Origin: Serratia plymuthica
GTDB lineage: Bacteria > Pseudomonadota > Gammaproteobacteria > Enterobacterales > Enterobacteriaceae
Length of the DNA stretch: 64,000 bases
Assembly (NCBI RefSeq): GCF_018336935.1
Contig: NZ_CP068771.1
Span: 4,340,001 to 4,404,000, forward strand
Reading direction: 5' to 3'
Both the position numbers and the translations under genes were made by a program. The number at the start of each line of letters is the position of its first letter. Position 1 is the first letter of the stretch. Shown here one piece after another: positions 1 to 64,000 of the stretch. The notes beneath the pieces were generated by a model, which saw only the letters and a program-made list of their open reading frames with translations, was not told the DNA's origin and did no database searches.

Positions 1-196
1 GAAACTGGATGGCTATCGCAACCGCCTGACGGATACCTCAACGCTGGAAGTGGAAGTGATGCGCGAACAGGGCCTGAACGGCTTGTTCGCTCAACTCAGC
101 GCGCAGGGGGTGCAGGTATTGAGCATGCGTAATAAGGCTAACCGGCTGGAAGAGCTGTTTGTCACCCTGGTTAACGGTAATGGAGAAAAAGCATGA
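1..196 (+). CDS. yadG: ABC transporter ATP-binding protein YadG (3' end only)
   Basis: Partial: only the last 64 codons are in the window, with the reading frame open from base 2 to the TGA at 194-196. The fragment is the C-terminal tail after the nucleotide-binding core, so no Walker motifs are visible. The call rests on position: its stop overlaps the start of the permease gene yadH (ATGA at 193-196), the usual arrangement of the yadG-yadH ABC-2 exporter pair. By family, the protein would be the cytoplasmic ATPase energising YadH. The exported substrate is not known to me. Confidence 0.8.
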   Translation, partial: KLDGYRNRLTDTSTLEVEVMREQGLNGLFAQLSAQGVQVLSMRNKANRLEELFVTLVNGNGEKA

Positions 197-963
197 CGCG
201 TTTGTATTGGGTGGCTTTACAGAGTATCTGGGCCAAAGAGATCAACCGTTTTGCCCGTATCTGGATCCAGACCCTGGTGCCGCCGGTGATCACCATGACG
301 CTGTATTTCATCATCTTCGGCAACCTGATTGGTTCGCGCATTGGCGATATGCACGGTTTTGATTACATGCAGTTTATCGTTCCCGGCCTGATTATGATGG
401 CGGTGATCACCAACTCGTACGCCAACGTCGCATCGTCGTTCTTCAGCGCCAAGTTCCAGCGCAATATCGAAGAGCTGCTGGTGGCGCCGGTGCCGACTCA
501 TGTGGTGATTGCCGGTTACGTCGGCGGCGGCGTGGCGCGCGGCATCTGCGTCGGCGTGCTGGTGACGGTGATCTCGCTGTTCTTTGTGCCGCTGCAGGTG
601 CATGCCTGGTGGGTGATTGTGGTCACGCTGTTGCTGACGGCAATCCTGTTCTCGCTGGCGGGCCTGATCAACGCGGTGTTCGCCACCACCTTTGACGACA
701 TCAGCCTGATCCCGACCTTCGTGCTGACGCCGCTGACCTATCTGGGCGGGGTGTTCTATTCGCTGACGCTGCTGCCGCCGTTCTGGCAGGCGGTATCCAA
801 GCTGAACCCGATCGTCTATATGATCAGCGGTTTCCGCTACGGCTTCCTCGGCATCAGCGACGTGCCGCTGGTGCTGACCATGGCGGTGCTGGTGGCGTTT
901 ATCCTGGTGTTCTATCTGCTGTCCTGGTACCTGATAGAGCGCGGTCGTGGCCTGCGCACCTGA
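193..963 (+). CDS. yadH: ABC-2 type transporter permease YadH
   Basis: 256 residues, the usual length for YadH. It is an inner-membrane protein with about six hydrophobic segments spread over residues 20-250 and the ABC-2 signature region near the end (FRYGFLG, about residues 215-221). It starts with ATG overlapping the yadG stop by 4 nt, which implies translational coupling with the ATPase. By family it forms the membrane channel of an exporter of unknown substrate. An inverted repeat follows the stop codon. Confidence 0.93.
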   Translation: MTRLYWVALQSIWAKEINRFARIWIQTLVPPVITMTLYFIIFGNLIGSRIGDMHGFDYMQFIVPGLIMMAVITNSYANVASSFFSAKFQRNIEELLVAPVPTHVVIAGYVGGGVARGICVGVLVTVISLFFVPLQVHAWWVIVVTLLLTAILFSLAGLINAVFATTFDDISLIPTFVLTPLTYLGGVFYSLTLLPPFWQAVSKLNPIVYMISGFRYGFLGISDVPLVLTMAVLVAFILVFYLLSWYLIERGRGLRT

Positions 964-969
964 TGTACC

Positions 970-997
970 GACGCCCCCGGACAAGCGTTCGGGGGCG
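970..997 (+). terminator. Candidate terminator after yadH
   Basis: An inverted repeat with arms CGCCCCCG and CGGGGGCG separated by about 10 nt lies just after the yadH stop codon. The T-tract is poor (CTGTTAT), so this may be a weak terminator or an mRNA-stabilising hairpin. Confidence 0.5.
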
Positions 998-1138
998 CTG
1001 TTATCGATCTGAAGCCGGCATCACATAAATCAATAGAATTGCTCATATAACCCCTTTCTCCCCGATGTTCAAATCGTGCTATGCTGACGCTCCACATTTC
1101 CTCCATTTTTATCACGCACTCGTAAGCAGAACATAACC

Positions 1139-2419
1139 ATGCGGCCTCAACACAAGATAGCGGCTGGGCTACTCGGCATCCTGATGTCACTCGTCTCGCC
1201 GGCGACGCTGGCAAATTTGCTGTCGGAAGACAGCGCTGTTAAATCTGAATATATGGAAGCGCAACGCGACAGCGAGGTTTATTCGCTGATTGGCGAACAT
1301 GTGATCCCGGTCGGTGAAGTGAAGCAGGGTCAGCTGATTCAGGTGTTCCCGGCGGATGCTGAGTATTACGAATTCAAGTTTGGCCACGGCATTGGTTTTA
1401 TCGATAAAGACGATGTGCGCAACCTCAAAAAATCGCGCAAGGTGCAAGACGATCTCGGCGAACTGAATAAGCCGCTGACCAATCAGAACCTGATCACTCA
1501 GAAGGCGATCAATGTCTATACCGAAGCGGATAACGCCAGCGAAGTGTTTGGCGTGCTGGAAGAAAACCTGCGTTACCCGATCATCGGCAAACTGAAAGAT
1601 CGGCTGAACAACACCTGGTATGAGATCAATATTGGCGATCGTCTGGGTTATGTCAGTGAGCTGGACTGCGAGATTGATACCGGCGTTCCGGTGCTGACCT
1701 ACCACCATCTGTTGAAAAACGAAGAGAACAAGCGTTTTCGCCACACCTCGACCACCACCTCGGACGTGGCGTTCAGCAACCAGATGACCTATCTGAAGCA
1801 GGCGGGTTATGACACCATTTCCCTGTATCAGCTGGAAGCCTATCTGAAGAACCAGATCAACCTGCCGGGCAAGGCGGTGGTACTGACTTTTGATGACGGG
1901 TTGAAGTCGGTGTATCGCTATGCCTATCCGGTGTTGAAGAACTACGGCTTCCGCGCAACGGCGTTCATTATTTCTTCGCGCATCAAACGCCATCCGCAGA
2001 AATGGAACCCGGACTCGCTGCAGTTTATGAGCATTTCAGAACTCAAGCAGATCCAGGATGTGTTCGACGTACAGTCGCACACGCATTTCCTGCACCGCAC
2101 CGACGGCAACCGCCAGCCTATTCTGCTGAGCCGTTCGCTGCATAATATCGAATTCGATTTTGAGCGCTCGCGCCGCGCGCTGTCGCAGTTTAATCCGCAT
2201 GTGTTGTACGTATCCTATCCGTTCGGCGGCTACAACCAGCGGGCGATACAGGCGGCGAAAGACGCCGGTTTCCATATGGCGGTGACCACGGTGCAGGGCA
2301 AGGTAAAGCCGGGGGATAATCCGTATACGCTGAAGCGGCTGTATATTTTGCGCACCGATTCCATTCAGACCATGGCGGACAGGATAGCCAACAAGCCGGG
2401 AACGGTGGTGGTGCAGTAA
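1139..2419 (+). CDS. yadE: Exported polysaccharide deacetylase family protein YadE
   Basis: 426 residues. The N-terminus is a Sec signal peptide (basic MRPQHK, then a hydrophobic stretch ending near TLA at residue 25). Residues about 45-180 look like two SH3-like segments, followed by a carbohydrate esterase 4 (NodB-like) domain from about residue 183. That domain has the metal/catalytic motif TFDDG at 250-254 and a SHTH motif near residue 310. By family it would deacetylate an envelope N-acetylated sugar polymer in the periplasm; the true substrate is unknown. It is monocistronic and convergent with panD across a shared hairpin. Confidence 0.9.
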
Positions 2420-2425
2420 GACGAT

Positions 2426-2450
2426 AACGGGCGCGCGATGCGCCCGTTTT
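2426..2450. terminator. Hairpin terminator between yadE and panD
   Basis: A perfect 9-bp stem (AACGGGCGC / GCGCCCGTT) with a 5-nt loop is followed by TT on the plus strand. It lies between two convergent genes and may serve both, though the T-tract is short. Confidence 0.65.
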
Positions 2451-2455
2451 GACAA

Positions 2456-2836
2456 TCAGGCAACCTGAACCGGTACGGCTTTCGCCTTGCGTTGCAGGTT
2501 GTTGTCACCTTCGAAATAGGCGACTTTCGGGTGGTGCTGGCGGGCATCGGCATCGCTCATCTGCACGTAGGAGCAGATGATCAGTTTGTCGCCTACGCAG
2601 GCGCAGCGCGCCGCCGCGCCGTTGACCGAAATGATGCGCGAACCGCGTTCTGCGGCGATGGCGTAGGTCGAGAAACGCTGACCGTTATCAACGTTATAAA
2701 TATCTATAGCTTCATATTCCAGAATGCCTGCGGCCTCCAGGAAATCCTGATCGATGGCGCAGGAGCCTTCATAGTGCAAATCGGCCTGAGTCACTTTCAC
2801 CCGATGCAGTTTGCCTTGCAGCATAGTACGTATCAT
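2456..2836 (-). CDS. panD: Aspartate 1-decarboxylase PanD
   Basis: 126 residues from the MIRTMLQGK start, matching the E. coli length. The open frame runs further upstream, but that extension reads through an intergenic repeat and is not likely translated. PanD is a pyruvoyl enzyme made as a proenzyme. The self-cleavage site Gly24-Ser25 (HYEGSCA) is present, as is Lys9. It converts L-aspartate to beta-alanine, the substrate of PanC. It is separated from panC by 216 bp holding a repeat element, so it probably has its own promoter. Confidence 0.97.
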
Positions 2837-2869
2837 AACTTTACCTGACTGAATATTGTGGGGTGTTGG

Positions 2870-3004
2870 TACCCTTCGTCTTTCAAGCTGCGGCGTTGTT
2901 GGCTGCTTACGCTCACCCCAGTCACTTACCTGAGTAAGCTCCCATGAGGCTCGCCCTTCGGGCCAGCGCTTGCCGCCTGGCCGCAACTCGAAATCCATTG
3001 GGTA
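2870..3004. repeat. Intergenic repeat element, family 1, copy A
   Basis: A 135-bp element bounded by TACCC and GGGTA. Its ends are imperfect inverted repeats: the left end has CTTTCAAGCTGCGGCG and the right end CCGCAACTCGAAATCC. The interior carries CACCCCAGTCACTTACCTGA. Related copies occur at 25408, 26098, 37806 and 39153. It has no coding potential of its own and looks like a small, non-autonomous inverted-repeat element of the kind common in Serratia and Yersinia intergenic regions. Confidence 0.85.
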
Positions 3005-3052
3005 GATTTTTTATCACTTTCCCGGTAACAACGGTATCAAATATGCAAAAAC

Positions 3053-3907
3053 CTACAGCGTCAGATCAACCTGCTGGTTGTCGATCAGCCGCGCTTTGCC
3101 CAGCCAGGCGGCCATCAGCACCACTGCGCGCCGGCTTTCAACACCCAGGGGTTGCAGGCTGTCGGCGTCGCGGATAAACAGTTCGTCCGGGGTGAAACCG
3201 GCGGCGCGCAGGTGCGCGGCGGTTTGCTCCAGCAGATCGTCGACGTGGCGCTCACCGTTGCTGAGTTGTTCTGCCAACGCGTTCATGATCTTGCTGAGCT
3301 GAGGCGCGATTTTACGTTCTTCGGCGGTCAGATAGCCGTTGCGCGAGCTGAGCGCGAGGCCATCTTTAGCGCGCACGGTCGGCACGCCGACGATGTCAAT
3401 GTTATACCCCATGTCCGCCACCATCTTGCGGATCAGCGCCAGTTGCTGGTAGTCCTTCTCGCCAAAACAGGCCAGATCCGGCTGCACCAGATTGAACAGT
3501 TTGCTGACGATGGTGGAGACGCCGCGGAAATGGCCAGGGCGGCTGGCGCCTTCCAGCATGGTGGAAATGCCCGGCACGTCGACATAGGTTTGCTGCTCCA
3601 GCCCCTGCGGATAGACATCGGCCGGCGCGGGTGCGAACACCAGGTCGACATTGCGGCGGGTCAGCTTTTCGCTGTCCTCCTGCAGGGTGCGCGGGTAGCG
3701 CGCCAGATCGTCAGGGCGTTCGAACTGCATCGGATTCACGAAAATGCTGACCACCACGATATCGGCGCGCGCTCGGGCTTCATCAACCAGCGTCATATGG
3801 CCTTCGTGCAGATTGCCCATGGTAGGCACCAACGCGATGCGTTTGCCGTCCTGGCGCCAGCGGCGGATCTGCTGACGCAGCAAAGGCAGAGTTTCGATAA
3901 TAATCAT
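3053..3907 (-). CDS. panC: Pantothenate synthetase PanC
   Basis: 284 residues from the [10 protein letters not shown] start. A longer frame upstream runs into panB and is rejected. PanC joins pantoate and beta-alanine with ATP to give pantothenate in the cytoplasm. The nucleotidyltransferase motif [10 protein letters not shown] (residues 28-37, with the HxGH-type His34 and His37) and the FGEKDYQQL segment are seen. It lies 22 bp downstream of panB, which indicates a panBC operon. Confidence 0.97.
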
Positions 3908-3929
3908 TGATAGCTCCTGGAACGATCGC

Positions 3930-4724
3930 TTAATTAAAAGAGTGTTCTTCAGCGGGGTAAGCGCCTTGCTCAACTTCCTGTATATACTGCTGCACCGCCA
4001 GGCGGATATCGCCGCTTTGCGCCAGGAAATTTTTAGCGAATTTCGGCGTATGGCCACCGGTAATGCCAAAGGCGTCGTGCATCACCAGGATCTGGCCGTC
4101 GGTCACGTTGCCGGCGCCAATGCCGATTACCGGAATGGACAGCGCTTCGGTGATCTTGCGTGCCAGTTCGGTCGGTACGCACTCCAGCACCAGCAGTTGC
4201 ATGCCGGCCAGCTCCAGATTTTGCGCATCTTCCAGCAGTTGTTTGGCGGCGAGCTCGTCACGGCCTTGCACCTTGTAGCCACCGAATACGTTCACCGACT
4301 GCGGCGTCAGGCCGAGATGGCCGCACACCGGCACGGCGCGCTCGGTGAGCATTTTCACCGTTTCGCACAGCCAACTGCCGCCTTCCAGTTTCACCATATT
4401 GGCGCCGGCCTGCATCAGTTCGGCGGCGTTGGCGAAGGCCCGTTCCGGGGTGGCGTAACTCATGAAAGGCATGTCAGCCAGCAGCAGGCAGGCCGGGGCA
4501 CCACGGCGTACGGCCCGTGTGTGGTAGGCGATGTCGGCGACGGTGACCGGCAGCGTGGAGTCGTGGCCCTGCAGCGTCATGCCCAGCGAATCGCCCACCA
4601 GCAGCACTTTAACGCCTTGCTCTTCAAACAGTTTGGCAAAGCTGGCATCGTAGGCAGTCAGTGAAGCAAACTTGCGTTGCTCCTGTTTCCACTGGCGCAA
4701 ATGGGTCACGGTGGTGGGTTTCAT
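3930..4724 (-). CDS. panB: 3-methyl-2-oxobutanoate hydroxymethyltransferase PanB
   Basis: 264 residues from the MKPTTVTHL start, the same length as E. coli PanB. It transfers a hydroxymethyl group from 5,10-methylene-tetrahydrofolate to alpha-ketoisovalerate, giving ketopantoate. Seen: the metal and substrate loop [14 protein letters not shown] near residues 44-57, the conserved VKLEGG segment and a typical PanB C-terminus. It is the first gene of panBC and divergent from qseB across about 160 bp that holds both promoters. Confidence 0.97.
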
Positions 4725-4832
4725 CACTACGTCTCCTGAATAGAGCCGTGCGGTACGCGCAGGGCCCTGGCTGCAAAAAAGTGCTGTCATTCTACTGTAA
4801 CCCTAACGGGGTGGGTAGCGCAGATCATGAAG

Positions 4833-4849
4833 CTTAAGGGGTTCTTAAG
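4833..4849 (+). promoter_or_regulatory. Tandem CTTAAG box upstream of qseB
   Basis: CTTAAG-N5-CTTAAG is an exact direct repeat of hexamers with 11-bp periodicity. This is the arrangement bound by OmpR-type regulators such as PmrA and the QseB/PreA group. It ends 34 bp before the qseB start, where it would overlap a -35 position. The likely role is autoregulation by QseB, which is inference. Confidence 0.6.
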
Positions 4850-4883
4850 AACCTTGTGATGTAATGGCGAAAAAGGGACGAGC

Positions 4884-5543
4884 ATGCGAATTCTGCTGAT
4901 AGAAGATGACAAGTTAATCGGTGACGGCATCAAGGCCGGGTTGACCAAACTCGGCTTTAATCTGGACTGGTTTACCGACGGGCTGGTGGGAAAAAATGCG
5001 CTGGAAAGCGCGCCTTACGATGCGGTGATCCTCGATCTCAGCCTGCCGGGCCTGGATGGGCTGGATTTGTTGCGCCAGTGGCGCCAGGCCGGCCATGACG
5101 TGCCGGTGTTGATCCTTACCGCGCGCGATGCGCTGGAACAGCGGGTCAGCGGCCTGCAGAGCGGCGCCGATGATTACCTGTGCAAGCCTTTCGCCCTGTC
5201 GGAGGTCGCTGCGCGCCTGCAGGCGTTGATCCGCCGTCGCCATGGGCAACTGATGCCGCAGCTGGTGCACGGCAACGTCGTATTCGATGCCGCCACCCGC
5301 AGCGTGAGTTGCGGCGGCGAGCCGGTAACCTTGACGCCGCGTGAACTGGCGGTACTGGAGCTGTTCCTGCATAACAAGGGGCGAGTGCTGGCGCGGCCGC
5401 TGATCCAGGAAAAACTGTACAACTGGGATGACGAAGTCAGCAGTAATGCAGTGGAAGTGCATATCCATCACCTGCGGCGCAAGTTGGGTAACGGTTTTAT
5501 CCGCACCATTCACGGCGTGGGTTATACGTTGGGGGAGGCATAG
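4884..5543 (+). CDS. qseB: OmpR-family response regulator QseB
   Basis: 219 residues. The N-terminal receiver domain (1-115) has acidic residues near 8-9, the phosphoacceptor Asp51 (VILDLSLPG) and the conserved KPF at about 101-103. The C-terminal winged-helix domain (about 125-219) includes [17 protein letters not shown]. Similarity to E. coli QseB is high throughout. It is followed directly by the kinase gene, whose GTG start overlaps its stop. A tandem CTTAAG box precedes it. E. coli carries qseBC elsewhere, so this location between panB and folK is lineage specific. Confidence 0.92.
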
Positions 5544-6901
5544 TGAGACATCTCAGCTTGCGGCTGCGGCTGATCCTGATTTTCAGCCTGCTGGCGCTGG
5601 TGACCTGGTGTGCCGCCAGCCTGGTGGCGTGGATGATGACGCGCAACACCATCAATGAAGTGTTTGATACCCAGCAGATGCTATTCGCCAAGCGCCTGGC
5701 GACCGCCAATCTGGGCGATCTGCTGGCCGACGAAAGCGTGCGCAGCCTGCCGAAAACCAAGAAGCTGGTGCATCACGGCAAGCGGGGCAAGCAGGATGAC
5801 GATGCGCTGGCGTTCGCCATCTTCGACCGTAACGGCAAGATGTTGCTCAATGACGGTGAAAACGGCGCGGATTTCCACTTTGACGGCGAGCGTGAAGGCT
5901 TTACCGATGGCGAACGGCGAGGCGACGACGACAGCTGGCGGCTGCTGTGGCTGACCAGCCCGGACGGCCGCTATCGCATCGTGGTCGGGCAGGAATGGGA
6001 TTATCGGCGGGATATGGCGCTGGGCATGGTAACCGGGCAACTGGTGCCCTGGCTGGCGACGTTGCCGATGTTGATGCTGTTGATCGCGCTGATGGTGGGG
6101 CGTGAACTGCGGCCACTGCGCACGGTGGCCGCCGGGCTGCGCAAACGCGCACCGGACGACGCGACGCCGTTGGATGCGCGCCAGGTTCCGACCGAAGTCA
6201 GGCCGTTGGTGGATGCGTTGAACACGCTGTTTGCGCGCATCAACGCGCTGCTGGTGCGTGAGCGGCGTTTTACCTCCGATGCCGCCCATGAGCTGCGCAG
6301 TCCGTTGGCGGCGCTGCGGGTGCAGACGGAAGTGGTGCAATTGGCCGGCGACGACGAGCCGATGCGCGAGCATGCGCTGGGCAATCTGACGGTGAGCATC
6401 GATCGCGCCACCCGCTTGGTCGATCAGTTGCTGACGCTGTCGCGGCTGGATTCACTGTCGGATCTGGCCGATTTGGAGCCGGTCGACTGGAGCCGGCTGG
6501 TGCCGATGACGCTGGCGGAGCAGGATCGCCATGCTTATGCCGCCGGCGTCACGCTGCGTTACGAACAGCAGGGGATGCCGGCGCCGTTACAGGGGCAAGC
6601 GCTGCTGCTGTCGCTGCTGGTGCGTAATTTGGTGGACAATGCGGTTCGTTATACGCCTGCGGGCGGCACCGTCACTGTGAGGCTTACAGAGCGCTTGCTG
6701 GCGGTGGAAGATAATGGGCCGGGAGTCACTACGGAACATCTGGCGCGGCTGGGGGAGCGTTTCTATCGTCCGCCGGGTCAGGAGCAAACCGGCAGCGGGC
6801 TGGGGCTGTCCATTGTGCAGCGCATCGCCGGCTTGCACGGGCTGCGCATCAGCTTTGCCAACCGGGCAGAAGGCGGGTTTGTCGCTCAGGTGATGCTGTA
6901 G
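5543..6901 (+). CDS. qseC: Two-component sensor histidine kinase QseC
   Basis: 452 residues with a GTG start (TAGTG overlap with the qseB stop), so the pair is translationally coupled. Domains: TM1 about 10-32; a periplasmic sensor of about 130 residues; TM2 about 164-186; HAMP-like linker; HisKA with phosphoacceptor His249 (AHELRSPLAA); HATPase with an N box (NLVDNAVRYTP) and G boxes (EDNGPGV, GSGLGLSIV). It phosphorylates QseB. E. coli QseC has been reported to sense autoinducer-3 and catecholamines; whether this one does cannot be seen. Confidence 0.9.
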   Translation: MRHLSLRLRLILIFSLLALVTWCAASLVAWMMTRNTINEVFDTQQMLFAKRLATANLGDLLADESVRSLPKTKKLVHHGKRGKQDDDALAFAIFDRNGKMLLNDGENGADFHFDGEREGFTDGERRGDDDSWRLLWLTSPDGRYRIVVGQEWDYRRDMALGMVTGQLVPWLATLPMLMLLIALMVGRELRPLRTVAAGLRKRAPDDATPLDARQVPTEVRPLVDALNTLFARINALLVRERRFTSDAAHELRSPLAALRVQTEVVQLAGDDEPMREHALGNLTVSIDRATRLVDQLLTLSRLDSLSDLADLEPVDWSRLVPMTLAEQDRHAYAAGVTLRYEQQGMPAPLQGQALLLSLLVRNLVDNAVRYTPAGGTVTVRLTERLLAVEDNGPGVTTEHLARLGERFYRPPGQEQTGSGLGLSIVQRIAGLHGLRISFANRAEGGFVAQVML

Positions 6902-6925
6902 GGGGCGCCGCATGCTGCGCCCGGA

Positions 6926-7426
6926 TCAGGCTTTTTGCTTGGGCTGATGCCACAGTTCCATGCCGTTCTCCGGCACGCGTTTCAGGCAGCTGGCGAGTGA
7001 TTCGCCGTCCGGGAACACCAGATCGGGCGCGATTTCCGCCAGCGGGTAGAGCATGAACTCGCGTTCTTTCAGGCCGTAATGCGGCACTGTCAGGCGATCG
7101 GTATGAATAACCTGCTCGCCATACAGCATGATGTCCAGATCGAGGGTGCGCGGGCCCCAGCGCTCATCTTTGCGCACGCGGCCCTGATTGCGTTCTATCG
7201 CTTGGGTATGATCGAGCAGTTGTTCGGCGGGCAGCAAGGTATCCAGCGCCACCACCGCATTGAGAAAGTCCGGCTGATTCTGCGGCCCCAGCGGCTTGGT
7301 GCGGTAAAACGACGAACAGAGGATCAACCGGGTGCGCGGAAGATGCTCCAGCGCCTCCAGTGCGGCTTTCACCTGTTGCAGCGGTTGCGCCAGGTTACTC
7401 CCCAGCGCGATATAAACGCGGATCAT
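6926..7426 (-). CDS. folK: 2-amino-4-hydroxy-6-hydroxymethyldihydropteridine diphosphokinase FolK
   Basis: 166 residues. HPPK transfers pyrophosphate from ATP to 6-hydroxymethyl-7,8-dihydropterin in folate synthesis. Seen: the N-terminal IALGSN motif, the RxxRWGPRTLDLDI signature (near residues 87-102) holding the metal-binding aspartates, and full family length. Its ATG overlaps the pcnB stop by one base (TAATG), so it is coupled to pcnB as in E. coli. It converges on qseC. Confidence 0.97.
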   Translation of the reverse strand: MIRVYIALGSNLAQPLQQVKAALEALEHLPRTRLILCSSFYRTKPLGPQNQPDFLNAVVALDTLLPAEQLLDHTQAIERNQGRVRKDERWGPRTLDLDIMLYGEQVIHTDRLTVPHYGLKEREFMLYPLAEIAPDLVFPDGESLASCLKRVPENGMELWHQPKQKA

Positions 7427-8979
7427 TATGCTCCTTCTTTACGCGGCGTCCGGCGGCGAGGGCGACGCTGACGCGCGCGGCGTGGCGCGGGGTCGTCACC
7501 CAAAGTGCTCAACATGGTTTTCTGACGCGCCGGCGTGGCTTCCTGGAACTCGCCCCACCATTCGGTCAGACGCAGCATTTCCTGGTTTTCTTCCACTTCG
7601 GCGCGCAGCGCCAGCAGATCGTAAGCGGCGCGGAATTTCGGGTGTTCCATCAGCTTGTGCGCACGTTTGCCCTGACGGCGGGACAGGCGCAGCTGCAACT
7701 GCCAGATATCGCGGACCAGCGTGGTGATGCGTTTCGGGATCGCCAGTGAACGACACTGTTCGTCCAGCACATCATTCATCGCCAGCGCGAAGGCGTCGTA
7801 ATACGCCAGCCCGCTCTCTTGCGCCAGTTTCTGCGCATGTTCCAGCAGCGGATACCAAAGCATAGCAGCAAACAGGAATGCCGGATTGACGCGCATGTCG
7901 TTCTGCAGCCGATAATCGGTGTTCTTCAGCACCTGCACCAAAATACGTTCCATCGGCGTGTCGTGGGTAGGCGTAAAGTGGCGTGCTATCTGCGGGAACA
8001 GCGGCTGGAACAGCTGGTATTCGCACAGTTTCAAATAGGTCTGGTAACCGTAACCGGCTTGCAGCAGCTTGAGCGATTCCTCAAACAGACGCGCCGGCGG
8101 GATTTCATGCAGCAACGAAGCCAGGCGCGGGATAGGCTCGGCGGTTTCGTCACTGATGCTCATGTCCAGCTTGGCGGCAAAGCGCACCGCGCGCAGCATG
8201 CGCACCGGATCTTCGCGGTAGCGGGTTTCCGGATCGCCGATCAGGCGAATCACGCCTTGCTGCAGGTCACGCATTCCGTCGACGTAATCACGCAGGGTGA
8301 AGTCCGCCACGCCGTAATACAGGCTGTTGATGGTGAAGTCGCGGCGCTGAGCATCTTCTTCGATCGAACCGAAGATGTTGTCGCGCAGCAGCATGCCGTT
8401 TTGGGCTTGCTGGGACGAGTTTTTATCAGATTCCGGCGTTTGCTGCTCGTGGTGGCCGCGGAAGGTGGCAACCTCGATGATTTCCGGCCCGAACATCACG
8501 TGCGCCAGACGGAAACGGCGGCCGACCAGGCGACAGTTGCGGAACAGCTTGCGCACCTGCTCCGGCGTGGCGTTGGTAGTGATGTCGAAATCTTTCGGCT
8601 TTTTGCCGAGCAGCAGGTCACGCACGCCGCCACCGACCAGATAGGCTTCGTAGCCGGATTTGTTCAGGCGGTACAACACCTTCAGCGCATTCTCGCTGAT
8701 GTCTTTGCGTGAAATTGAGTGCTGCTCTCGTGGGATCACGGTCATGGGGCCGGTGCCCTCTGCGGCAGGAAAAGGGGGACGCTTACGCGGCGCCGGCCGG
8801 CGGGCAGGCGTTTCTCTACCGCTTTCGGCACGCCGATGTTGTTGCGGCGCGGCAGGCTGTTCAGCGGCCGCGCTTTCTTCGCGGACTACGTTTTTATCGC
8901 TGACCGGCGCATCATCGCGGGGCAGCTTGTCATCGCGGATTAGTACCTTACGGCAGAAATTGGCTACTCGGGTAAAAAT
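7426..8979 (-). CDS. pcnB: Poly(A) polymerase I PcnB, probable AUU start
   Basis: The first ATG (8745) gives 439 residues, but the frame is open for 78 more codons up to an ATT at 8977-8979. Reading from this ATT gives [13 protein letters not shown], which matches the N-terminus of E. coli PcnB, a protein known to start at AUU. GAGGTG lies 4 nt upstream as ribosome binding site. Full length would be 517 residues, with a basic, Pro/Ala-rich insert (about 35-77) before the catalytic head. The nucleotidyltransferase motif [10 protein letters not shown] and the KDFDI aspartates (about 130 and 132) are intact. It adds 3' poly(A) to RNA and promotes decay. Confidence 0.93.
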
Positions 8980-9040
8980 GGTACACCTCGATAGTGACTG
9001 ATAAAAATGGAGCTAACAAAAAATAGCGGCTAATCATAGC

Positions 9041-9940
9041 TCACCATGGCTCCTTTGAGAATGCCGATGTGTTTTCATCCACCTGGCGCGGCACATTTTC
9101 TAACGTCCAGTGTGCTATAGCCCAGCTCAATAATAACGACAGGTCAAGATCTTGCCAGCTTTCCGGCAGCGGTTGACGCAGAAATTTCAGCGCGGCGATC
9201 AACACCGGGCGAGGATCGCCTTCGGGCAGCGCGGGCGCATGATTTTGCTTCGACAACTTGATGCCGTTTGCACCCAGCGCCAGCGGCAGATGCACATAGG
9301 CAGGGACCGGCGCCTGCAACTGATGATACAGCGCAATCTGGCGCACCGTGGGTTCAATCAGATCGGCGCCGCGCACGATTTCGGTCACGCCCTGGAAATG
9401 GTCGTCAACCACCACTGCCAAATTATAGGCAAACAACCCATCGCGCCGGCGAATGATAAAATCTTCCCGCGCCAGAGCCGGATCGGCCTGCAACTCGCCC
9501 TGCAGGCGATCGTGAAAGGCGTAAACCGGTTTGGATTGACGTAAACGGATAGCGGCGCCCTGCGGGCCAAGATGCAAATCACGGCAGTGGCCGTCATACA
9601 GACCGCCAATTTGCTGGATACGGCTGCGGGTGCAATTGCAGAAATAGCTAAGCCCCTGTTGTTGCAGCTGATCCAGGGTTGCGCGGTAGGCTTCGTGACG
9701 TTGGGACTGATAGATGACCTGGCCGTCCCAGAGGAGACCATAGCGTTCCAGTGCGGATAAGATACGGACGGCCGCACCGGCGACTTCGCGCGGGGGGTCA
9801 ATATCTTCAATGCGAACCAGCCACTGCCCGCGTTGGGCACGAGCCTGGAGGTAGCTTCCCAGAGCGGCAATCAGCGAACCGAAATGCAGATCTCCGGAAG
9901 GCGATGGGGCAAAGCGCCCCACATAATGACTTTCTTGCAT
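9041..9940 (-). CDS. gluQ: Glutamyl-Q tRNA(Asp) synthetase GluQ
   Basis: 299 residues from the [10 protein letters not shown] start. An in-frame GTG at 9979 would add 13 residues; neither start has a clear ribosome binding site, and I prefer the shorter one by similarity to E. coli. The enzyme is a GluRS-like catalytic core without an anticodon domain that glutamylates queuosine-34 in tRNA-Asp. Seen: the HIGH-like motif SGDLHFGS, a Cys-rich zinc site around FCNCTRSRI, and the KLSKQNH motif replacing KMSKS. It lies between dksA and pcnB as in E. coli. Confidence 0.94.
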
Positions 9941-10005
9941 ATCAGAGGGGAAACTTTCCCTTTTCTCTGTGTGGCGCACGTTGGAGTGTGCGCCACAGCG
10001 GTAAC

Positions 10006-10128
10006 ATACTCGTCATGCTTGAAACTGCATCTGTGTCGGCTGCGCTTGCTTACCCGAATCACTTACCGAAGCAAGTTCATCGGGATGCGCATTCTTGCCG
10101 CCGTGATGCCGCCCCAATCATGTAGAGT
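10006..10128. repeat. Intergenic repeat element, family 2, copy B
   Basis: About 120 bp between gluQ and dksA that shares TTACCCGAATCACTTAC and CATCGGGAT with the element at 14543. The layout resembles family 1 (CACCCCAGTCACTTAC) but the core sequence differs. The boundaries are approximate because the terminal inverted repeats are degraded. Confidence 0.7.
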
Positions 10129-10135
10129 AGCGGTA

Positions 10136-10591
10136 TTAGCCGGCCATCTGCTTTTCGCGGATTTCTGCCAGGGTCTTGCAGTCGATGCACAAATCGGCCG
10201 TCGGACGCGCTTCAAGGCGACGAATGCCAATCTCCACGCCGCAGGATTCGCAGTAGCCGAAATCTTCGTCTTCTACTTTCTTCAGCGTTTTCTCGATCTT
10301 TTTGATCAGTTTGCGTTCACGGTCACGGTTACGCAGTTCAAGGCTGAACTCTTCTTCCTGCGCGGCACGATCTACCGGATCCGGGAAGTTGGCCGCTTCG
10401 TCTTGCATATGCGATACAGTACGGTCCACTTCGTCCCTGAGCTGGTTGCGCCACGCTTCAAGAATAAGCTTGAAATGCTTCAACTGGGCGACGTTCATGT
10501 ACTCTTCGCCCGGCTTCTCTTGGTACGGCTCCACCCCAGCGATGGCGAGAATGCTCAAGGACGAGGTTTTACGGGTTTGCCCTTCTTGCAT
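10136..10591 (-). CDS. dksA: RNA polymerase-binding transcription factor DksA
   Basis: 151 residues, as in E. coli. A coiled coil (about 34-108) carries the tip aspartates Asp71 and Asp74 that enter the polymerase secondary channel. The C-terminal zinc finger has Cys114, Cys117, Cys135 and Cys138. DksA works with ppGpp to repress rRNA promoters and to activate amino-acid biosynthesis promoters. All key residues are present. The N-terminus ([20 protein letters not shown]) is the standard one, which fixes the start. Confidence 0.98.
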
Positions 10592-10773
10592 GTTGCTTCT
10601 CCTACATACACACGCACTATCGAATCCCCAATGCGGGGGAAAAACAGGCCGCTATAAATAACAGATGGAAGGTAGGTTGGCAATTATTCCTGTCGCCTGC
10701 TTGACAATGGTGTGAAGGAAGGCGTATTTGGCGACGCGATAACCGGTTGTTGAATTATGGGTGCCCGGTGCCG

Positions 10774-11481
10774 CTAATCGATAAAAAACGGTAACTTATC
10801 GCAGAGAGATATACCGTCAGGTGATAATTTAGCCCCATAACAAACGACTTCTACTCCCAACTGCCGAACCTGTGCCAACAGTGCCGCATAACGCTCATCT
10901 ATATGATGTGCCGGTGCGACCTGTTCAATTCCGCTATGTAACACGGCAAAAAACAAAACCGCCCGCTGCCCGCTTTCAACCACGCTGAGCAACTCACGCA
11001 GGTGCTTTTGTCCTCTGAGCGTTACCGCATCAGGGAAGTAACCACGTTGTTGTTGCAGTAATGTGACTGACTTAACTTCAATATAGCAGTTAACCCTATC
11101 TTCTGCCTGTAATAACAAATCGATACGGCTGTTTTCACTGCCATATTTTACTTCGCCGGTGATTTTACTGTAACCGGATAATTCATTGATTAAATTCTGT
11201 TCAATGGCTTCGCGCACCAATCCGTTGGCGCGCAGGGTGTTGACGCAGATCCAATCCCCTTGTTGGGTGTGCGTCAGCTCCCAGCTGTGGGCATATTTGC
11301 GCTTGGGGTTGTCTGAAGTGGAATACCAAAGGGTATCGCCCGGAGTGGCGCAGCCGGTCATGGCACCCGTGTTGGCGCAGTGCAAGGTGAAGGTTTCGCC
11401 TTCTGGGGTGATCGCGTCGGCCAGAAAACGTTTGTAACGTTTAATCAGCGTGGCGGAACGTAGCGGCGGGGTGAAAATCAT
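10774..11481 (-). CDS. sfsA: DNA/RNA nuclease SfsA
   Basis: 235 residues from the [12 protein letters not shown] start, which overlaps the thpR stop (ATGA). Nine upstream codons in the same open frame are not used in related proteins. Seen: the conserved [14 protein letters not shown] block near the N-terminus and the nuclease-like motif SRIDLLLQ... EVKSVTL with acidic and lysine residues. SfsA was named as a sugar fermentation stimulation protein; nuclease activity has been proposed for the family. Its physiological role is not settled. Confidence 0.93.
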
Positions 11482-12020
11482 GGAGTATCCTGATGGGCTA
11501 AAGGCCATTGTTCAAGCGGGTGATAACGCGTGCGGCCGTTCTCAAATACCGACTGGTACAGGGCAAAGGAGTCAGCGCTGAAGGTCCAGCCCGGCGTTGC
11601 GGGCGGTATGGCTACCGGTTGCGTCGCAGAGCGCAGCAGGGTGATGTGCGGATGAAACGGCATCGGGCTTTGGTAGCAGCCGCTGCGGGCCGCTTGCGAT
11701 CGCAATAATTCGGCAAGTTGCAGAACCCCTCGCGGCGCGCGGCGCGTGCCAAGCCACACCACGCCAGGACGCGGCCAGTGGCCAAGATCGTCCAGCACCA
11801 TGCTGAAACCGGGTTGGATAATACGGCCGGCCAACTTTTTCAGCGCCGTTTCCTTTTGCGCGCTGACGTCACCGAGAAACGCCAGTGTCAGATGCAGATT
11901 AGCTGCGGCGACCGGCCGCCCGGCTTCGGGCGTGAAGGCTTCGGCGCGCCAGCGGATCACCTGTTGCTGTAGCGCATCAGGCAAGGTCAGGGCGAAAAAC
12001 AGGCGGCGCGAACTGGACAT
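11478..12020 (-). CDS. thpR: RNA 2',3'-cyclic phosphodiesterase / 2'-5' RNA ligase family ThpR
   Basis: 180 residues from [11 protein letters not shown]. It is a 2H phosphoesterase with both signature motifs, HLTLAFLG (about residues 42-49) and HITLLR (about 126-131). The family hydrolyses 2',3'-cyclic phosphate RNA ends and can reversibly form 2'-5' linkages. It is the first gene of a thpR-sfsA unit (4-nt overlap) and is divergent from hrpB, whose start is only about 80 bp away, so both promoters lie in that short gap. Confidence 0.94.
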
Positions 12021-12100
12021 AGATACCCGGCAAGTGAATGAAACGCAGAGTCTAATGCTACAATGTGCGCCGCCCAATGTTAACCACCACGGAGAGTTCT

Positions 12101-14539
12101 GTGTCTTCACTGCCTGTCAGTGCGGTTCTTGATGAATTGCTCACTGCGCTGCAATCCGCCCCGCAGGTGTTGCTGCACGCGCCCACCGGCGCCGGTAAAT
12201 CGACCTGGTTGCCGCTGCAGATCCTGGCTAAAGCCGGGCTGCCGGGCCGCATCATCATGCTGGAGCCGCGGCGGTTGGCGGCGAAAAACGTGGCGTATCG
12301 GTTGGCGCAACAGTTGGGAGAAGAACCGGGCCAGACCGTGGGTTACCGCATGCGCGCCGAAAGCAAAAGCGGGCCGCATACCCGGCTGGAGGTGGTAACC
12401 GAAGGCATTCTCACCCGTATGCTGCAGCAGGACGCCGAGCTGCAGGGCGTCTCGCTGGTGATCCTCGATGAATTCCATGAACGCAGCCTGCAGGCCGATC
12501 TGGCGTTGGCGCTGTTGCTGGACGTGCAACAGGGGCTGCGAGACGATCTCAAACTGCTGATTATGTCGGCGACGCTGGATAACGCCCGTATGACACAGCT
12601 GCTGCCGCAAGCGCCGGTGGTGGTGTCCGAGGGGCGCAGTTTCCCGGTTGAACGCCAATATCAGCCATTGGCCAGCCATCAACGGCTGGAGGACGCTGTG
12701 GCGGCGGCGGTGAAACGTCTGCTGTCCGAACAGGGCGGATCGCTGCTGCTGTTCCTGCCCGGCGTGGCGGAAATCAATCGGGTGCTGGAACGGCTGAACG
12801 GCGAAGTGGCGGCCGATACCGACCTGTGCCCGCTGTATGGCGCATTGCCGCTGGCGCAGCAGCAAAAAGCGATTCAACCGTCGCCGGCCGGGCGTCGCAA
12901 GGTGGTGCTGGCGACCAATATTGCAGAAACCAGCCTGACCATAGAAGGCATTCGGCTGGTGGTGGACACTGGGCTGGAGCGCGTGGCGCGTTATGACGTG
13001 CGTAACGGCCTGACGCGGTTGGTGACGCAGCGCATCAGCCAGGCGTCGATGATCCAGCGCGCCGGCCGCGCCGGGCGTCTGGAGCCGGGTATTTGCTGGC
13101 ACCTGTTTGCCAAAGAGCAGGCGGAACGCGCAGTGGAACACGCCGAACCGGAAATCCTGCAAAGCGATCTCGCCGGTTTTTGGCTGGAGCTGTTGCAGTG
13201 GGGCTGCCATGACGTTGGGCAACTGACCTGGCTCGATCGGCCGCCGGAGACGGCGCTGGCGGCGGCAAAAAGGCTGCTGCAACGTCTCGGTGCCACCGAC
13301 GATGCCGACAAATTAACCGCACGGGGCCGGCAGATGGCTATGCTGGGCTGCGAACCCCGCTTGGCGGCGATGCTGACCCAGGGTGCAGAGCAGGGAGCGG
13401 ATGGGCTGGCAACCGCTGCGGCGCTGGCTGCGCTGCTGGAGGAACCGCCACGCAATGGGCAGATGGATATCGGCTACTGGCTGAGCCGACCGCAGCCGAA
13501 CTGGCAGCGCCGCGCCGCCCAGTTAGCGCGGCGTTTGCAGCCGCGAAGCGGGCAGGTTGACGTCGAGATGGCTCCGCGCCTGCTGGCGTTGGCGTTTACC
13601 GATCGCATCGCCCAGCGGCGCGGTCAGGATGGCCGTTACCTGCTGGCCAATGGCATGGGGGCGGCGATGAATCAGGATGAGGCGCTGTCGCGTGCGCCGT
13701 GGCTGATAGCGCCAAGCCTGCTGCAGGGCCACAACAGCCCCGATGCGCGCATTCTGCTGGCGCTGCCGGTGGAGATTGATGCGCTGGCGGCGCAACTGCC
13801 GGCGATCGTTTCCCGGCAAACCGCGGTGGAGTGGGATGAAGAAAAGGGCACGCTGCGCGCCTGGAAACGCCAGCAGATCGGCCGCCTGACGCTGCGGGCG
13901 CAGCCGTTGGCCAAGCCGGCCGATGAAGAGCTGCAACTGGCGTTGCTCAACTGGGTGCGAGCTCAGGGTATCGCGGTGCTCAACTGGGACACCGCCGCCG
14001 AGCAGCTGCGCCTGCGTTTGCAGTGCGCGCAAAATTGGCTGCCGGAGGCTGCCTGGCCACAGGTCGATGATGAGTCGCTGCTGGATCGGCTGGAGCAATG
14101 GCTGCTGCCCTCCCTGAATGGCGTACGCGATATGCGCGGGCTGAAACAGGTCAATATCGCCGAAGCCCTTGCGCGCCTGCTGGACTGGCAGCAAAAGCAG
14201 CGGCTGGATAATGCGTTGCCCACTCATTACACTGTGCCGACCGGCAGCCGTTTGCCGATTCGCTATGATGCCGGCAAACCGCCGGCGCTGGCGGTGCGTT
14301 TACAGGAAGTGTTCGGTGAACAGCGCAGCCCAATGCTGGCCGAGGGTCGCATCCCGGTGGTGCTTGAGTTACTCTCACCGGCACACCGGCCGTTGCAGAT
14401 CACCGGCGATCTGGCGGCGTTTTGGCAAGGCGCTTACCGGGAAGTGCAAAAAGAGATGAAAGGGCGCTACCCGAAACACGTGTGGCCGGACGACCCGGCG
14501 AATACCGCCCCCACGCGGCGCACGAAGAAATATCAGTAA
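12101..14539 (+). CDS. hrpB: ATP-dependent RNA helicase HrpB
   Basis: 812 residues from the GTG at 12101, which has GGAG 7 nt upstream and gives the conserved SSLPVSAVL N-terminus. An earlier in-frame GTG at 12065 lacks a ribosome site. It is a DEAH-family helicase: Walker A APTGAGKST, motif II DEFH (LDEFHER), motif III SAT (MSATLD), and motif VI QRAGRAGR. These are followed by the HA2-like and HrpB-specific C-terminal regions. The physiological RNA target is unknown to me. It sits directly upstream of mrcB as in E. coli. Confidence 0.95.
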   Translation: MSSLPVSAVLDELLTALQSAPQVLLHAPTGAGKSTWLPLQILAKAGLPGRIIMLEPRRLAAKNVAYRLAQQLGEEPGQTVGYRMRAESKSGPHTRLEVVTEGILTRMLQQDAELQGVSLVILDEFHERSLQADLALALLLDVQQGLRDDLKLLIMSATLDNARMTQLLPQAPVVVSEGRSFPVERQYQPLASHQRLEDAVAAAVKRLLSEQGGSLLLFLPGVAEINRVLERLNGEVAADTDLCPLYGALPLAQQQKAIQPSPAGRRKVVLATNIAETSLTIEGIRLVVDTGLERVARYDVRNGLTRLVTQRISQASMIQRAGRAGRLEPGICWHLFAKEQAERAVEHAEPEILQSDLAGFWLELLQWGCHDVGQLTWLDRPPETALAAAKRLLQRLGATDDADKLTARGRQMAMLGCEPRLAAMLTQGAEQGADGLATAAALAALLEEPPRNGQMDIGYWLSRPQPNWQRRAAQLARRLQPRSGQVDVEMAPRLLALAFTDRIAQRRGQDGRYLLANGMGAAMNQDEALSRAPWLIAPSLLQGHNSPDARILLALPVEIDALAAQLPAIVSRQTAVEWDEEKGTLRAWKRQQIGRLTLRAQPLAKPADEELQLALLNWVRAQGIAVLNWDTAAEQLRLRLQCAQNWLPEAAWPQVDDESLLDRLEQWLLPSLNGVRDMRGLKQVNIAEALARLLDWQQKQRLDNALPTHYTVPTGSRLPIRYDAGKPPALAVRLQEVFGEQRSPMLAEGRIPVVLELLSPAHRPLQITGDLAAFWQGAYREVQKEMKGRYPKHVWPDDPANTAPTRRTKKYQ

Positions 14540-14542
14540 CCC

Positions 14543-14734
14543 CGTCATACTTGACGCCGCATCGGTGTTGGCTGTGTTATTCGGCCCATCCAGGGGCCTC
14601 ACCCCTGACGGGGCCGCTGCAAGCAGCGTTCAAATCTGCTCCCGGCAGATTTGTCACTTACCCGAATCACTTACTAGAGTAAGCTCATCGGGATAAGCTC
14701 TCTTGCCGCCTTGATGCAACGCCAATTATTTAGG
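14543..14734. repeat. Intergenic repeat element, family 2, copy C (enlarged)
   Basis: This fills the gap between hrpB and mrcB. It shares TTACCCGAATCACTTAC, AGTAAGCTCATCGGGAT and CTTGCCGCC with the copy at 10006. About 75 bp of extra sequence (roughly 14581-14655), containing GGGGCCTCACCCC and CAAATCTGCTCCCGGCAGATTTG hairpin-like motifs, lies inside it. It therefore looks like a composite or an internally expanded copy. Confidence 0.7.
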
Positions 14735-14835
14735 GGGAGAATTCAGATGTTTCTTCTGTTCAGCGGCCTGGCGTCGGGACAGATTAAGCGACTAATAATG
14801 GCCGGCAGTGCCGCCAAGTCTGGAGAATGACAGCA

Positions 14836-17334
14836 ATGGCTGGGGATGACCGCGAGCCCATCGGGCGCAAAGGGAAACAACCAAAACGCACCGCGTCGGG
14901 CAAGCCGCCGCGCCGTCGCAGAGACGACGATTATGATGATTACGAGGAAGACGAGCAGCAAGATGATGAATATGAAGACGAGGAGGAAAGCGTGCCGCGT
15001 AAGGTAAAAGCGACTCCGCCGCGTAAAAAACGCCGTTGGCTTGGCCTGCTTATCAAACTGATTCTGGTGATCGCGGTTCTGTTGGCGATTTACGGCGTGT
15101 ACCTGGATTCGCAGATCCGCAGCCGCATTGACGGCAAGGTCTGGCAGTTGCCGGCGGCGGTCTATGGCCGCATGGTCAACCTGGAACCGGGCATGCCGTA
15201 CAGCAAGAAGGAAATGGTCGATTTGCTGGAGGGCATGCAATACCGTCAGGTTAGCCGCATGACCCGTCCGGGCGAATTTACCGTGCAAGCCAACAGCATC
15301 GAGATGCTGCGCCGCCCGTTTGACTTCCCGGATGGTAAAGAGGGGCAGATCCACGCCCGTCTGGATTTCCAGAACAACCGTTTGGCGAAAATCGAAAACA
15401 TGGAGAACCAGCGTAACTTCGGGTTCTTCCGCCTCGATCCGCGCCTGATCACCATGTTGCAGTCACCGAACGGCGAACAGCGTCTGTTCGTGCCGCGCAC
15501 CGGTTTCCCTGACCTGCTGGTGGACACGCTGATTGCCACCGAAGATCGTCATTTCTACGAGCATGACGGCATCAGCCCGTACTCCATCGGCCGTGCGGTG
15601 CTGGCGAACCTGACCGCCGGGCGTGCGGTGCAGGGCGGCAGTACCCTGACGCAGCAGTTGGTGAAGAACCTGTTCCTGACCAACGAGCGCTCGCTGTGGC
15701 GTAAGGCCAACGAAGCCTATATGGCGCTGCTGGTCGATTATCGTTACAGCAAGGACCGTATTCTTGAGCTGTACCTGAACGAGGTGTACCTCGGCCAGAG
15801 CGGCAGCGACCAGATCCGCGGTTTCCCGTTGGCCAGCCTGTATTACTTCGGCCGCCCGGTGGATGAACTGAGCCTGGATCAGCAAGCGTTGCTGGTGGGG
15901 ATGGTGAAAGGTGCCTCGCTGTATAATCCGTGGCGCAACCCGACGCTGGCGCTGGAGCGCCGTAACCTGGTGCTCAAGCTGTTGCAAAACCAGGGGGTGA
16001 TCGACGCCGAGCTGTACAACATGCTCAGCGCGCGGCCACTGGGCGTGCAGCCGAAAGGTGGGGTGATCACGCCGCAGCCGGCGTTTATGCAGATGGTGCG
16101 TCAGGAACTGCAGGCCAAGCTGGGCGACAAGGTGAACGACCTGTCCGGAGTGAAAATCTTCACGACGCTGGATCCGGTTTCTCAGGATGCGGCGGAAAAA
16201 GCGGTCGAAGACGGCATTCCGGCGCTGCGTGCCGCCCGCCATCTTAAAGATCTGGAAGCGGCGATGGTGATTGTCGATCGCTTCAGCGGTGAGGTACGCG
16301 CCATGGTCGGCGGCGCCAATCCGCAGTTCGCCGGTTTTAACCGTGCGATGCAGGCGCGCCGCCTGGTCGGGTCGCTGGCCAAGCCGCCAACCTACTTGAC
16401 CGCGCTTTCCGAGCCGGACAAATACCGCCTGAATACCTGGTTGGCGGACCAGCCGCTGTCGCTGAAACAACCGAATGGCAGCGTATGGCAGCCGAACAAC
16501 TACGACCGCAAATTCCGTGGACAGGTGATGCTGGTGGATGGCCTGGCCTTCTCGCTCAACGTGCCGACGGTGAATCTGGGCATGGCGGTCGGGCTGGATC
16601 AGATCAGCGCCACCTTGCAGCGCCTGGGCATTCCGAAAGCGGAAATCAATCCGGTGCCTTCGATGCTGCTGGGGGCGATTGGCCTGACGCCGATGGAAGT
16701 GGCGCAGGAATACCAAACCATCGCCAGCGGCGGTAACCGTGCGCCGCTGTCTGCGGTGCGTTCGGTGATCGCGGAAGACGGTTCGGTGCTGTACCAGAGC
16801 TTCCCGCAGGCGGAACGCATGGTGCCGGCTCAGGCCGCTTACCTGACGTTGTACGCCATGCAACAGGGCGTAGCGCGCGGGACCTCCCGTTCTCTGTCGG
16901 TGAAGTTCCCCAACTACAATCTGGCGGCGAAAACCGGTACCACCAACGATCTGCGCGACAGTTGGTTTGCCGGTATCGACGGTAAAGAAGTGGCTATCGC
17001 CTGGGTTGGACGTGATAACAACGGCCCGGCCAAGCTGACCGGTGCCAACGGTGCGCTGACGCTCTATCGCCGTTACCTGGAAAACCAGACGCCGCTGCCG
17101 CTGATGCTGCAGCCGCCGGAAGGCATCAACCAGATTGGCATCGACTCCAGCGGTAACTTTGTCTGTGGCGGCGGCGGGCGCAGCATCCCGGTGTGGACCG
17201 ATAATCCGCAAGGGTTGTGCCAGGCAAGCCAGGCTGCTCAGCAGCAGCAACAACAGCAGCAACAGGCGGGTGAGCAAAAAGACGGCGACGGCGTCGCCGG
17301 CTGGATCAAGGACATGTTCGGCCAAGGGCAGTAA
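14836..17334 (+). CDS. mrcB: Bifunctional penicillin-binding protein 1B MrcB
   Basis: 832 residues from the ATG at 14836, which has GGAG 10 nt upstream; the ATG at 14827 is too close to that site. An acidic cytoplasmic N-terminus (Asp/Glu/Tyr-rich, about 27-53) precedes one TM (about 70-92) and the UB2H region. Next come the GT51 glycosyltransferase (catalytic Glu in [12 protein letters not shown]) and the transpeptidase with SLAK (SxxK), SLN (SxN) and KTGTT. It polymerises and cross-links peptidoglycan at the inner membrane. The C-terminal tail holds nine consecutive Gln residues before a conserved GWIKDMFG end. A strong terminator follows. Confidence 0.97.
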
Positions 17335-17380
17335 GTTGGCGAGCGGCTAACCCCGTTGGTAGAAAAGTTTTTTGTTGCAG

Positions 17381-17408
17381 GCCCGTAACTTCAGTTACGG
17401 GCTTTTTT
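17381..17408 (+). terminator. Rho-independent terminator after mrcB
   Basis: The 9-bp stem GCCCGTAAC / GTTACGGGC with a TTCA loop is followed by TTTTTT. It sits 46 bp after the mrcB stop and insulates mrcB from fhuA. Confidence 0.92.
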
Positions 17409-17523
17409 ATTTTGCGCGCTTTATTTCCATTCGATTAACACGGCTAAAGGGTTACTCCCCCACCTATTTACTGGCTGAATTCGACTTGCAGTTTAATTTG
17501 GCTTCTGCATAAAATGCGTCGCT

Positions 17524-17541
17524 TATAATAATTATTATCGT
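17524..17541 (+). promoter_or_regulatory. Fur box overlapping the fhuA promoter
   Basis: A perfect 14-bp palindrome, ATAATAATTATTAT (17525-17538), fits the repeated AT-rich hexamer pattern of Fur sites. It overlaps a TATAAT -10 hexamer (17524-17529). It is about 40 bp upstream of fhuA. Iron-dependent repression is expected for a ferrichrome receptor operon. The exact match to the Fur consensus is partial. Confidence 0.6.
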
Positions 17542-17580
17542 TTACATTCGTTATCAAATAATTCATCAGAGAAAGCACCT

Positions 17581-19779
17581 ATGCCGACCAAGCGTCCAAC
17601 TTCATCACGGGCCATGAAGGGCCGTTCTCCCGTCAGTGGGTTAGCGATCACTATCGCTGCCGCGCTGGGCACGCTGGCGATGCCGGCATCTTCTGCCGAA
17701 GCCAATCCGGTAGCCAAAGAAGACACCCTTACCGTGGTGGGCAGCAGCCAGCCGCAACAGGAAAGCGCCTGGGGGCCGGTCGGCACCTACGTGGCCAAAC
17801 ACAGCGCCACCGGTACCAAAACCGATACGCCGATTGAAAAGAATCCGCAGTCGGTTTCCGTGGTCACGCGCGAAGAGATGGATATGCTCCAGCCGGATAC
17901 GGTGAAAGGCGCGCTGGCTTATGCGCCAGGGGTTTATGCCAGCCGTGGCAGCTCCAGTACCTATGATTCGGTGGCCATTCGCGGTTTCCCGGCGGTGAAT
18001 ACCAACCAGTATCTGGACGGCCTGCGCCTGCAGGGCGACAACTATACCGAAGCTTCGGTCGACCCTTATTTCCTCGAACGCGCGGAACTGCTGCGCGGCC
18101 CGGTATCGGTGCTGTACGGCAAGAGCAGCCCGGGTGGGTTGGTGGCGCTGGTCAGCAAGCGGCCGACCACCGAGCCGCTGCACGAAATCCAGTTCAAAAT
18201 GGGCACCGACAATTTGTTCCAGACCGGCTTTGACTTCAGCGATGCGCTGGATGATAACGGCGTCTATTCCTACCGTTTGACCGGCCTGGCGAAAGACAGC
18301 GATGCGCAGCAGAACATGACGAAAGAGAAGCGCTATGCGATTGCGCCGTCATTCAGCTGGCGGCCGGATGACAGGACCAACTTTACGCTGTTGGCCAATA
18401 TCCAAAACGATCCCTATACCGGCTTCTACGGCTGGTTGCCGAAGCAGGGCACGCTGATCCCGCTGCCGGACGGCAGCAAGCTGCCAACCAGTTTCAACGA
18501 CGGTGAAGCAAGCAATTACTTTGCGCGCAAGCAGCGCATGATCGGCTATAGCTTCGAACATGCGTTCAACGACACCTGGGCGGTGCGCCAGAACCTGCGT
18601 TACATGCAGCTGGAAAGCGACATGAAGAGTATCTATGGCAGCGGCGTTAGCGCCACGGCGCCGACCACGCTGAACCGTGCCTATGTGCAGTCGAAGGAAC
18701 ACCTGAACAGCTTCTCGGTGGATACTCAGGCGCAGGCCAGGCTGAAAACCGGCGATGTCGATCATACGCTGTTGTTTGGCGTCGACTATTCGCGCATGCG
18801 CAATGACATCAATTCCGGCTTTGGCACGGCAGACAGCCTGAGCATGACCGATCCGCAATACGGCAACGACGGCACTACCGTCACCTTCCCGTACAACTAC
18901 CTGAACCGTCAGGAACAGACTGGCTTGTACGTGCAGGAGCAGGGCGAGTGGAACCAATGGTTGCTGACGTTGGGGGGCCGTTACGACTGGGCGAAGACCT
19001 CGGCCAATAACCGCATCGATAATTACACCAACGAACGTTCGGACGGTCAGTTCACCTGGCGCGGCGGCCTGAACTATCTGTTTGATAACGGCATCACGCC
19101 GTATTTCAGCTACAGCGAGTCATTTGAACCGACGCTGGACACCTCTGCGAACGGGCAGACGTTTATTCCGTCGATTGGCAAGCAGTATGAAGCCGGTGTG
19201 AAATACGTGCCGAAGGATCGTCCTGTCGTCCTGACCGGGGCGCTGTACCAACTGACCAAAAACAACAACCTGACGCCGGACCCGGATAACGCGCAGTTCA
19301 GCGTCCAGAGCGGTGAGATCCGCTCGCGCGGCGTAGAGCTGGAAGCCAAAGCGGCGTTGAACGCCAACGTCAACCTGATCGCTTCCTACACCTACACCGA
19401 CGCGAAATACACCAAGGACAACACCTATCAGGGCAAGCCAACCACCGAGATCCCTAAACATATGGCCTCGCTGTGGGCGGACTACACCTTCCACGAAACG
19501 GCGGTCAGCGGCCTGACATTGGGCTCCGGCGTACGTTATGTCGGCACTAGCTCAAGCTTCAACAGCGCCGACAACAGCACCTTTAAAGTGCCGGATTACA
19601 CGCTGGTGGATGCGACCATCAAATACGATCTGGCGCGTTTTGGCCTGCCGGGCTCGTCAGTAGGCGTCAATATCAACAACCTGTTTGATAAGACTTACGT
19701 TGCAAGTTGTTATCGCGACTACGCCTGCTATTGGGGCGCAGAACGTCAGGTGGTCGCCACCGCAACTTTCCGCTTCTAA
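17581..19779 (+). CDS. fhuA: Ferrichrome outer-membrane receptor FhuA
   Basis: 732 residues, slightly shorter than the E. coli protein. The N-terminal signal peptide is long (basic to about residue 18, cleavage near SSAEA). The TonB box is EDTLTVVG (about 47-54), followed by a plug domain (about 60-190) with the typical RGPVSVLYGKSSPGG segment. A 22-strand barrel ends in Phe (ATFRF). A Cys pair near the end (ASCYRDYACYWG) matches FhuA-type receptors. It imports ferric hydroxamates (ferrichrome) with TonB-ExbB-ExbD. It is first in the fhuACDB order and a Fur-like box precedes it. Confidence 0.93.
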   Translation: MPTKRPTSSRAMKGRSPVSGLAITIAAALGTLAMPASSAEANPVAKEDTLTVVGSSQPQQESAWGPVGTYVAKHSATGTKTDTPIEKNPQSVSVVTREEMDMLQPDTVKGALAYAPGVYASRGSSSTYDSVAIRGFPAVNTNQYLDGLRLQGDNYTEASVDPYFLERAELLRGPVSVLYGKSSPGGLVALVSKRPTTEPLHEIQFKMGTDNLFQTGFDFSDALDDNGVYSYRLTGLAKDSDAQQNMTKEKRYAIAPSFSWRPDDRTNFTLLANIQNDPYTGFYGWLPKQGTLIPLPDGSKLPTSFNDGEASNYFARKQRMIGYSFEHAFNDTWAVRQNLRYMQLESDMKSIYGSGVSATAPTTLNRAYVQSKEHLNSFSVDTQAQARLKTGDVDHTLLFGVDYSRMRNDINSGFGTADSLSMTDPQYGNDGTTVTFPYNYLNRQEQTGLYVQEQGEWNQWLLTLGGRYDWAKTSANNRIDNYTNERSDGQFTWRGGLNYLFDNGITPYFSYSESFEPTLDTSANGQTFIPSIGKQYEAGVKYVPKDRPVVLTGALYQLTKNNNLTPDPDNAQFSVQSGEIRSRGVELEAKAALNANVNLIASYTYTDAKYTKDNTYQGKPTTEIPKHMASLWADYTFHETAVSGLTLGSGVRYVGTSSSFNSADNSTFKVPDYTLVDATIKYDLARFGLPGSSVGVNINNLFDKTYVASCYRDYACYWGAERQVVATATFRF

Positions 19780-19826
19780 CCGGATAATCGGGGCGGCGGA
19801 TCGCCGCTCCGAACAGAGTAGGGCCT

Positions 19827-20624
19827 ATGCAGGATAAACACCTCGATCACGACGCCATTTTCGCGTTAGACAACGCCAGCTTTGCCGTTCCCGGCCGTGT
19901 GCTGTTGCAGCCGCTGTCGCTGACCTTTCCCCAGGGTAAAGTCTGCGGGTTGATCGGCCACAATGGTTCCGGCAAATCCACATTGCTGAAAATCCTTGGC
20001 CGCCATCAGAACCCGACCGCCGGTAGCGCGCAGCTTAACCGACGCCCGTTGGCGCAATGGGACAGCAAAGCCTTCGCGCGTCAGGTCGCCTATCTGCCCC
20101 AGCAACTGCCCGCCGCGGAAGGCATGACGGTACGCGAACTGGTGGCGATCGGCCGCTATCCGTGGCACGGCGCGCTGGGTCGCTTTGGCGTGAACGACCG
20201 CGAGCAGGTGGAGGAGTCGATAACGCTGGTGGGTCTGAAACCCTTCGCCAATCGCCTGGTGGACAGCCTGTCCGGCGGCGAGCGCCAACGCGCCTGGCTG
20301 GCGATGATGGTGGCGCAGGACAGCCGCTGCCTGCTGTTGGACGAGCCGACCTCCGCGCTGGACATTGCGCACCAGGTTGAGGTGCTGGCGCTGATTCAAC
20401 GCCTGAGCCATGAACGTGGCCTGACGGTGATTGCGGTGCTGCACGACATCAACATGGCGGCGCGCTACTGCGACCATTTGGTGGCGTTGCGCGGTGGCGA
20501 GATGATTGCGCAAGGTGCCCCGCTGGAGCTGATGCAAGGGCCGGTGCTGGAGCAAATTTATGGTATTCCAATGGGCACGCTGGCGCATCCGAGCGGCGGT
20601 GCGCCGGTGAGTTTTGTCTACTGA
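19827..20624 (+). CDS. fhuC: Ferric hydroxamate ABC transporter ATPase FhuC
   Basis: 265 residues. Seen: Walker A GHNGSGKST (about 47-55), Q-loop (LPQQLP), ABC signature LSGGERQR, Walker B LLLDEPTSALD and the switch His (VLHDIN). It is the cytoplasmic ATPase powering uptake of ferric hydroxamates through FhuB. It lies 47 bp after fhuA, and its stop overlaps the fhuD start, so fhuC, fhuD and fhuB are translationally coupled. Confidence 0.96.
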   Translation: MQDKHLDHDAIFALDNASFAVPGRVLLQPLSLTFPQGKVCGLIGHNGSGKSTLLKILGRHQNPTAGSAQLNRRPLAQWDSKAFARQVAYLPQQLPAAEGMTVRELVAIGRYPWHGALGRFGVNDREQVEESITLVGLKPFANRLVDSLSGGERQRAWLAMMVAQDSRCLLLDEPTSALDIAHQVEVLALIQRLSHERGLTVIAVLHDINMAARYCDHLVALRGGEMIAQGAPLELMQGPVLEQIYGIPMGTLAHPSGGAPVSFVY

Positions 20625-21532
20625 TGTCCGCTTTCTCCGATTTTCAACACGATCCCGTACGCCGCCGCCTGCTGACCGCCATGGCGCTGTCGCCGCTGCT
20701 GTTCTCTTTACCGGGGCGCGCTGCGGTGACACCGCCCGACCTCACGCGCATCGTGGCGCTGGAATGGCTGCCGATTGAGCTGCTGCTGGCGCTGGGCGTC
20801 ACGCCGCTGGCGGTGGCGGATATCCATAACTACAACCTGTGGGTGGAAGAGCCGAAAATGCCGGCGTCGGTTATCGACGTGGGCCAACGCACCGAGCCGA
20901 ATCTGGAGTTGCTGCAACAACTGCGGCCTTCGCTGATGCTGCTGTCAAAGGGGTATGGGCCAACGCCGCAAAAACTGGCGCCAATCGCGCCGACGATGAG
21001 TTTTGGCTTCAACGACGGCAGCGGAAAACCACTGACGGTGGGCCGAAATTCGTTGCAGCAATTGGCGCAGCGGTTGGGGCTTGAGGCGCGCGCTGAACGG
21101 CATCTGATGCAGTTCGACCGGTTTATTCAGGATGCCCGCCAACGCCTGCATTCTTACACCAGGCAGCCGCTGCTGCTGTTCTCCTTGCTGGATACGCGGC
21201 ATGTGCTGATTATCGGCCAGAAAAGCCTGTTCCAGGAGGTGATGGATCAGCTTGGCATTCACAATGCCTGGGAAGGGGAAACCAACTTCTGGGGCACGGC
21301 GGTCGTGGGCATTGAGCGCCTGATTACGGTGAAAAATGCGCGGGCGATTTATCTCGACCACGGTAATCAGGCGATGATGGAAAAAGTCAGCTCGACGCCG
21401 TTGTGGCAGGCTTTGCCCTTTGTGCGTCAGAACCGACTGCGGCAGGTGCCGGCGGTCTGGTTCTACGGTGCGACGCTGTCGGCGATGCGTTTTTGCCATC
21501 TGCTGGAGCAGACGCAGGAGAGCTATTCATGA
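20624..21532 (+). CDS. fhuD: Periplasmic ferric hydroxamate-binding protein FhuD
   Basis: 302 residues. The N-terminus has RRRLLTAMALSPLL preceded by a polar stretch: a twin-arginine-like signal, as in E. coli FhuD. Family features include IVALEWLPIELLLALGV, the RTEPNLELL segment, the GETNFWG motif, and the PAVWFYGATLSAM block near the C-terminus. It delivers ferric hydroxamate from FhuA to FhuB. The ATGs of fhuD and fhuB each overlap the preceding stop by 1-4 nt. Confidence 0.95.
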   Translation: MSAFSDFQHDPVRRRLLTAMALSPLLFSLPGRAAVTPPDLTRIVALEWLPIELLLALGVTPLAVADIHNYNLWVEEPKMPASVIDVGQRTEPNLELLQQLRPSLMLLSKGYGPTPQKLAPIAPTMSFGFNDGSGKPLTVGRNSLQQLAQRLGLEARAERHLMQFDRFIQDARQRLHSYTRQPLLLFSLLDTRHVLIIGQKSLFQEVMDQLGIHNAWEGETNFWGTAVVGIERLITVKNARAIYLDHGNQAMMEKVSSTPLWQALPFVRQNRLRQVPAVWFYGATLSAMRFCHLLEQTQESYS

Positions 21533-23517
21533 GCGAGCGCATCCGGGTATTACCGCTGGCGTTGATCTTGGTATTGCTGGCGGCGTCGGGCGGCTTGACG
21601 ATCTACAACCTGTTGCAACAGTTGCCTTGGGCGTTGTGGGCGCAGGCGCTGAGCGCGCCGAATCACGACGATGTGCGTCAGATGCTGTTCCACTACAGCC
21701 TGCTGCCGCGGCTGTCGGTCTCCCTGTTGGCCGGCGCCGGGTTGGGGCTGGTCGGCGTGCTGTTCCAGCAGGTGTTACGCAATCCGTTGGCGGAGCCGGC
21801 GACGCTGGGCGTATCCGCCGGTGCGCAGCTCGGCCTGACCATCGCCACTTTGTGGATGCTGCCGGGCGGCGAGATGACCCGACAACTGGCGGCAATGGCA
21901 GGGGCGATCCTGGTCGGCGGGCTGGTGTTCGGCGTGGCCTGGGGCAAACGCATGTCGCCGGTGACGCTGATTCTGGCCGGCCTGGTGCTGGGATTATACT
22001 GCGGTGCGGTCAACAGCCTGTTGGCGCTGTTTAATTACGACCAACTGCAGGGATTGTTCCTGTGGAGCACAGGTGCGTTGAACCAGCAGGACTGGAGCAC
22101 TGCGCAATTTATCCTGCCGCGCCTGGTGGTGGCCGGGCTGTTGGCGGTGCTGCTGTTGCGCCCGTTGACGCTGCTGGGGTTGGACGACGGCGTGGCGCGC
22201 AATTTGGGGCTGGGGCTGTCGATGGCGCGTTTTTGCGCGCTGGCGGTGGCGATTATCTTCAGTGCGATGCTGGTGAATGCGGTGGGCGTGATCGGTTTTA
22301 TCGGTCTGTTTGCCCCCTTAATGGCGAAGATGCTGGGGGCGCGCCGGCTGGCGCACCGCATGATCCTGGCGCCGTTGCTGGGTGCTTTGCTGCTGTGGCT
22401 GACCGATCAGGTGATGATCTGGCTGACTCAGGTTTGGCGTGAGATCCCGACCGGGGCGGCGACCGCGCTGTTTGGCGCTCCGCTGTTGCTGTGGCTGCTG
22501 CCGCGCCTGCGTAGCGCCGCCACGCCGCCGCCGATGAACCTGGGCGACAAGGTACCGGCCGAACGCGGCCATCTGTTGGCGTGGGTGATGCTGGCAGGCG
22601 TTGTGTTAGCGGTCGGCATCGCCGTGGCGCTGATGTTCGGGCAGAACGCCGCCGGCTGGCACTGGAGCCACGGCGCAGAACTGGAGTCATTGATGCCGTG
22701 GCGTTGGCCACGGGTGCTGTCCGCGCTGGCGGCGGGCATGATGCTGGCGGTGGCCGGCACCTTAATCCAGAAGTTGACCGGCAACCCGATGTCCAGCCCG
22801 GAAGTGCTGGGGATCAGCTCCGGTGCGGCCTTTGGCGTGGTGGTGATGCTGTTTATCGTACCGGGCGATGCCTTCGGCTGGCTGCTACCCGCCGGCAGCC
22901 TGGGGGCGGCGGCGACGTTGCTGGTGATTATGGTCGCCGCCGGTCGCGGCGGTTTTTCTACCGAACGCATGCTGTTGGCCGGTATCGCGCTCAGCACGGC
23001 GTTTACCACCACCATTTTCCTGCTGCTGGCCAGCGGCGATCCGCGCATGGGCGGGCTGCTGACCTGGATTTCCGGCTCGACCTATTCGGTGACTTCGCAG
23101 CAGGCGATCCGCACCGCAGTCATTGCGGCAACGCTGATAGTGCTGGCGCCGCTGTGTCGCCGTTGGCTGACCATTCTGCCGCTGGGCAGCGCGACCGCTC
23201 GCTCGGTGGGCATTGCGCTGACGCCGGTGCGGGTGGCGATTCTCCTGCTGGCCGCCACGCTGACCGCCATGGCGACCTTGACCGTGGGGCCGCTGAGCTT
23301 TATCGGCCTGATGGCGCCGCATATGGCGCGCATGCTGGGCTTCCGCCGCGCATTGCCGCAGATGGTGATTGCCGCACTGCTGGGCGGCCTGCTGATGGTG
23401 TTCGCTGACTGGTGCGGCCGGATGGTGATGTTCCCGTACCAAATCCCCGCCGGGCTGCTGGCGACCTTTATCGGCGCGCCGTATTTCGTTTACCTGCTGC
23501 GTAAGCAAACCTCGTAA
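21529..23517 (+). CDS. fhuB: Ferric hydroxamate transporter permease FhuB (double-length)
   Basis: 662 residues from the ATG at 21529 (ATGA overlap with fhuD). The open frame extends upstream within fhuD but is not used. It is two fused FecCD-type permease halves (about 1-330 and 340-662), each with about ten TM segments and the conserved ATLGV/SPEVLGISSGA and GFIGL/SFIGLMAPH loops that contact FhuC. This double-length architecture is the normal one for FhuB. A strong terminator follows, closing the operon. Confidence 0.96.
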   Translation: MSERIRVLPLALILVLLAASGGLTIYNLLQQLPWALWAQALSAPNHDDVRQMLFHYSLLPRLSVSLLAGAGLGLVGVLFQQVLRNPLAEPATLGVSAGAQLGLTIATLWMLPGGEMTRQLAAMAGAILVGGLVFGVAWGKRMSPVTLILAGLVLGLYCGAVNSLLALFNYDQLQGLFLWSTGALNQQDWSTAQFILPRLVVAGLLAVLLLRPLTLLGLDDGVARNLGLGLSMARFCALAVAIIFSAMLVNAVGVIGFIGLFAPLMAKMLGARRLAHRMILAPLLGALLLWLTDQVMIWLTQVWREIPTGAATALFGAPLLLWLLPRLRSAATPPPMNLGDKVPAERGHLLAWVMLAGVVLAVGIAVALMFGQNAAGWHWSHGAELESLMPWRWPRVLSALAAGMMLAVAGTLIQKLTGNPMSSPEVLGISSGAAFGVVVMLFIVPGDAFGWLLPAGSLGAAATLLVIMVAAGRGGFSTERMLLAGIALSTAFTTTIFLLLASGDPRMGGLLTWISGSTYSVTSQQAIRTAVIAATLIVLAPLCRRWLTILPLGSATARSVGIALTPVRVAILLLAATLTAMATLTVGPLSFIGLMAPHMARMLGFRRALPQMVIAALLGGLLMVFADWCGRMVMFPYQIPAGLLATFIGAPYFVYLLRKQTS

Positions 23518-23546
23518 CCGGCGTTGCTCCCGCCGTTTCCATAATC

Positions 23547-23579
23547 AAAGGCTCAGCATCGCTGAGCCTTTATTTTTTT
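23547..23579 (+). terminator. Rho-independent terminator after fhuB
   Basis: The 11-bp stem AAAGGCTCAGC / GCTGAGCCTTT with a 3-nt loop is followed by a T-rich tract (ATTTTTTT). It is 30 bp after the fhuB stop. Confidence 0.93.
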
Positions 23580-23669
23580 GTATTTTCATACTATTGCAAA
23601 GCTTTGCGTACGGCTGCGCAGAACGGATATCCAGTGCGGAAAGGGGGCGGAAATCTGGGGGAAGATAAA

Positions 23670-23675
23670 TATACT
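23670..23675 (+). promoter_or_regulatory. Candidate -10 of the hok mRNA promoter
   Basis: A perfect TATACT hexamer. The predicted start, 6-7 nt downstream, is at 23681-23682, exactly the 5' edge of the GGGTGCTCTGGATC segment that can pair with the mRNA 3' region. The -35 region is poor, so the promoter may depend on other features. Confidence 0.45.
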
Positions 23676-23726
23676 GCGCGCGGGTGCTCTGGATCTTTCG
23701 TCCCGAGCATTTGTAAGGGATAGAAA

Positions 23727-23780
23727 GAGAAAAGCCCCGTGTCGATATACATCAACCCGAGGCCAACTCTAACGCCAGAC
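23727..23780 (-). ncRNA. Candidate Sok-type antisense RNA
   Basis: On the minus strand, a promoter (TTGCCT, 17 bp, TAACCT) predicts a start near 23780. The RNA would end in an imperfect hairpin (arms at 23734-23763, GCCTCGGG... and ...CGGGGC) followed by TTTTCTCT. It is about 54 nt long and complementary to the region containing the mok start, upstream of hok. This matches the architecture of Sok RNAs (about 64 nt, terminator-like 3' stem, target at mok translation initiation). Expression is inferred, not shown. Confidence 0.6.
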
Positions 23781-23831
23781 AACGTTAGGTTAGCTTCTTA
23801 CCCGCCGAGAGGCAAGGAGAAGGAAGTATGA
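23739..23831 (+). CDS. Candidate mok leader ORF overlapping hok
   Basis: A 30-codon frame starting with GTG at 23739 and ending in TGA at 23829-23831. The TGA overlaps the hok ATG (GTATGATG). The start lies inside the predicted Sok target. In hok/sok systems, translation of hok is coupled to an overlapping mok frame that the antisense RNA blocks. In plasmid R1 the mok frame runs into hok, whereas here it stops at the hok start. The purine stretch AAAGAGAAAA upstream is only a weak ribosome site. Tentative. Confidence 0.4.
   Translation: MSIYINPRPTLTPDNVRLASYPPRGKEKEV
23787..23815 (-). promoter_or_regulatory. Candidate sok promoter
   Basis: Reading the minus strand: TTGCCT at 23815-23810, a 17-bp spacer and TAACCT at 23792-23787. 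The spacing is ideal. It lies between the hok start and the mok region, as expected for a promoter driving an antisense RNA toward the leader. Confidence 0.55.
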
Positions 23832-23983
23832 TGCCGAACAAAGGAAGTGTCGTAAAACTGGTCGTTATTTGTGCCACTGTAATATCACTGGAATGGATGA
23901 CACGCAGCAAACTTTGTGAGCTGCGGATCCGATCGGGCAACACGGAAGTTGCGACCATTCTGGCTTACGAATCCAAAAGGTAA
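23828..23983 (+). CDS. Hok/Gef-family type I toxin
   Basis: 51 residues, within the Hok size range. It has an N-terminal membrane segment (about 9-21, VKLVVICATVIS), then a positively charged stretch with the family signature TRxxLCELR (25-33), and the C-terminal AYESKR. These correspond to the TRKSLCEIR and AYES motifs of Hok. By family it inserts in the inner membrane and depolarises it. AAGGAG lies 8-10 nt upstream of two adjacent ATG codons; the second (23831) is an alternative start. The leader carries a mok-like frame and the antisense RNA signals. It lies between the fhu operon and metK. No other gene is near, so it is a stand-alone chromosomal locus. Confidence 0.88.
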   Translation: MMPNKGSVVKLVVICATVISLEWMTRSKLCELRIRSGNTEVATILAYESKR

Positions 23984-24034
23984 GGCAACCCAACGGCGGG
24001 GGCGTTGCTCCCGCCTGTTGGTTGTTTGAGTGTG

Positions 24035-24049
24035 GATCCACGAGCACCC
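24035..24049 (+). promoter_or_regulatory. Fold-back element in the hok mRNA 3' region
   Basis: GATCCA and GAGCACCC, separated by one bulged C, are complementary to GGGTGCTCTGGATC at 23682-23695. This 14-bp pairing would join the predicted 5' end of the hok transcript to its 3' region. Such end-pairing (fbi/tac) keeps full-length hok mRNA translationally inert until 3' processing. A hairpin (about 23986-24027, arms near GGCGGGGGC and GCTCCCGCC) lies between hok and this element. Confidence 0.6.
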
Positions 24050-24063
24050 ATCTGCTAAAAACA

Positions 24064-24091
24064 AAAACGGCGAGCCCAGGCTCGCCGTTTT
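24064..24091. terminator. Bidirectional terminator, metK and hok transcripts
   Basis: A perfect 12-bp stem, AAAACGGCGAGC / GCTCGCCGTTTT, with a CCAG loop. T-rich flanks follow on the minus strand (GTTTTTG) and, less so, on the plus strand. It ends metK and could end the hok mRNA at about 410 nt. Confidence 0.85.
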
Positions 24092-24108
24092 CATGTCGAT
24101 GCGCAGGC

Positions 24109-25263
24109 TTATTTCAGGCCGGCGGCATCGCGCAGCAATTCTGCTTTGTCGGTCGCCTCCCAAGGGAAGTGCTCACGACCGAAGTGGCCGTAGGCTGCGG
24201 TTTCGCGGTAGATCGGTTGCAGCAGGTCCATCATCTGGATCAGGCCGTATGGGCGCAGATCGAAGAACTCACGCACCAGCAGGGTCAACTGTTCGGTAGG
24301 CACTTTCTCGGTACCGAAGGTTTCCACCATGATCGAGGTTGGCTCCGCCACGCCGATGGCGTAGGAAACCTGGATCTCGCAACGGTCGGCCAGGCCGGCA
24401 GCAACGATGTTTTTCGCCACGTAACGCGCCGCATACGCCGCTGAACGGTCAACCTTGGACGGGTCCTTACCGGAGAACGCACCGCCGCCGTGACGGGCCA
24501 TGCCGCCGTAGGTATCCACGATGATTTTACGCCCGGTCAGACCGCAGTCGCCCATTGGGCCACCGATAACGAAACGGCCGGTCGGGTTGATGTGGTATTT
24601 GGTGCTCGCGCTCAGCCATTCGGTAGGCAGAACCGGCTTGATGATCTCTTCCATCACTGCTTCTTGCAGATCTTTCAAAGAGATATCTTCGGAGTGCTGG
24701 GTGGACAACACCACTGCGTCGATGCCGACGATTTTGCCGTCGTCATACTGGAAAGTGACCTGGCTTTTTGCATCCGGACGCAGCCACGGCAGGGTGCCGT
24801 TTTTACGTACTTCGGCCTGGCGCTGCACCAGACGGTGCGCGTAGGTCACAGGCGCAGGCATCAGCACGTCGGTTTCATTGGTGGCATAGCCAAACATCAG
24901 GCCCTGGTCGCCGGCACCCTGTTCCAGCGGATCGGTACGGTCAACGCCCTGATTGATATCCGGGGATTGCTTGCCGATGGCGCTCAGTACGGCACAGGAG
25001 TTGGCGTCAAAACCCATATCCGAATGAACATAGCCGATTTCACGCACGGTTTGACGGGTGATTTCTTCGATATCTACCCAAGCGCTGGTAGTGATTTCAC
25101 CACCGACCAGCACCATGCCGGTTTTCACGTAGGTTTCGCAGGCTACGCGCGCTTTCGGATCCTGTTCCAGGATGGCATCAAGAACGGCATCGGAGATCTG
25201 ATCGGCAATTTTATCGGGATGCCCTTCGGAGACGGACTCGGACGTGAATAGGTGTTTAGCCAT
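24109..25263 (-). CDS. metK: S-adenosylmethionine synthase MetK
   Basis: 384 residues, the E. coli length. It forms AdoMet from methionine and ATP with release of phosphate and pyrophosphate. Seen: the ATP-site motif GHPDKIADQ near the N-terminus, the hexapeptide-like GAGDQG(LMFGYAT), and the phosphate loop [17 protein letters not shown] MetJ-type operator lies 232 bp upstream of the ATG, with a repeat element between them, so the mRNA should have a leader of about 220 nt. It is divergent from speA, as in E. coli. Confidence 0.98.
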
Positions 25264-25407
25264 TGTATTCTTTACCTTGCATAAGACGGGTTAGAAATTA
25301 CTGCACAGCGCTGGAGATCCGGCATCGAAGCGAAGGGTCTTCCGCTGATGGCGCGAGATACATCCTGCAACGCCCCTCAGGCAAAGCCGTTAAGCAGTTT
25401 CTTAGTT

Positions 25408-25483
25408 ATGCCCGTCGTCTTTCAAGTTGCCCCGCCGTTATCTGCACTCGCTCACCTGGCGGCAACTTGAAATTCATAGGGCA
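25408..25483. repeat. Intergenic repeat element, family 1, copy D (short form)
   Basis: A 76-bp element with clear terminal inverted repeats: TGCCC...TTTCAAGTTGC on the left and GCAACTTGAAATTCATAGGGCA on the right (the left arm and right arm pair over most of their length). The interior is mostly deleted compared with copies A and E. It lies between the metK promoter and the metK start codon, so it should be transcribed into the metK leader as a long hairpin. Confidence 0.8.
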
Positions 25484-25494
25484 CAAATCAGTAT

Positions 25495-25518
25495 AGATGG
25501 ATTAACATCTGGACGTCT
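25495..25518 (-). promoter_or_regulatory. MetJ operator and metK promoter
   Basis: Three tandem 8-bp met boxes: AGATGGAT, TAACATCT and GGACGTCT (consensus AGACGTCT). On the minus strand a TATACT -10 (25495-25490) adjoins and slightly overlaps the array, and the -35 position falls within the last box. MetJ with AdoMet would therefore occlude RNA polymerase. The predicted start of transcription is near 25483. Confidence 0.8.
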
Positions 25519-25632
25519 ATTTTAGGTCAGGGTTTAGCCGGATTGCCAGTATTTTTTTGTCGTTTCGCTCTTTTGCGCAAAGCCACCGGCACCATTTTCA
25601 TCGCTTGAAACAGTTTCCGACAAATTTTCATT

Positions 25633-25661
25633 TTGCATTTTCCCCAGGTTATCGGTATAAA
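25633..25661 (+). promoter_or_regulatory. Candidate speA promoter
   Basis: TTGCAT (25633-25638), a 17-bp spacer and TATAAA (25656-25661). Transcription would start near 25668, giving a speA leader of about 685 nt. It is the best sigma-70 match that I see in the metK-speA gap on the plus strand. Confidence 0.5.
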
Positions 25662-25702
25662 CTGCGCGCGCGGCTCATTTGGTGCACAGCGTGGAGCAAA
25701 AA

Positions 25703-25849
25703 GTGCCAAGCTCCCGCTCATGGCTTTCATGGTCAGCCGCAGACGCCGACGCTTGGCGTCGCCGCTTCATAGAACGGTCACGTTCTTACACTATTAATAG
25801 AGGCTCAGTCGTTCATTCCGGGCGACGTGCGTGGAGGTGGTTGGATTAA
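25703..25849 (+). CDS. Candidate arginine-rich upstream ORF 1 in the speA leader
   Basis: 48 codons plus stop from a GTG that has GGAG 6 nt upstream. The product would contain ten Arg (for example WRRRF, SRS, GRRAWRW). Its TAA overlaps the ATG of the next short ORF (TAATG), suggesting translational coupling. It lies about 35 nt after the predicted transcription start. The arginine content is notable because the downstream gene is arginine decarboxylase. It overlaps another short frame at 25720-25797. No family recognised. Confidence 0.3.
   Translation: MPSSRSWLSWSAADADAWRRRFIERSRSYTINRGSVVHSGRRAWRWLD
25720..25797 (+). CDS. Candidate 25-codon ORF with five consecutive Arg codons
   Basis: In another frame of the same leader segment, an ATG at 25720 opens a 25-codon ORF with SRRRRRL at residues 6-12, ending in TAA. 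The Arg codons overlap a hairpin (GACGCC / GGCGTC, 25742-25760), and a second hairpin (AGAACG / CGTTCT, 25771-25786) follows. There is no convincing ribosome site. It competes with the GTG-initiated frame; at most one is likely to be the main product. Confidence 0.2.
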   Translation: MAFMVSRRRRRLASPLHRTVTFLHY

Positions 25850-25992
25850 TGATCCGTTGTCTACCGGTTGTTGGTTCTCAACAGCAGTGCCGTTCTGGCG
25901 CACATTCTTCTGCTATTTCCCGTCTTGTCTCTACTTCACCTTCCAGGTGTGATAAACACTTGGGCGCTACTCAGGATTCTCGGGCCGGTTAA
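25849..25992 (+). CDS. Candidate upstream ORF 2 in the speA leader
   Basis: 47 codons plus stop from an ATG with GGAGGTGG upstream (core GGAGG at 25833-25837, 11 nt before the ATG). Its start overlaps the stop of upstream ORF 1. It is Ser- and Arg-rich with three Cys, has no membrane segment, and belongs to no family that I recognise. A role in translation control of speA is possible but unproven. Confidence 0.35.
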   Translation: MIRCLPVVGSQQQCRSGAHSSAISRLVSTSPSRCDKHLGATQDSRAG

Positions 25993-26097
25993 CGGTCGTC
26001 TGAAGAACTGAACAAGGGTAGCCTGCAGCCTTCCTGTGGGATGTTTCTTGACCCGATTCACGAGGTTTGAACAGGGTGTCTTACAATTATATGAGTG

Positions 26098-26226
26098 ATA
26101 TCCCCTTCAGCTTTCACGCTGCAGCGTCGTTGCCTGCGCGCGTTCACCCCAGTCACTCAGCGGACCTGAGCTCCCGGGGATTTACGCGCTTGCCGTCTGG
26201 CCGCAACATGAATTCTTTTGGGCATA
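26098..26226. repeat. Intergenic repeat element, family 1, copy E
   Basis: About 129 bp with ends TATCCCC...GCTTTCACGCTGCAGCG and CCGCAACATGAATTCTTTTGGGCA, and the core CACCCCAGTCACTCAG. It closely resembles copy A. It lies within the predicted speA leader, ending 126 bp before the speA start codon. Confidence 0.82.
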
Positions 26227-26352
26227 AACCGATCGCTGACCGCGAACGGCAGTTGTATTCGCTGCCGCAAGGGCGGTTTGTTGGGTTGTTCTCGCGGGTT
26301 GTAGCTGCGATAGTGGCTGACTGTATCGTCAGTACGGGATGTGAGGCGAGTA

Positions 26353-28329
26353 ATGTCTGATGATCTGTTGATTCACCGTCCGCCAGCCGCGGGCGAACCT
26401 ATATCTTTACGCTCCATGCAGGAGGTTGCCATGAATGACCGTGATGCCAGCAAGATGCTGCGCACTTATAACGTCGCCTACTGGGGCAACAATTATTATG
26501 ACGTCAATGAACTGGGCCACATCAGCGTGTGCCCGGATCCGGACGTCCCTCAGGCGCGTGTCGATCTGGCTGAACTGGTGAAAGAGCGTCGCAAAGACGG
26601 CCAGCGTCTGCCGGCGCTGTTCTGCTTCCCGCAGATCCTTCAGCACCGCCTGCGTTCGATTAACGCGGCGTTCAAACGCGCGCGCGAGTCATTCGGCTAT
26701 GAAGGCGGCTATTTCCTGGTTTACCCGATCAAGGTCAACCAGCATCGTCGCGTGATCGAATCCCTGGTCAACTCCGGCGAGCCGCTGGGGCTGGAAGCCG
26801 GCTCCAAAGCTGAATTGATGGCGGTGCTGGCGCATGCCGGCATGACCCGTTCGGTCATCGTCTGTAACGGCTATAAAGACCGCGAATACATTCGCCTGGC
26901 GCTGATCGGCGAGAAGCTGGGGCACAAGGTGTACCTGGTGATCGAGAAGATGTCCGAGATCAACATGGTGCTGGAAGAAGCCGAGCGCCTGAACGTGGTG
27001 CCGCGTCTGGGCGTGCGTGCGCGTCTGGCGTCTCAAGGTTCCGGCAAATGGCAGTCGAGCGGCGGCGAGAAGTCCAAGTTCGGTCTGGCGGCCATTCAGG
27101 TCCTGAAGCTGGTGGAAACCCTGCGTGAAGCGGGCCGCCTCGACAGCCTGCAACTGCTGCATTTCCATCTGGGCTCGCAACTGGCCAATATTCGCGACAT
27201 CGCCACCGGCGTGCGTGAATCGGCGCGTTTCTACGTTGAATTGCACAAGCTGGGCGTTAACATCCAGTGCTTCGACGTGGGCGGCGGTTTGGGCGTGGAT
27301 TATGAAGGCACCCGTTCGCAGTCCGACTGTTCGGTGAACTACGGCCTGAACGAATATGCCAACAACGTGATTTGGGGCATCGGCGACGCTTGTAATGAGC
27401 ACGGCCTGCCTCATCCGACGGTGATTACCGAATCCGGCCGTGCGGTCACCGCACACCATACTGTGCTGGTATCCAACGTGATCGGCGTTGAACGCAACGA
27501 GTTCAGCGATCCTTTGCCGCCGGCGGAAGATGCGCCGCGCGCGCTGGAAAGCATGTGGGAAACCTGGCAGGAAATGAACGAGCCGGAGAACCGCCGCTCG
27601 TTGCGCGAATGGTTGCACGACAGTCAAATGGACCTGCACGACGTTCACACCCAGTACGCCCACGGTATGCTGGATCTGACCAAGCGCGCCTGGGCCGAGC
27701 AGCTGTATCTGAATATCTGCAACAAGATCCAGCAGCAGCTTGATCCAAGCAACCGTGCGCACCGTCCGATCATCGACGAACTGCAAGAACGTATGGCGGA
27801 CAAGTTCTACGTCAACTTCTCGCTGTTCCAGTCCATGCCGGATGCCTGGGGTATCGATCAGCTGTTCCCGGTGCTGCCGCTGGAAGGGCTGGATAAGCCG
27901 CCGGAAGGTCGCGCGGTGCTGCTGGACATCACCTGCGACTCCGACGGCACAATCGATCACTACATTGACGGCGACGGCGTGGCGACCACCATGCCAATGC
28001 CGCCGTACGATCCGGAAAACCCGCCGGCGCTGGGCTTCTTTATGGTAGGCGCCTACCAGGAAATCCTCGGCAACATGCACAACCTGTTCGGCGATACCGC
28101 CTCGGTTGACGTGTATGTGTTCCCGGACGGAACGGTAGAAACCGAGCTGTCCGACGAGGGCGACACCGTTGCCGATATGCTGGAATACGTGCAGCTCGAT
28201 CCGAGCGCGCTGCTGGCCAAGTTCCGCGATCAGGTAAAAGAAACCGATCTGGACGGCGAGTTGCAAGCGCAGTTCCTGGAAGAGTTTGAAGCCGGTTTGT
28301 ATGGTTATACTTATTTAGAAGATGAATAA
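26353..28329 (+). CDS. speA: Biosynthetic arginine decarboxylase SpeA
   Basis: 658 residues from MSDDLLIH, as in E. coli, with GAGGCGAG upstream. An in-frame GTG at 26341 is rejected. It is a PLP-dependent alanine-racemase-fold decarboxylase producing agmatine from arginine. Seen: the PLP Lys in VYPIKVNQH, the HFHLGSQ and [10 protein letters not shown] motifs, and the C-terminal domain with the catalytic-site motif ITCDSDG. The next polyamine gene, speB, follows after an inserted msrBA pair. The long leader with short ORFs and a repeat suggests post-transcriptional control. Confidence 0.97.
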
Positions 28330-28343
28330 GTAGAGCCGCTCTG

Positions 28344-28379
28344 AAAGGCCGGGTATCTTACGGATACCCGGCCTTTTTT
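28344..28379 (+). terminator. Rho-independent terminator after speA
   Basis: A perfect 14-bp stem, AAAGGCCGGGTATC / GATACCCGGCCTTT, with a TTACG loop, ends in a TTTTTT tract. It separates speA from msrB. Confidence 0.95.
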
Positions 28380-28529
28380 AATGGTTTCCCCCCGCTGTAC
28401 CCCCGCGATATTCCCTTGTCCGCCGATGCCATCGATCGGTTATCACAAATTTGTTAACTCTCCGTGAGGATTCGGACAGGGTTTTCTTTGTAAGTTGTCG
28501 CTATTGGTTTGATCGGTTTCCGGGGGGCT

Positions 28530-29030
28530 ATGATGATCAACAGAAGGCGATTTATTCTGGTCGGCGGCGGCTTGTCCGCAGCGTTCGCGTTAGGGCTGGT
28601 GCCTGGACGAGCGGCCCTTGCGGCGGCCAATGGGCAATTTGAAGTCAGCTACACCGATCAACAGTGGCATCAGCGGCTGAGCACCGCGCAATACCATATT
28701 CTGCGTGAGGAAGGCACCGAAATACCCTACAGCAGTCCGCTGAATGATGAACACCGTGAAGGGGTATTTTCCTGCGCGGGGTGTGATTTGCCGCTGTTTT
28801 CCTCCCATACCAAGTTTGACAGCCATACCGGCTGGCCGAGTTTTTATCAGCCTCTTGACCATGCCGTTGCCCAACGCCAGGACCGTTCATTCGGCATGGT
28901 GCGAGACGAGGTGCACTGTCGGCGCTGTGGCGGGCATCTTGGGCACGTGTTTGACGACGGCCCGCAGCCTACCGGGTTGCGTTACTGCATGAACGGGTTG
29001 GCGTTATTGTTCGCGCCGCAAAAAGCATAA
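28530..29030 (+). CDS. msrB: Exported peptide-methionine (R)-S-oxide reductase MsrB
   Basis: 166 residues (start at ATG 28530 or the adjacent 28533; an upstream TTG at 28509 is unlikely). The N-terminus NRRRFILVGGGLSAAFALG is a twin-arginine signal with cleavage near ALA (about residue 31). The MsrB domain has two zinc CxxC pairs (CAGC and CRRC), the GWPSF motif, and the catalytic Cys in RYCMNG. It reduces methionine-R-sulfoxide in proteins, here in the periplasm. It is followed 33 bp later by msrA, so both stereoisomers would be handled by one exported pair. E. coli has no such genes between speA and speB. Confidence 0.9.
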   Translation: MMINRRRFILVGGGLSAAFALGLVPGRAALAAANGQFEVSYTDQQWHQRLSTAQYHILREEGTEIPYSSPLNDEHREGVFSCAGCDLPLFSSHTKFDSHTGWPSFYQPLDHAVAQRQDRSFGMVRDEVHCRRCGGHLGHVFDDGPQPTGLRYCMNGLALLFAPQKA

Positions 29031-29063
29031 TGGGAAGAGCGATCGGTTAATCCAGTGGTGAAT

Positions 29064-29792
29064 ATGATGAAACGTTCAAACAGGTTGGGCATGTTGTTGC
29101 GATCTTATGCCATCACTGGCGTGCTCGCGTTGGTCGGTGCGGGTTTCTGGCAGGGGAGTGCATGGTCATTTGCCGGGGCGGAAACCGCGGTAGTGATCCC
29201 CGCGCCTGCGGTTGATGAGCCAGCAGGCACGTCACACACCGAGACCGCTATTTTTGCCGGTGGGTGTTTCTGGGGTGTGCAGGGCGTCTTTCAGCATGTG
29301 AAAGGCGTAACCAACGCCGTCTCAGGTTACACCGGGGGTTCTGCGCAAACTGCCGATTACCAACAGGTAAGCGGCGGAGATACCGGCCATGCCGAGTCGG
29401 TGAAAGTGACCTTTGACCCGACTCTGGTTTCCTACGGCGACTTGTTGCAGATCTTTTTCTCAGTGGCGCATAACCCCACGGAGCTTAATCGCCAGGGACC
29501 GGATAGCGGCACCCAGTATCGCTCCGCGCTTTTCCCGCTGAATGCGTCGCAACAACAGGTAGCCAACGCGTATATTGCTCAGTTGCAGGCCAGTCACAGT
29601 TACGACCGGCCTCTGGTCACGCGGGTTGAGAGCAATGGGCATTTTTACCCGGCAGAGAGTTACCATCAGAATTTTTTAACCGAACACCCTGATTCCCTCT
29701 ACATCATGATTAACGACCAGCCGAAAATAAAACAGCTGGAACACTTATTCCCGGCGCGTTACAGCCAGCAACCCGTACTGGTAAAGCAGTAG
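29064..29792 (+). CDS. msrA: Exported peptide-methionine (S)-S-oxide reductase MsrA
   Basis: 242 residues from the ATG at 29064; GTG codons at 29055 and 29058 are alternatives. A basic start (MKRSNR) and a hydrophobic segment (about 14-36) form a Sec signal or membrane anchor. The MsrA catalytic motif GCFWG follows at about residues 69-73, then the GYTGG, GHAE and YRSALFP motifs. It reduces methionine-S-sulfoxide. It is co-oriented with the Tat-exported MsrB and 33 bp downstream. No strong ribosome binding site is visible. The electron donor for this pair is not encoded nearby. Confidence 0.9.
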   Translation: MMKRSNRLGMLLRSYAITGVLALVGAGFWQGSAWSFAGAETAVVIPAPAVDEPAGTSHTETAIFAGGCFWGVQGVFQHVKGVTNAVSGYTGGSAQTADYQQVSGGDTGHAESVKVTFDPTLVSYGDLLQIFFSVAHNPTELNRQGPDSGTQYRSALFPLNASQQQVANAYIAQLQASHSYDRPLVTRVESNGHFYPAESYHQNFLTEHPDSLYIMINDQPKIKQLEHLFPARYSQQPVLVKQ

Positions 29793-29902
29793 AGCCTATA
29801 CTGACAGTGACGAGTCACCATGAGTGCGATGCGCGGGCTTGAAGCGCGAACCAAATACGGCGATAATCTGCCGCATCAGCAGTACTGAAACAAACATCGA
29901 AT

Positions 29903-29949
29903 GAATCCCTTTCTCGTCGGGCTAACGACGCGGGAGGGATTTTTTTTTG
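29903..29949 (+). terminator. Rho-independent terminator after msrA
   Basis: AATCCCT...AGGGATT flank an inner CG-rich stem, with a run of nine T after it. It lies 110 bp after the msrA stop and 50 bp before speB. The segment between msrA and this hairpin holds no recognisable gene. Confidence 0.85.
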
Positions 29950-30000
29950 TAACGACCTGGCGCCTGCGCCCGGCAACTTGTTGAACTACGAGGGTTTACT

Positions 30001-30921
30001 ATGAGCACCTTAGGCCATCAGTCCGATAATTCATTAGTGTCCAACGCCTTTGGTTTCCTGCGCTTTCCGCTGAATTTCATGCCTTACGACAGCGATGCAG
30101 AGTGGGTCATCACCGGCATTCCATTCGATATGGCAACCTCCGGCCGCGCCGGTGGCCGTCATGGCCCGGCCGCCATCCGCCAGGTGTCTACCAACCTGGC
30201 CTGGGAAGGCAACCGTTGGCCGTGGAGCTTCGATCTGCGCGATCGCCTGAACGTGGTTGACTGCGGCGACATCGTGTTCAACTTCGGCGATGCGCAGGAC
30301 ATGAGCGACAAGCTGCAGGCGCACGCGGAAAAATTGCTGAAAGCCGGCAAGCGCATGCTCTCGTTCGGTGGCGACCACTTCGTCACGCTGCCGCTGCTGC
30401 GCGCGCACGCCAAGCATTTCGGTAAACTGGCGCTGGTGCATTTTGACGCCCACACCGACACCTACGCCAACGGCAGCAAATACGACCACGGCACCATGTT
30501 CTTCCATGCGCCGAACGAAGGCCTGATCGATCCGAACCGCTCGGTGCAGATCGGCATTCGTACCGAGTTCGATCACGACAACGGCTTTACCGTGTTGGAT
30601 GCCGCACAGGTTAACGACCGCAGCGTGGACGACCTGCTGACGCAGATCAAACAGATCGTCGGCGATATGCCGGTTTACCTGACCTTCGACATCGACTGCC
30701 TGGATCCGGCGTTCGCACCGGGCACCGGCACCCCGGTGATCGGCGGCCTGACCTCCGATCGCGCGCTGAAACTGGTACGCGGCATGCAGTCGCTGAACAT
30801 CGTCGGCATGGACGTGGTTGAAGTGGCGCCAGCCTATGACCAATCCGAAATCACCGCGCTGGCCGCGGCGACTCTGGGTCTGGAAATGCTGTATCTGCAA
30901 GCGGCCAAGAAACACGCCTAA
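30001..30921 (+). CDS. speB: Agmatinase SpeB
   Basis: 306 residues, the E. coli length. This ureohydrolase converts agmatine to putrescine and urea. The binuclear manganese ligands are visible in GGDHF (about 124-128), DAHTDTY (about 149-155) and [16 protein letters not shown] (about 230-245). It acts after SpeA in the cytoplasm. The preceding terminator means it has its own promoter here. Confidence 0.98.
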
Positions 30922-30935
30922 ACGATAATATTATA

Positions 30936-30965
30936 GGGCGGCGGGCTGATTCTGGCCCGCCGCCC
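30936..30965 (+). terminator. Hairpin after speB
   Basis: A perfect 11-bp GC-rich stem (GGGCGGCGGGC / GCCCGCCGCCC) with an 8-nt loop lies 14 bp after the speB stop. There is no T-tract, so this may be a 3'-end stabiliser or a Rho-assisted terminator. Confidence 0.5.
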
Positions 30966-31047
30966 GTAATCGCACCGCAGTAAGGCATACACAGCCGGTT
31001 TCTGTTCGCCTTAACGATAGGGTGTATTCCGGGATTACGGAGAAACC

Positions 31048-31911
31048 ATGCTCAGCAAACCATCCATACGTCTTAACAAATATATCAGCGAGAGCGGCAT
31101 CTGCTCCCGCCGCGATGCCGATCGTTACATTGAACAAGGCAACGTTTTTATCAATGGCAAGCGCGTTGCGCTTGGCGATCGGGTGTTTCCAGGGGACGTG
31201 GTCAAGGTCAATGGCCAACTGATTGAACCCCGCAACGAAGACAATCTGATCTTCATTGCACTCAATAAACCTGTGGGTGTCGTCAGCACCACGGAAGAGG
31301 GCGAGAAAGACAATATTGTCGATTTCGTAAACCACAGCACCCGCATTTTCCCGATCGGCCGTTTGGATAAAGATTCCCAGGGGCTGATCTTCCTTACCAA
31401 CCACGGCGATCTGGTAAACAAGATCCTGCGCGCAGGCAACGATCACGAGAAAGAGTATCGGGTTACGGTCAACAAACCGGTGACCGACGATTTTATCCGT
31501 GGCCTGGGGGCCGGCGTGCCGATGCTGGGTACGGTGACTAAAAAGTGCAAGGTAAAGAAAGAAGCGCCGTTTGTCTTTCGCATCGTGCTGGTCCAGGGGC
31601 TTAACCGCCAGATCCGCCGTATGTGCGAGCATTTTGGCTATGAGGTTACCAAGCTGGAACGCACCCGCATTATGAATGTCAGCTTGGCCGGGTTGCCGCC
31701 GGGTGAATGGCGCGATTTAACGGATGACGAACTGGTCGAACTGTTTAAATCGATTGAGGATTCTTCCTCGGAAGCGAAACCGGCGAAGAAACCCAAACCT
31801 GCGGTGAAAAAACCGGCCGGCAGTGCGCCGAAAAGCGCCGAGAAATCCGCTGGCAATGCGGCTGCCCGCAAGCGTTTCGCCCAACCTGGCCGCAAAAAGA
31901 AAGGTCGCTGA
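31048..31911 (+). CDS. rluF: 23S rRNA pseudouridine(2604) synthase RluF
   Basis: 287 residues. The N-terminal S4 RNA-binding domain (about 7-65) includes [15 protein letters not shown]. The RsuA/RluB-type catalytic domain has the Asp motif [18 protein letters not shown] (about 105-122) and the [12 protein letters not shown] motif. A lysine- and alanine-rich tail (about 240-287) ends in GRKKKGR, as in E. coli RluF. It modifies U2604 (and U2605) of 23S rRNA. In E. coli the gene lies elsewhere, so its place after speB marks a lineage-specific arrangement. Confidence 0.93.
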
Positions 31912-31967
31912 GTGGCCAATAGTCCCCGTTAGCCACCGCACCGGGTGATTTTTAAATAGCGATAATG

Positions 31968-32003
31968 AAACGCCCCCGGTCTTGATGATCGGGGGCGTTT
32001 TGC
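31968..32003 (+). terminator. Rho-independent terminator after rluF
   Basis: AAACGCCCCCG and CGGGGGCGTTT form an 11-bp stem with an 11-nt loop, followed by TTGCTTT. It is 56 bp after the rluF stop. Confidence 0.88.
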
Positions 32004-32182
32004 TTTATGGGACCTGCCCTTGCCAAAAGGACGACAGAGCCTGATTAACGACTTCTAATATATAAACTCACTATGAAACGCGTGCCTGATATCGGTTTTT
32101 CATATTGATGCTTTTTTTCGTGATCCCTCCCACACTTGTTACGTTTAAACAACCTTTCATTAACATTTGCCGCTTTGCTCCC

Positions 32183-32210
32183 TTGACGAAAGTTTCGCCA
32201 GACTTATAGT
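32183..32210 (+). promoter_or_regulatory. Promoter of the catabolic cluster
   Basis: TTGACG (32183-32188), a 16-bp spacer and TATAGT (32205-32210), about 62 bp before the first gene. The spacer begins inside an 11-bp palindrome (CGAAAGTTTCG, 32187-32197) that shares the GAAA/TTTC motif with the downstream operator. The rest of the rluF-ferredoxin gap (32004-32182) shows nothing else. Confidence 0.75.
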
Positions 32211-32225
32211 GAGTGTATTAAATAA

Positions 32226-32249
32226 GAAACTGAGTTTCATATATGAAAC
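32226..32249 (+). promoter_or_regulatory. Operator palindrome, probable IclR-family site
   Basis: GTTTCATATATGAAAC (32234-32249) is a perfect 16-bp palindrome. It overlaps a second inverted repeat, GAAAC-TGA-GTTTC (32226-32238). Both lie directly downstream of the -10 hexamer, at about +17 to +33, a repressor position. The cluster encodes one transcription factor (IclR family, 34748), which is the natural candidate to bind here. Confidence 0.65.
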
Positions 32250-32271
32250 AATCAGATAGAGGACAGAAGCA

Positions 32272-32589
32272 ATGAGCTGGAAGAACGTGTGTGAAGTGTC
32301 TCAGGTGAAAGAAGATTTTCCTTTCTCCGCCAACGTGGAAGGAAAAGAAGTCGGGGTGTATCTGATCGACGGCAACTATTACGCGCTGGAAGACGTTTGC
32401 CCACATGCCTATGCCTTGCTCAGCCAGGGGTTTGTTGATGACGGCAAGATCGAGTGCCCGTTGCATGAAGCGCTGTTCGACGTGCGTACCGGCCAGTGTC
32501 TGCGTGAGCCAGGCGGCCGCGATCTGCAAACCTATCCCACCCGGGTTGTCGACAATCAAATCCAAATCACCTTTATCGAGGAGGAGTAA
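32272..32589 (+). CDS. Rieske-type [2Fe-2S] ferredoxin of a ring-hydroxylating oxygenase
   Basis: 105 residues, all one Rieske domain, with the cluster ligands CPH (Cys43, His45) and CPLH (Cys62, His65). It has no signal peptide, so it is cytoplasmic. Its size and motifs match the soluble electron-transfer ferredoxins of three-component oxygenases. It should carry electrons from the FAD reductase (36590) to the terminal oxygenase (32919). It is first in the cluster, just after the promoter and operator. Confidence 0.92.
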   Translation: MSWKNVCEVSQVKEDFPFSANVEGKEVGVYLIDGNYYALEDVCPHAYALLSQGFVDDGKIECPLHEALFDVRTGQCLREPGGRDLQTYPTRVVDNQIQITFIEEE

Positions 32590-32591
32590 TC

Positions 32592-32900
32592 ATGCAGCAC
32601 ATCACCGATTTCAATCCCTGGCTGCCGGACACCCAACAGGTGAGCCCGGCGCGCGTTGGCGGCAACGGTCAGATCCACCAACCGGGCCAGTTCCGGAACG
32701 TCATCTGGCAGAACCGCAGCCGGGTACCGGACGGCTTCGAAACCGCACTGGTCGCGGCGCTGGAAGAGATCTTCGAGCAGGGCGCGGAAGAGCTTGAGCA
32801 GATCGTCGGCGCGCTGAACCAGCGCCGCCTGTTTGATCGCAGCGGCCAGCCGTGGAATGAGGCGACGTTCCGCGAATTCCTTCACGTTAACGGTTACTGA
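32592..32900 (+). CDS. Small protein with a recombinase-like helix-turn-helix end
   Basis: 102 residues, starting 2 nt after the ferredoxin stop (TAATC-ATG). The C-terminal part (about 68-102, ALNQRRLFDRSGQPWNEATF) resembles the small helical domain found in serine-recombinase 'recombinase' regions, where it recognises DNA. There is no catalytic domain. The N-terminal half is polar and unremarkable. It is embedded between two Rieske components, so a regulatory or assembly role in the oxygenase operon is possible. I cannot assign a function. Confidence 0.75.
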   Translation: MQHITDFNPWLPDTQQVSPARVGGNGQIHQPGQFRNVIWQNRSRVPDGFETALVAALEEIFEQGAEELEQIVGALNQRRLFDRSGQPWNEATFREFLHVNGY

Positions 32901-32918
32901 GCAGCCCGGGAGAAGGCA

Positions 32919-33962
32919 ATGACGGTAAACACAACATCCTCCGCAAAGACTTTGCAGGACTATCTCGATCAGGGGTTGCGCGGCATGTGGTACCCGGTGC
33001 TGGCCAGTTGGGAAGTGGGCAATAATCCGGTAGGCATTACGCGTCTTGAGCAGCAGATAGTGGTGTGGCGCGACGCCGAAGGCGCGATCCACGCGCTGGA
33101 AGATCGCTGCCCGCATCGCGGCGCACGGCTGTCGATGGGCTGGAATCTGGGCGATCGCATCGCCTGCTGGTATCACGGCGTTGAGGTTGGCGGCGACGGT
33201 ACGGTCAAAGACGTGCCTGCGGTCGATCGCTGCCCGCTGGTGGGGCAAAAATGCCTGCGTTCTTACCCGGCCAAAGAGGCCTACGGCGCCGTGTTCCTTT
33301 ATTTCGGCATCACCGCCGACGAAGCGCCGCCGGAGCTGACCTTCCCACAGGAACTGGCGGATGAGGTTTCCTACAGCAACTTCCTGTGTACCGCCAGCTG
33401 GGACTGCAACTATCAGTATGCATTGGAAAACGTTATGGATCCGATGCACGGCACCTACCTGCACGCCTCTTCGCATTCGATGGCGGAAGGGGATCGCAAG
33501 GCGGACATGGCGCTGGAGCCGACCGATACCGGGTTCATCTTCAAGAAGAACGGCCAGATCGGCGTTAACTTTGACTGGGTCGAGTTCGGCAGCAGCGGTG
33601 CCTACTGGATGCGCCTGTCGATCCCGTACAAGAAGCGCTTTGGGCCGGGCGGCCACTTCTGGATCATCGGCATGGTGGTGCCGGAAGATAAAGATCATTG
33701 CCGGGTGTTCTTCTGGCGTATCCGCAAGGTCAAAGACTGGCAGCGCGACATCTGGCGCTTTATGTACCGCAATCGCCTGGAAGCCCTGCATTGGGACGTA
33801 CTGGAACAAGATCGCATCGTGCTGGAGAACATGGCGCCAAACGCGCGTGGCCGTGAATATTTGTATCAGCATGACGTTGGCCTTTCCCGCCTGCGCCGCA
33901 TGATGCAAAAAGAGGCGAAAAAACAACTGGCGATACTCGCCGAACAGGAGGCCGCGCAGTGA
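32919..33962 (+). CDS. Rieske oxygenase, alpha subunit
   Basis: 347 residues. The N-terminal Rieske domain has Cys64/His66 (CPHRG) and Cys83/His86 (CWYHG). The C-terminal catalytic domain carries the mononuclear iron motif NVMDPMHGTYLH (Asp174, His177, His182) and a later QDRIVLE segment that usually supplies the third ligand. No beta-subunit gene is present, so this is an alpha-only (phthalate dioxygenase/vanillate demethylase-like) enzyme. It would hydroxylate or demethylate an aromatic acid with NADH electrons delivered through the ferredoxin. The substrate cannot be read from the sequence. Confidence 0.92.
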   Translation: MTVNTTSSAKTLQDYLDQGLRGMWYPVLASWEVGNNPVGITRLEQQIVVWRDAEGAIHALEDRCPHRGARLSMGWNLGDRIACWYHGVEVGGDGTVKDVPAVDRCPLVGQKCLRSYPAKEAYGAVFLYFGITADEAPPELTFPQELADEVSYSNFLCTASWDCNYQYALENVMDPMHGTYLHASSHSMAEGDRKADMALEPTDTGFIFKKNGQIGVNFDWVEFGSSGAYWMRLSIPYKKRFGPGGHFWIIGMVVPEDKDHCRVFFWRIRKVKDWQRDIWRFMYRNRLEALHWDVLEQDRIVLENMAPNARGREYLYQHDVGLSRLRRMMQKEAKKQLAILAEQEAAQ

Positions 33963-34714
33963 ACGGCCTGTTGACGGGAAAACGCATTGTGGTGACCGGC
34001 GCGGCGCGCGGTCTGGGCCGCAGCTTTGCCGGGGCCATCGCCCAGGCGGGCGGGCGGGTGGTGATGTGCGATATTCTGGCGGATGAATTGGCGGGCAGCG
34101 CCGCCAGCCTGCGTGAGCAGGGGGCCGAGGTGGAAACGCAGGTTATCGATCTGGCGTCGCCGGCTTCGATCACCGCTACGTTCAGCGCCATTGCCGCAGG
34201 CGGTACGATCGACGGGCTGGTGAACAACGCGGCGCTGGCTACCGGCGTCGGCGGTAAAACCATGATGGAATACGATATTGATCTGTGGGATCGGGTCATG
34301 CAGGTCAACGTGCGCGGCACCTGGCTGGTGAGCCAGGCAGCGGTGCCGCTGCTGGCGCAAAACCCGCATGCCAAGATCGTCAATGTGGCTTCGGATACCG
34401 CGCTGTGGGGCGCACCGCGCCTGATGGCCTACGTGGCCAGCAAAGGGGCGATTATCTCGATGACCCGCTCGATGGCGCGTGAATTGGGCCCGCAGGGGAT
34501 TTGCGTTAACGCTATCGCACCGGGTCTGACGCGGGTAGAAGCGACCGAATATGTACCCGCCGAGCGCCACCAACTGTACGAACAGGGCCGGGCGCTGGCC
34601 GGGGCGCAACATCCTGACGACGTGAACGGCACGGTGCTTTATCTGCTGTCGCCGCTGGCGAATTTCGTGACCGGTCAACTGTTGCCGGTTAACGGCGGTT
34701 TCGTCTTTAACTGA
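33959..34714 (+). CDS. SDR-family NAD(P)-dependent dehydrogenase
   Basis: 251 residues with a GTG start overlapping the oxygenase stop (4 nt), with GGAGG upstream. It is a classical short-chain dehydrogenase: TGAARGLG (13-20) cofactor loop, NNAA (89-92), catalytic Ser145, Tyr158 and Lys162 (YVASK). An acidic residue at the end of strand 2 (CDIL, Asp38) suggests NAD preference. Coupled to a Rieske oxygenase, a cis-dihydrodiol dehydrogenase role giving a catechol-type product is the simplest guess. Confidence 0.88.
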   Translation: MNGLLTGKRIVVTGAARGLGRSFAGAIAQAGGRVVMCDILADELAGSAASLREQGAEVETQVIDLASPASITATFSAIAAGGTIDGLVNNAALATGVGGKTMMEYDIDLWDRVMQVNVRGTWLVSQAAVPLLAQNPHAKIVNVASDTALWGAPRLMAYVASKGAIISMTRSMARELGPQGICVNAIAPGLTRVEATEYVPAERHQLYEQGRALAGAQHPDDVNGTVLYLLSPLANFVTGQLLPVNGGFVFN

Positions 34715-34747
34715 TTATTTAAGGCATGACCCTATAAGGAAACGCAC

Positions 34748-35542
34748 ATGGCAGACGATCAAGCGTGTAAGTATCTGATCCCGGGGCTGGATCGCGGGTT
34801 ACAGCTGCTGCTGGCGTTTGGCGAGCAGCACAAGGAAATGACCTTTGCAGAATTACATCGCCTGGTCGATATGCCGAAGGCGACCGCCTACCGCGTGGTG
34901 CAAACGCTGGAGCATCTGGGTTTTCTGGAGCGTAACCCGCGCACCAACACCTTTGCGCTGGGCATCAAGGTGCTGCGGCTCGGTTTTGAATATATCGCCT
35001 CGCTGGACGTGGCGCAGGCCGGCCAACCGGTGATCGAACAGCTGCGCGATCGCAGCCAATGCAGCAGCCATCTGGCGATCCGCGATGAGCGCGATGTGAT
35101 CTACATCGCCCGCGTCAGCGCCGCCGGTTCGCAAATCAATCAGGTCAGCGTCGGCACTCGCCTGCCGGTACACCGGACTTCGCTCGGCCGCATGCTGCTG
35201 ACCAGCGCCACCCGCGAAGAGTTCGAGCTGTTGTATCCGCAGGAACAATTACCGGGCAGCGGGCCGGGCACCCCGGCGGATCGTGAAACTTTGTGGCAGA
35301 TGGTTCAGCAGGACAAGGCGCGCGGCTATGTGATCGGCGAGTCGTTCTTTCGCCACGGCATCTCTTCGATCGTCTATCCGATCTTCAACCGCGAGCAGCG
35401 GGTTGAGGCCGTGGTCAGCATTATGGTGCCGTTCGATGAGATCCCGAAAGCGGATCGCGAGCGGCTGCGCAAGGAAGTGCGGGACGCCGCAGAGAAAATC
35501 TCCGGCTTCCTGGGCGCACCGCCGCAGGCAAACGTCGGTTAA
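34748..35542 (+). CDS. IclR-family transcriptional regulator
   Basis: 264 residues. The N-terminal winged helix (about 10-75) has the recognition region MPKATAYRVVQTLEHLGF. The C-terminal effector-binding domain (about 90-255) has the family signature region GISSIVYPIF. IclR proteins control aromatic and acid catabolism as repressors or activators. It is the only regulator in the cluster and is transcribed with it. It probably binds the perfect palindrome at 32234-32249 and releases it on binding a pathway compound (inference). Confidence 0.92.
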   Translation: MADDQACKYLIPGLDRGLQLLLAFGEQHKEMTFAELHRLVDMPKATAYRVVQTLEHLGFLERNPRTNTFALGIKVLRLGFEYIASLDVAQAGQPVIEQLRDRSQCSSHLAIRDERDVIYIARVSAAGSQINQVSVGTRLPVHRTSLGRMLLTSATREEFELLYPQEQLPGSGPGTPADRETLWQMVQQDKARGYVIGESFFRHGISSIVYPIFNREQRVEAVVSIMVPFDEIPKADRERLRKEVRDAAEKISGFLGAPPQANVG

Positions 35543-35651
35543 CTGACGGCACCGACTCTTTTACTCAGGCAGGGATAAGGCCCATACCTATCAGGGGCCG
35601 GGGTTCGATCATGCCTGAAAAACGCATTCAGCGAGAACGTGAGGCACAATA

Positions 35652-36593
35652 ATGAGCATAATCGGAATCGAAAAGCTGGAATTTGGCGTCGAAGATCTGC
35701 CAACTTGCGAAAAATTCATGCGGAACTTCGGCCTGCAGGCGGCACAGCAGCATTGGGGGGAACGCCAGCGCGAATTCACTACCCTGAGCGGTGCGCGCGT
35801 GGTGCTGCATCCGTTGCAGAGTGAAGCATTGCCGGCGGCGTTCGAGGGCGGTTCTACCCTGCGCCGCATGACCTGGGGCGTTGGCAGCCCAAGCGAATTG
35901 GCGGCTCTGGCTCCGTTGCTGGCGCAAATGCCGGGTTTCCGTCGGGTTGGAGGAGAGCTGGAGTGCCGCGATCCGAACGGCATGACGCTGCGCTTTAGCG
36001 TCAGCCAACAGCGCGATGTCGAGTTGCCGGTATCGCCGATCAATCAATGGGGCGACGTGCGCCGCATCGATCAGCCCAGCCCGGTGTATGCGCAGGCGCA
36101 ACCTATCAACATCGGTCACGTGGTGTTCTTCGTCGAAGACCTCGCCGCCACCGAAAAATTTTACCGTGAAGTGCTGGGTTTTCAGGTCTCGGATCGCTAT
36201 ATCGATCGCGCGGTGTTCCTGCGGACCCAGGCGCGCGGCGGCCATCACAATCTGTTCCTGCTGAAACTGCCTAATCGCCCGCGTGGCCTCAATCACGTGG
36301 CCTTTACCGTACGCGACATCCACGAGGTGATCGGCGGCGGCATCGCCATGAACAAAGAGAAGTGGAGCACCTTTATCGGCCCCGGCCGCCATCCGATCTC
36401 CTCGGCCTATTTCTGGTACGTCAACAGCCCGACCGGCGGTGCATTCGAGTACTACACCAACGACGATTACCTGACCGAAAACTGGCAACCGCGTGAGCTG
36501 GAGCATTCTCTGGTGTCGTTCACCGAGTGGGCGGTGGAAGGCGGTATCGACCACGACACGCGCCGCCAGCAGAAAAAACCGGAGGCGGTATGA
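35652..36593 (+). CDS. Type I extradiol dioxygenase-like VOC protein
   Basis: 313 residues: two vicinal-oxygen-chelate modules (about 1-125 and 150-313). The second keeps the 2-His-1-Glu metal triad: His156 (GHVVFF), His215 (NHVAFTV) and Glu266 (GAFEYYT). The first has lost it, which is normal for type I extradiol enzymes. Length and layout fit catechol 2,3-dioxygenase-type ring cleavage with Fe(II) or Mn(II). It begins about 110 bp after the regulator gene. The next gene overlaps its stop codon (ATGA). Confidence 0.88.
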   Translation: MSIIGIEKLEFGVEDLPTCEKFMRNFGLQAAQQHWGERQREFTTLSGARVVLHPLQSEALPAAFEGGSTLRRMTWGVGSPSELAALAPLLAQMPGFRRVGGELECRDPNGMTLRFSVSQQRDVELPVSPINQWGDVRRIDQPSPVYAQAQPINIGHVVFFVEDLAATEKFYREVLGFQVSDRYIDRAVFLRTQARGGHHNLFLLKLPNRPRGLNHVAFTVRDIHEVIGGGIAMNKEKWSTFIGPGRHPISSAYFWYVNSPTGGAFEYYTNDDYLTENWQPRELEHSLVSFTEWAVEGGIDHDTRRQQKKPEAV

Positions 36594-37801
36594 ACCGGCC
36601 AGTGCAGGCGGGCATCGTGATTATCGGCGGCGGGCAGGCCGGCGGTTGGGCGGCGAAAACGCTGCGCGATCGCGGTTATGCAGGCCGGCTGACGGTTGTC
36701 AGCGATGAACCCTACGACTTTTACGAACGTCCGCCGCTCTCCAAGGCGGTGTTGCTGGACGGCAATGCGCCGCTCAGCAGGCTGTTCAGCGAACAGGTGG
36801 TCGCCGGGCTGAACATCGACTGGTACCGTCCGTTGCGTGCCGAAGCCATTGATGGGCAGCGGCAAATCGTCACGCTCAGCGATGGGCGGCAGCTACAGTT
36901 TGAGCAACTGTTGATCGCCACCGGCGGTCGCCCGCGTGTGCCGAATGCCTCCTGGGCCAGCCATCCGCGGGTGATGACGCTGCGCTCCTGGGACGATGCG
37001 GCAAAACTGCGCCAGGCATTGCAAGGGTGTCGCCAGTTGGCGATCGTCGGCGGCGGCTGGATTGGGCTGGAGATCGCCGCTTCCGCCCGACGGCTCGGTG
37101 CCGAGGTGACGGTGTTCGAGCGCCAGCCCGCGCTGTGCATGCGCAGCGTAGGCGCTGACGTTTCGCAGGCGTTGCTTGAGCTGCACCAGCAGCAGGGCGT
37201 AACGGTACGTTGCGGCTGCGGCGAGATCTCGCTGGAGGATCGTGACGGCGCTGCCTGGATCGGCAGCGAAAGCAGCGATCCTCAGGCTTTCGATCTGGTG
37301 GTGGTGGGTATCGGCGTCGAGCTTAACCTCGAGCTGGCGCATAGCGCCGGGTTGAGGGTGGACGCCGGCATCGTGATCGATGGCCAGGGGCGCACCAGCC
37401 ACCCGGCAATCTTCGCCGCCGGCGATGTGGCGCGCCACCCGACGCTTGGCCTGTGCCTGCAGTCCTGGGCCTATGCGCAGAATCAGGCGATCAGCACCGC
37501 TTGCGCGATGCTGGATGCCTTTGCCGCCCCATACAGCGACGTGGCCTGGCTGTGGTCGGATCAATACGACACCAATATTCAGATCCTCGGCGTGCCGATC
37601 GGCGGGGTGCATCAAGTGGTGCGCCGCACGCCGCAGTCGCAGGTGTTCTTTACGCTCAACGCCGACCGGCAGTTGGTGCAGATGGTGGCGTTTAACGACG
37701 CTCGCACCATCAAGCTGGGCAAACGCTGGCTGGCCGGCGGGCGGGTGCTGGAGCCGCAGCAGTTGGCGGACGCGGAGTTTTCTTTAATGGCGTTGAAATA
37801 A
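36590..37801 (+). CDS. FAD-dependent ferredoxin reductase of the Rieske system
   Basis: 403 residues from the ATG overlapping the VOC gene stop. Two Rossmann motifs are visible: IIGGGQAGG near the N-terminus for FAD, and IVGGGWIGLEIA (about 149-160) for NADH. A second FAD block, IFAAGDVA, is also present. The C-terminal reductase domain is typical of BphA4-type oxygenase reductases. It passes electrons from NADH to the Rieske ferredoxin (32272). Confidence 0.92.
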   Translation: MNRPVQAGIVIIGGGQAGGWAAKTLRDRGYAGRLTVVSDEPYDFYERPPLSKAVLLDGNAPLSRLFSEQVVAGLNIDWYRPLRAEAIDGQRQIVTLSDGRQLQFEQLLIATGGRPRVPNASWASHPRVMTLRSWDDAAKLRQALQGCRQLAIVGGGWIGLEIAASARRLGAEVTVFERQPALCMRSVGADVSQALLELHQQQGVTVRCGCGEISLEDRDGAAWIGSESSDPQAFDLVVVGIGVELNLELAHSAGLRVDAGIVIDGQGRTSHPAIFAAGDVARHPTLGLCLQSWAYAQNQAISTACAMLDAFAAPYSDVAWLWSDQYDTNIQILGVPIGGVHQVVRRTPQSQVFFTLNADRQLVQMVAFNDARTIKLGKRWLAGGRVLEPQQLADAEFSLMALK

Positions 37802-37805
37802 TCAT

Positions 37806-37864
37806 TCCCCAATGAGTTTCATGTCGCAGCCAACAACGCTGCAGCGTGAAATGTGAAGGGGAAA
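37806..37864. repeat. Intergenic repeat element, family 1, copy F (short form)
   Basis: A 59-bp element: TCCCCAATGAGTTTCATG on the left and CGTGAAATGTGAAGGGGA on the right form the inverted ends, with CAGCCAACAACGCTGCAG between. It is immediately upstream of the MFS gene and inside the predicted operon, so it should be transcribed as a hairpin. Confidence 0.75.
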
Positions 37865-37877
37865 TCGGGAGCGTTTC

Positions 37878-39140
37878 ATGACTACGCAAGACATTGACGC
37901 CCGCGCTGGACGGGTGGGGGACGCCGTTGCCGAAAATCCGCAGCAACGAGTTCGCTGGTCGGTACCGATCGCGCTGTTCGCCTGCGTGCTGCTGGCGTTT
38001 TTCGACAAGATCAGCATTGCGGCGCTGTTTTCCGACGGCGAGTTCCAGCAGGCGCTGGGCATCAGTTTTGACCCGGCGCGGCTCGGCTTGCTGATGAGTG
38101 CGTTTTTGTTCTCTTACGGCATCTCCTCCATGCTGCTGAGCGGCATTGGCGACCGGCTGAATCCGGTGAAAGTGCTGATCGGCATGATGGTGGTGTGGGG
38201 CGTGCTGATGGTGTTGATGGGGCTGTCCCGTTCTTATCACACCATGATGACGCTGCGCATCCTGCTCGGCATCGCGGAAGGGCCATTGCTGCCGATGGCG
38301 TACGCCATTATCCGCCAGGCCTTCCCGCAACGCTTGCAGGCTCGCGCCACCATGCTGTGGCTGCTTGGCACGCCGCTGGGAGCCGCGCTCGGCTTCCCGG
38401 TGACGCTGTATATTCTCAACACCTTCGATTGGCAGACCACCTTCTTCTTTATGGCGTTTTTGACGCTACCGGTAATGCTGTTGGTGCTGTTTGGCATGCG
38501 CCACCTGAACGTGGCGCGCCCGGCAGCCAAAACCGATGCGCAACCTGTGGCTGCGGAGCGTAAACAACGGCGTCGGGAACTGTTGCGCAATCCGCATTTC
38601 TGGATGATTTGCCTGTTTAACATCGCTTTCCTGACCTACCTGTGGGGCATGAACGGCTGGCTGCCCAGCTACCTGATCAAGGGGAAAGGCATCCATCTGG
38701 AACACGCCGGTTACCTGTCATCGCTGCCATTTATCGCCATGCTGCTCGGCGAAGTGGTCGGCGCCTGGCTGTCGGACAAACTGGATCGTCGCGCGCTGGC
38801 CTGCTTTGTCTCGCTGTGCGGCGCCGGGCTGGGCCTGGCCGTGGTACTGCATCTGCAAGGCACCTACAGCGTGATTGCCGCCATGGCCTTCAGCACCTTT
38901 ATGTGGGGGGCCGGCGCGCCGAACATCTTTGCGCTGCTGGCGAAAGCGACCAGCAGCAAGGTCAGCGCCACCGCAGGCGGTATTTTCAACGGATTGGGCA
39001 ATTTTGCCGGCGCATTGGCGCCGGTGCTGATGGGGGCGCTGATCGCCGCCACCGGCAACATGGATAACGGCCTGCTGTTTCTGGTGGTGATGGCCTTTAT
39101 CGGCAGCGTCATTCTGCTGCCGTTGCTGAGAAAGTACTGA
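37878..39140 (+). CDS. MFS transporter of the catabolic cluster
   Basis: 420 residues with about 12 predicted TM segments and an MFS loop signature after TM2 (GDRLNPVKVLIG, about 92-103). It resembles the anion:cation symporter group that carries organic acids such as aromatic carboxylates. It is probably the uptake system for the cluster substrate. A central basic loop (about 220-240) separates the two halves. Repeat elements flank the gene on both sides (37806 and 39153). Confidence 0.88.
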   Translation: MTTQDIDARAGRVGDAVAENPQQRVRWSVPIALFACVLLAFFDKISIAALFSDGEFQQALGISFDPARLGLLMSAFLFSYGISSMLLSGIGDRLNPVKVLIGMMVVWGVLMVLMGLSRSYHTMMTLRILLGIAEGPLLPMAYAIIRQAFPQRLQARATMLWLLGTPLGAALGFPVTLYILNTFDWQTTFFFMAFLTLPVMLLVLFGMRHLNVARPAAKTDAQPVAAERKQRRRELLRNPHFWMICLFNIAFLTYLWGMNGWLPSYLIKGKGIHLEHAGYLSSLPFIAMLLGEVVGAWLSDKLDRRALACFVSLCGAGLGLAVVLHLQGTYSVIAAMAFSTFMWGAGAPNIFALLAKATSSKVSATAGGIFNGLGNFAGALAPVLMGALIAATGNMDNGLLFLVVMAFIGSVILLPLLRKY

Positions 39141-39152
39141 ATTAACAATTAC

Positions 39153-39246
39153 TAAGCCCAATGGATTTCATGCTGTGGCCAGGCGGCAAGTGACGGGTGC
39201 GAACGAATGCAGCCAACAACGCGACAGCGTGAAAGACGAAGGGGAT
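39153..39246. repeat. Intergenic repeat element, family 1, copy G
   Basis: A 94-bp element with ends AAGCCCAATGGATTTCATGC and AGCGTGAAAGACGAAGGGGA, and the internal GAACGAATGCAGCCAACAAC. It shares the left terminal sequence with the inverted right end of copy A (CCCAATGGATTTC). It lies between the MFS gene and the cupin gene. Confidence 0.78.
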
Positions 39247-39276
39247 AACCGTTTGATTCAACAGAGGAGTAACAAC

Positions 39277-39801
39277 ATGTCCCAGGTTGAGAAACACGCC
39301 GGCGTCAAGCCGCAGGATCAGTCGATAGAAAATTGGGTGGAATCACGTATCGCCCGCTTTGAAGGCCGTAAATATGACTGGAACGCGTTGAAGTTCCAGG
39401 CCGACTACGACCCGAAATACCGCCGTGCGCAGATGCGCTATATCGGCACCGGCGCTACCGGGGTGGTTAACGACACCAATACCATTCCGGCGGGAAACTT
39501 CACCTTCTCCACCATGGTGTTGCCGTCGAAATGCGAAGGGCCGCTGCACCTGCATGACGACGTGGAAGAAGTGTTCTTTATGCTGAAAGGCAGCATCACG
39601 CTGATGATCCAGGATGGCGCGGAATATTACGAAACCAAGCTGAAAGAGCGCGATCTGATCTCGGTGCCGGCCGGTGTCTACCGTGGGTTGTTCAATCACG
39701 GTGAGGAAGAGGCGCTGATGTGCGTGATGCTCGGCACGGCCAAACCGGAAACGCCGACCTACCCGGCCGATCACCCGTTATCCAAAGTGAAACGCAACTG
39801 A
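39277..39801 (+). CDS. Cupin-domain protein
   Basis: 174 residues from the MSQVEKHAG start, which has AGAGGAG upstream. The open frame extends into the upstream repeat, but that part is not used. A single cupin barrel has the metal-site motif LHLHDDVEEVFF (HxH...E, about residues 88-100) and a second motif around the FNHGEEEALM His. The enzyme could be a dioxygenase, decarboxylase or isomerase of a pathway intermediate. Its stop overlaps the next start (TGATG). Confidence 0.85.
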   Translation: MSQVEKHAGVKPQDQSIENWVESRIARFEGRKYDWNALKFQADYDPKYRRAQMRYIGTGATGVVNDTNTIPAGNFTFSTMVLPSKCEGPLHLHDDVEEVFFMLKGSITLMIQDGAEYYETKLKERDLISVPAGVYRGLFNHGEEEALMCVMLGTAKPETPTYPADHPLSKVKRN

Positions 39802-40619
39802 TGAAGGGTCTGGCGCAACGTCAGCAGCGGCGCTGCGGGGGATACTCCCTCAGTTGGCGCGAAGCGGGGCACGGCCGACCGGTAGTGTTGCTGCATGGCA
39901 TCAGCTCCGGTTCGGCTTCGTGGATAAAGCAGTTTAACGACGCTGGGCTGACCGACGCTCACCGTCTGCTGGCCTGGGATGCTCCGGGCTACGGCGGCAG
40001 CTTGCCGCTGGCCGCCGCCGAGTCGGACGCCGCCGCCTATGCCGCCGCGCTGGCGGCGCTGGTGACTGAGCTGGAGCTGGAACAACCGCTGATTATCGGC
40101 CACTCGCTTGGCGCGTTGATCGCCAGCGCCTATGCCGCAGGTTATCCGGACGGGCTGTGCGGGCTGGTGCTGGCGGACCCTGCACAGGGTTACGCCACGG
40201 CGACGGAGGAAAAACGGCGTCAGGTGTACGGCCAACGCAAACAGATGATTGAAACGCTGGGGCCGTTGGGCTACGGCGAACAGCGGGCGGCTGCGCTGCT
40301 GAGTGAAAAGGCGTCGGAACAAGATATCACCTGGGTGCGCAATGGCATGCAGCAGCTCGATCCCGAGGGTTTTCTCGGTGCCGCCTGGATGCTGGCCAAC
40401 GAGGATATCGACCGTTATTTGATGCGCTATCGCGGCCCGCTGGAAGTGTGGTGCGGTGATCAAGACCGTATCACGCCCCCCGAGGCGGCCGCGAGGCTGG
40501 CGCAACGGCATGACGCGCCGCTGCGCCTGATCGACGGTGCAGGGCATGCCAGCTATCTCGAGGCACCGGCGCTGTTTAACCGCTATTTGCAGGATTTTAC
40601 GGGAGCAATTCAACCATGA
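39801..40619 (+). CDS. Alpha/beta hydrolase
   Basis: 272 residues from the ATG overlapping the cupin stop. The alpha/beta fold has the oxyanion loop LLHGISSG, the nucleophile elbow GHSLGA (Ser102), the acid in WCGDQDRITPP and the catalytic His in GAGHASYLE. Size and place beside an extradiol dioxygenase suggest a C-C bond hydrolase of a meta-cleavage product, although an enol-lactone hydrolase is also possible. Its stop overlaps the next start. Confidence 0.87.
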   Translation: MKGLAQRQQRRCGGYSLSWREAGHGRPVVLLHGISSGSASWIKQFNDAGLTDAHRLLAWDAPGYGGSLPLAAAESDAAAYAAALAALVTELELEQPLIIGHSLGALIASAYAAGYPDGLCGLVLADPAQGYATATEEKRRQVYGQRKQMIETLGPLGYGEQRAAALLSEKASEQDITWVRNGMQQLDPEGFLGAAWMLANEDIDRYLMRYRGPLEVWCGDQDRITPPEAAARLAQRHDAPLRLIDGAGHASYLEAPALFNRYLQDFTGAIQP

Positions 40620-41410
40620 ATTTTCAGCTTGAGGATCGGGTCGCGGTCGTCACCGGCGGCTCGTCGGGCATTGGCTTCGAAACCCTGCGTCTCCTTCTGG
40701 CGGAAGGGGCGAAGGTGGCGTTTTGCGGCCGCAATGCGGACAAACTGGCCGGCGCCGAAGCCAGCCTGCGCGATGAATTCCCGCAGGCGCAAGTGTTGGC
40801 GCTGTGCTGCGACGTGCTCGATGAGCGGCAGGTGGCGCAGTTCGCCGAACGGGTAACGGCGCATTTTGGCGGCGTTGATCTGTTGATCAATAACGCCGGC
40901 CAGGGATTCGTCGCCCATTTCGACCAAACGCCGCGCGCCGCCTGGCTGCATGAGGCGGAGCTGAAACTGTTCGGCGTGATTAACCCGGTGCAGGCGTTTT
41001 TACCGGCTTTGGAGCGCTCGGACATTGCCTCAATCACCTGCGTGAATTCGCTGCTGGCGTTGCAGCCGGAAGAACACATGGTCGCCACTTCGGCGGCGCG
41101 CGCCGCGCTGCTGAACCTGACGCTGACGCTGTCGAAAGAGCTGGTGGAGAAGGGCATTCGCGTTAATTCGATTCTGCTGGGCATGGTCGAATCCGGCCAG
41201 TGGCGGCGGCGTTTCGAGGAGCGCGGCGATAAGGATCAAAGCTGGGAGCAGTGGACGGCGGCGATCGCCGAACGGCGCGGCATTCCGATGAAACGTCTGG
41301 GTAAACCGCAGGAACCGGCGCGGGCGTTGCTGTTCCTTGCCTCGCCGTTAGCGTCCTTTACCACCGGCGCGGCGCTCGACGTCTCCGGCGGCTTTAACCG
41401 CCATCTGTAA
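40616..41410 (+). CDS. SDR-family protein lacking the Tyr/Lys catalytic pair
   Basis: 264 residues. The Rossmann features are normal: TGGSSGIG (13-20) and NNAG (92-95). Where classical SDRs have YxxxK, this one reads TSAAR: Thr158 and Arg162 replace the catalytic Tyr and Lys, although the following AALLNL helix aligns well. Ser145 is kept. The protein may use another mechanism, bind a ligand without catalysis, or act as a partner subunit. The C-terminus (TTGAALDVSGGF) is standard for the family. It is co-transcribed, overlapping the hydrolase gene by 4 nt. Confidence 0.85.
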   Translation: MNFQLEDRVAVVTGGSSGIGFETLRLLLAEGAKVAFCGRNADKLAGAEASLRDEFPQAQVLALCCDVLDERQVAQFAERVTAHFGGVDLLINNAGQGFVAHFDQTPRAAWLHEAELKLFGVINPVQAFLPALERSDIASITCVNSLLALQPEEHMVATSAARAALLNLTLTLSKELVEKGIRVNSILLGMVESGQWRRRFEERGDKDQSWEQWTAAIAERRGIPMKRLGKPQEPARALLFLASPLASFTTGAALDVSGGFNRHL

Positions 41411-41427
41411 CCGTTGGGAGCTGAAAA

Positions 41428-42222
41428 ATGAAGAACATCATGATGATTGGCTACGGCGCGATGGCGAAAGAAGTGCTTTCCCGCTTGCCGGAGGGCGTCG
41501 GCGTTGGCTGGATCGTGGCGCGTGCGGCCCATCATGCGGCTATCCATAACGCTTTCGGCGGTAAAGTGCAGGCTTTGACGCACCCGGATCACTGTACCGG
41601 GCAGCCGGATCTGGTGCTGGAGTGCGCCAGCCAGCAGGCGGTGGCGGAGTTTGGCGAGGCGGTGGTAAAACGCGGCTGGTCGTTGGCGGTGATCTCCACC
41701 GGTGCGCTGGCGGATGCGGCGCTGCAGCTCAGGTTGCAACAGGCCGGGCGGCAATATCAGGGGCGGGTGATCGTGTTGTCCGGCGCGGTGGCGGGTATGG
41801 ACGGGTTGGCGTCGGCGCGCGAAGGCGGGCTGGACAGCGTTACCTATCAGGCCAGCAAAAGCCCGGCCAGCTGGCGCGGCAGCCTGGCGGAAAAACTGAT
41901 CGACCTCGATACGGTCAGCGAGGCGCGGGTGTTCTTTGAAGGTTCGGCCCGCGAAGCGGCGCGGCTGTTCCCGGCCAATGCCAACGTGGCGGCTACCATC
42001 GCGCTGAACGGGCTGGGCATGGACGCTACGCGGGTGCGATTGCAGGTCGATCCGCACACCCGGCGCAACACTCACCGGCTACAGGTGTGCGGCAGCTTCG
42101 GTGAGTTTCACATTGAGCTGAGCGGCAACCCGCTGGCGAGCAATCCCAAGACATCAACCCTGGCGGCGCTGAGCGCGGTACAAGCCTGTCGCCGTCTGAT
42201 CGACGGTGGCTTTATTGCCTGA
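41428..42222 (+). CDS. Aspartate dehydrogenase-like protein (NadX family)
   Basis: 264 residues. The N-terminal Rossmann domain is MMIGYGAMA (5-13). The C-terminal DUF108/AspDH domain has the FPANANVAATIAL block, the FGEFHIEL segment and the NPKTSTLAALSAV signature that marks L-aspartate dehydrogenases. Family members oxidise L-aspartate to iminosuccinate/oxaloacetate and ammonia, or run in reverse. Within a catabolic operon it may process an amino- or imino-acid fragment. It is 17 bp after the SDR gene. Confidence 0.85.
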   Translation: MKNIMMIGYGAMAKEVLSRLPEGVGVGWIVARAAHHAAIHNAFGGKVQALTHPDHCTGQPDLVLECASQQAVAEFGEAVVKRGWSLAVISTGALADAALQLRLQQAGRQYQGRVIVLSGAVAGMDGLASAREGGLDSVTYQASKSPASWRGSLAEKLIDLDTVSEARVFFEGSAREAARLFPANANVAATIALNGLGMDATRVRLQVDPHTRRNTHRLQVCGSFGEFHIELSGNPLASNPKTSTLAALSAVQACRRLIDGGFIA

Positions 42223-42238
42223 ACGGCAGGAGCGGAGC

Positions 42239-43708
42239 ATGGAAAAGTTAAAGATTTTTGTGGCTGGGCGCTGGCGCGAAGGCCGGGGCGATGAGATGGC
42301 CTCGGTATTCCCGGCCGACGGCAGCATCAATGCGCGGTTGAACGCCGCCAGCGTAGAGGACGTGAATGAGGCGGTGGAGGCGGCGGAGCGCGCCTGGCGC
42401 GCCCCCGAATGGCGTGGCCTGGTGCCGCACCAACGCGCTTCGATCCTCTATCGCGTCAGCAACCTGATTCTGGCGCAACAGGAGCAGTTGGCGCAGTTGC
42501 AAACCCGCGACAACGGCAAGCCGTTGGCGGAAACCCGTGGCCTGGTGGCCAGCGCGGCGGCCACTGCCCGTTATTTCGCCGCCGCCTGCGAAGTGCTTGA
42601 GGGCGAGCTGCCCACCCAGCGCAGCGCCGAAGTGATGACCCTGAGCCAGTATCAGCCAATGGGCGTTATCGCCGCCATTACGCCGTGGAACTCGCCTATT
42701 GCCAGTGAAATGCAAAAGGTGGCCCCGGCGCTGGCGGCGGGCAACGCGGTGATCCTCAAGCCGGCCGAAGCCACGCCGCTGATGGCGCTAAAACTGGCGG
42801 AGCTGTTCGAACAGGCCGGGTTGCCCGCCGGGCTGCTCAGCGTGCTGCCGGGCAAAGGATCGGTGATTGGCGAAGCGCTGGCGCGTCATCCGTTAGTGAA
42901 AAAGATTTCCTTTACCGGCGGCACCAGTACCGGCCGCCATCTGGCGCATGTCGCCGCCGAAAAACTGATCCCCACCTCGCTGGAATTGGGCGGCAAGTCG
43001 CCGACCATCGTGCTGGAAGACGCCGATGTGGAACAGGCGGCGCGCGGGATTTGTTACGGCATTTTCAGCTCAGCCGGGCAGGCCTGCATCGCCGGTTCAC
43101 GGCTGTTTGTACAGCGTTCGCTGTACCGGCCGCTGCTGGCGCGCCTGAGCGAACTGGCGGCCGGGCTGCGGGTGGGCAACCCGCTGACGCCGGGGGTGCA
43201 TCTTGGCCCACTGATTAACGACAAGCATCGCCAGAGCGTGGCGGATTATGTCGCGCTGGCGCAGCAAGAGGGCGGCCGGATAGTGATTGGCGGCGAGGCT
43301 CCGGCCGATCCGCTGCTGGCGGGCGGCAGCTATTACCTGCCGACGATTATCGAAGGGTTGAGCAACAGCGCCCGAGCTTGTCAGGAAGAGATTTTTGGTC
43401 CGGTGCTGGTGGCGCTGCCGTTCGACGATGAACAGCAGTTGATCGAACAGGCCAATGACTCGGTGTACGGCTTGGCGGCCGGGATCTGGAGCCGCGACTT
43501 CCCACGGGCAATGGCGCTGGCGGAGCGATTGGAAACCGGCACTGTGTGGATCAATACCTACAAGACATTTTCTATTTCTACGCCTTTCGGCGGTTTCAAA
43601 GAGAGCGGTCTGGGCCGCGAAAAGGGTCTGAACGGCATCAAAGCCTACATGCAGCAAAAAAGCTTGTACCTGGCGCTGAACCATCAGGTGAACCGCTGGA
43701 GCGATTAG
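42239..43708 (+). CDS. NAD(P)-dependent aldehyde dehydrogenase
   Basis: 489 residues from the ATG at 42239 (AGGAGCGGAG upstream). Family motifs are intact: PWNSP (about 149-153), KPAEATP, FTGGTSTGR, the general base Glu249 (LELGGKSP), the nucleophile Cys283 (GQACIAGSR) and EEIFGPV. It oxidises an aldehyde produced by the pathway to the acid. It lies 16 bp after the AspDH-like gene. Confidence 0.92.
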   Translation: MEKLKIFVAGRWREGRGDEMASVFPADGSINARLNAASVEDVNEAVEAAERAWRAPEWRGLVPHQRASILYRVSNLILAQQEQLAQLQTRDNGKPLAETRGLVASAAATARYFAAACEVLEGELPTQRSAEVMTLSQYQPMGVIAAITPWNSPIASEMQKVAPALAAGNAVILKPAEATPLMALKLAELFEQAGLPAGLLSVLPGKGSVIGEALARHPLVKKISFTGGTSTGRHLAHVAAEKLIPTSLELGGKSPTIVLEDADVEQAARGICYGIFSSAGQACIAGSRLFVQRSLYRPLLARLSELAAGLRVGNPLTPGVHLGPLINDKHRQSVADYVALAQQEGGRIVIGGEAPADPLLAGGSYYLPTIIEGLSNSARACQEEIFGPVLVALPFDDEQQLIEQANDSVYGLAAGIWSRDFPRAMALAERLETGTVWINTYKTFSISTPFGGFKESGLGREKGLNGIKAYMQQKSLYLALNHQVNRWSD

Positions 43709-43758
43709 CGTTGGTCGACGGTGCATACCCCTACAATAAACAGATAAGAAGGCTGATG

Positions 43759-45399
43759 ATGAGCGATAAAATAACGGTTGGTGAGGCGATAGCCCGGACT
43801 CTGGAACAGTATGACGTGTCGGCGATGTACGGCATCATTTCGATCCACAATCTGCCGATTGCCGATGCGGTGGGGCAGCGCGGAAAAATCCGCTTCGTAC
43901 CGGCGCGCGGCGAGGCGGGGGCCGTCACCATGGCCGACGCTCACGGGCGCTTTTCCGGCCTGGGCGTGGCGCTGACCAGCACCGGCGCAGGGGCCGGCAA
44001 TGCGGTCGGGGCGATGATCGAGGCGTTAAACGCCAACACGCCGCTGCTGCACATTACCGGCCAGGTGGAAAAAGCCTGGCTGGACGCCGATGCCGGGTTT
44101 ATTCATGAAACTCGCGATCAGCTCGGTTTCCTGCGTGCCTGTTCCAAGCGCGCCTACCGGGTTAACTCCCCGGAGCAGGCGGTGGCGGTGATCCAGCGGG
44201 CGATCCTGGATGCGCAGACCCTACCTTGCGGCCCGGTGGCGGTAGAGATCCCGATCGATATTCAAAGCAGCCTGGTATCCAGTTCGGTGCTGAGCCGGCC
44301 GTTAGCGCCCGCGCCGCTGCCGCCGGCGGATGATGAGGCGGTAGAACGTCTGTATCAGCGGGTGAAAAACGCCAAGCGGCCGCTGCTGTGGCTGGGGGGC
44401 GGGGCGCTTGCCTGCGGCGATGCGGTGCGCAAGCTGGCCGACGCCGGGGTGGCGGTGATCTCCAGCACCCACGGACGCGGCATTTTGCCGGACAGCCATC
44501 CGCGCAGCCTGCGTGCCTTTCATAATTCTCCGGGCATTGAGGCGATCCTGACGCAGTGCGATCTGACGCTGGTGGCCGGTTCGCGCCTGCGCAGCAACGA
44601 AACCCGCACCTGGACGCTGCCGCTGCCGCGCCCGCTGGTGCAGATTGATATCGATCCGGCGGCGGGCAACCGCAACTATCTGGCCGATGAGCAAATCAAC
44701 GGCGACTGCGCCGCATTGCTCAACGCGCTGGCCGCCCGGTTGAGCCCGGGCGAGAAGGTGAATGCCGACTGGGACGCCGCGATCGCCTCTGCGGTACGGC
44801 AGGCGGAAGGCGCGCTGCGCGAGCAGTCGGGAGAGTACGCCAAACTGAACGACGCCATTGCCGACGCGTTGCCGCAGGATGGGCTGTTGGTGCGCGATAT
44901 CACCGTGTCCGGCAGCGTATGGGGCAGCCGTCTGTTCCGCGCCATTTCGCCGCTTTGCAACATTCACTCGCTGGCCGGGGCGATCGGCATGGGCCTGCCG
45001 ATGGCGATCGGCACCGCGATCGCTAACCCGCAGCGCAAGGTGGTTGGGCTGGTGGGCGACGGCGGGCTGGCGCTGGGGCTGGGAGAACTGGCGACGATGG
45101 CACAGGAGCAGGCCAACATCACGCTGCTTATCATGAACGACGGCGGGTATGGCGTGATGCGCGGCATTCAGGATAAATACTTTGCCGGCCGTCAGTATTA
45201 CAACGAGCTGCATACCCCGGCGTTTACGCTGGTCGCCGAGGCGATGGGGCTGAAGGCCTGGAAGGTGGACAGTGCTGCGCAGTTCAAGGGCGTGCTGGCG
45301 GAAGCGATTAACTACCCCGGGCCGTCGGTGGTGGAGGTGGATATGAACAGTATCGGGCCGCTGACCTTCGCCGGGCCGCCGCAAAAGAGTTTGTACTGA
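43759..45399 (+). CDS. Thiamine diphosphate-dependent enzyme, acetolactate synthase/decarboxylase-like
   Basis: 546 residues from MSDKITVGEA (the adjacent ATG at 43756 is an alternative; AAGAAGG lies upstream). Three-domain layout: Pyr domain with the activating Glu in ARGEAGAV, a central domain, and the PP domain with the ThDP motif GDGGLALGLGEL...NDGGYG (where many relatives have NN). The family includes benzoylformate decarboxylase and acetolactate synthase-like enzymes. Here a 2-oxo acid decarboxylase feeding the aldehyde dehydrogenase is plausible. It is the last gene of the cluster. Confidence 0.9.
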   Translation: MSDKITVGEAIARTLEQYDVSAMYGIISIHNLPIADAVGQRGKIRFVPARGEAGAVTMADAHGRFSGLGVALTSTGAGAGNAVGAMIEALNANTPLLHITGQVEKAWLDADAGFIHETRDQLGFLRACSKRAYRVNSPEQAVAVIQRAILDAQTLPCGPVAVEIPIDIQSSLVSSSVLSRPLAPAPLPPADDEAVERLYQRVKNAKRPLLWLGGGALACGDAVRKLADAGVAVISSTHGRGILPDSHPRSLRAFHNSPGIEAILTQCDLTLVAGSRLRSNETRTWTLPLPRPLVQIDIDPAAGNRNYLADEQINGDCAALLNALAARLSPGEKVNADWDAAIASAVRQAEGALREQSGEYAKLNDAIADALPQDGLLVRDITVSGSVWGSRLFRAISPLCNIHSLAGAIGMGLPMAIGTAIANPQRKVVGLVGDGGLALGLGELATMAQEQANITLLIMNDGGYGVMRGIQDKYFAGRQYYNELHTPAFTLVAEAMGLKAWKVDSAAQFKGVLAEAINYPGPSVVEVDMNSIGPLTFAGPPQKSLY

Positions 45400-45408
45400 T
45401 GAAGTGAA

Positions 45409-45435
45409 AAACGCCCGGCGCTTGCCGGGCGTTCT
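45409..45435. terminator. Bidirectional terminator between the catabolic cluster and loiP
   Basis: A perfect 10-bp stem, AACGCCCGGC / GCCGGGCGTT, with a GCTT loop. The minus strand has GTTTTTCAC after it and the plus strand has TTCTCGTT. It serves the convergent ThDP-enzyme gene and loiP. Confidence 0.85.
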
Positions 45436-45440
45436 CGTTG

Positions 45441-46193
45441 TTACTTGCCTGCTGCGATGCGATCGCGGATATGCTGAGCGCGCTCTTCGGAGGCCGGGTG
45501 ATCGTCGAACATGCTGCTCTGACGACCGGCTTCCATTTTCGCCAATTTTTCAAAGCTGGTGACCAGGCCGTTAGGATCGATACCGCGTTTTTTCAGCAGG
45601 TCGAACGAATAATCGTCCGCTTCGCTTTCCTGTTTCTGCGAGAACTGAGCGTTAACCAGTTTTTCGCCCACATCCGCCAATTGCGATTGCGACAGCGAAC
45701 CTATGATGCCGCCGGTTGAGGCCGCTGCGGTACGCAACGCCACGGTACCGTAAGCGACCTGCATCGCCTTGCGGGTATGGCCCAACGCCACGTGGCCCAT
45801 TTCATGACCCAGCACACCTTCCACTTCGTTGTCGGTCATCATGTCCATCAGCCCGCTGTAAACGCGGATACAGCCGTTGGCCATCGCCCAGGCATTCACG
45901 TCTTTGGTAACGTAAACCTTGTAGTTGGCCGGCGTGCCATTGATATTGTCTCCCAGCGCCGCCGCGATTTTGTTCAGACGTTTGGCATAAGTGCTGTCGG
46001 CCGGCGCGATTTGTGCCTTACTGTCCATCTCTGCGCAGGATTTAACACTCAGGGTTTTTACGTCGTCATTGCTCAGCGTCGCCGCCTGAAACGCCTGCGC
46101 CCCAGACTGCATCAGCGTATCGGTATTCAGGTTTTGACAGCCGCTTGCCAAAGTGGCAATGCTTAATGCAATCAAAGAGGTACGAATTTTCAT
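45441..46193 (-). CDS. loiP: Outer-membrane-type M48 metalloprotease lipoprotein LoiP
   Basis: 250 residues from MKIRTSLIAL; 9 upstream codons in frame are not used. The lipoprotein signal has lipobox LASGC (lipidated Cys about residue 19). The protease domain has the zinc motif HEMGH (about 134-138) and a downstream ESEADDY glutamate ligand. By family (YggG) it is a periplasmic protease tied to low-osmolarity stress and partnered with BepA-type chaperone proteases. In E. coli it is next to speB; here the catabolic cluster and rluF lie between. Confidence 0.93.
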   Translation of the reverse strand: MKIRTSLIALSIATLASGCQNLNTDTLMQSGAQAFQAATLSNDDVKTLSVKSCAEMDSKAQIAPADSTYAKRLNKIAAALGDNINGTPANYKVYVTKDVNAWAMANGCIRVYSGLMDMMTDNEVEGVLGHEMGHVALGHTRKAMQVAYGTVALRTAAASTGGIIGSLSQSQLADVGEKLVNAQFSQKQESEADDYSFDLLKKRGIDPNGLVTSFEKLAKMEAGRQSSMFDDHPASEERAQHIRDRIAAGK

Positions 46194-46431
46194 AAGGCCA
46201 TCTTCCTGTAATGGTAACAAGGGGGAGTGCGATTGTAGTTTAGGGGAAATCTTGTCGCACGAGACTAGTGTACGCCAGCAATCGGGAGAATAGTGTTATT
46301 CCGAAAAACCGTCCGATCGTGCTAATAAGTTGTGAACTCGCTCTCATTTGGCATTAGGGATTGCCGTTTTAATGCTGAGTCTGAGAAAATAGAAAACTTG
46401 ACTGATTTTTTAATCCGACCTGGAGTAAAAC

Positions 46432-48426
46432 ATGTCCTCTCGTAAAGAGCTTGCCAACGCCATCCGCGCACTCAGCATGGACGCCGTCCAAAAAGCAAAT
46501 TCCGGCCATCCGGGCGCACCTATGGGCATGGCGGACATCGCCGAAGTCCTGTGGCGCGACTACATGAACCACAACCCGACCAACCCGCACTGGGCTGACC
46601 GCGACCGCTTCGTGCTGTCCAATGGCCACGGCTCCATGTTGATTTACAGCCTGCTGCACCTCACCGGCTACGACCTGCCGATGAGCGAGCTGGAAAACTT
46701 CCGCCAGCTGCACTCCAAAACCCCGGGCCACCCGGAATACGGCTACACCCCGGGCGTCGAAACCACCACCGGCCCGCTGGGCCAGGGCATCGCCAACGCC
46801 GTCGGTTTCGCCATTGCCGAACGCACCCTGGGCGCGCAGTTCAACCGCCCGGGCCATGACATCGTCGACCACCACACCTACGCCTTTATGGGCGATGGCT
46901 GCATGATGGAAGGCATCTCCCACGAAGTCTGTTCGCTGGCCGGTACCCTCAAGCTCGGCAAACTGACCGCGTTCTACGATGACAACGGCATCTCCATCGA
47001 CGGCCACGTGGAAGGCTGGTTCACCGACGACACCGCCGAGCGCTTCGAAGCCTACGGCTGGCACGTGGTGCGCCACGTCGACGGCCACAACCCGGACGCC
47101 ATCAAGGCGGCGATTGAAGAAGCCCGCAAGGTCACCGACAAGCCGTCCCTGCTGATGTGCAAAACCGTGATTGGTTTCGGTTCCCCGAACAAGGCCGGCA
47201 CCCACGACGTGCACGGCGCGGCGCTGGGCGCCGCCGAAGTGGCCGCCACCCGCGAAGCCCTGGGCTGGAAATACGCCGCCTTCGAAATCCCGCAGGACAT
47301 CTATGCCCAGTGGGACGCCAAAGAAGCCGGCCAGGCCAAAGAAGCCGCCTGGAACGACAAGTTCGCCGCCTACGCCAGGGCCTTCCCGGAACTGGCTGCC
47401 GAGTTCAAACGCCGCGTGAACGGCGAACTGCCGGCCAACTGGAAAGCCGAGGCCAAAGCCTTCGTTGAAAAACTGCAGGCCAACCCGGCCAACATCGCCA
47501 GCCGCAAGGCGTCGCAGAACGCGCTGGAAGCCTTCGGCAAGGTGCTGCCGGAATTCCTCGGCGGCTCCGCCGACCTGGCGCCAAGCAACCTGACGATGTG
47601 GTCCGGCTCCAAAGCGCTGAATGTTGACCTGGCGGGCAACTACATCCACTACGGCGTGCGCGAGTTCGGCATGACCGCCATCACCAACGGCATCGCGCTG
47701 CACGGCGGCTTCCTGCCGTACTCCGCGACCTTCCTGATGTTCGTGGAATACGCCCGCAACGCGGTGCGCATGGCGGCGCTGATGAAAATCCGCAATGTGT
47801 TCGTCTACACCCACGACTCCATCGGTCTGGGCGAAGACGGCCCGACGCACCAGCCGGTCGAGCAAATCGCCAGCCTGCGGGTGACCCCGAACATGAGCAC
47901 CTGGCGCCCGTGTGACCAGGTGGAATCGGCGGTAGCCTGGCAGTACGGCATCGAGCGCAACGACGGCCCGACCACGCTGATTTTCTCGCGTCAGAACCTG
48001 ACCCAGCAGCCGCGTACCGCAGAGCAACTGGCGAACGTGTACCGTGGCGGCTACGTGCTGAAGGACTGCGCCGGTACGCCGGACGTTATCCTGATTGCCA
48101 CCGGTTCGGAAGTGGGCATCACGGTGGAAGCGGCAGACCAGCTGACCGCCGCGGGCCGTAAGGTGCGCGTGGTGTCGATGCCGTCGACCGACGCGTTCGA
48201 CAAGCAGGATGCGGCCTACCGTGAATCGGTGCTGCCGGCGGCAGTGACTGCCCGTGTGGCGGTGGAAGCGGGTATCGCGGATTACTGGTACAAGTACGTG
48301 GGCCTGAACGGCGCCATCGTGGGCATGACCACCTTTGGTGAGTCGGCGCCGGCAGAGCAGCTGTTCAAAGAGTTTGGCTTCACCGTGGACAACGTGGTGG
48401 CCAGGGCGCAGGCGCTGCTGAAATAA
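46432..48426 (+). CDS. tktA: Transketolase TktA
   Basis: 664 residues, full length. It transfers two-carbon ketol units in the pentose phosphate pathway using ThDP. Seen: SGHPGAPMG near the N-terminus, the GDGCMMEG ThDP/metal motif, and the middle-domain [11 protein letters not shown] segment with the conserved Glu and His. It is divergent from loiP, as in E. coli. A long antisense frame across the gene is an artefact of its biased codon use. Confidence 0.97.
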
Positions 48427-48474
48427 GTCACGGCAGGGGCGGCGCAGGCCGCGCCCTGAAGCTGATGACGCCAG

Positions 48475-48500
48475 GCCCGGCAACTCTGCCGGGCTTTTTT
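48475..48500 (+). terminator. Rho-independent terminator after tktA
   Basis: GCCCGGCA / TGCCGGGC, an 8-bp stem with an ACTC loop, followed by TTTTTT. It is 49 bp after the tktA stop. Confidence 0.92.
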
Positions 48501-48620
48501 ATGCCTAAAAATCGTCCAACCTCACAAAACGCGAAGATAAAAAATCAACGGCGTTGCTTAAGAACGATGATTAACTATATGTTAATTTTTAGTTTCTTAA
48601 ATGTAAACAGGAGTTGAATT

Positions 48621-49709
48621 ATGTTTAAAAGAATCGGCGCGTCTGTGGTTGCCTTGACAATATTAGGCTCCGTTCCTGCCTACGCCGCTTTCCCGGCCGG
48701 CTATCCCGCCGACTACCAGAAGTTGGTCGATGGCGCGAAAAAAGAGGGCAAGGTAGTTATCTACTCCACGACCGACATTAAGGCGGCGGGGCCGTTGATT
48801 CAGGGCTTCGAAGCCTTGTATCCGGGCGTGAAAGTCGAATACAACGACATGAACAGCACCGAATTATACAATCGTTACATCAGCGAACAGGCGGCGGGCG
48901 GCTCCAGCGGCGACGTGGTTTGGAGCTCGTCGATGGACACCGCGCTGAAGCTGGCGACCGACTACGCACAGGAATACGCCTCGCCGGAGCAGGCTCAATT
49001 GCCGAAATGGGCGGTCTGGAAAGAGAAGGCCTACGGCACCACCTACGAGCCGGTGGTATTCATCTATAACAAACGCTTGATCCCACAGGGTGACGTACCG
49101 GACTCCCACGCCGCGCTGGCAAAACTGATCGCCGGCCAGACCGACAAGTTCAAAAAGAAAGTCACTACCTATGACATCGAAAAGTCAGGGCTGGGTTTCA
49201 TGCTGTCGGTGCAGGACTTCAAGGCTGATCCGCACTACTTCGCTACTCTGGCTGACGTCGCCAAAGGCGGCCTGTCGGTACAGTCTTCTACCGGTACCAT
49301 GATGGAGCGCGTTTCCTCCGGCGAGAACCTGATCGGTTTCAATATCCTCGGTTCTTATGCCGAAGCGCGCGCCAAGACCGACCCGTCGCTCGGTATCTCT
49401 TATCCGAAAGATTATACCCTGGTGTTGTCGCGTGTGAGTTTCATCAGCAAAGAAGCCGCCAACGCTAACGCCGCGAAACTGTGGCTTAACTACGTGCTGT
49501 CGGAGAAAGGGCAGAACATTCTCGCCAACCAGGCGGACATTCCATCGATTCGTAACGATATCGAAGGCAAGAATGATATCGATGGCATGACCAAGCTGTT
49601 GGGCAACGCGCTGAAGCCGATCCCGGTGGATGAGAGCCTGTTGGAGTATTTGCAGCCAGCCAAACGCCTGGACTACATCAAACAGTGGCGCGCCGCCGCA
49701 GCGAAATAA
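48621..49709 (+). CDS. ABC transporter periplasmic substrate-binding protein
   Basis: 362 residues. The Sec signal peptide is about 22 residues (cleavage near AYA). The mature protein is a family-1-type binding protein resembling the FbpA/AfuA ferric group (opening VDGAKKEGKVVIYSTTD). At the place where FbpA proteins usually carry the adjacent tyrosines that hold Fe(III), this protein reads FNILGSYAEA, so ferric binding is doubtful; a sugar phosphate or another anion is possible. It is first of a three-gene importer, with CAGGAG upstream. No Fur box was found. Confidence 0.85.
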   Translation: MFKRIGASVVALTILGSVPAYAAFPAGYPADYQKLVDGAKKEGKVVIYSTTDIKAAGPLIQGFEALYPGVKVEYNDMNSTELYNRYISEQAAGGSSGDVVWSSSMDTALKLATDYAQEYASPEQAQLPKWAVWKEKAYGTTYEPVVFIYNKRLIPQGDVPDSHAALAKLIAGQTDKFKKKVTTYDIEKSGLGFMLSVQDFKADPHYFATLADVAKGGLSVQSSTGTMMERVSSGENLIGFNILGSYAEARAKTDPSLGISYPKDYTLVLSRVSFISKEAANANAAKLWLNYVLSEKGQNILANQADIPSIRNDIEGKNDIDGMTKLLGNALKPIPVDESLLEYLQPAKRLDYIKQWRAAAAK

Positions 49710-49787
49710 CAGGAAGCGCATTCGGACGCGCGTCCGTCGCATGGGCGTGCGCCCTTGGGTCGCCGTTTACCACCATAGGGATAATCT

Positions 49788-51557
49788 ATGAATGCATGGC
49801 GCAGAAAGTGGCAAAGCCTGCCACGCGGCTTGGTGGTGTTGATAACCGCACTGGTTATCTATGTGCCGCTGTCGTTTATCGTGATTCAAAGTTTCCTCTC
49901 CGCCCCCTTTTTCTCCCCGTCCAAGGTGTTCAGCCTTGAGGCGTTTCAGTTTATTTTTACCGACCCGGACTTTTACAAGGCACTGAAAAGCGGATTTATT
50001 CTGGCTTTCGGGCTGGTGGTGATCGCCATTCCGCTGGGAGGTATTCTGGCTTTTTTGATGGTCAGAACCGATTTGCCCGGCCGCCGCTTCATTGAGCCGC
50101 TGATCCTGGTGCCGATCTTTGTCTCCCCGATGGTGCTGGGGTTTGGCTACGTGGTAGCCGCCGGGCCGGTGGGTTTTTTCTCGCTGTGGGCGGAATCGCT
50201 GCTGGGCTTCGTACCCTGGAATATCTACTCGATGTCCAGCATCGTGGTCATCGCCGGGCTGACGCACGTACCGCACGCTTATCTTTATATTTCGTCGGCT
50301 TTGCGCAGCGTAGGTTCCGACGTGGAAGAGGCGGCGCGCACGGCGGGGGCCTCGCCCTTGCAGGTGATGACGGCCGTCAGCTTGCCGATGGTGCGGCCAT
50401 CCATTCTCTATGCCGGCGTGCTGCTGTTTTTCCTTGGGCTGGAGGTGTTCGGCCTGATGCTGGTGCTGGGCGATCCGGAAGGCAACCTGGTGCTGGCGAC
50501 CTACCTGTATCAACTGACCAATAAGTTGGGTACGCCGTCTTACCATTTGATGGCGGCGGTGGCGGTGGTGCTGATCTGCATCACCATTCCGTTGGTGATG
50601 CTGCAGCGCCGTCTGATGCGCACCGCCAACCGTTTCGTTACCGTCAAAGGCAAGGCTTCGCAGGCCCGTGCGCTGCCGCTGGGTAAATGGCGCTGGGTCG
50701 CCGGCGCCGTGGTGGTGTTCTGGCTGACGGTCACCATCGGCGTACCGTTGGTGGGCGTGGTATTGCGCGCCTTTATCTCCAACTGGGGCGTGGGCGTTTC
50801 CCTCTGGGACGAACTGTCGCTCAATACCTTCCGCACCATCTGGCAGCAACCCAACCTGTTGCGGGCGATTGTCAACTCGATGGCGATTGGGGTGCTCGGC
50901 GGCGCGTTGGCGGTGGTTTGCTATCTGTTTATCGGCATCGCCATGCACCGCAAGTCCGACGGCGCGACCCGCTTCCTCGATTACAGCGTGCTGGTGCCGC
51001 GAGCGGTGCCGGGCCTGTTGGCCGGTCTGGCTTTCCTGTGGGTATTCCTGTTCCTGCCGATGTGGCTGGATAAATCGCTGAAAGAGGGCTGGCTGTCGGC
51101 GCTGCCGGTGGCCGAGTGGCTGCGGGAGAACCTGATCGTCTGGTTACGCTCCTTGCGCAGCACCATCTTCAGCGTTTGGCTGGCCTATACCGTGGTATGG
51201 ATGGCCTACGGGCTGCGGCTGATTTCCTCCACGCTGTTGCAGGTCGGCCCCGAACTGGAAGAAGCGGCGCGCAGCGCCGGTGCGACCCGTGGCCAGATCA
51301 CCCGACACGTCACCATTCCGCTGTCGCGGTACGGCCTGATTGGTTCGTGGCTGTTGATGTTCCTGATTTTTGAACGCGAGTATTCCACCGGCGTGTATCT
51401 GCTTTCTCCGGGCACGGAAACCATAGGATCGATGCTGGTCTCGCTGTGGGCGGCGGGTGCCATTGATATCGTTGCGGCGCTCTCCTTTATCAACATCCTG
51501 TTGGTGGTGTTGGGTTTGGGTATCGCCCTGCGCTTTGGAGTGAAATTACATGATTGA
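49788..51557 (+). CDS. ABC transporter permease, double-length
   Basis: 589 residues with about 12 TM segments and two binding-protein-dependent permease halves. Each half carries an EAA loop: VEEAARTAGASPLQVM in the first (about 180-195) and LEEAARSAGATRGQIT in the second (about 490-505). This fused FbpB/SfuB-like layout fits the neighbouring FbpA-like binding protein. The gene overlaps the ATPase start by 8 nt. It imports the ligand of the 48621 protein across the inner membrane. Confidence 0.92.
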   Translation: MNAWRRKWQSLPRGLVVLITALVIYVPLSFIVIQSFLSAPFFSPSKVFSLEAFQFIFTDPDFYKALKSGFILAFGLVVIAIPLGGILAFLMVRTDLPGRRFIEPLILVPIFVSPMVLGFGYVVAAGPVGFFSLWAESLLGFVPWNIYSMSSIVVIAGLTHVPHAYLYISSALRSVGSDVEEAARTAGASPLQVMTAVSLPMVRPSILYAGVLLFFLGLEVFGLMLVLGDPEGNLVLATYLYQLTNKLGTPSYHLMAAVAVVLICITIPLVMLQRRLMRTANRFVTVKGKASQARALPLGKWRWVAGAVVVFWLTVTIGVPLVGVVLRAFISNWGVGVSLWDELSLNTFRTIWQQPNLLRAIVNSMAIGVLGGALAVVCYLFIGIAMHRKSDGATRFLDYSVLVPRAVPGLLAGLAFLWVFLFLPMWLDKSLKEGWLSALPVAEWLRENLIVWLRSLRSTIFSVWLAYTVVWMAYGLRLISSTLLQVGPELEEAARSAGATRGQITRHVTIPLSRYGLIGSWLLMFLIFEREYSTGVYLLSPGTETIGSMLVSLWAAGAIDIVAALSFINILLVVLGLGIALRFGVKLHD

Positions 51558-52620
51558 ACTTTCGGTAGATAATCTGCATTTGACCTACGGCGACAACCCG
51601 GTGCTGAAAGGCGTTTCGATGCAGTTGAAACGGGGCGAGGTGGTTTCGCTGCTGGGGCCGTCTGGCAGTGGGAAAACCACGTTGCTGCGTGCGGTGGCCG
51701 GGCTGGAGAAACCGACGCAGGGGCGTATCGTCATCGGCAACAATGCGGTGTACGACGGCAGCGCGCGCAGCGAGATCCCGGCCGAAGAGCGCAACCTCGG
51801 GCTGGTGTTCCAGTCTTACGCGCTATGGCCGCATAAAACCGTGTTTGAGAACGTTGCCTACCCGTTGAAATTACGCAAGGTCGCCTCGGCGGAAATTGCC
51901 CAGCGGGTGCAGGGCGTGCTCGATCAGCTTGGGCTGGGGGCGTTGGGCAAACGCCATCCGCACCAGCTTTCCGGCGGCCAGCAACAGCGCGTGGCGATTG
52001 GTCGGGCGCTGGTGTACAACCCGCCGGTGATTCTGCTCGATGAACCCTTGTCCAACCTGGATGCCAAGCTGCGTGAAGAAGCCAGGGTGTTCCTGCGCGA
52101 GTTGATTATCAAGCTTGGCCTGTCGGCGCTGATGGTGACCCACGATCAGAATGAGGCGATGGCGATTTCCGACCGTATTTTGCTGCTCAACAACGGGAAA
52201 ATCGAACAACAGGGCACGCCGCAGGAAATGTACGGTTCACCTTCAACGTTGTTTACCGCCGAGTTTATGGGCAGCAATAATCGCCTGTACGGCAAGGTCA
52301 CGGAGGTGAGTGACGGCAAAGCGCGTATCGAGGGTAAAGACTGGGCGCTGTGGGGCATGGCGGGCGCGGGGGTAAAAGCCGGCGCAGAGGGGACGGCGGT
52401 GATCCGCGTCGAGCGCGTGCGTCTGGGGGACGATCCTCAGGGTAATCAGCTTGAGCTGCCGCTGCTGACCAGCATGTATCTTGGCGACCGTTGGGAATAC
52501 CTGTTCCGCACGGTGGCCGAGGATTTTGTGGTGCGTGCCTATGGCAGCGAGGGGCGTGAGCAGGCGTTGTGCAGGCTATCGTTGCCGGCAGAGCATCTGT
52601 GGATTTTCCCCAAAGAATAA
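51550..52620 (+). CDS. ABC transporter ATP-binding protein (FbpC/PotA-like)
   Basis: 356 residues. Walker [10 protein letters not shown] (about 37-45), Q-loop [13 protein letters not shown] signature LSGGQQQR, Walker [13 protein letters not shown], and the switch His in VTHDQ. The C-terminal third is a TOBE-type regulatory domain typical of FbpC/PotA ATPases. It powers the two-component-permease importer encoded upstream, with which its start overlaps. Confidence 0.94.
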
Positions 52621-53012
52621 TATCGGCAAGGCCGCACCCGGTTACGGGGCGGCCGGCTATAAATTCGGCATCCTGCCTCGTGTCTTTGGCGCTTACTTAA
52701 GTCAAAAGTGTGCGCTAGATCATCTTATTCTCGCAAAACCTCTCCGCGTTGCCCACCGGCTTGCTGCACCTGTTCCTTTTGGCAAAACTTTGGTTTATGC
52801 TCGGCTGAAGCGTTTCAGTTGTAGCGGTATCTCGCAGAAATGCCCGAGTGACGCCGGTGAATTACCGCCGGCAGGCAGGAATAATGTTACGCGACGATTC
52901 ACAGCAGGCGGTGCGATACACTACTCTATGCAGGTTAGTCAGATAACCAGCCTGTGCCCTCTCAACGCCGGTGAACGCGCCCGGCAGAAGAAGGCCCTTT
53001 TTCAGGAGCAGC
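52621..53012. other. Gap between the ABC importer and epd, no gene seen
   Basis: 392 bp. No credible ORF, no copy of the repeat families and no clear terminator with a T-tract. A GC-rich inverted repeat near 52630-52660 (GGCCGC...GCGGCC) and a CGCCGGTGAATTACCGCCGGC hairpin-like motif near 52854 are the only visible structures. It probably contains the epd promoter. Confidence 0.5.
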
Positions 53013-54029
53013 ATGACCATCCGCATAGCGATAAACGGTTTTGGCCGCATCGGCCGCAGCGTTTTACGCGCACTGTATGAATCGGGACGTAGAGCGGAAA
53101 TTTCCGTGGTGGCGATCAACGAACTGGCGAACGCCGAAGGGATGGCCCACCTGCTGAAATACGACTCCAGCCATGGCCGCTTTGCTTGGGATGTCCGCCA
53201 GGAATGCGACATGCTGACCGTCGGGGATGACACTATCCGTTTGCTGCATCAGCCGGCGGTGGAACGGCTTCCCTGGGGTGAACTGGGCGTCGACGTCGTG
53301 CTGGATTGCAGCGGCGTGTTCGGCAGCCGGGCGGATGGCGAGGCCCATCTGGCGGCGGGGGCGAAGAAGGTGCTGTTCGCCCATCCGGGCGGCAACGATC
53401 TGGACGCCACCATCGTGTTTGGCGTCAATCATCAGACGCTGCTGGCGGAACACCGTATCGTGTCCAATGCGTCATGCACCACCAACTGCATTATTCCGGT
53501 GATCAAGTTGCTGGACGATGCCTTCAGCATCGAATCCGGCACCGTGACCACCATTCACTCGTCGATGAACGATCAGCCGGTGATAGATGCCTATCACCAG
53601 GATTTGCGGCGCACCCGTGCGGCGAGCCAGTCGATTATTCCGGTCGACACCAAGCTGGCTGCCGGCATTACCCGCATTTTTCCGCAGTTTTGCGATCGTT
53701 TCGAAGCGATTTCCGTGCGCGTGCCGACCATCAACGTGACGGCTATCGATCTCAGCGTCAGCGTCAGTTCGGCGGTGAAAGTGACAGAGGTCAACCAGTT
53801 GTTGCAAAAGGCCGCACAGGGATCTTTTCGTGGTATAGTCGATTATACGGAACTACCATTAGTCTCGATTGATTTTAACCATGACCCGCATAGCGCTATC
53901 GTCGACGGTACGCAGACCCGGGTCAGCGGGCAGCACCTGATCAAGACCTTGGTCTGGTGCGATAACGAATGGGGCTTTGCCAATCGGATGTTGGATACAA
54001 CACGGGCAATGGCCGCAAGCGGTTTCTAG
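53013..54029 (+). CDS. epd: D-erythrose 4-phosphate dehydrogenase Epd
   Basis: 338 residues from [15 protein letters not shown], with CAGGAG upstream; 14 earlier in-frame codons are not conserved. It is a GAPDH-family enzyme that oxidises erythrose 4-phosphate to 4-phosphoerythronate for pyridoxal phosphate synthesis. The catalytic Cys in SNASCTTNC (about 154) and the downstream HSSMNDQP segment, which differs from true GAPDH, support Epd. It is followed by pgk and fbaA as in E. coli. Confidence 0.94.
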
Positions 54030-54101
54030 TACGGCGGCATCGGCAGCTTGCCGGTGCGTCGCTTAGGCAACTTTAAAGAGAGTTAACCAAGAGGGTTCAC
54101 C

Positions 54102-55262
54102 ATGTCTGTAATTAACATGTCCGATCTGGATCTGGCAGGTAAACGCGTTCTGATCCGCTCCGATCTGAACGTACCAGTGAAAGACGGTAAAGTGACTTCC
54201 GATGCACGTATCCGTGCTTCCCTGCCGACGATTGAAGCTGCGCTGAAACAAGGTGCTCGCGTGATGGTAACGTCCCACCTGGGCCGTCCTGTCGAAGGCG
54301 AATACAACGAAGAATTCTCCCTGCTGCCAGTTGTAAACTATCTGAAAGAGCACCTGAAAAGCCCGGTACGTCTGGCTAAAGACTACCTGGAAGGCGTTGA
54401 CGTTGCAGAAGGTGAGCTGGTAGTGCTGGAAAACGTCCGTTTCAACAAGGGCGAGAAGAAAGACGACGAAACCCTGTCCAAGAAGTACGCGGCGCTGTGC
54501 GACGTATACGTGATGGACGCTTTCGGCACCGCGCACCGCGCGCAGGCTTCGACTCACGGCGTGGGCAAGTTTGCCCCTGTTGCCTGTGCAGGCCCGCTGC
54601 TGTCTGCCGAGCTGGAAGCCCTGGGCAAAGCGCTGGGTAACCCGGCTCGCCCAATGGTCGCTATCGTTGGCGGCTCTAAAGTGTCTACCAAATTTGATGT
54701 TCTGCAGTCACTGGTGAAAATCGCGGATACCGTGATTGTCGGCGGCGGCATCGCAAACACCTTCGTTGCTATCGACAACAACGTGGGCAAATCATTGTAC
54801 GAGCCAGACTTCGTTGCTGCGGCAAAAGGTCTGCGCGATCAGTACGGCATTCCGGTTCCAACCGATTCTCGCGTGGGCACAGAATTCTCTGAAACTGCCG
54901 TGGCAACGGTGAAAAACGTTTCAGACATCGCTGATAACGAAGAGATTATGGACTTCGGCGACGAAACTGCCTATGCAATGGCTGCGCTGTTGAAAAATGC
55001 CAAAACCATTCTGTGGAATGGCCCGGTTGGCGTCTTCGAGTTCCCTAACTTCCGTCGGGGCACCGAAATTGTCGCGAACGCTATCGCAGACAGCGAAGCC
55101 TTCTCTATCGCAGGCGGCGGCGACACTCTGGCAGCAATCGACATGTTCGGCATTGCCGACAAGATTTCCTACATCTCAACCGGCGGCGGCGCCTTCCTGG
55201 AGTTCGTGGAAGGTAAATCATTGCCGGCGGTAGTGATGCTGGAAGAGCGTGCTAAGCAGTAA
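54102..55262 (+). CDS. pgk: Phosphoglycerate kinase Pgk
   Basis: 386 residues, one fewer than the E. coli protein. It converts 1,3-bisphosphoglycerate and ADP to 3-phosphoglycerate and ATP. Seen: the N-terminal [11 protein letters not shown] substrate region, SHLGRP, the nucleotide-site motif GGSKVSTK, and the C-terminal [10 protein letters not shown](FVEG) helix start. Its codon use is strongly biased, as expected for a highly expressed gene. It lies 72 bp after epd. Confidence 0.98.
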
Positions 55263-55378
55263 TTCAGACAACGGGGGGCGAAAGCCGCCCGTTTGTTTTA
55301 TACCGCGCGGCCAAGGCGGCGCGGCATGCAAAAATCGATTTACATCCATCTACGGCCGACGAAACAGGACAAAGTAAC

Positions 55379-56458
55379 ATGTCTAAAATTTTTGATTTCG
55401 TAAAACCGGGTGTCATCACTGGTGATGACGTTCAGAAAGTATTCGCAGTAGCTAAAGAGAACAACTTTGCGCTGCCAGCAGTGAACTGCGTGGGTACCGA
55501 CTCCATCAACGCCGTGCTGGAAACAGCCGCGAAGGTACGTGCTCCGGTTATCGTTCAGTTCTCCAACGGCGGTGCCGCGTTTATCGCCGGCAAAGGCGTG
55601 AAGACTGACGTTCCGCAGGGCGCAGCGATTCTGGGCGCGATTTCTGGTGCACATCATGTTCACCAGCTGGCCGAGCATTACGGCGTGCCGGTTATTCTGC
55701 ACACCGACCACTGTGCGAAGAAACTGCTGCCATGGCTGGACGGCCTGTTGGACGCGGGCGAGAAGCACTTCGCCGCTACCGGCAAGCCACTGTTCTCTTC
55801 CCATATGATCGACCTGTCTGAAGAGTCTCTGGAAGAAAATATCGAGATTTGCAGCAAGTACCTGACTCGCATGGCGAAGCTGGGTATGACTCTGGAAATC
55901 GAACTGGGCTGCACCGGCGGTGAAGAAGATGGCGTGGACAACAGCCATATGGACGCATCCGCACTGTACACCCAACCGGAAGACGTGGCTTACGCGTACG
56001 AAAAACTGAACGCCATCAGCCCACGTTTCACCATCGCGGCGTCCTTCGGTAACGTGCACGGCGTTTACAAGCCAGGCAACGTTAAACTGACCCCGACCAT
56101 CCTGCGTGATTCTCAGGACTACGTGTCCAAGAAATTCAACCTGCCGCACAACAGCCTGAACTTCGTGTTCCATGGCGGTTCCGGTTCTACCGACGCAGAG
56201 ATTAAAGAGTCCGTAGGTTACGGCGTGATCAAAATGAACATCGATACCGACACCCAATGGGCAACCTGGGACGGTATCCTGCAGTACTACAAAGCGAACG
56301 AAGGTTACCTGCAGGGCCAGTTGGGCAACCCGAAAGGCGCCGACCAGCCGAACAAGAAATACTACGATCCACGCGTATGGCTGCGTGCAGCCCAGACTTC
56401 GATGATTACTCGTCTGGAACAAGCTTTCAAAGATCTGAACGCAGTAGACGTTCTGTAA
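55379..56458 (+). CDS. fbaA: Class II fructose-bisphosphate aldolase FbaA
   Basis: 359 residues. It is a zinc-dependent class II aldolase interconverting fructose 1,6-bisphosphate with dihydroxyacetone phosphate and glyceraldehyde 3-phosphate. Seen: catalytic HTDHCAKK (Asp109/His110-type), the ELGCTGGEEDGVDN motif with a conserved Glu, the zinc-ligand His in NVHGVYKPG and HGGSGST, and the NIDTDTQWA segment. It is third in the epd-pgk-fbaA group, with a terminator after it. Confidence 0.98.
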   Translation: MSKIFDFVKPGVITGDDVQKVFAVAKENNFALPAVNCVGTDSINAVLETAAKVRAPVIVQFSNGGAAFIAGKGVKTDVPQGAAILGAISGAHHVHQLAEHYGVPVILHTDHCAKKLLPWLDGLLDAGEKHFAATGKPLFSSHMIDLSEESLEENIEICSKYLTRMAKLGMTLEIELGCTGGEEDGVDNSHMDASALYTQPEDVAYAYEKLNAISPRFTIAASFGNVHGVYKPGNVKLTPTILRDSQDYVSKKFNLPHNSLNFVFHGGSGSTDAEIKESVGYGVIKMNIDTDTQWATWDGILQYYKANEGYLQGQLGNPKGADQPNKKYYDPRVWLRAAQTSMITRLEQAFKDLNAVDVL

Positions 56459-56480
56459 TCTCGGTTAGCTGTTTTGCCAT

Positions 56481-56506
56481 AAAGGCTCCCTTCGGGGAGC
56501 CTTTTT
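56481..56506. terminator. Terminator between fbaA and the DUF1345 gene
   Basis: The 10-bp stem AAAGGCTCCC / GGGAGCCTTT with a TTCG tetraloop is followed by TTTTTCGTTTT on the plus strand. The minus-strand gene ends 5 bp away, so it may act in both directions. Confidence 0.92.
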
Positions 56507-56510
56507 CGTT

Positions 56511-57179
56511 TTAGCTTAACAGGCCGGCGCCGACGTTAATCGACAGCCCCAGGATCACCATATTGAACACGAAAGAGATGACCGATTGCAGCAGGGTGAT
56601 TTTGCGCACTTCCGCCGCGCCGACCGCCACGTCGGCGGTTTGCGACGCCACGGCGATGGTGAACGAGAAGTAGGCGAAATCCAGATAGGTCGGTTCGGCA
56701 AGATTGCCGGGGAACATCAGCGGCAGCGGGTTCTGCTGCGCGCCCTTGCGGTAAAACTGATGGGCGTAATGCATGGTGAAGGCCGTCGGCAGCAGCAGCC
56801 AGGACACTACCAGCGTGGTGCCGGTCAGCGTCAGATGCAGCGTTTTCAGCGAGTTACTGACCTGCCTGGTGGTGCCCAGCTCAAACAGAATCGACAGAAT
56901 GCTGACCAGGCAGCCGATGCTGACCAGCGCCAACACCATGCTGGCGCTTTCATCCTGCGAACGGGCAATCTGGCGGATGTGTTGCGGCGTGCTCACCAGC
57001 ATCAAGCGCCAGAGAAACATCAGGTAGAGCCAGGCCAGCACGTTCCAGCCAACCATCAGGCGTTGCAGTTCAGATAGCTGGGCAGGCAGCAACAGGTAGC
57101 ACAGGATGCCGGCCCCCACCGAAAGCAGCAGCCTCGGCCGGACTTGCCAGTAGTGTTTAATCGACGACGGAATGTACAT
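56511..57179 (-). CDS. DUF1345 family inner-membrane protein
   Basis: 222 residues with about five to six hydrophobic segments (about 17-32, 43-60, 82-100, 116-132, 165-180, 196-218). The AYFSFTIAVASQTADV block near the C-terminus matches DUF1345 proteins. It has no known catalytic motif and its function is unknown. It is transcribed toward fbaA and is divergent from mscS. In E. coli fbaA is followed directly by mscS, so this gene is an insertion relative to that order. Confidence 0.85.
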   Translation of the reverse strand: MYIPSSIKHYWQVRPRLLLSVGAGILCYLLLPAQLSELQRLMVGWNVLAWLYLMFLWRLMLVSTPQHIRQIARSQDESASMVLALVSIGCLVSILSILFELGTTRQVSNSLKTLHLTLTGTTLVVSWLLLPTAFTMHYAHQFYRKGAQQNPLPLMFPGNLAEPTYLDFAYFSFTIAVASQTADVAVGAAEVRKITLLQSVISFVFNMVILGLSINVGAGLLS

Positions 57180-57394
57180 GAAGGTCGGGATTCCTTGGTA
57201 GCATAAAAGAGTAGCGCTTTGTTTAGCATAGAGGAAATGGCCTTAAACAGGTTGCTGTTTCGGCTATTTTTAGCGCTTGCGGTTGGATGCGGGGCGAATG
57301 TTGGTTAACCTAAGGCAGTGGTTTCCAACTGACGATTGATGTCAGTGTATTTTTGCGCGTTTATCCCTTTAGGGGCAGAGTTAGGACAACACGA

Positions 57395-58261
57395 ATGAAA
57401 GATTTAAATGTAGTAGACGGCATCAACGGCGCCGGTAACTGGCTGGTGAAGAACCAGGATCTGCTGATCCAGTACGCGGTGAACATCGTTGCCGCTATCG
57501 TTATCCTGATCATCGGTTCGATAGTTGCCCGCGTGATAGGCAACGCATTAAACCGCGTGATGAAGCTGCGCGGCATTGACGCCACGGTAGCGGATTTCCT
57601 GGCGGCGATCGTGCGTTACGGCGTGCTGGCGTTTACCTTCATTGCGGTGCTGGGGCGCATTGGCGTGCAGACCACTTCGGTGATCGCCGTACTGGGTGCC
57701 GCCGGTTTGGCCGTTGGTTTGGCGCTGCAAGGCTCGCTGTCCAACTTTGCCGCCGGCGTGCTGCTGGTGATCTTCCGTCCGCTGCGCGTGGGCGAGTACG
57801 TCGATCTGGGCGGCGTGGCAGGGACTGTCGATCAGGTGCAAATTTTCTCTACCACTCTGCGCACCGCAGACAACAAAACCATCGTGGTGCCGAACGGTAA
57901 AATCATTGCCGGCAACATCATTAACTACTCCCGCGAGCCGAATCGCCGCGTGGATATCGTGGTGGGCGTGGCTTATAACGCCGACATCGACGTGGTGAAA
58001 AAGGTGCTGGGCGACGTGATCGCGGCAGATAAGCGCATCATGCACGCCAAGGGTGTGACCGTACGCCTGAACGAAATGGCGCCGTCTTCGCTGAACTTCG
58101 TGACCCGCTCCTGGACCACCAACGCGGAGTACTGGAACGTGTACTTCGATCTGATGGAAAACTTCAAGCGCGCGCTGGATGCCAACAACATCGGTATTCC
58201 ATTCCCGCAGATGGACGTTCATCTCTATCGCACCGAGCAAGCCGCCGCCAAAGCGGAATAA
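57395..58261 (+). CDS. mscS: Small-conductance mechanosensitive channel MscS
   Basis: 288 residues from [14 protein letters not shown]; upstream in-frame codons are not conserved. Three TM segments (about 29-57, 68-91, 96-127) end in the pore-lining TM3 with the Gly/Ala pattern [19 protein letters not shown] beta domain ([19 protein letters not shown]) and an alpha/beta cytoplasmic vestibule follow. It opens under membrane tension to release osmolytes. It has its own promoter region of about 215 bp, and a terminator follows. Confidence 0.96.
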
Positions 58262-58264
58262 GCG

Positions 58265-58289
58265 AAAAGGGGCCCAGGCCCCTTTTTTA
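58265..58289 (+). terminator. Rho-independent terminator after mscS
   Basis: AAAAGGGGC / GCCCCTTTT around CCAG, continuing into TTTTTTAT. It is 4 bp after the mscS stop, between convergent mscS and sgbE. Confidence 0.88.
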
Positions 58290-58360
58290 TTGCCGGCCAG
58301 CCGACCAATACCGGCATCAGACGCCTCCCGGCACCTGGCTACGACGGTGACTAACCCGAC

Positions 58361-59062
58361 TTATTGCCCATAATAGGCGTTCTTGCCGTGCTTGCGCAGA
58401 TAGTGTTTATCCAGCAACTGTTGCTGCATGCTGCCGATACCCGGCGTCAGCTGGCGTGAAAAAATCCCCATATAGGCAATTTCTTCCAGCACCACCGCAT
58501 TGTGCACCGCGTTGTGCGGATCCTTGCCCCAGGCGAACGGGCCATGCGCATTCACCAGCACCGCCGGAATGGCGTTGGGGCTGATGCCGCGCCGGCGGAA
58601 GGTGTCGATAATCACCTTGCCGGTCTCCAGCTCATAGTCATGTTCAATCTCCTGCTCGGTCATCAGCCGGGTGCAGGGGATGGCGCCGTAGAAGTAATCG
58701 GCGTGGGTGGTGCCCCAGGCGGGAATGTCCAGCCCGGCCTGCGCCCAGATGGTGGCGTGGCGCGAATGGGTGTGTACGATACCGCCGATATCGGCGAATT
58801 CACGGTACAGCGCCAGGTGGGTGGCGGTATCTGACGACGGCTTCTTGGTTCCCTCTATGGTACGGCCGCTGGCGAGATCCACCACCACCATATCCTCGGC
58901 CGCCATATGCTCGTATTCCACGCCGGAAGGCTTGATCACCACCAACCCGCGCTCGCGGTCTACCGCGCTGACATTACCCCAGGTGAAGGTCACCAGATTG
59001 TGGCGGGGCAGGTCGAGGTTGGCTTCCAGCACCTGTTGTTTAAGCTGCGGCAGAGTTAGCAT
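58361..59062 (-). CDS. sgbE: L-ribulose-5-phosphate 4-epimerase (SgbE/UlaF/AraD family)
   Basis: 233 residues from [10 protein letters not shown], overlapping the upstream gene by 7 nt. It is a class II aldolase-fold epimerase with zinc ligands in HTHSRHA (about 95-101) and an AHGPFAWG motif near residue 171. It converts L-ribulose 5-phosphate to D-xylulose 5-phosphate. The context (lyxK, sgbH, sgbU) favours the sgb branch rather than araD. It is last in the operon. Confidence 0.9.
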
Positions 59063-59916
59063 GTCATTCCCCCTTGTTGCATTTTCTGTTCGATCCAGCG
59101 GCGCGCCTGAACGATCTCGGCCACCGGCTCCTCGGCTTTTTCGGTCCACATTTCGATCAGGAAAGCGCCGCGGTAGTTAAGCTGTTGCAGTGTGCGGAAT
59201 ACGGCGACAAAATCCACGCAGCCTTCGCCAAAGGGCACGTCGCGGAACTGCCCCGGCGAACTTTCGGTAACCGGATAGGTGTCTTTCAGGTGGATGGCGG
59301 CAATGCGGTCAATGCCCAGCGCCAGCTCCTGCGCCACATCGTTGCCCCAGGCGCTGAGGTTGCCGACGTCCGGATACACCGTGAACCACGGCGATGCCAG
59401 GCAAACGTCCCAGGCCTTCCATTTGCTGATGGAGTTCATAAAGGCGGTGTCCATGATTTCTACCGCCAGCATTACCTGGGCGGCGGCGGCACGTTCGACC
59501 GCCCATTGCATGCCCTCGGTAAAGCGCGCCAGAGTGCTGTCGTCCTGCTGTTCGTAGTAGACGTCATATCCGGCGAGCTGAATGGTGCGGATACCGACGT
59601 CTTTCGCCAACTGAATGGCTTGTTCCATCACCTCGAAGGCGCGCTGGCGCAGCGCATCGTCATGGCTGCCGAACGGGAAACGGCGATGGCCCGACAGACA
59701 CATTGACGGGATACTGATGCCGGTTTCCAGCATGGCGCTGACCAGCGACAGCCGTTGCTCCTTGTTCCAGTTCAGACGTGCCAGCCGCTCGTCGCTTTCA
59801 TCCACCGACATCTCGACAAAATCGAAACCGCAGGCTTTGGCCAGCGCCAGCCGCTCGGGCCAGGTCAGGTGTTTCGGCAACGCTTTTTCATAAATTCCCA
59901 ACGGGTGCTGGCGCAT
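59056..59916 (-). CDS. sgbU: L-xylulose/L-ribulose-5-phosphate 3-epimerase (SgbU/UlaE)
   Basis: 286 residues from [17 protein letters not shown]-barrel xylose-isomerase-like fold. Conserved acidic and His residues lie in [28 protein letters not shown] and IHLKDTYPV, and a Glu in FLIEMWTE. It interconverts L-xylulose 5-phosphate and L-ribulose 5-phosphate. It is co-transcribed between sgbH and sgbE with small overlaps or gaps of a few bases. Confidence 0.9.
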
Positions 59917-59917
59917 A

Positions 59918-60574
59918 TCAACCTCTCCAGATGTCATCAATGGCGGAACGGAACTGACCGGCGGCGGCCGGCGGATCGGCAGCCTCCGCCAGCGCCCGAC
60001 CGACGATAAAGGCGGTCACGGCGATGTCTTTGAACAGCGGTAAATCGGCCGGGGTGATGCCGCCGGTGACCGACAGCTCGATGCCCAGATCCGACAGCGC
60101 TTTCATCAGATCCAGATCTTGCCGCCCCCAGGTTTGCCCGCTGGCCTGAGCGTCGCGGCCACGGTGGTAGATCGCCTGGCGGATGCCGAGCTCGCGCCAC
60201 TGTCTGGCGTCGTCCAGCGTCCAGCGGCCGAACAGTTCTATCTGAATGTCCCCCTGATGCTGCTGCGCCACCTCCAGCGCGCCGGCCATGGTGGCCAGCG
60301 GTGCGGCGCAGATCACCGTCATCCAGTCGGCACCTTGGCCGAAGGCCTGCTGCGCCAGGGTGCCACCGGCATCGGCCACTTTCAGGTCAGCCACCAACGT
60401 ATGCTGCGGGCAGCGTTCACGCAGTGCGCTCACCGCCCGGATACCGGCGCTGATGCATAAAATGGTGCCGGCCTCGATGATGTCGACGTGCGATTGCAGG
60501 CGTTCTGCCGTTTGCAGGGCTGCGTCCAGCCGGGTATGGTCGAGCGCCAGTTGCAGGCGCGGTTTATTGCTCAT
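59918..60574 (-). CDS. sgbH: 3-keto-L-gulonate-6-phosphate decarboxylase (SgbH/UlaD)
   Basis: 218 residues. OMP-decarboxylase-suprafamily barrel with LALDH near residues 9-13, the catalytic DLKVADAG motif (about 63-70) and a C-terminal phosphate site (VTGGI, FIVGRAL). It decarboxylates 3-keto-L-gulonate 6-phosphate to L-xylulose 5-phosphate. Its ATG overlaps the lyxK stop by 4 nt. Confidence 0.92.
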
Positions 60575-62061
60575 GGAACCTCCTGGTGGCCGGATTGCAG
60601 CCCTTGCAGCGCCGCAATCAGCGCCTGATAACGGTGATGTTTTCGAGCGTAGGCTTCACCGGCTGCGGTGTCCGGCAGCACCCGTTCGATGCGCGGTGCC
60701 AGCGCCAATTGGGCGGCGGTGAAATCACGGAATGCGCCGCTGCCGACCATCGCCGCCATCGCCGCACCCAGACAGCCGGTTTCCTCAACCTGCGGCAGTT
60801 CCACCGGCAGGCCGCTGACGTCGGCGAACATCTGCATCCAGGGCGCCGATTTGGCGGGGCCGCCGGTGACGCGTAACGCTTTGGCCGCCGGGAAGCGTTG
60901 CCGCATGCGGTTAAGGTGGGTCATATGGCAGAACACCACGCCTTCGTAGATCGCCTGCACCAGATGTTCGCGCTGGTGGAAGGCCTGCAGGCCGTGGAAG
61001 CTGGCGCTCAGCCCCAAACCGGCGTTGGATCCGTACAGGAAGGGGGCGAACAGCAGGCTGCTGCCGGCCTTGGGCAACGCGGCGACCCAGTCATTGAGTT
61101 GGGCATAGTCGCTCAGCCCCCATTGGCGGCAGAACCACTCCAGGTTGGCGGCTGAGGTGGGGCTGGCTTCGTGGACGATGTATTTCCCCGCCTCGGCGTG
61201 GCGGCCATAGACAAAGGGATGGTCGAAACCTTCGGTGATGCTGTCGGTGATGCCGCTGGTGACCGACCAGGTGCCCATCACCGCATTAAGCCGCGTTTCA
61301 TCTTGCAACCCGGCGCACAGCGCGGTGGAAACCACGTCAAACAGGCCACCAACCACCGGCGTTCCCGGCAATAACCCGGTAGCCTCGGCTGCTGCGGCGT
61401 TCACCCGCCCGGCGATCTCGGCAGAGCCAACGATCGGCGGCAGGGCGGGCATGATGTCGCCGATGCCTAACAGTTGCGCCAACGCCGGGTCATAGCGTCC
61501 GCCGCTCATCTGGTACAGATTGGATTCGGAGATATTGGTTTCTTCGCAGGCCAGCTCGCCGGTCAGGCAGTAACGCAGGTAATCGTGCGCCATCAGCACG
61601 CTGCCAATCCGGCGGTAGCGCTCCGGCTGGTGCTGCCTGACCCAGCGCAGTAGCGAGACCGGGTGGCCGGTCCACAACGTTTGCCGCGTCTGTGGGTACA
61701 ATGCCTGCGGCACACCCTGTTTCTGCCACTCTTGCACCTGCGCCAATGCGCGCTGGTCGGAAGACAGCATGGCGTTGCCCAACGGCTGGCCTTGTTCGTC
61801 TAACAAAAATGCGCCTTTGCCCTGCGCCGAGATGCCGATGGCCTGAATATCCGCGGCGACAATCTCGTTGCGGGCCAGCAATTCGCGGATCACCTCGGCG
61901 GCGGTTTGCCACAGCGCGGGCATATCGCGTTCCGCCCAGCCGGGTTGCGGCGCGATAATGTCCAGCGTACGGCGGGCTATGCCCAGCTCTGTGCCATTCC
62001 GGTCATACAGGCCGGCTTTGATAAAGGTGCCGCCGCAGTCCAGCCCCAGCCAATAGTCCAT
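60571..62061 (-). CDS. lyxK: L-xylulose / 3-keto-L-gulonate kinase LyxK
   Basis: 496 residues from MDYWLGLDCGGT; nine in-frame upstream codons are not used. It is an FGGY-family sugar kinase with the N-terminal phosphate motif GLDCGGTFIK, the GISAQGKGAFL segment, and the C-terminal FGGY block VTGGPAKSAPWMQMFADVSG. It phosphorylates L-xylulose or 3-keto-L-gulonate to feed SgbH and SgbU. Its start overlaps the transporter stop (TAATG). Confidence 0.92.
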   Translation of the reverse strand: MDYWLGLDCGGTFIKAGLYDRNGTELGIARRTLDIIAPQPGWAERDMPALWQTAAEVIRELLARNEIVAADIQAIGISAQGKGAFLLDEQGQPLGNAMLSSDQRALAQVQEWQKQGVPQALYPQTRQTLWTGHPVSLLRWVRQHQPERYRRIGSVLMAHDYLRYCLTGELACEETNISESNLYQMSGGRYDPALAQLLGIGDIMPALPPIVGSAEIAGRVNAAAAEATGLLPGTPVVGGLFDVVSTALCAGLQDETRLNAVMGTWSVTSGITDSITEGFDHPFVYGRHAEAGKYIVHEASPTSAANLEWFCRQWGLSDYAQLNDWVAALPKAGSSLLFAPFLYGSNAGLGLSASFHGLQAFHQREHLVQAIYEGVVFCHMTHLNRMRQRFPAAKALRVTGGPAKSAPWMQMFADVSGLPVELPQVEETGCLGAAMAAMVGSGAFRDFTAAQLALAPRIERVLPDTAAGEAYARKHHRYQALIAALQGLQSGHQEVP

Positions 62062-63356
62062 TATTCGGCCCCCGCTTTTTGGTCGCATCTGTTCGGCAGC
62101 ATCAACGCCAGCACCGAGGCGATGGCCAGCGACACCGCGAGGCTGTAAACGCCGACGTCTTTGCTGAACAAGGTGATCAACACGCCGACCATATAGGGGC
62201 CGCAGAAACCGCCGAGGTTGCCCAGCGCATTGATCACGCCGCGCGCGCCGCCGGCTACTTCGGCGTTAAACAGCTTGGGCGGAATGGTCCAGAACACCCC
62301 GGCGGCGGCCTGGATAAAGACGCCGCAGCCCACCAGCGCCGCGTACGACCACCAGATGTGATCCTTCAGCAGCACCGACAGCGCCATGCAGATGGCAAAG
62401 CAGGCCAGCGGCAGTGCGACGAACACTTTGCGCTTGCCGGTGCGATCGGAGAGGGTGGAAATGATCAGCATGCCGAAGATGGCGCCGATATAGGGCAGGA
62501 TGGCCAGCATCCCGACCTGCTCCATATTGCCGTTGGTGAGCCCCTTGAGAATGGTCGGCAGCCACAGGGTGTAGCCGTAAATCCCGGTCTGGTAGAAGAA
62601 GTTCACCAGAATCAACTGCCACATGATTTTGTCGCCCAGCACCCGACGCAGCGAGGCGTTGCGCACCGTTTTGCCTTTGATCAGCAACTGTTCGTCGTGC
62701 AGCGTCTTGATCAGATAATCTTTTTCCGCCTGCGAAATCCATTTGGCCTCTTGCGGACGGTTGCTGATGGTGAAATACCACAGCGCCATCACGACCAGCG
62801 ACAGCGCGCCCTCGACCAGGAACAGCATGCGCCAGTCCCAGGCGGTGATGATCCAGCCGGACAGCGGTGCGGTGAGGATGCCGGCGATCGGCACGAACAT
62901 GATGACGATGGCGTTGGCGCGGCCGCGTTCCTTGTCCGGGAACCAGTTGCTGATCATGGTCAGCACCACCGGCAGCATGCCGCCCTCGGAAACCCCGAGG
63001 GCGAAGCGCAGGAACAGCAATTGATACTGGTTGGCGACCAGCCCGGTCAGCACGGAAATCACCGCCCAGGCCAACAGCGACCAGCCGATGAATTTCTTGC
63101 CGTTGCCGTACACCGCCAGCTTGCCGCCCGGCACCTGCAGGAACAGATAACCGATAAAGAAGATACCGCCGGCCAACCCGGCCATCGAAGCGGTGATACC
63201 CAGTTCATCGTCCATGCCGCCGGGCATGGCGAAGGCGATGTTTACCCGGTCCATATAGGAAATAATGCAGGTAATAAGAATAGGAGGCACTATTCTCAAC
63301 CAGCGTAATTTGGGGATCGCCTGGCTTTGGGTGACAGAAACAGAGGCTGTATTCAT
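62061..63356 (-). CDS. MFS transporter in the sgb/yia operon
   Basis: 431 residues with 12 predicted TM segments and the anion:cation symporter (hexuronate/phthalate) pattern: ISYMDRVNIAFA in TM1, and LRFALGVSEGGMLPV near TM4. It lies between yiaL and lyxK, where E. coli has the three-gene YiaMNO TRAP transporter. It therefore probably imports the operon substrate (a 2,3-diketo-L-gulonate-like or related sugar acid). Confidence 0.88.
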   Translation of the reverse strand: MNTASVSVTQSQAIPKLRWLRIVPPILITCIISYMDRVNIAFAMPGGMDDELGITASMAGLAGGIFFIGYLFLQVPGGKLAVYGNGKKFIGWSLLAWAVISVLTGLVANQYQLLFLRFALGVSEGGMLPVVLTMISNWFPDKERGRANAIVIMFVPIAGILTAPLSGWIITAWDWRMLFLVEGALSLVVMALWYFTISNRPQEAKWISQAEKDYLIKTLHDEQLLIKGKTVRNASLRRVLGDKIMWQLILVNFFYQTGIYGYTLWLPTILKGLTNGNMEQVGMLAILPYIGAIFGMLIISTLSDRTGKRKVFVALPLACFAICMALSVLLKDHIWWSYAALVGCGVFIQAAAGVFWTIPPKLFNAEVAGGARGVINALGNLGGFCGPYMVGVLITLFSKDVGVYSLAVSLAIASVLALMLPNRCDQKAGAE

Positions 63357-63453
63357 ATATACACCTGTAGAGTCATTTGGTGGCGTTAGGGCGTAGGGGC
63401 GCCCGCACAGGCCCGCAGGCCCGTGTTATGAGTCGTTATAAAATCAGCGTTGC

Positions 63454-63927
63454 TTATTGGGCGTTAAATAACGCCAGCGGTATTTTCACCACCACTTTGC
63501 GAATAGCGCAGGGCCGTTGATGAATACAGGCCGGGCGATGAACGTCCTGCGGAAAAAATACCGCGAAGTTGCCGGGGCGCATTGTGAGCCAGGATTCGTC
63601 CGCGACGTCCCGATAAAAAATGATGTCGCGCTGCGCCAGCAATTCCTGATGGACGGGGTTATCGCCGCGATCTGCCGCTACGCCGATCAATTCGGTACCG
63701 CTGACCAGAAACTGTACGTCGACGTTTTTACGGTGTACTTCGGGCCGCAGTTGGTCCGGCGGCTGAGTGTGCAGATCCAGCACCTGCACCACGTAACCCG
63801 TGGCGGGATCTTCATAACGCCCGGTGGGCAGGGCGCTGAAATCGGTATTCTGCAAATAGGCGACGGCATTGGCGACCGGCGCAGGGTAGTGTTCGGGGGC
63901 CGTATTGGCGATATGACCGAATATCAT
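63454..63927 (-). CDS. yiaL: YhcH/YjgK/YiaL family protein YiaL
   Basis: 157 residues from MIFGHIANTAPE. It is a cupin-like DUF386 protein with the conserved EVHRKNVDVQF motif and the FFPQDVHRPACI metal-site His block. Members accompany sugar-acid operons and may act as sugar isomerases, but the exact role is unproven. It lies between yiaK and the MFS gene, as yiaL does in the E. coli yiaKLMNO-lyxK-sgb operon. Confidence 0.9.
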   Translation of the reverse strand: MIFGHIANTAPEHYPAPVANAVAYLQNTDFSALPTGRYEDPATGYVVQVLDLHTQPPDQLRPEVHRKNVDVQFLVSGTELIGVAADRGDNPVHQELLAQRDIIFYRDVADESWLTMRPGNFAVFFPQDVHRPACIHQRPCAIRKVVVKIPLALFNAQ

Positions 63928-63940
63928 GGCGGTTCTCCTG

Positions 63941-64000
63941 TTACAGCGCCTGAATGCGCGCCCAGACGCGTTCATCGACCGGAATGCCGTCGCGCATGTT
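63941..64000 (-). CDS. dlgD: 2,3-diketo-L-gulonate reductase YiaK (C-terminal end only)
   Basis: Only the last 19 codons and the stop are in the window (…NMRDGIPVDERVWARIQAL). This short fragment resembles the end of malate/lactate dehydrogenase-2 family enzymes. The gene order (just upstream of yiaL, lyxK and sgbH) supports YiaK. The assignment depends mainly on context. Confidence 0.6.
   Translation of the reverse strand, partial: NMRDGIPVDERVWARIQAL

What the first reader, a model, noticed from the sequence alone, without database searches (positions are those of the whole stretch)
23670..24091. Complete-looking chromosomal hok/mok/sok type I toxin-antitoxin locus
The toxin, antisense promoter, antisense terminator, overlapping mok frame and 5'-3' mRNA complementarity all occur together in the right order. 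Seen: a 51-residue Hok-like peptide (TRxxLCELR and AYES motifs); a minus-strand promoter TTGCCT-17-TAACCT; an antisense hairpin followed by TTTT; a GTG-initiated 30-codon frame whose TGA overlaps the hok ATG; and a 14-bp pairing, with one bulge, between 23682-23695 and 24035-24049. A TATACT places the mRNA start at the first base of that pairing. This consistency suggests an intact, regulated locus and not a decayed remnant. It differs from plasmid R1 in that the mok frame ends at the hok start.
Basis: partly seen in the sequence, partly recalled or inferred. Interest (0 to 1): 0.8.

Follow-up and report, generated by a model that had tools for sequence, protein, structure and literature searches.

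The report
Serratia hok/sok toxin-antitoxin locus
This is an ordinary-looking chromosomal copy of the known hok/sok self-toxin switch, kept at one site in many Serratia genomes, but the small leader gene that should turn the toxin on has ACG where several relatives have the start codon AUG.

Summary
The finding is real. 23682-24091 is a chromosomal hok/sok type I toxin-antitoxin locus between fhuB and metK. Hok matches Pfam HOK_GEF, the leader matches Rfam sok, and the mRNA folds far better than shuffles with its ends paired. A hok locus lies beside metK in at least 20 of 30 genomes of the genus. Sok promoter, Sok hairpin, end pairing and hok-SD helix are conserved across 52 Serratia-type loci, and metK-linked Hok looks under purifying selection.
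Two points weaken "complete, intact". First, the GTG at 23739 read as the mok start is GTG in 8 of 52 loci and GAG in 44. The position aligned with the annotated E. coli mokC start is 33 nt downstream (23772). It holds ACG in 44 of 52 loci and AUG in 8, with the pairing base changed to match. Second, this genome's Hok has three amino-acid changes and no silent one against an S. liquefaciens copy, one placing Glu in the predicted membrane helix.
A new member of hok/sok. Whether ACG starts mok is open; expression and toxicity are untested.

The parts
23682..24091 (+). hok mRNA (predicted full length, about 410 nt)
   Evidence: fold z -6.57; PMC5668327 gives 398 nt for R1 (passages read)
23670..23675 (+). 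-10 element TATACT of the hok promoter; start predicted near 23682
   Evidence: sequence; ATATACTGCG upstream of metK-flagged loci; no consensus promoter found
23682..23712 (+). 5' hairpin that can form in the nascent RNA (metastable hairpin candidate)
   Evidence: -13.6 kcal/mol, z -1.65 (14 of 200 shuffles as good)
23682..23695 (+). tac-like 5' arm of the end-to-end pairing
   Evidence: cols 1-14 of A2; 14 bp with 24035-24049
24035..24049 (+). fbi-like 3' arm of the end-to-end pairing (bulged C 24041)
23759..23762 (+). mok Shine-Dalgarno GAGG
   Evidence: 52 of 52 loci; aligned with the GAGG before the annotated mokC ATG
23772..23774 (+). ACG at the position aligned with the mokC start codon (-56 from hok)
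   Evidence: ACG 44 / ATG 8 of 52
23772..23831 (+). mok frame from that position; TGA overlaps the hok ATG
23739..23741 (+).
   Evidence: GTG 8 / GAG 44 of 52
23769..23788 (+). mok start hairpin CUAACG-CCAGACAA-CGUUAG (Sok target loop candidate)
   Evidence: pair col 98/110 CG:44 UA:8
23727..23780 (-). Sok antisense RNA (about 54 nt, predicted)
   Evidence: fold; annotated SokC 59, SokB 57, SokE 60 nt
23734..23763 (-). Sok terminator hairpin; per locus 13 of 13 pairs on the minus strand in 40 of 52 and 12 in 12 of 52, here 12 (G.A at 23740)
23810..23815 (-). sok -35 TTGCCT
   Evidence: 52 of 52 loci
23787..23792 (-). sok -10 TAACCT
   Evidence: TAACCT 27, TAACTT 24, TAGCCT 1 of 52; spacer 17 in all
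23793..23827 (+). helix that hides the hok Shine-Dalgarno
   Evidence: cols 119-153 of A2
23828..23983 (+). hok, 51 aa
   Evidence: PF01848 63.5 bits; dN/dS 0.17 among metK-linked copies
23995..24015 (+). hairpin after the hok stop codon
   Evidence: covarying pairs cols 325-354
24064..24091 (.). hairpin between hok and metK, likely bidirectional terminator
   Evidence: sequence and fold; not flagged by the scan

Best explanation
A vertically kept chromosomal hok/sok locus at the fhuB-metK junction. The mRNA starts near 23682. Its ends pair (23682-23695 with 24035-24049), which keeps the full-length RNA silent; trimming of the 3' end would release it. Sok (about 23780 to 23727, minus strand) then covers the mok ribosome site and prevents mok, and so hok, from being translated. 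The hok Shine-Dalgarno sits in a helix that mok ribosomes must open; they would stop at the TGA overlapping the hok ATG and restart there. In this lineage mok starts inefficiently, at the ACG (23772) and/or the in-frame GTG (23739), so toxin output is probably low. Shown: sequence anatomy, conservation, covariation, a low dN/dS of Hok. Inferred from plasmid R1: 3' trimming, Sok action, translational coupling. Not shown: expression, start codon used, toxicity.
For: Hok: PF01848 63.5 bits. Leader: Rfam sok 89.8 bits, E 9.7e-19. mRNA fold z -6.57 with ends paired. Consensus fold of 52 loci recovers the end pairing, the start hairpin and the hok-SD helix; 15 of 88 predicted pairs have a change on both sides. 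sok -35 identical in 52 of 52, spacer 17 in 52 of 52. Three sense-strand C.A/A.C mismatches of the Sok hairpin are G.U pairs in Sok (in 52, 51 and 44 of 52 loci); per locus 12-13 of 13 positions pair in the antisense and 9-10 in the sense strand. metK-linked Hok dN/dS 0.17 over 120 pairs of 16 unique sequences. Beside metK in at least 20 of 30 genus genomes. The mok frame read from the ACG ends at +3 in 23 and +6 in 2 of 32 loci of this hok type. Annotated E. coli mokC and mokB start 8-10 nt from the Sok 5' end.
Against: No expression data. No strict sigma-70 promoter. No canonical mok start at the aligned position. From the ACG the frame closes before hok in 7 of 32 loci of this type: S. plymuthica L019 at -18 and six second copies at -35. 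The window's GTG breaks one pair of the Sok hairpin. Hok of this genome differs from S. liquefaciens L005 by 3 nonsynonymous and 0 synonymous changes, one placing Glu where 111 of 112 Hoks examined have an uncharged residue. One metK-linked relative (L026) has no full Hok ORF, and L043 (S. oryzae) has a 1-nt insertion late in hok and no 45-53 aa ORF by the test.
Confidence: 0.75

Rival explanations
1. A muted locus: RNA anatomy and hok are retained, but loss of a usable mok start leaves hok essentially untranslated, and this genome's copy has begun to decay.
For: ACG instead of AUG; no ATG/GTG/TTG-started ORF reaching hok in 29 of 51 Serratia-type loci against 4 of 113 others (after moving four misfiled rows 29 of 49 against 4 of 115); 3 nonsynonymous and 0 synonymous changes incl. 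a Glu in the predicted membrane helix; the third copy of this genome is truncated.
Against: Low dN/dS of metK-linked Hok as a whole; start hairpin, Sok promoter and hok-SD helix kept across species.
Confidence: 0.25
2. mok has moved upstream: the GTG at 23739 (ATG at -83 in L003) is the working start in these lineages.
For: GTG frame open to the hok ATG in the window, L004, L005, L006; L003 has an ATG six bases downstream in the same frame.
Against: GAG in 44 of 52 loci and in E. coli hokC; the change weakens the Sok hairpin; no strong Shine-Dalgarno by eye; the frame upstream of the ACG is closed in L042 and L043.
Confidence: 0.2
3. A recently acquired plasmid or phage fragment.
Against: All 5000 plasmid records kept and all 29 phage records match at under 60% identity, whereas orthologues sit at the same junction across Serratia.
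Confidence: 0.03

Closest known systems
hok/mok/sok of plasmid R1
   Same: Order of parts, end-paired mRNA, antisense RNA over the mok ribosome site, hok translation dependent on mok (R1 facts from PMC4147584, PMC5668327, PMC8309996, passages read)
   Different: The R1 sequence itself was not fetched here.
E. coli K-12 hokC/mokC/sokC and hokB/mokB/sokB
   Same: Aligned leader, Sok placement, chromosomal setting
   Different: They have ATG for mok; mokC is in frame with hokC and mokB ends inside hokB, here mok ends on the hok start codon
Erwinia amylovora chromosomal hok-sok
   Same: Chromosomal enterobacterial hok-sok, lethal on strong overexpression (PMC7821729, passages read)
   Different: Sequence not compared here
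Second Serratia hok type (MQQ-type, L001 in the same genome)
   Same: Same leader architecture, about 75% DNA identity for L001
   Different: Other genomic site for L001; AUG in 8 of the 15 rows of its tree branch; mok frames end at -23 to +88 in those 15 rows, none at +3

Membership tests
hok/sok type I toxin-antitoxin | Hok/Gef-family membrane peptide | tested here: met
   PF01848 63.5 bits against cut-off 22. The NCBIfam Hok-family and HokA models are hit only below their cut-offs (55 against 73, 51 against 89).
hok/sok type I toxin-antitoxin | Leader of the sok/hok RNA family | tested here: met
   RF01794 89.8 bits, gathering 59
hok/sok type I toxin-antitoxin | Antisense Sok gene over the mok ribosome site | tested here: met
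   sequence level only: promoter hexamers and antisense-specific hairpin conserved in 52 loci; strict promoter scan negative
hok/sok type I toxin-antitoxin | 5'-3' end pairing of the mRNA | tested here: met
   pairs nearly invariant, so no covariation support for this helix
hok/sok type I toxin-antitoxin | Overlapping mok reading frame covered by Sok | tested here: met
   open frame 23739-23831 or 23772-23831 under Sok and ending on the hok ATG
hok/sok type I toxin-antitoxin | Canonical mok start codon at the position of the relatives (usual, but not universal: 73 of 113 non-Serratia-type loci) | tested here: not met
   ACG at the aligned position; GTG 33 nt upstream only in a subset. E. coli hokE also lacks an ATG there.
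hok/sok type I toxin-antitoxin | Sok RNA and hok mRNA are made; Sok represses | not testable with these tools
   needs RNA-seq or northern
hok/sok type I toxin-antitoxin | Hok is toxic in the cell | not testable with these tools
   needs expression in laboratory E. coli

The most novel reading that the evidence does not exclude
Serratia hok/sok loci run on a natural ACG start codon for mok. The start codon is locked in the Sok target hairpin, and AUG/CAU was exchanged for ACG/CGU (or back) at least twice as a compensated pair, so selection kept the RNA hairpin over start-codon strength and thereby set a very low toxin output: a chromosomally tamed hok.
Probability: 0.25. Interest if true: 0.6.

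Novelty: new member of a known kind. Interest (0 to 1): 0.35.

Why it matters
The locus itself is ordinary. The compensated start-codon change makes a testable point: how a chromosome can keep a complete toxin-antitoxin RNA machine while turning its key translational step down, and whether ACG can serve as a regulated natural start codon in bacteria.

Tried and rejected
Tried: (1) literature on hok/sok in Serratia sensu stricto: none of the 5 titles listed and of the 20 titles shown of 72 is about it; PMC7725324 (passages) concerns Serratia sp. ATCC 39006, whose seven type I toxins are of the SymE family. (2) Non-AUG mok starts in print: the listings show no title on it; these are listings of an open-licence library, and subscription papers on hok (Thisted and Gerdes 1992; Pedersen and Gerdes 1999; Steif and Meyer 2012, recalled) were not seen, so absence from print is not shown. 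(3) A recent phage or plasmid origin: disfavoured. (4) ATGA coupling unique to this locus: rejected. (5) Other frames as mok: 29 of 51 Serratia-type loci have no ATG/GTG/TTG frame reaching hok.

Rows dropped: 26 of 220 hits without a recognised Hok ORF, then duplicates down to 164, before the mok survey. In that survey L148, L114 and L172 were filed as Serratia-type, and L194 as other, by a sequence signature, wrongly. Before alignment A2 the decayed L026, the window (same DNA as L002) and seven loci of other types were left out, and duplicates collapsed to 52; one of the 52 (L152) is from another genus of the family. For dN/dS, 4 of 20 metK-flagged rows were not used: L025 (other hok type), L042 (different length), L043 (no ORF) and L004 (same hok as L005). 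The Glu count used 112 of 127 unique Hok proteins that matched the anchor pattern.

Full report
What is there. Between fhuB (21403-23517, +) and metK (24109-25263, -) lies a 410-nt unit. Its ORF 23828-23983 is a Hok/Gef peptide (PF01848, 63.5 bits). Bases 23682-23830 match the Rfam sok family on the plus strand (89.8 bits, E 9.7e-19 over the 64-kb window). That match starts at the predicted first base of the hok mRNA and ends at the hok start, so the model describes the hok leader and not the Sok strand. The first 46 nt alone fold into a 5' hairpin (z only -1.65), a candidate for a transient structure of the nascent RNA.

Is it kept? In the host genome three sok-family loci exist: this one, a paralogue with an intact Hok ORF at C1:717166 (L001), and a third at C1:5174783 whose hok is cut short. 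In the genus set, 25 of 30 genomes have a Hok-family match, and 26 of 30 a sok-family match at E <= 1e-4, 24 of 30 over the family cut-off. By tblastn for 17 genomes (genome handles; L037 assigned to G012 by its contig length) or by a metK-end string for three more, a hok locus lies beside metK in 20 of 30; for the other 10 I did not show it. Of those 20, L026 lacks a full Hok ORF. Named metK-linked relatives include records called S. liquefaciens (a MAG), S. plymuthica, S. marcescens, S. ureilytica, S. bockelmannii, S. oryzae and Serratia sp. Ag1. Among 16 unique metK-linked hok sequences dN/dS is 0.17 (ratio of means, 120 pairs). RNA structure also restrains these codons, so this is a rough figure.

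RNA conservation. In an alignment of 52 Serratia-type loci (A2) RNAalifold recovers the end pairing, the start hairpin and the helix hiding the hok Shine-Dalgarno; 15 of 88 pairs show changes on both sides. The end pairing is nearly invariant, so it is conserved but has no covariation support. The Sok hairpin (23734-23763) gives a strand test. Three interior positions are C.A or A.C mismatches in the mRNA but U.G pairs in the antisense RNA, in 52, 51 and 44 of 52 loci. Per locus, 13 of 13 positions pair on the antisense strand in 40 and 12 in 12 of 52; on the sense strand 10 in 50 and 9 in 2. The structure is therefore built for Sok. The sok -35 is TTGCCT in 52 of 52, the -10 TAACCT, TAACTT or TAGCCT (27, 24, 1), spacer 17 in all. 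A strict promoter scan nevertheless finds nothing.

The mok start. In E. coli K-12 the annotated mokC and mokB start with ATG 57 and 58 nt before hok and 8 and 10 nt from the Sok 5' end. In the alignment the mokC ATG and the ATG of six of six plasmid or phage loci fall on window position 23772, -56 from hok and 9 nt after GAGG; mokB's ATG is two columns away and hokE has none. Here that codon is ACG. Among 52 Serratia-type loci it is ACG in 44 and ATG in 8; codon 23739 is GTG in 8 and GAG in 44; each trait needs at least 2 changes on the tree. The middle base pairs with the other arm of the hairpin, C-G in 44 and U-A in 8, none broken. So the hairpin was kept while the start codon changed. In a survey of 164 unique loci with a Hok ORF, an ATG/GTG/TTG frame reaching hok is missing in 29 of 51 Serratia-type loci and 4 of 113 others (after moving four misfiled rows, 29 of 49 and 4 of 115). 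The rows are related, so this is no probability. Read from the ACG, the frame ends at +3 on the hok ATG in 23 of 32 loci of this hok type and at +6 in 2; it closes earlier in 7: at -18 in S. plymuthica L019, and at -35 in six second copies with a 1-nt deletion (L012, L014, L027, L031, L039, L207).

How it likely works. By analogy with R1 (PMC4147584, PMC5668327 and PMC8309996; passages read): silent end-paired mRNA, 3' trimming, refolding, then either Sok binding or mok-coupled hok translation. Here coupling would be stop-restart at ATGATG. Low mok initiation would give low Hok. None of these steps was observed.

Is this copy healthy? Against S. liquefaciens L005 this Hok has 3 nonsynonymous and 0 synonymous changes. 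One puts Glu into the predicted membrane helix, where 111 of 112 Hoks examined have an uncharged residue. Three changes are too few for a test, but they argue against calling the locus intact.

Verdict. A genuine hok/sok member, ordinary in kind; I found no description of it in the searches named under Tried and rejected. The compensated ACG is the one point worth following.

Noticed in passing
L195 1-901 (host genome C1:5174600-5175500): Third sok-family locus of the host genome; its hok ORF leaves the Hok sequence after about 20 residues. The following stretch resembles the 3' end of L152 by eye, perhaps a repeat element.
   Followed up: partly
L009, L010, L012, L013, L014, L027, L028, L031, L034-L036, L038, L039, L207: Second hok copies of the same type in several Serratia genomes; where the flanks were long enough to see (L034, L038, L039) they lie downstream of speA. 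Distance to the other copy is about 5.8 kb in several genomes and up to about 28 kb. Six have a 1-nt deletion in the mok region; L207 has a stop in hok.
   Followed up: partly
L023, L024, L025: Loci whose leader resembles the window's type but whose Hok is of the MQQ type, suggesting recombination between paralogues.
   Followed up: no
L020: Three tandem hok/sok copies 478 nt apart in one genome.
   Followed up: no
G038: One genome of the family with 14 sok-family matches.
   Followed up: no
window 23682-23830 (Rfam RF01794): The family is named for the antitoxin Sok, but its match lies on the hok mRNA strand and spans the hok leader.
   Followed up: partly
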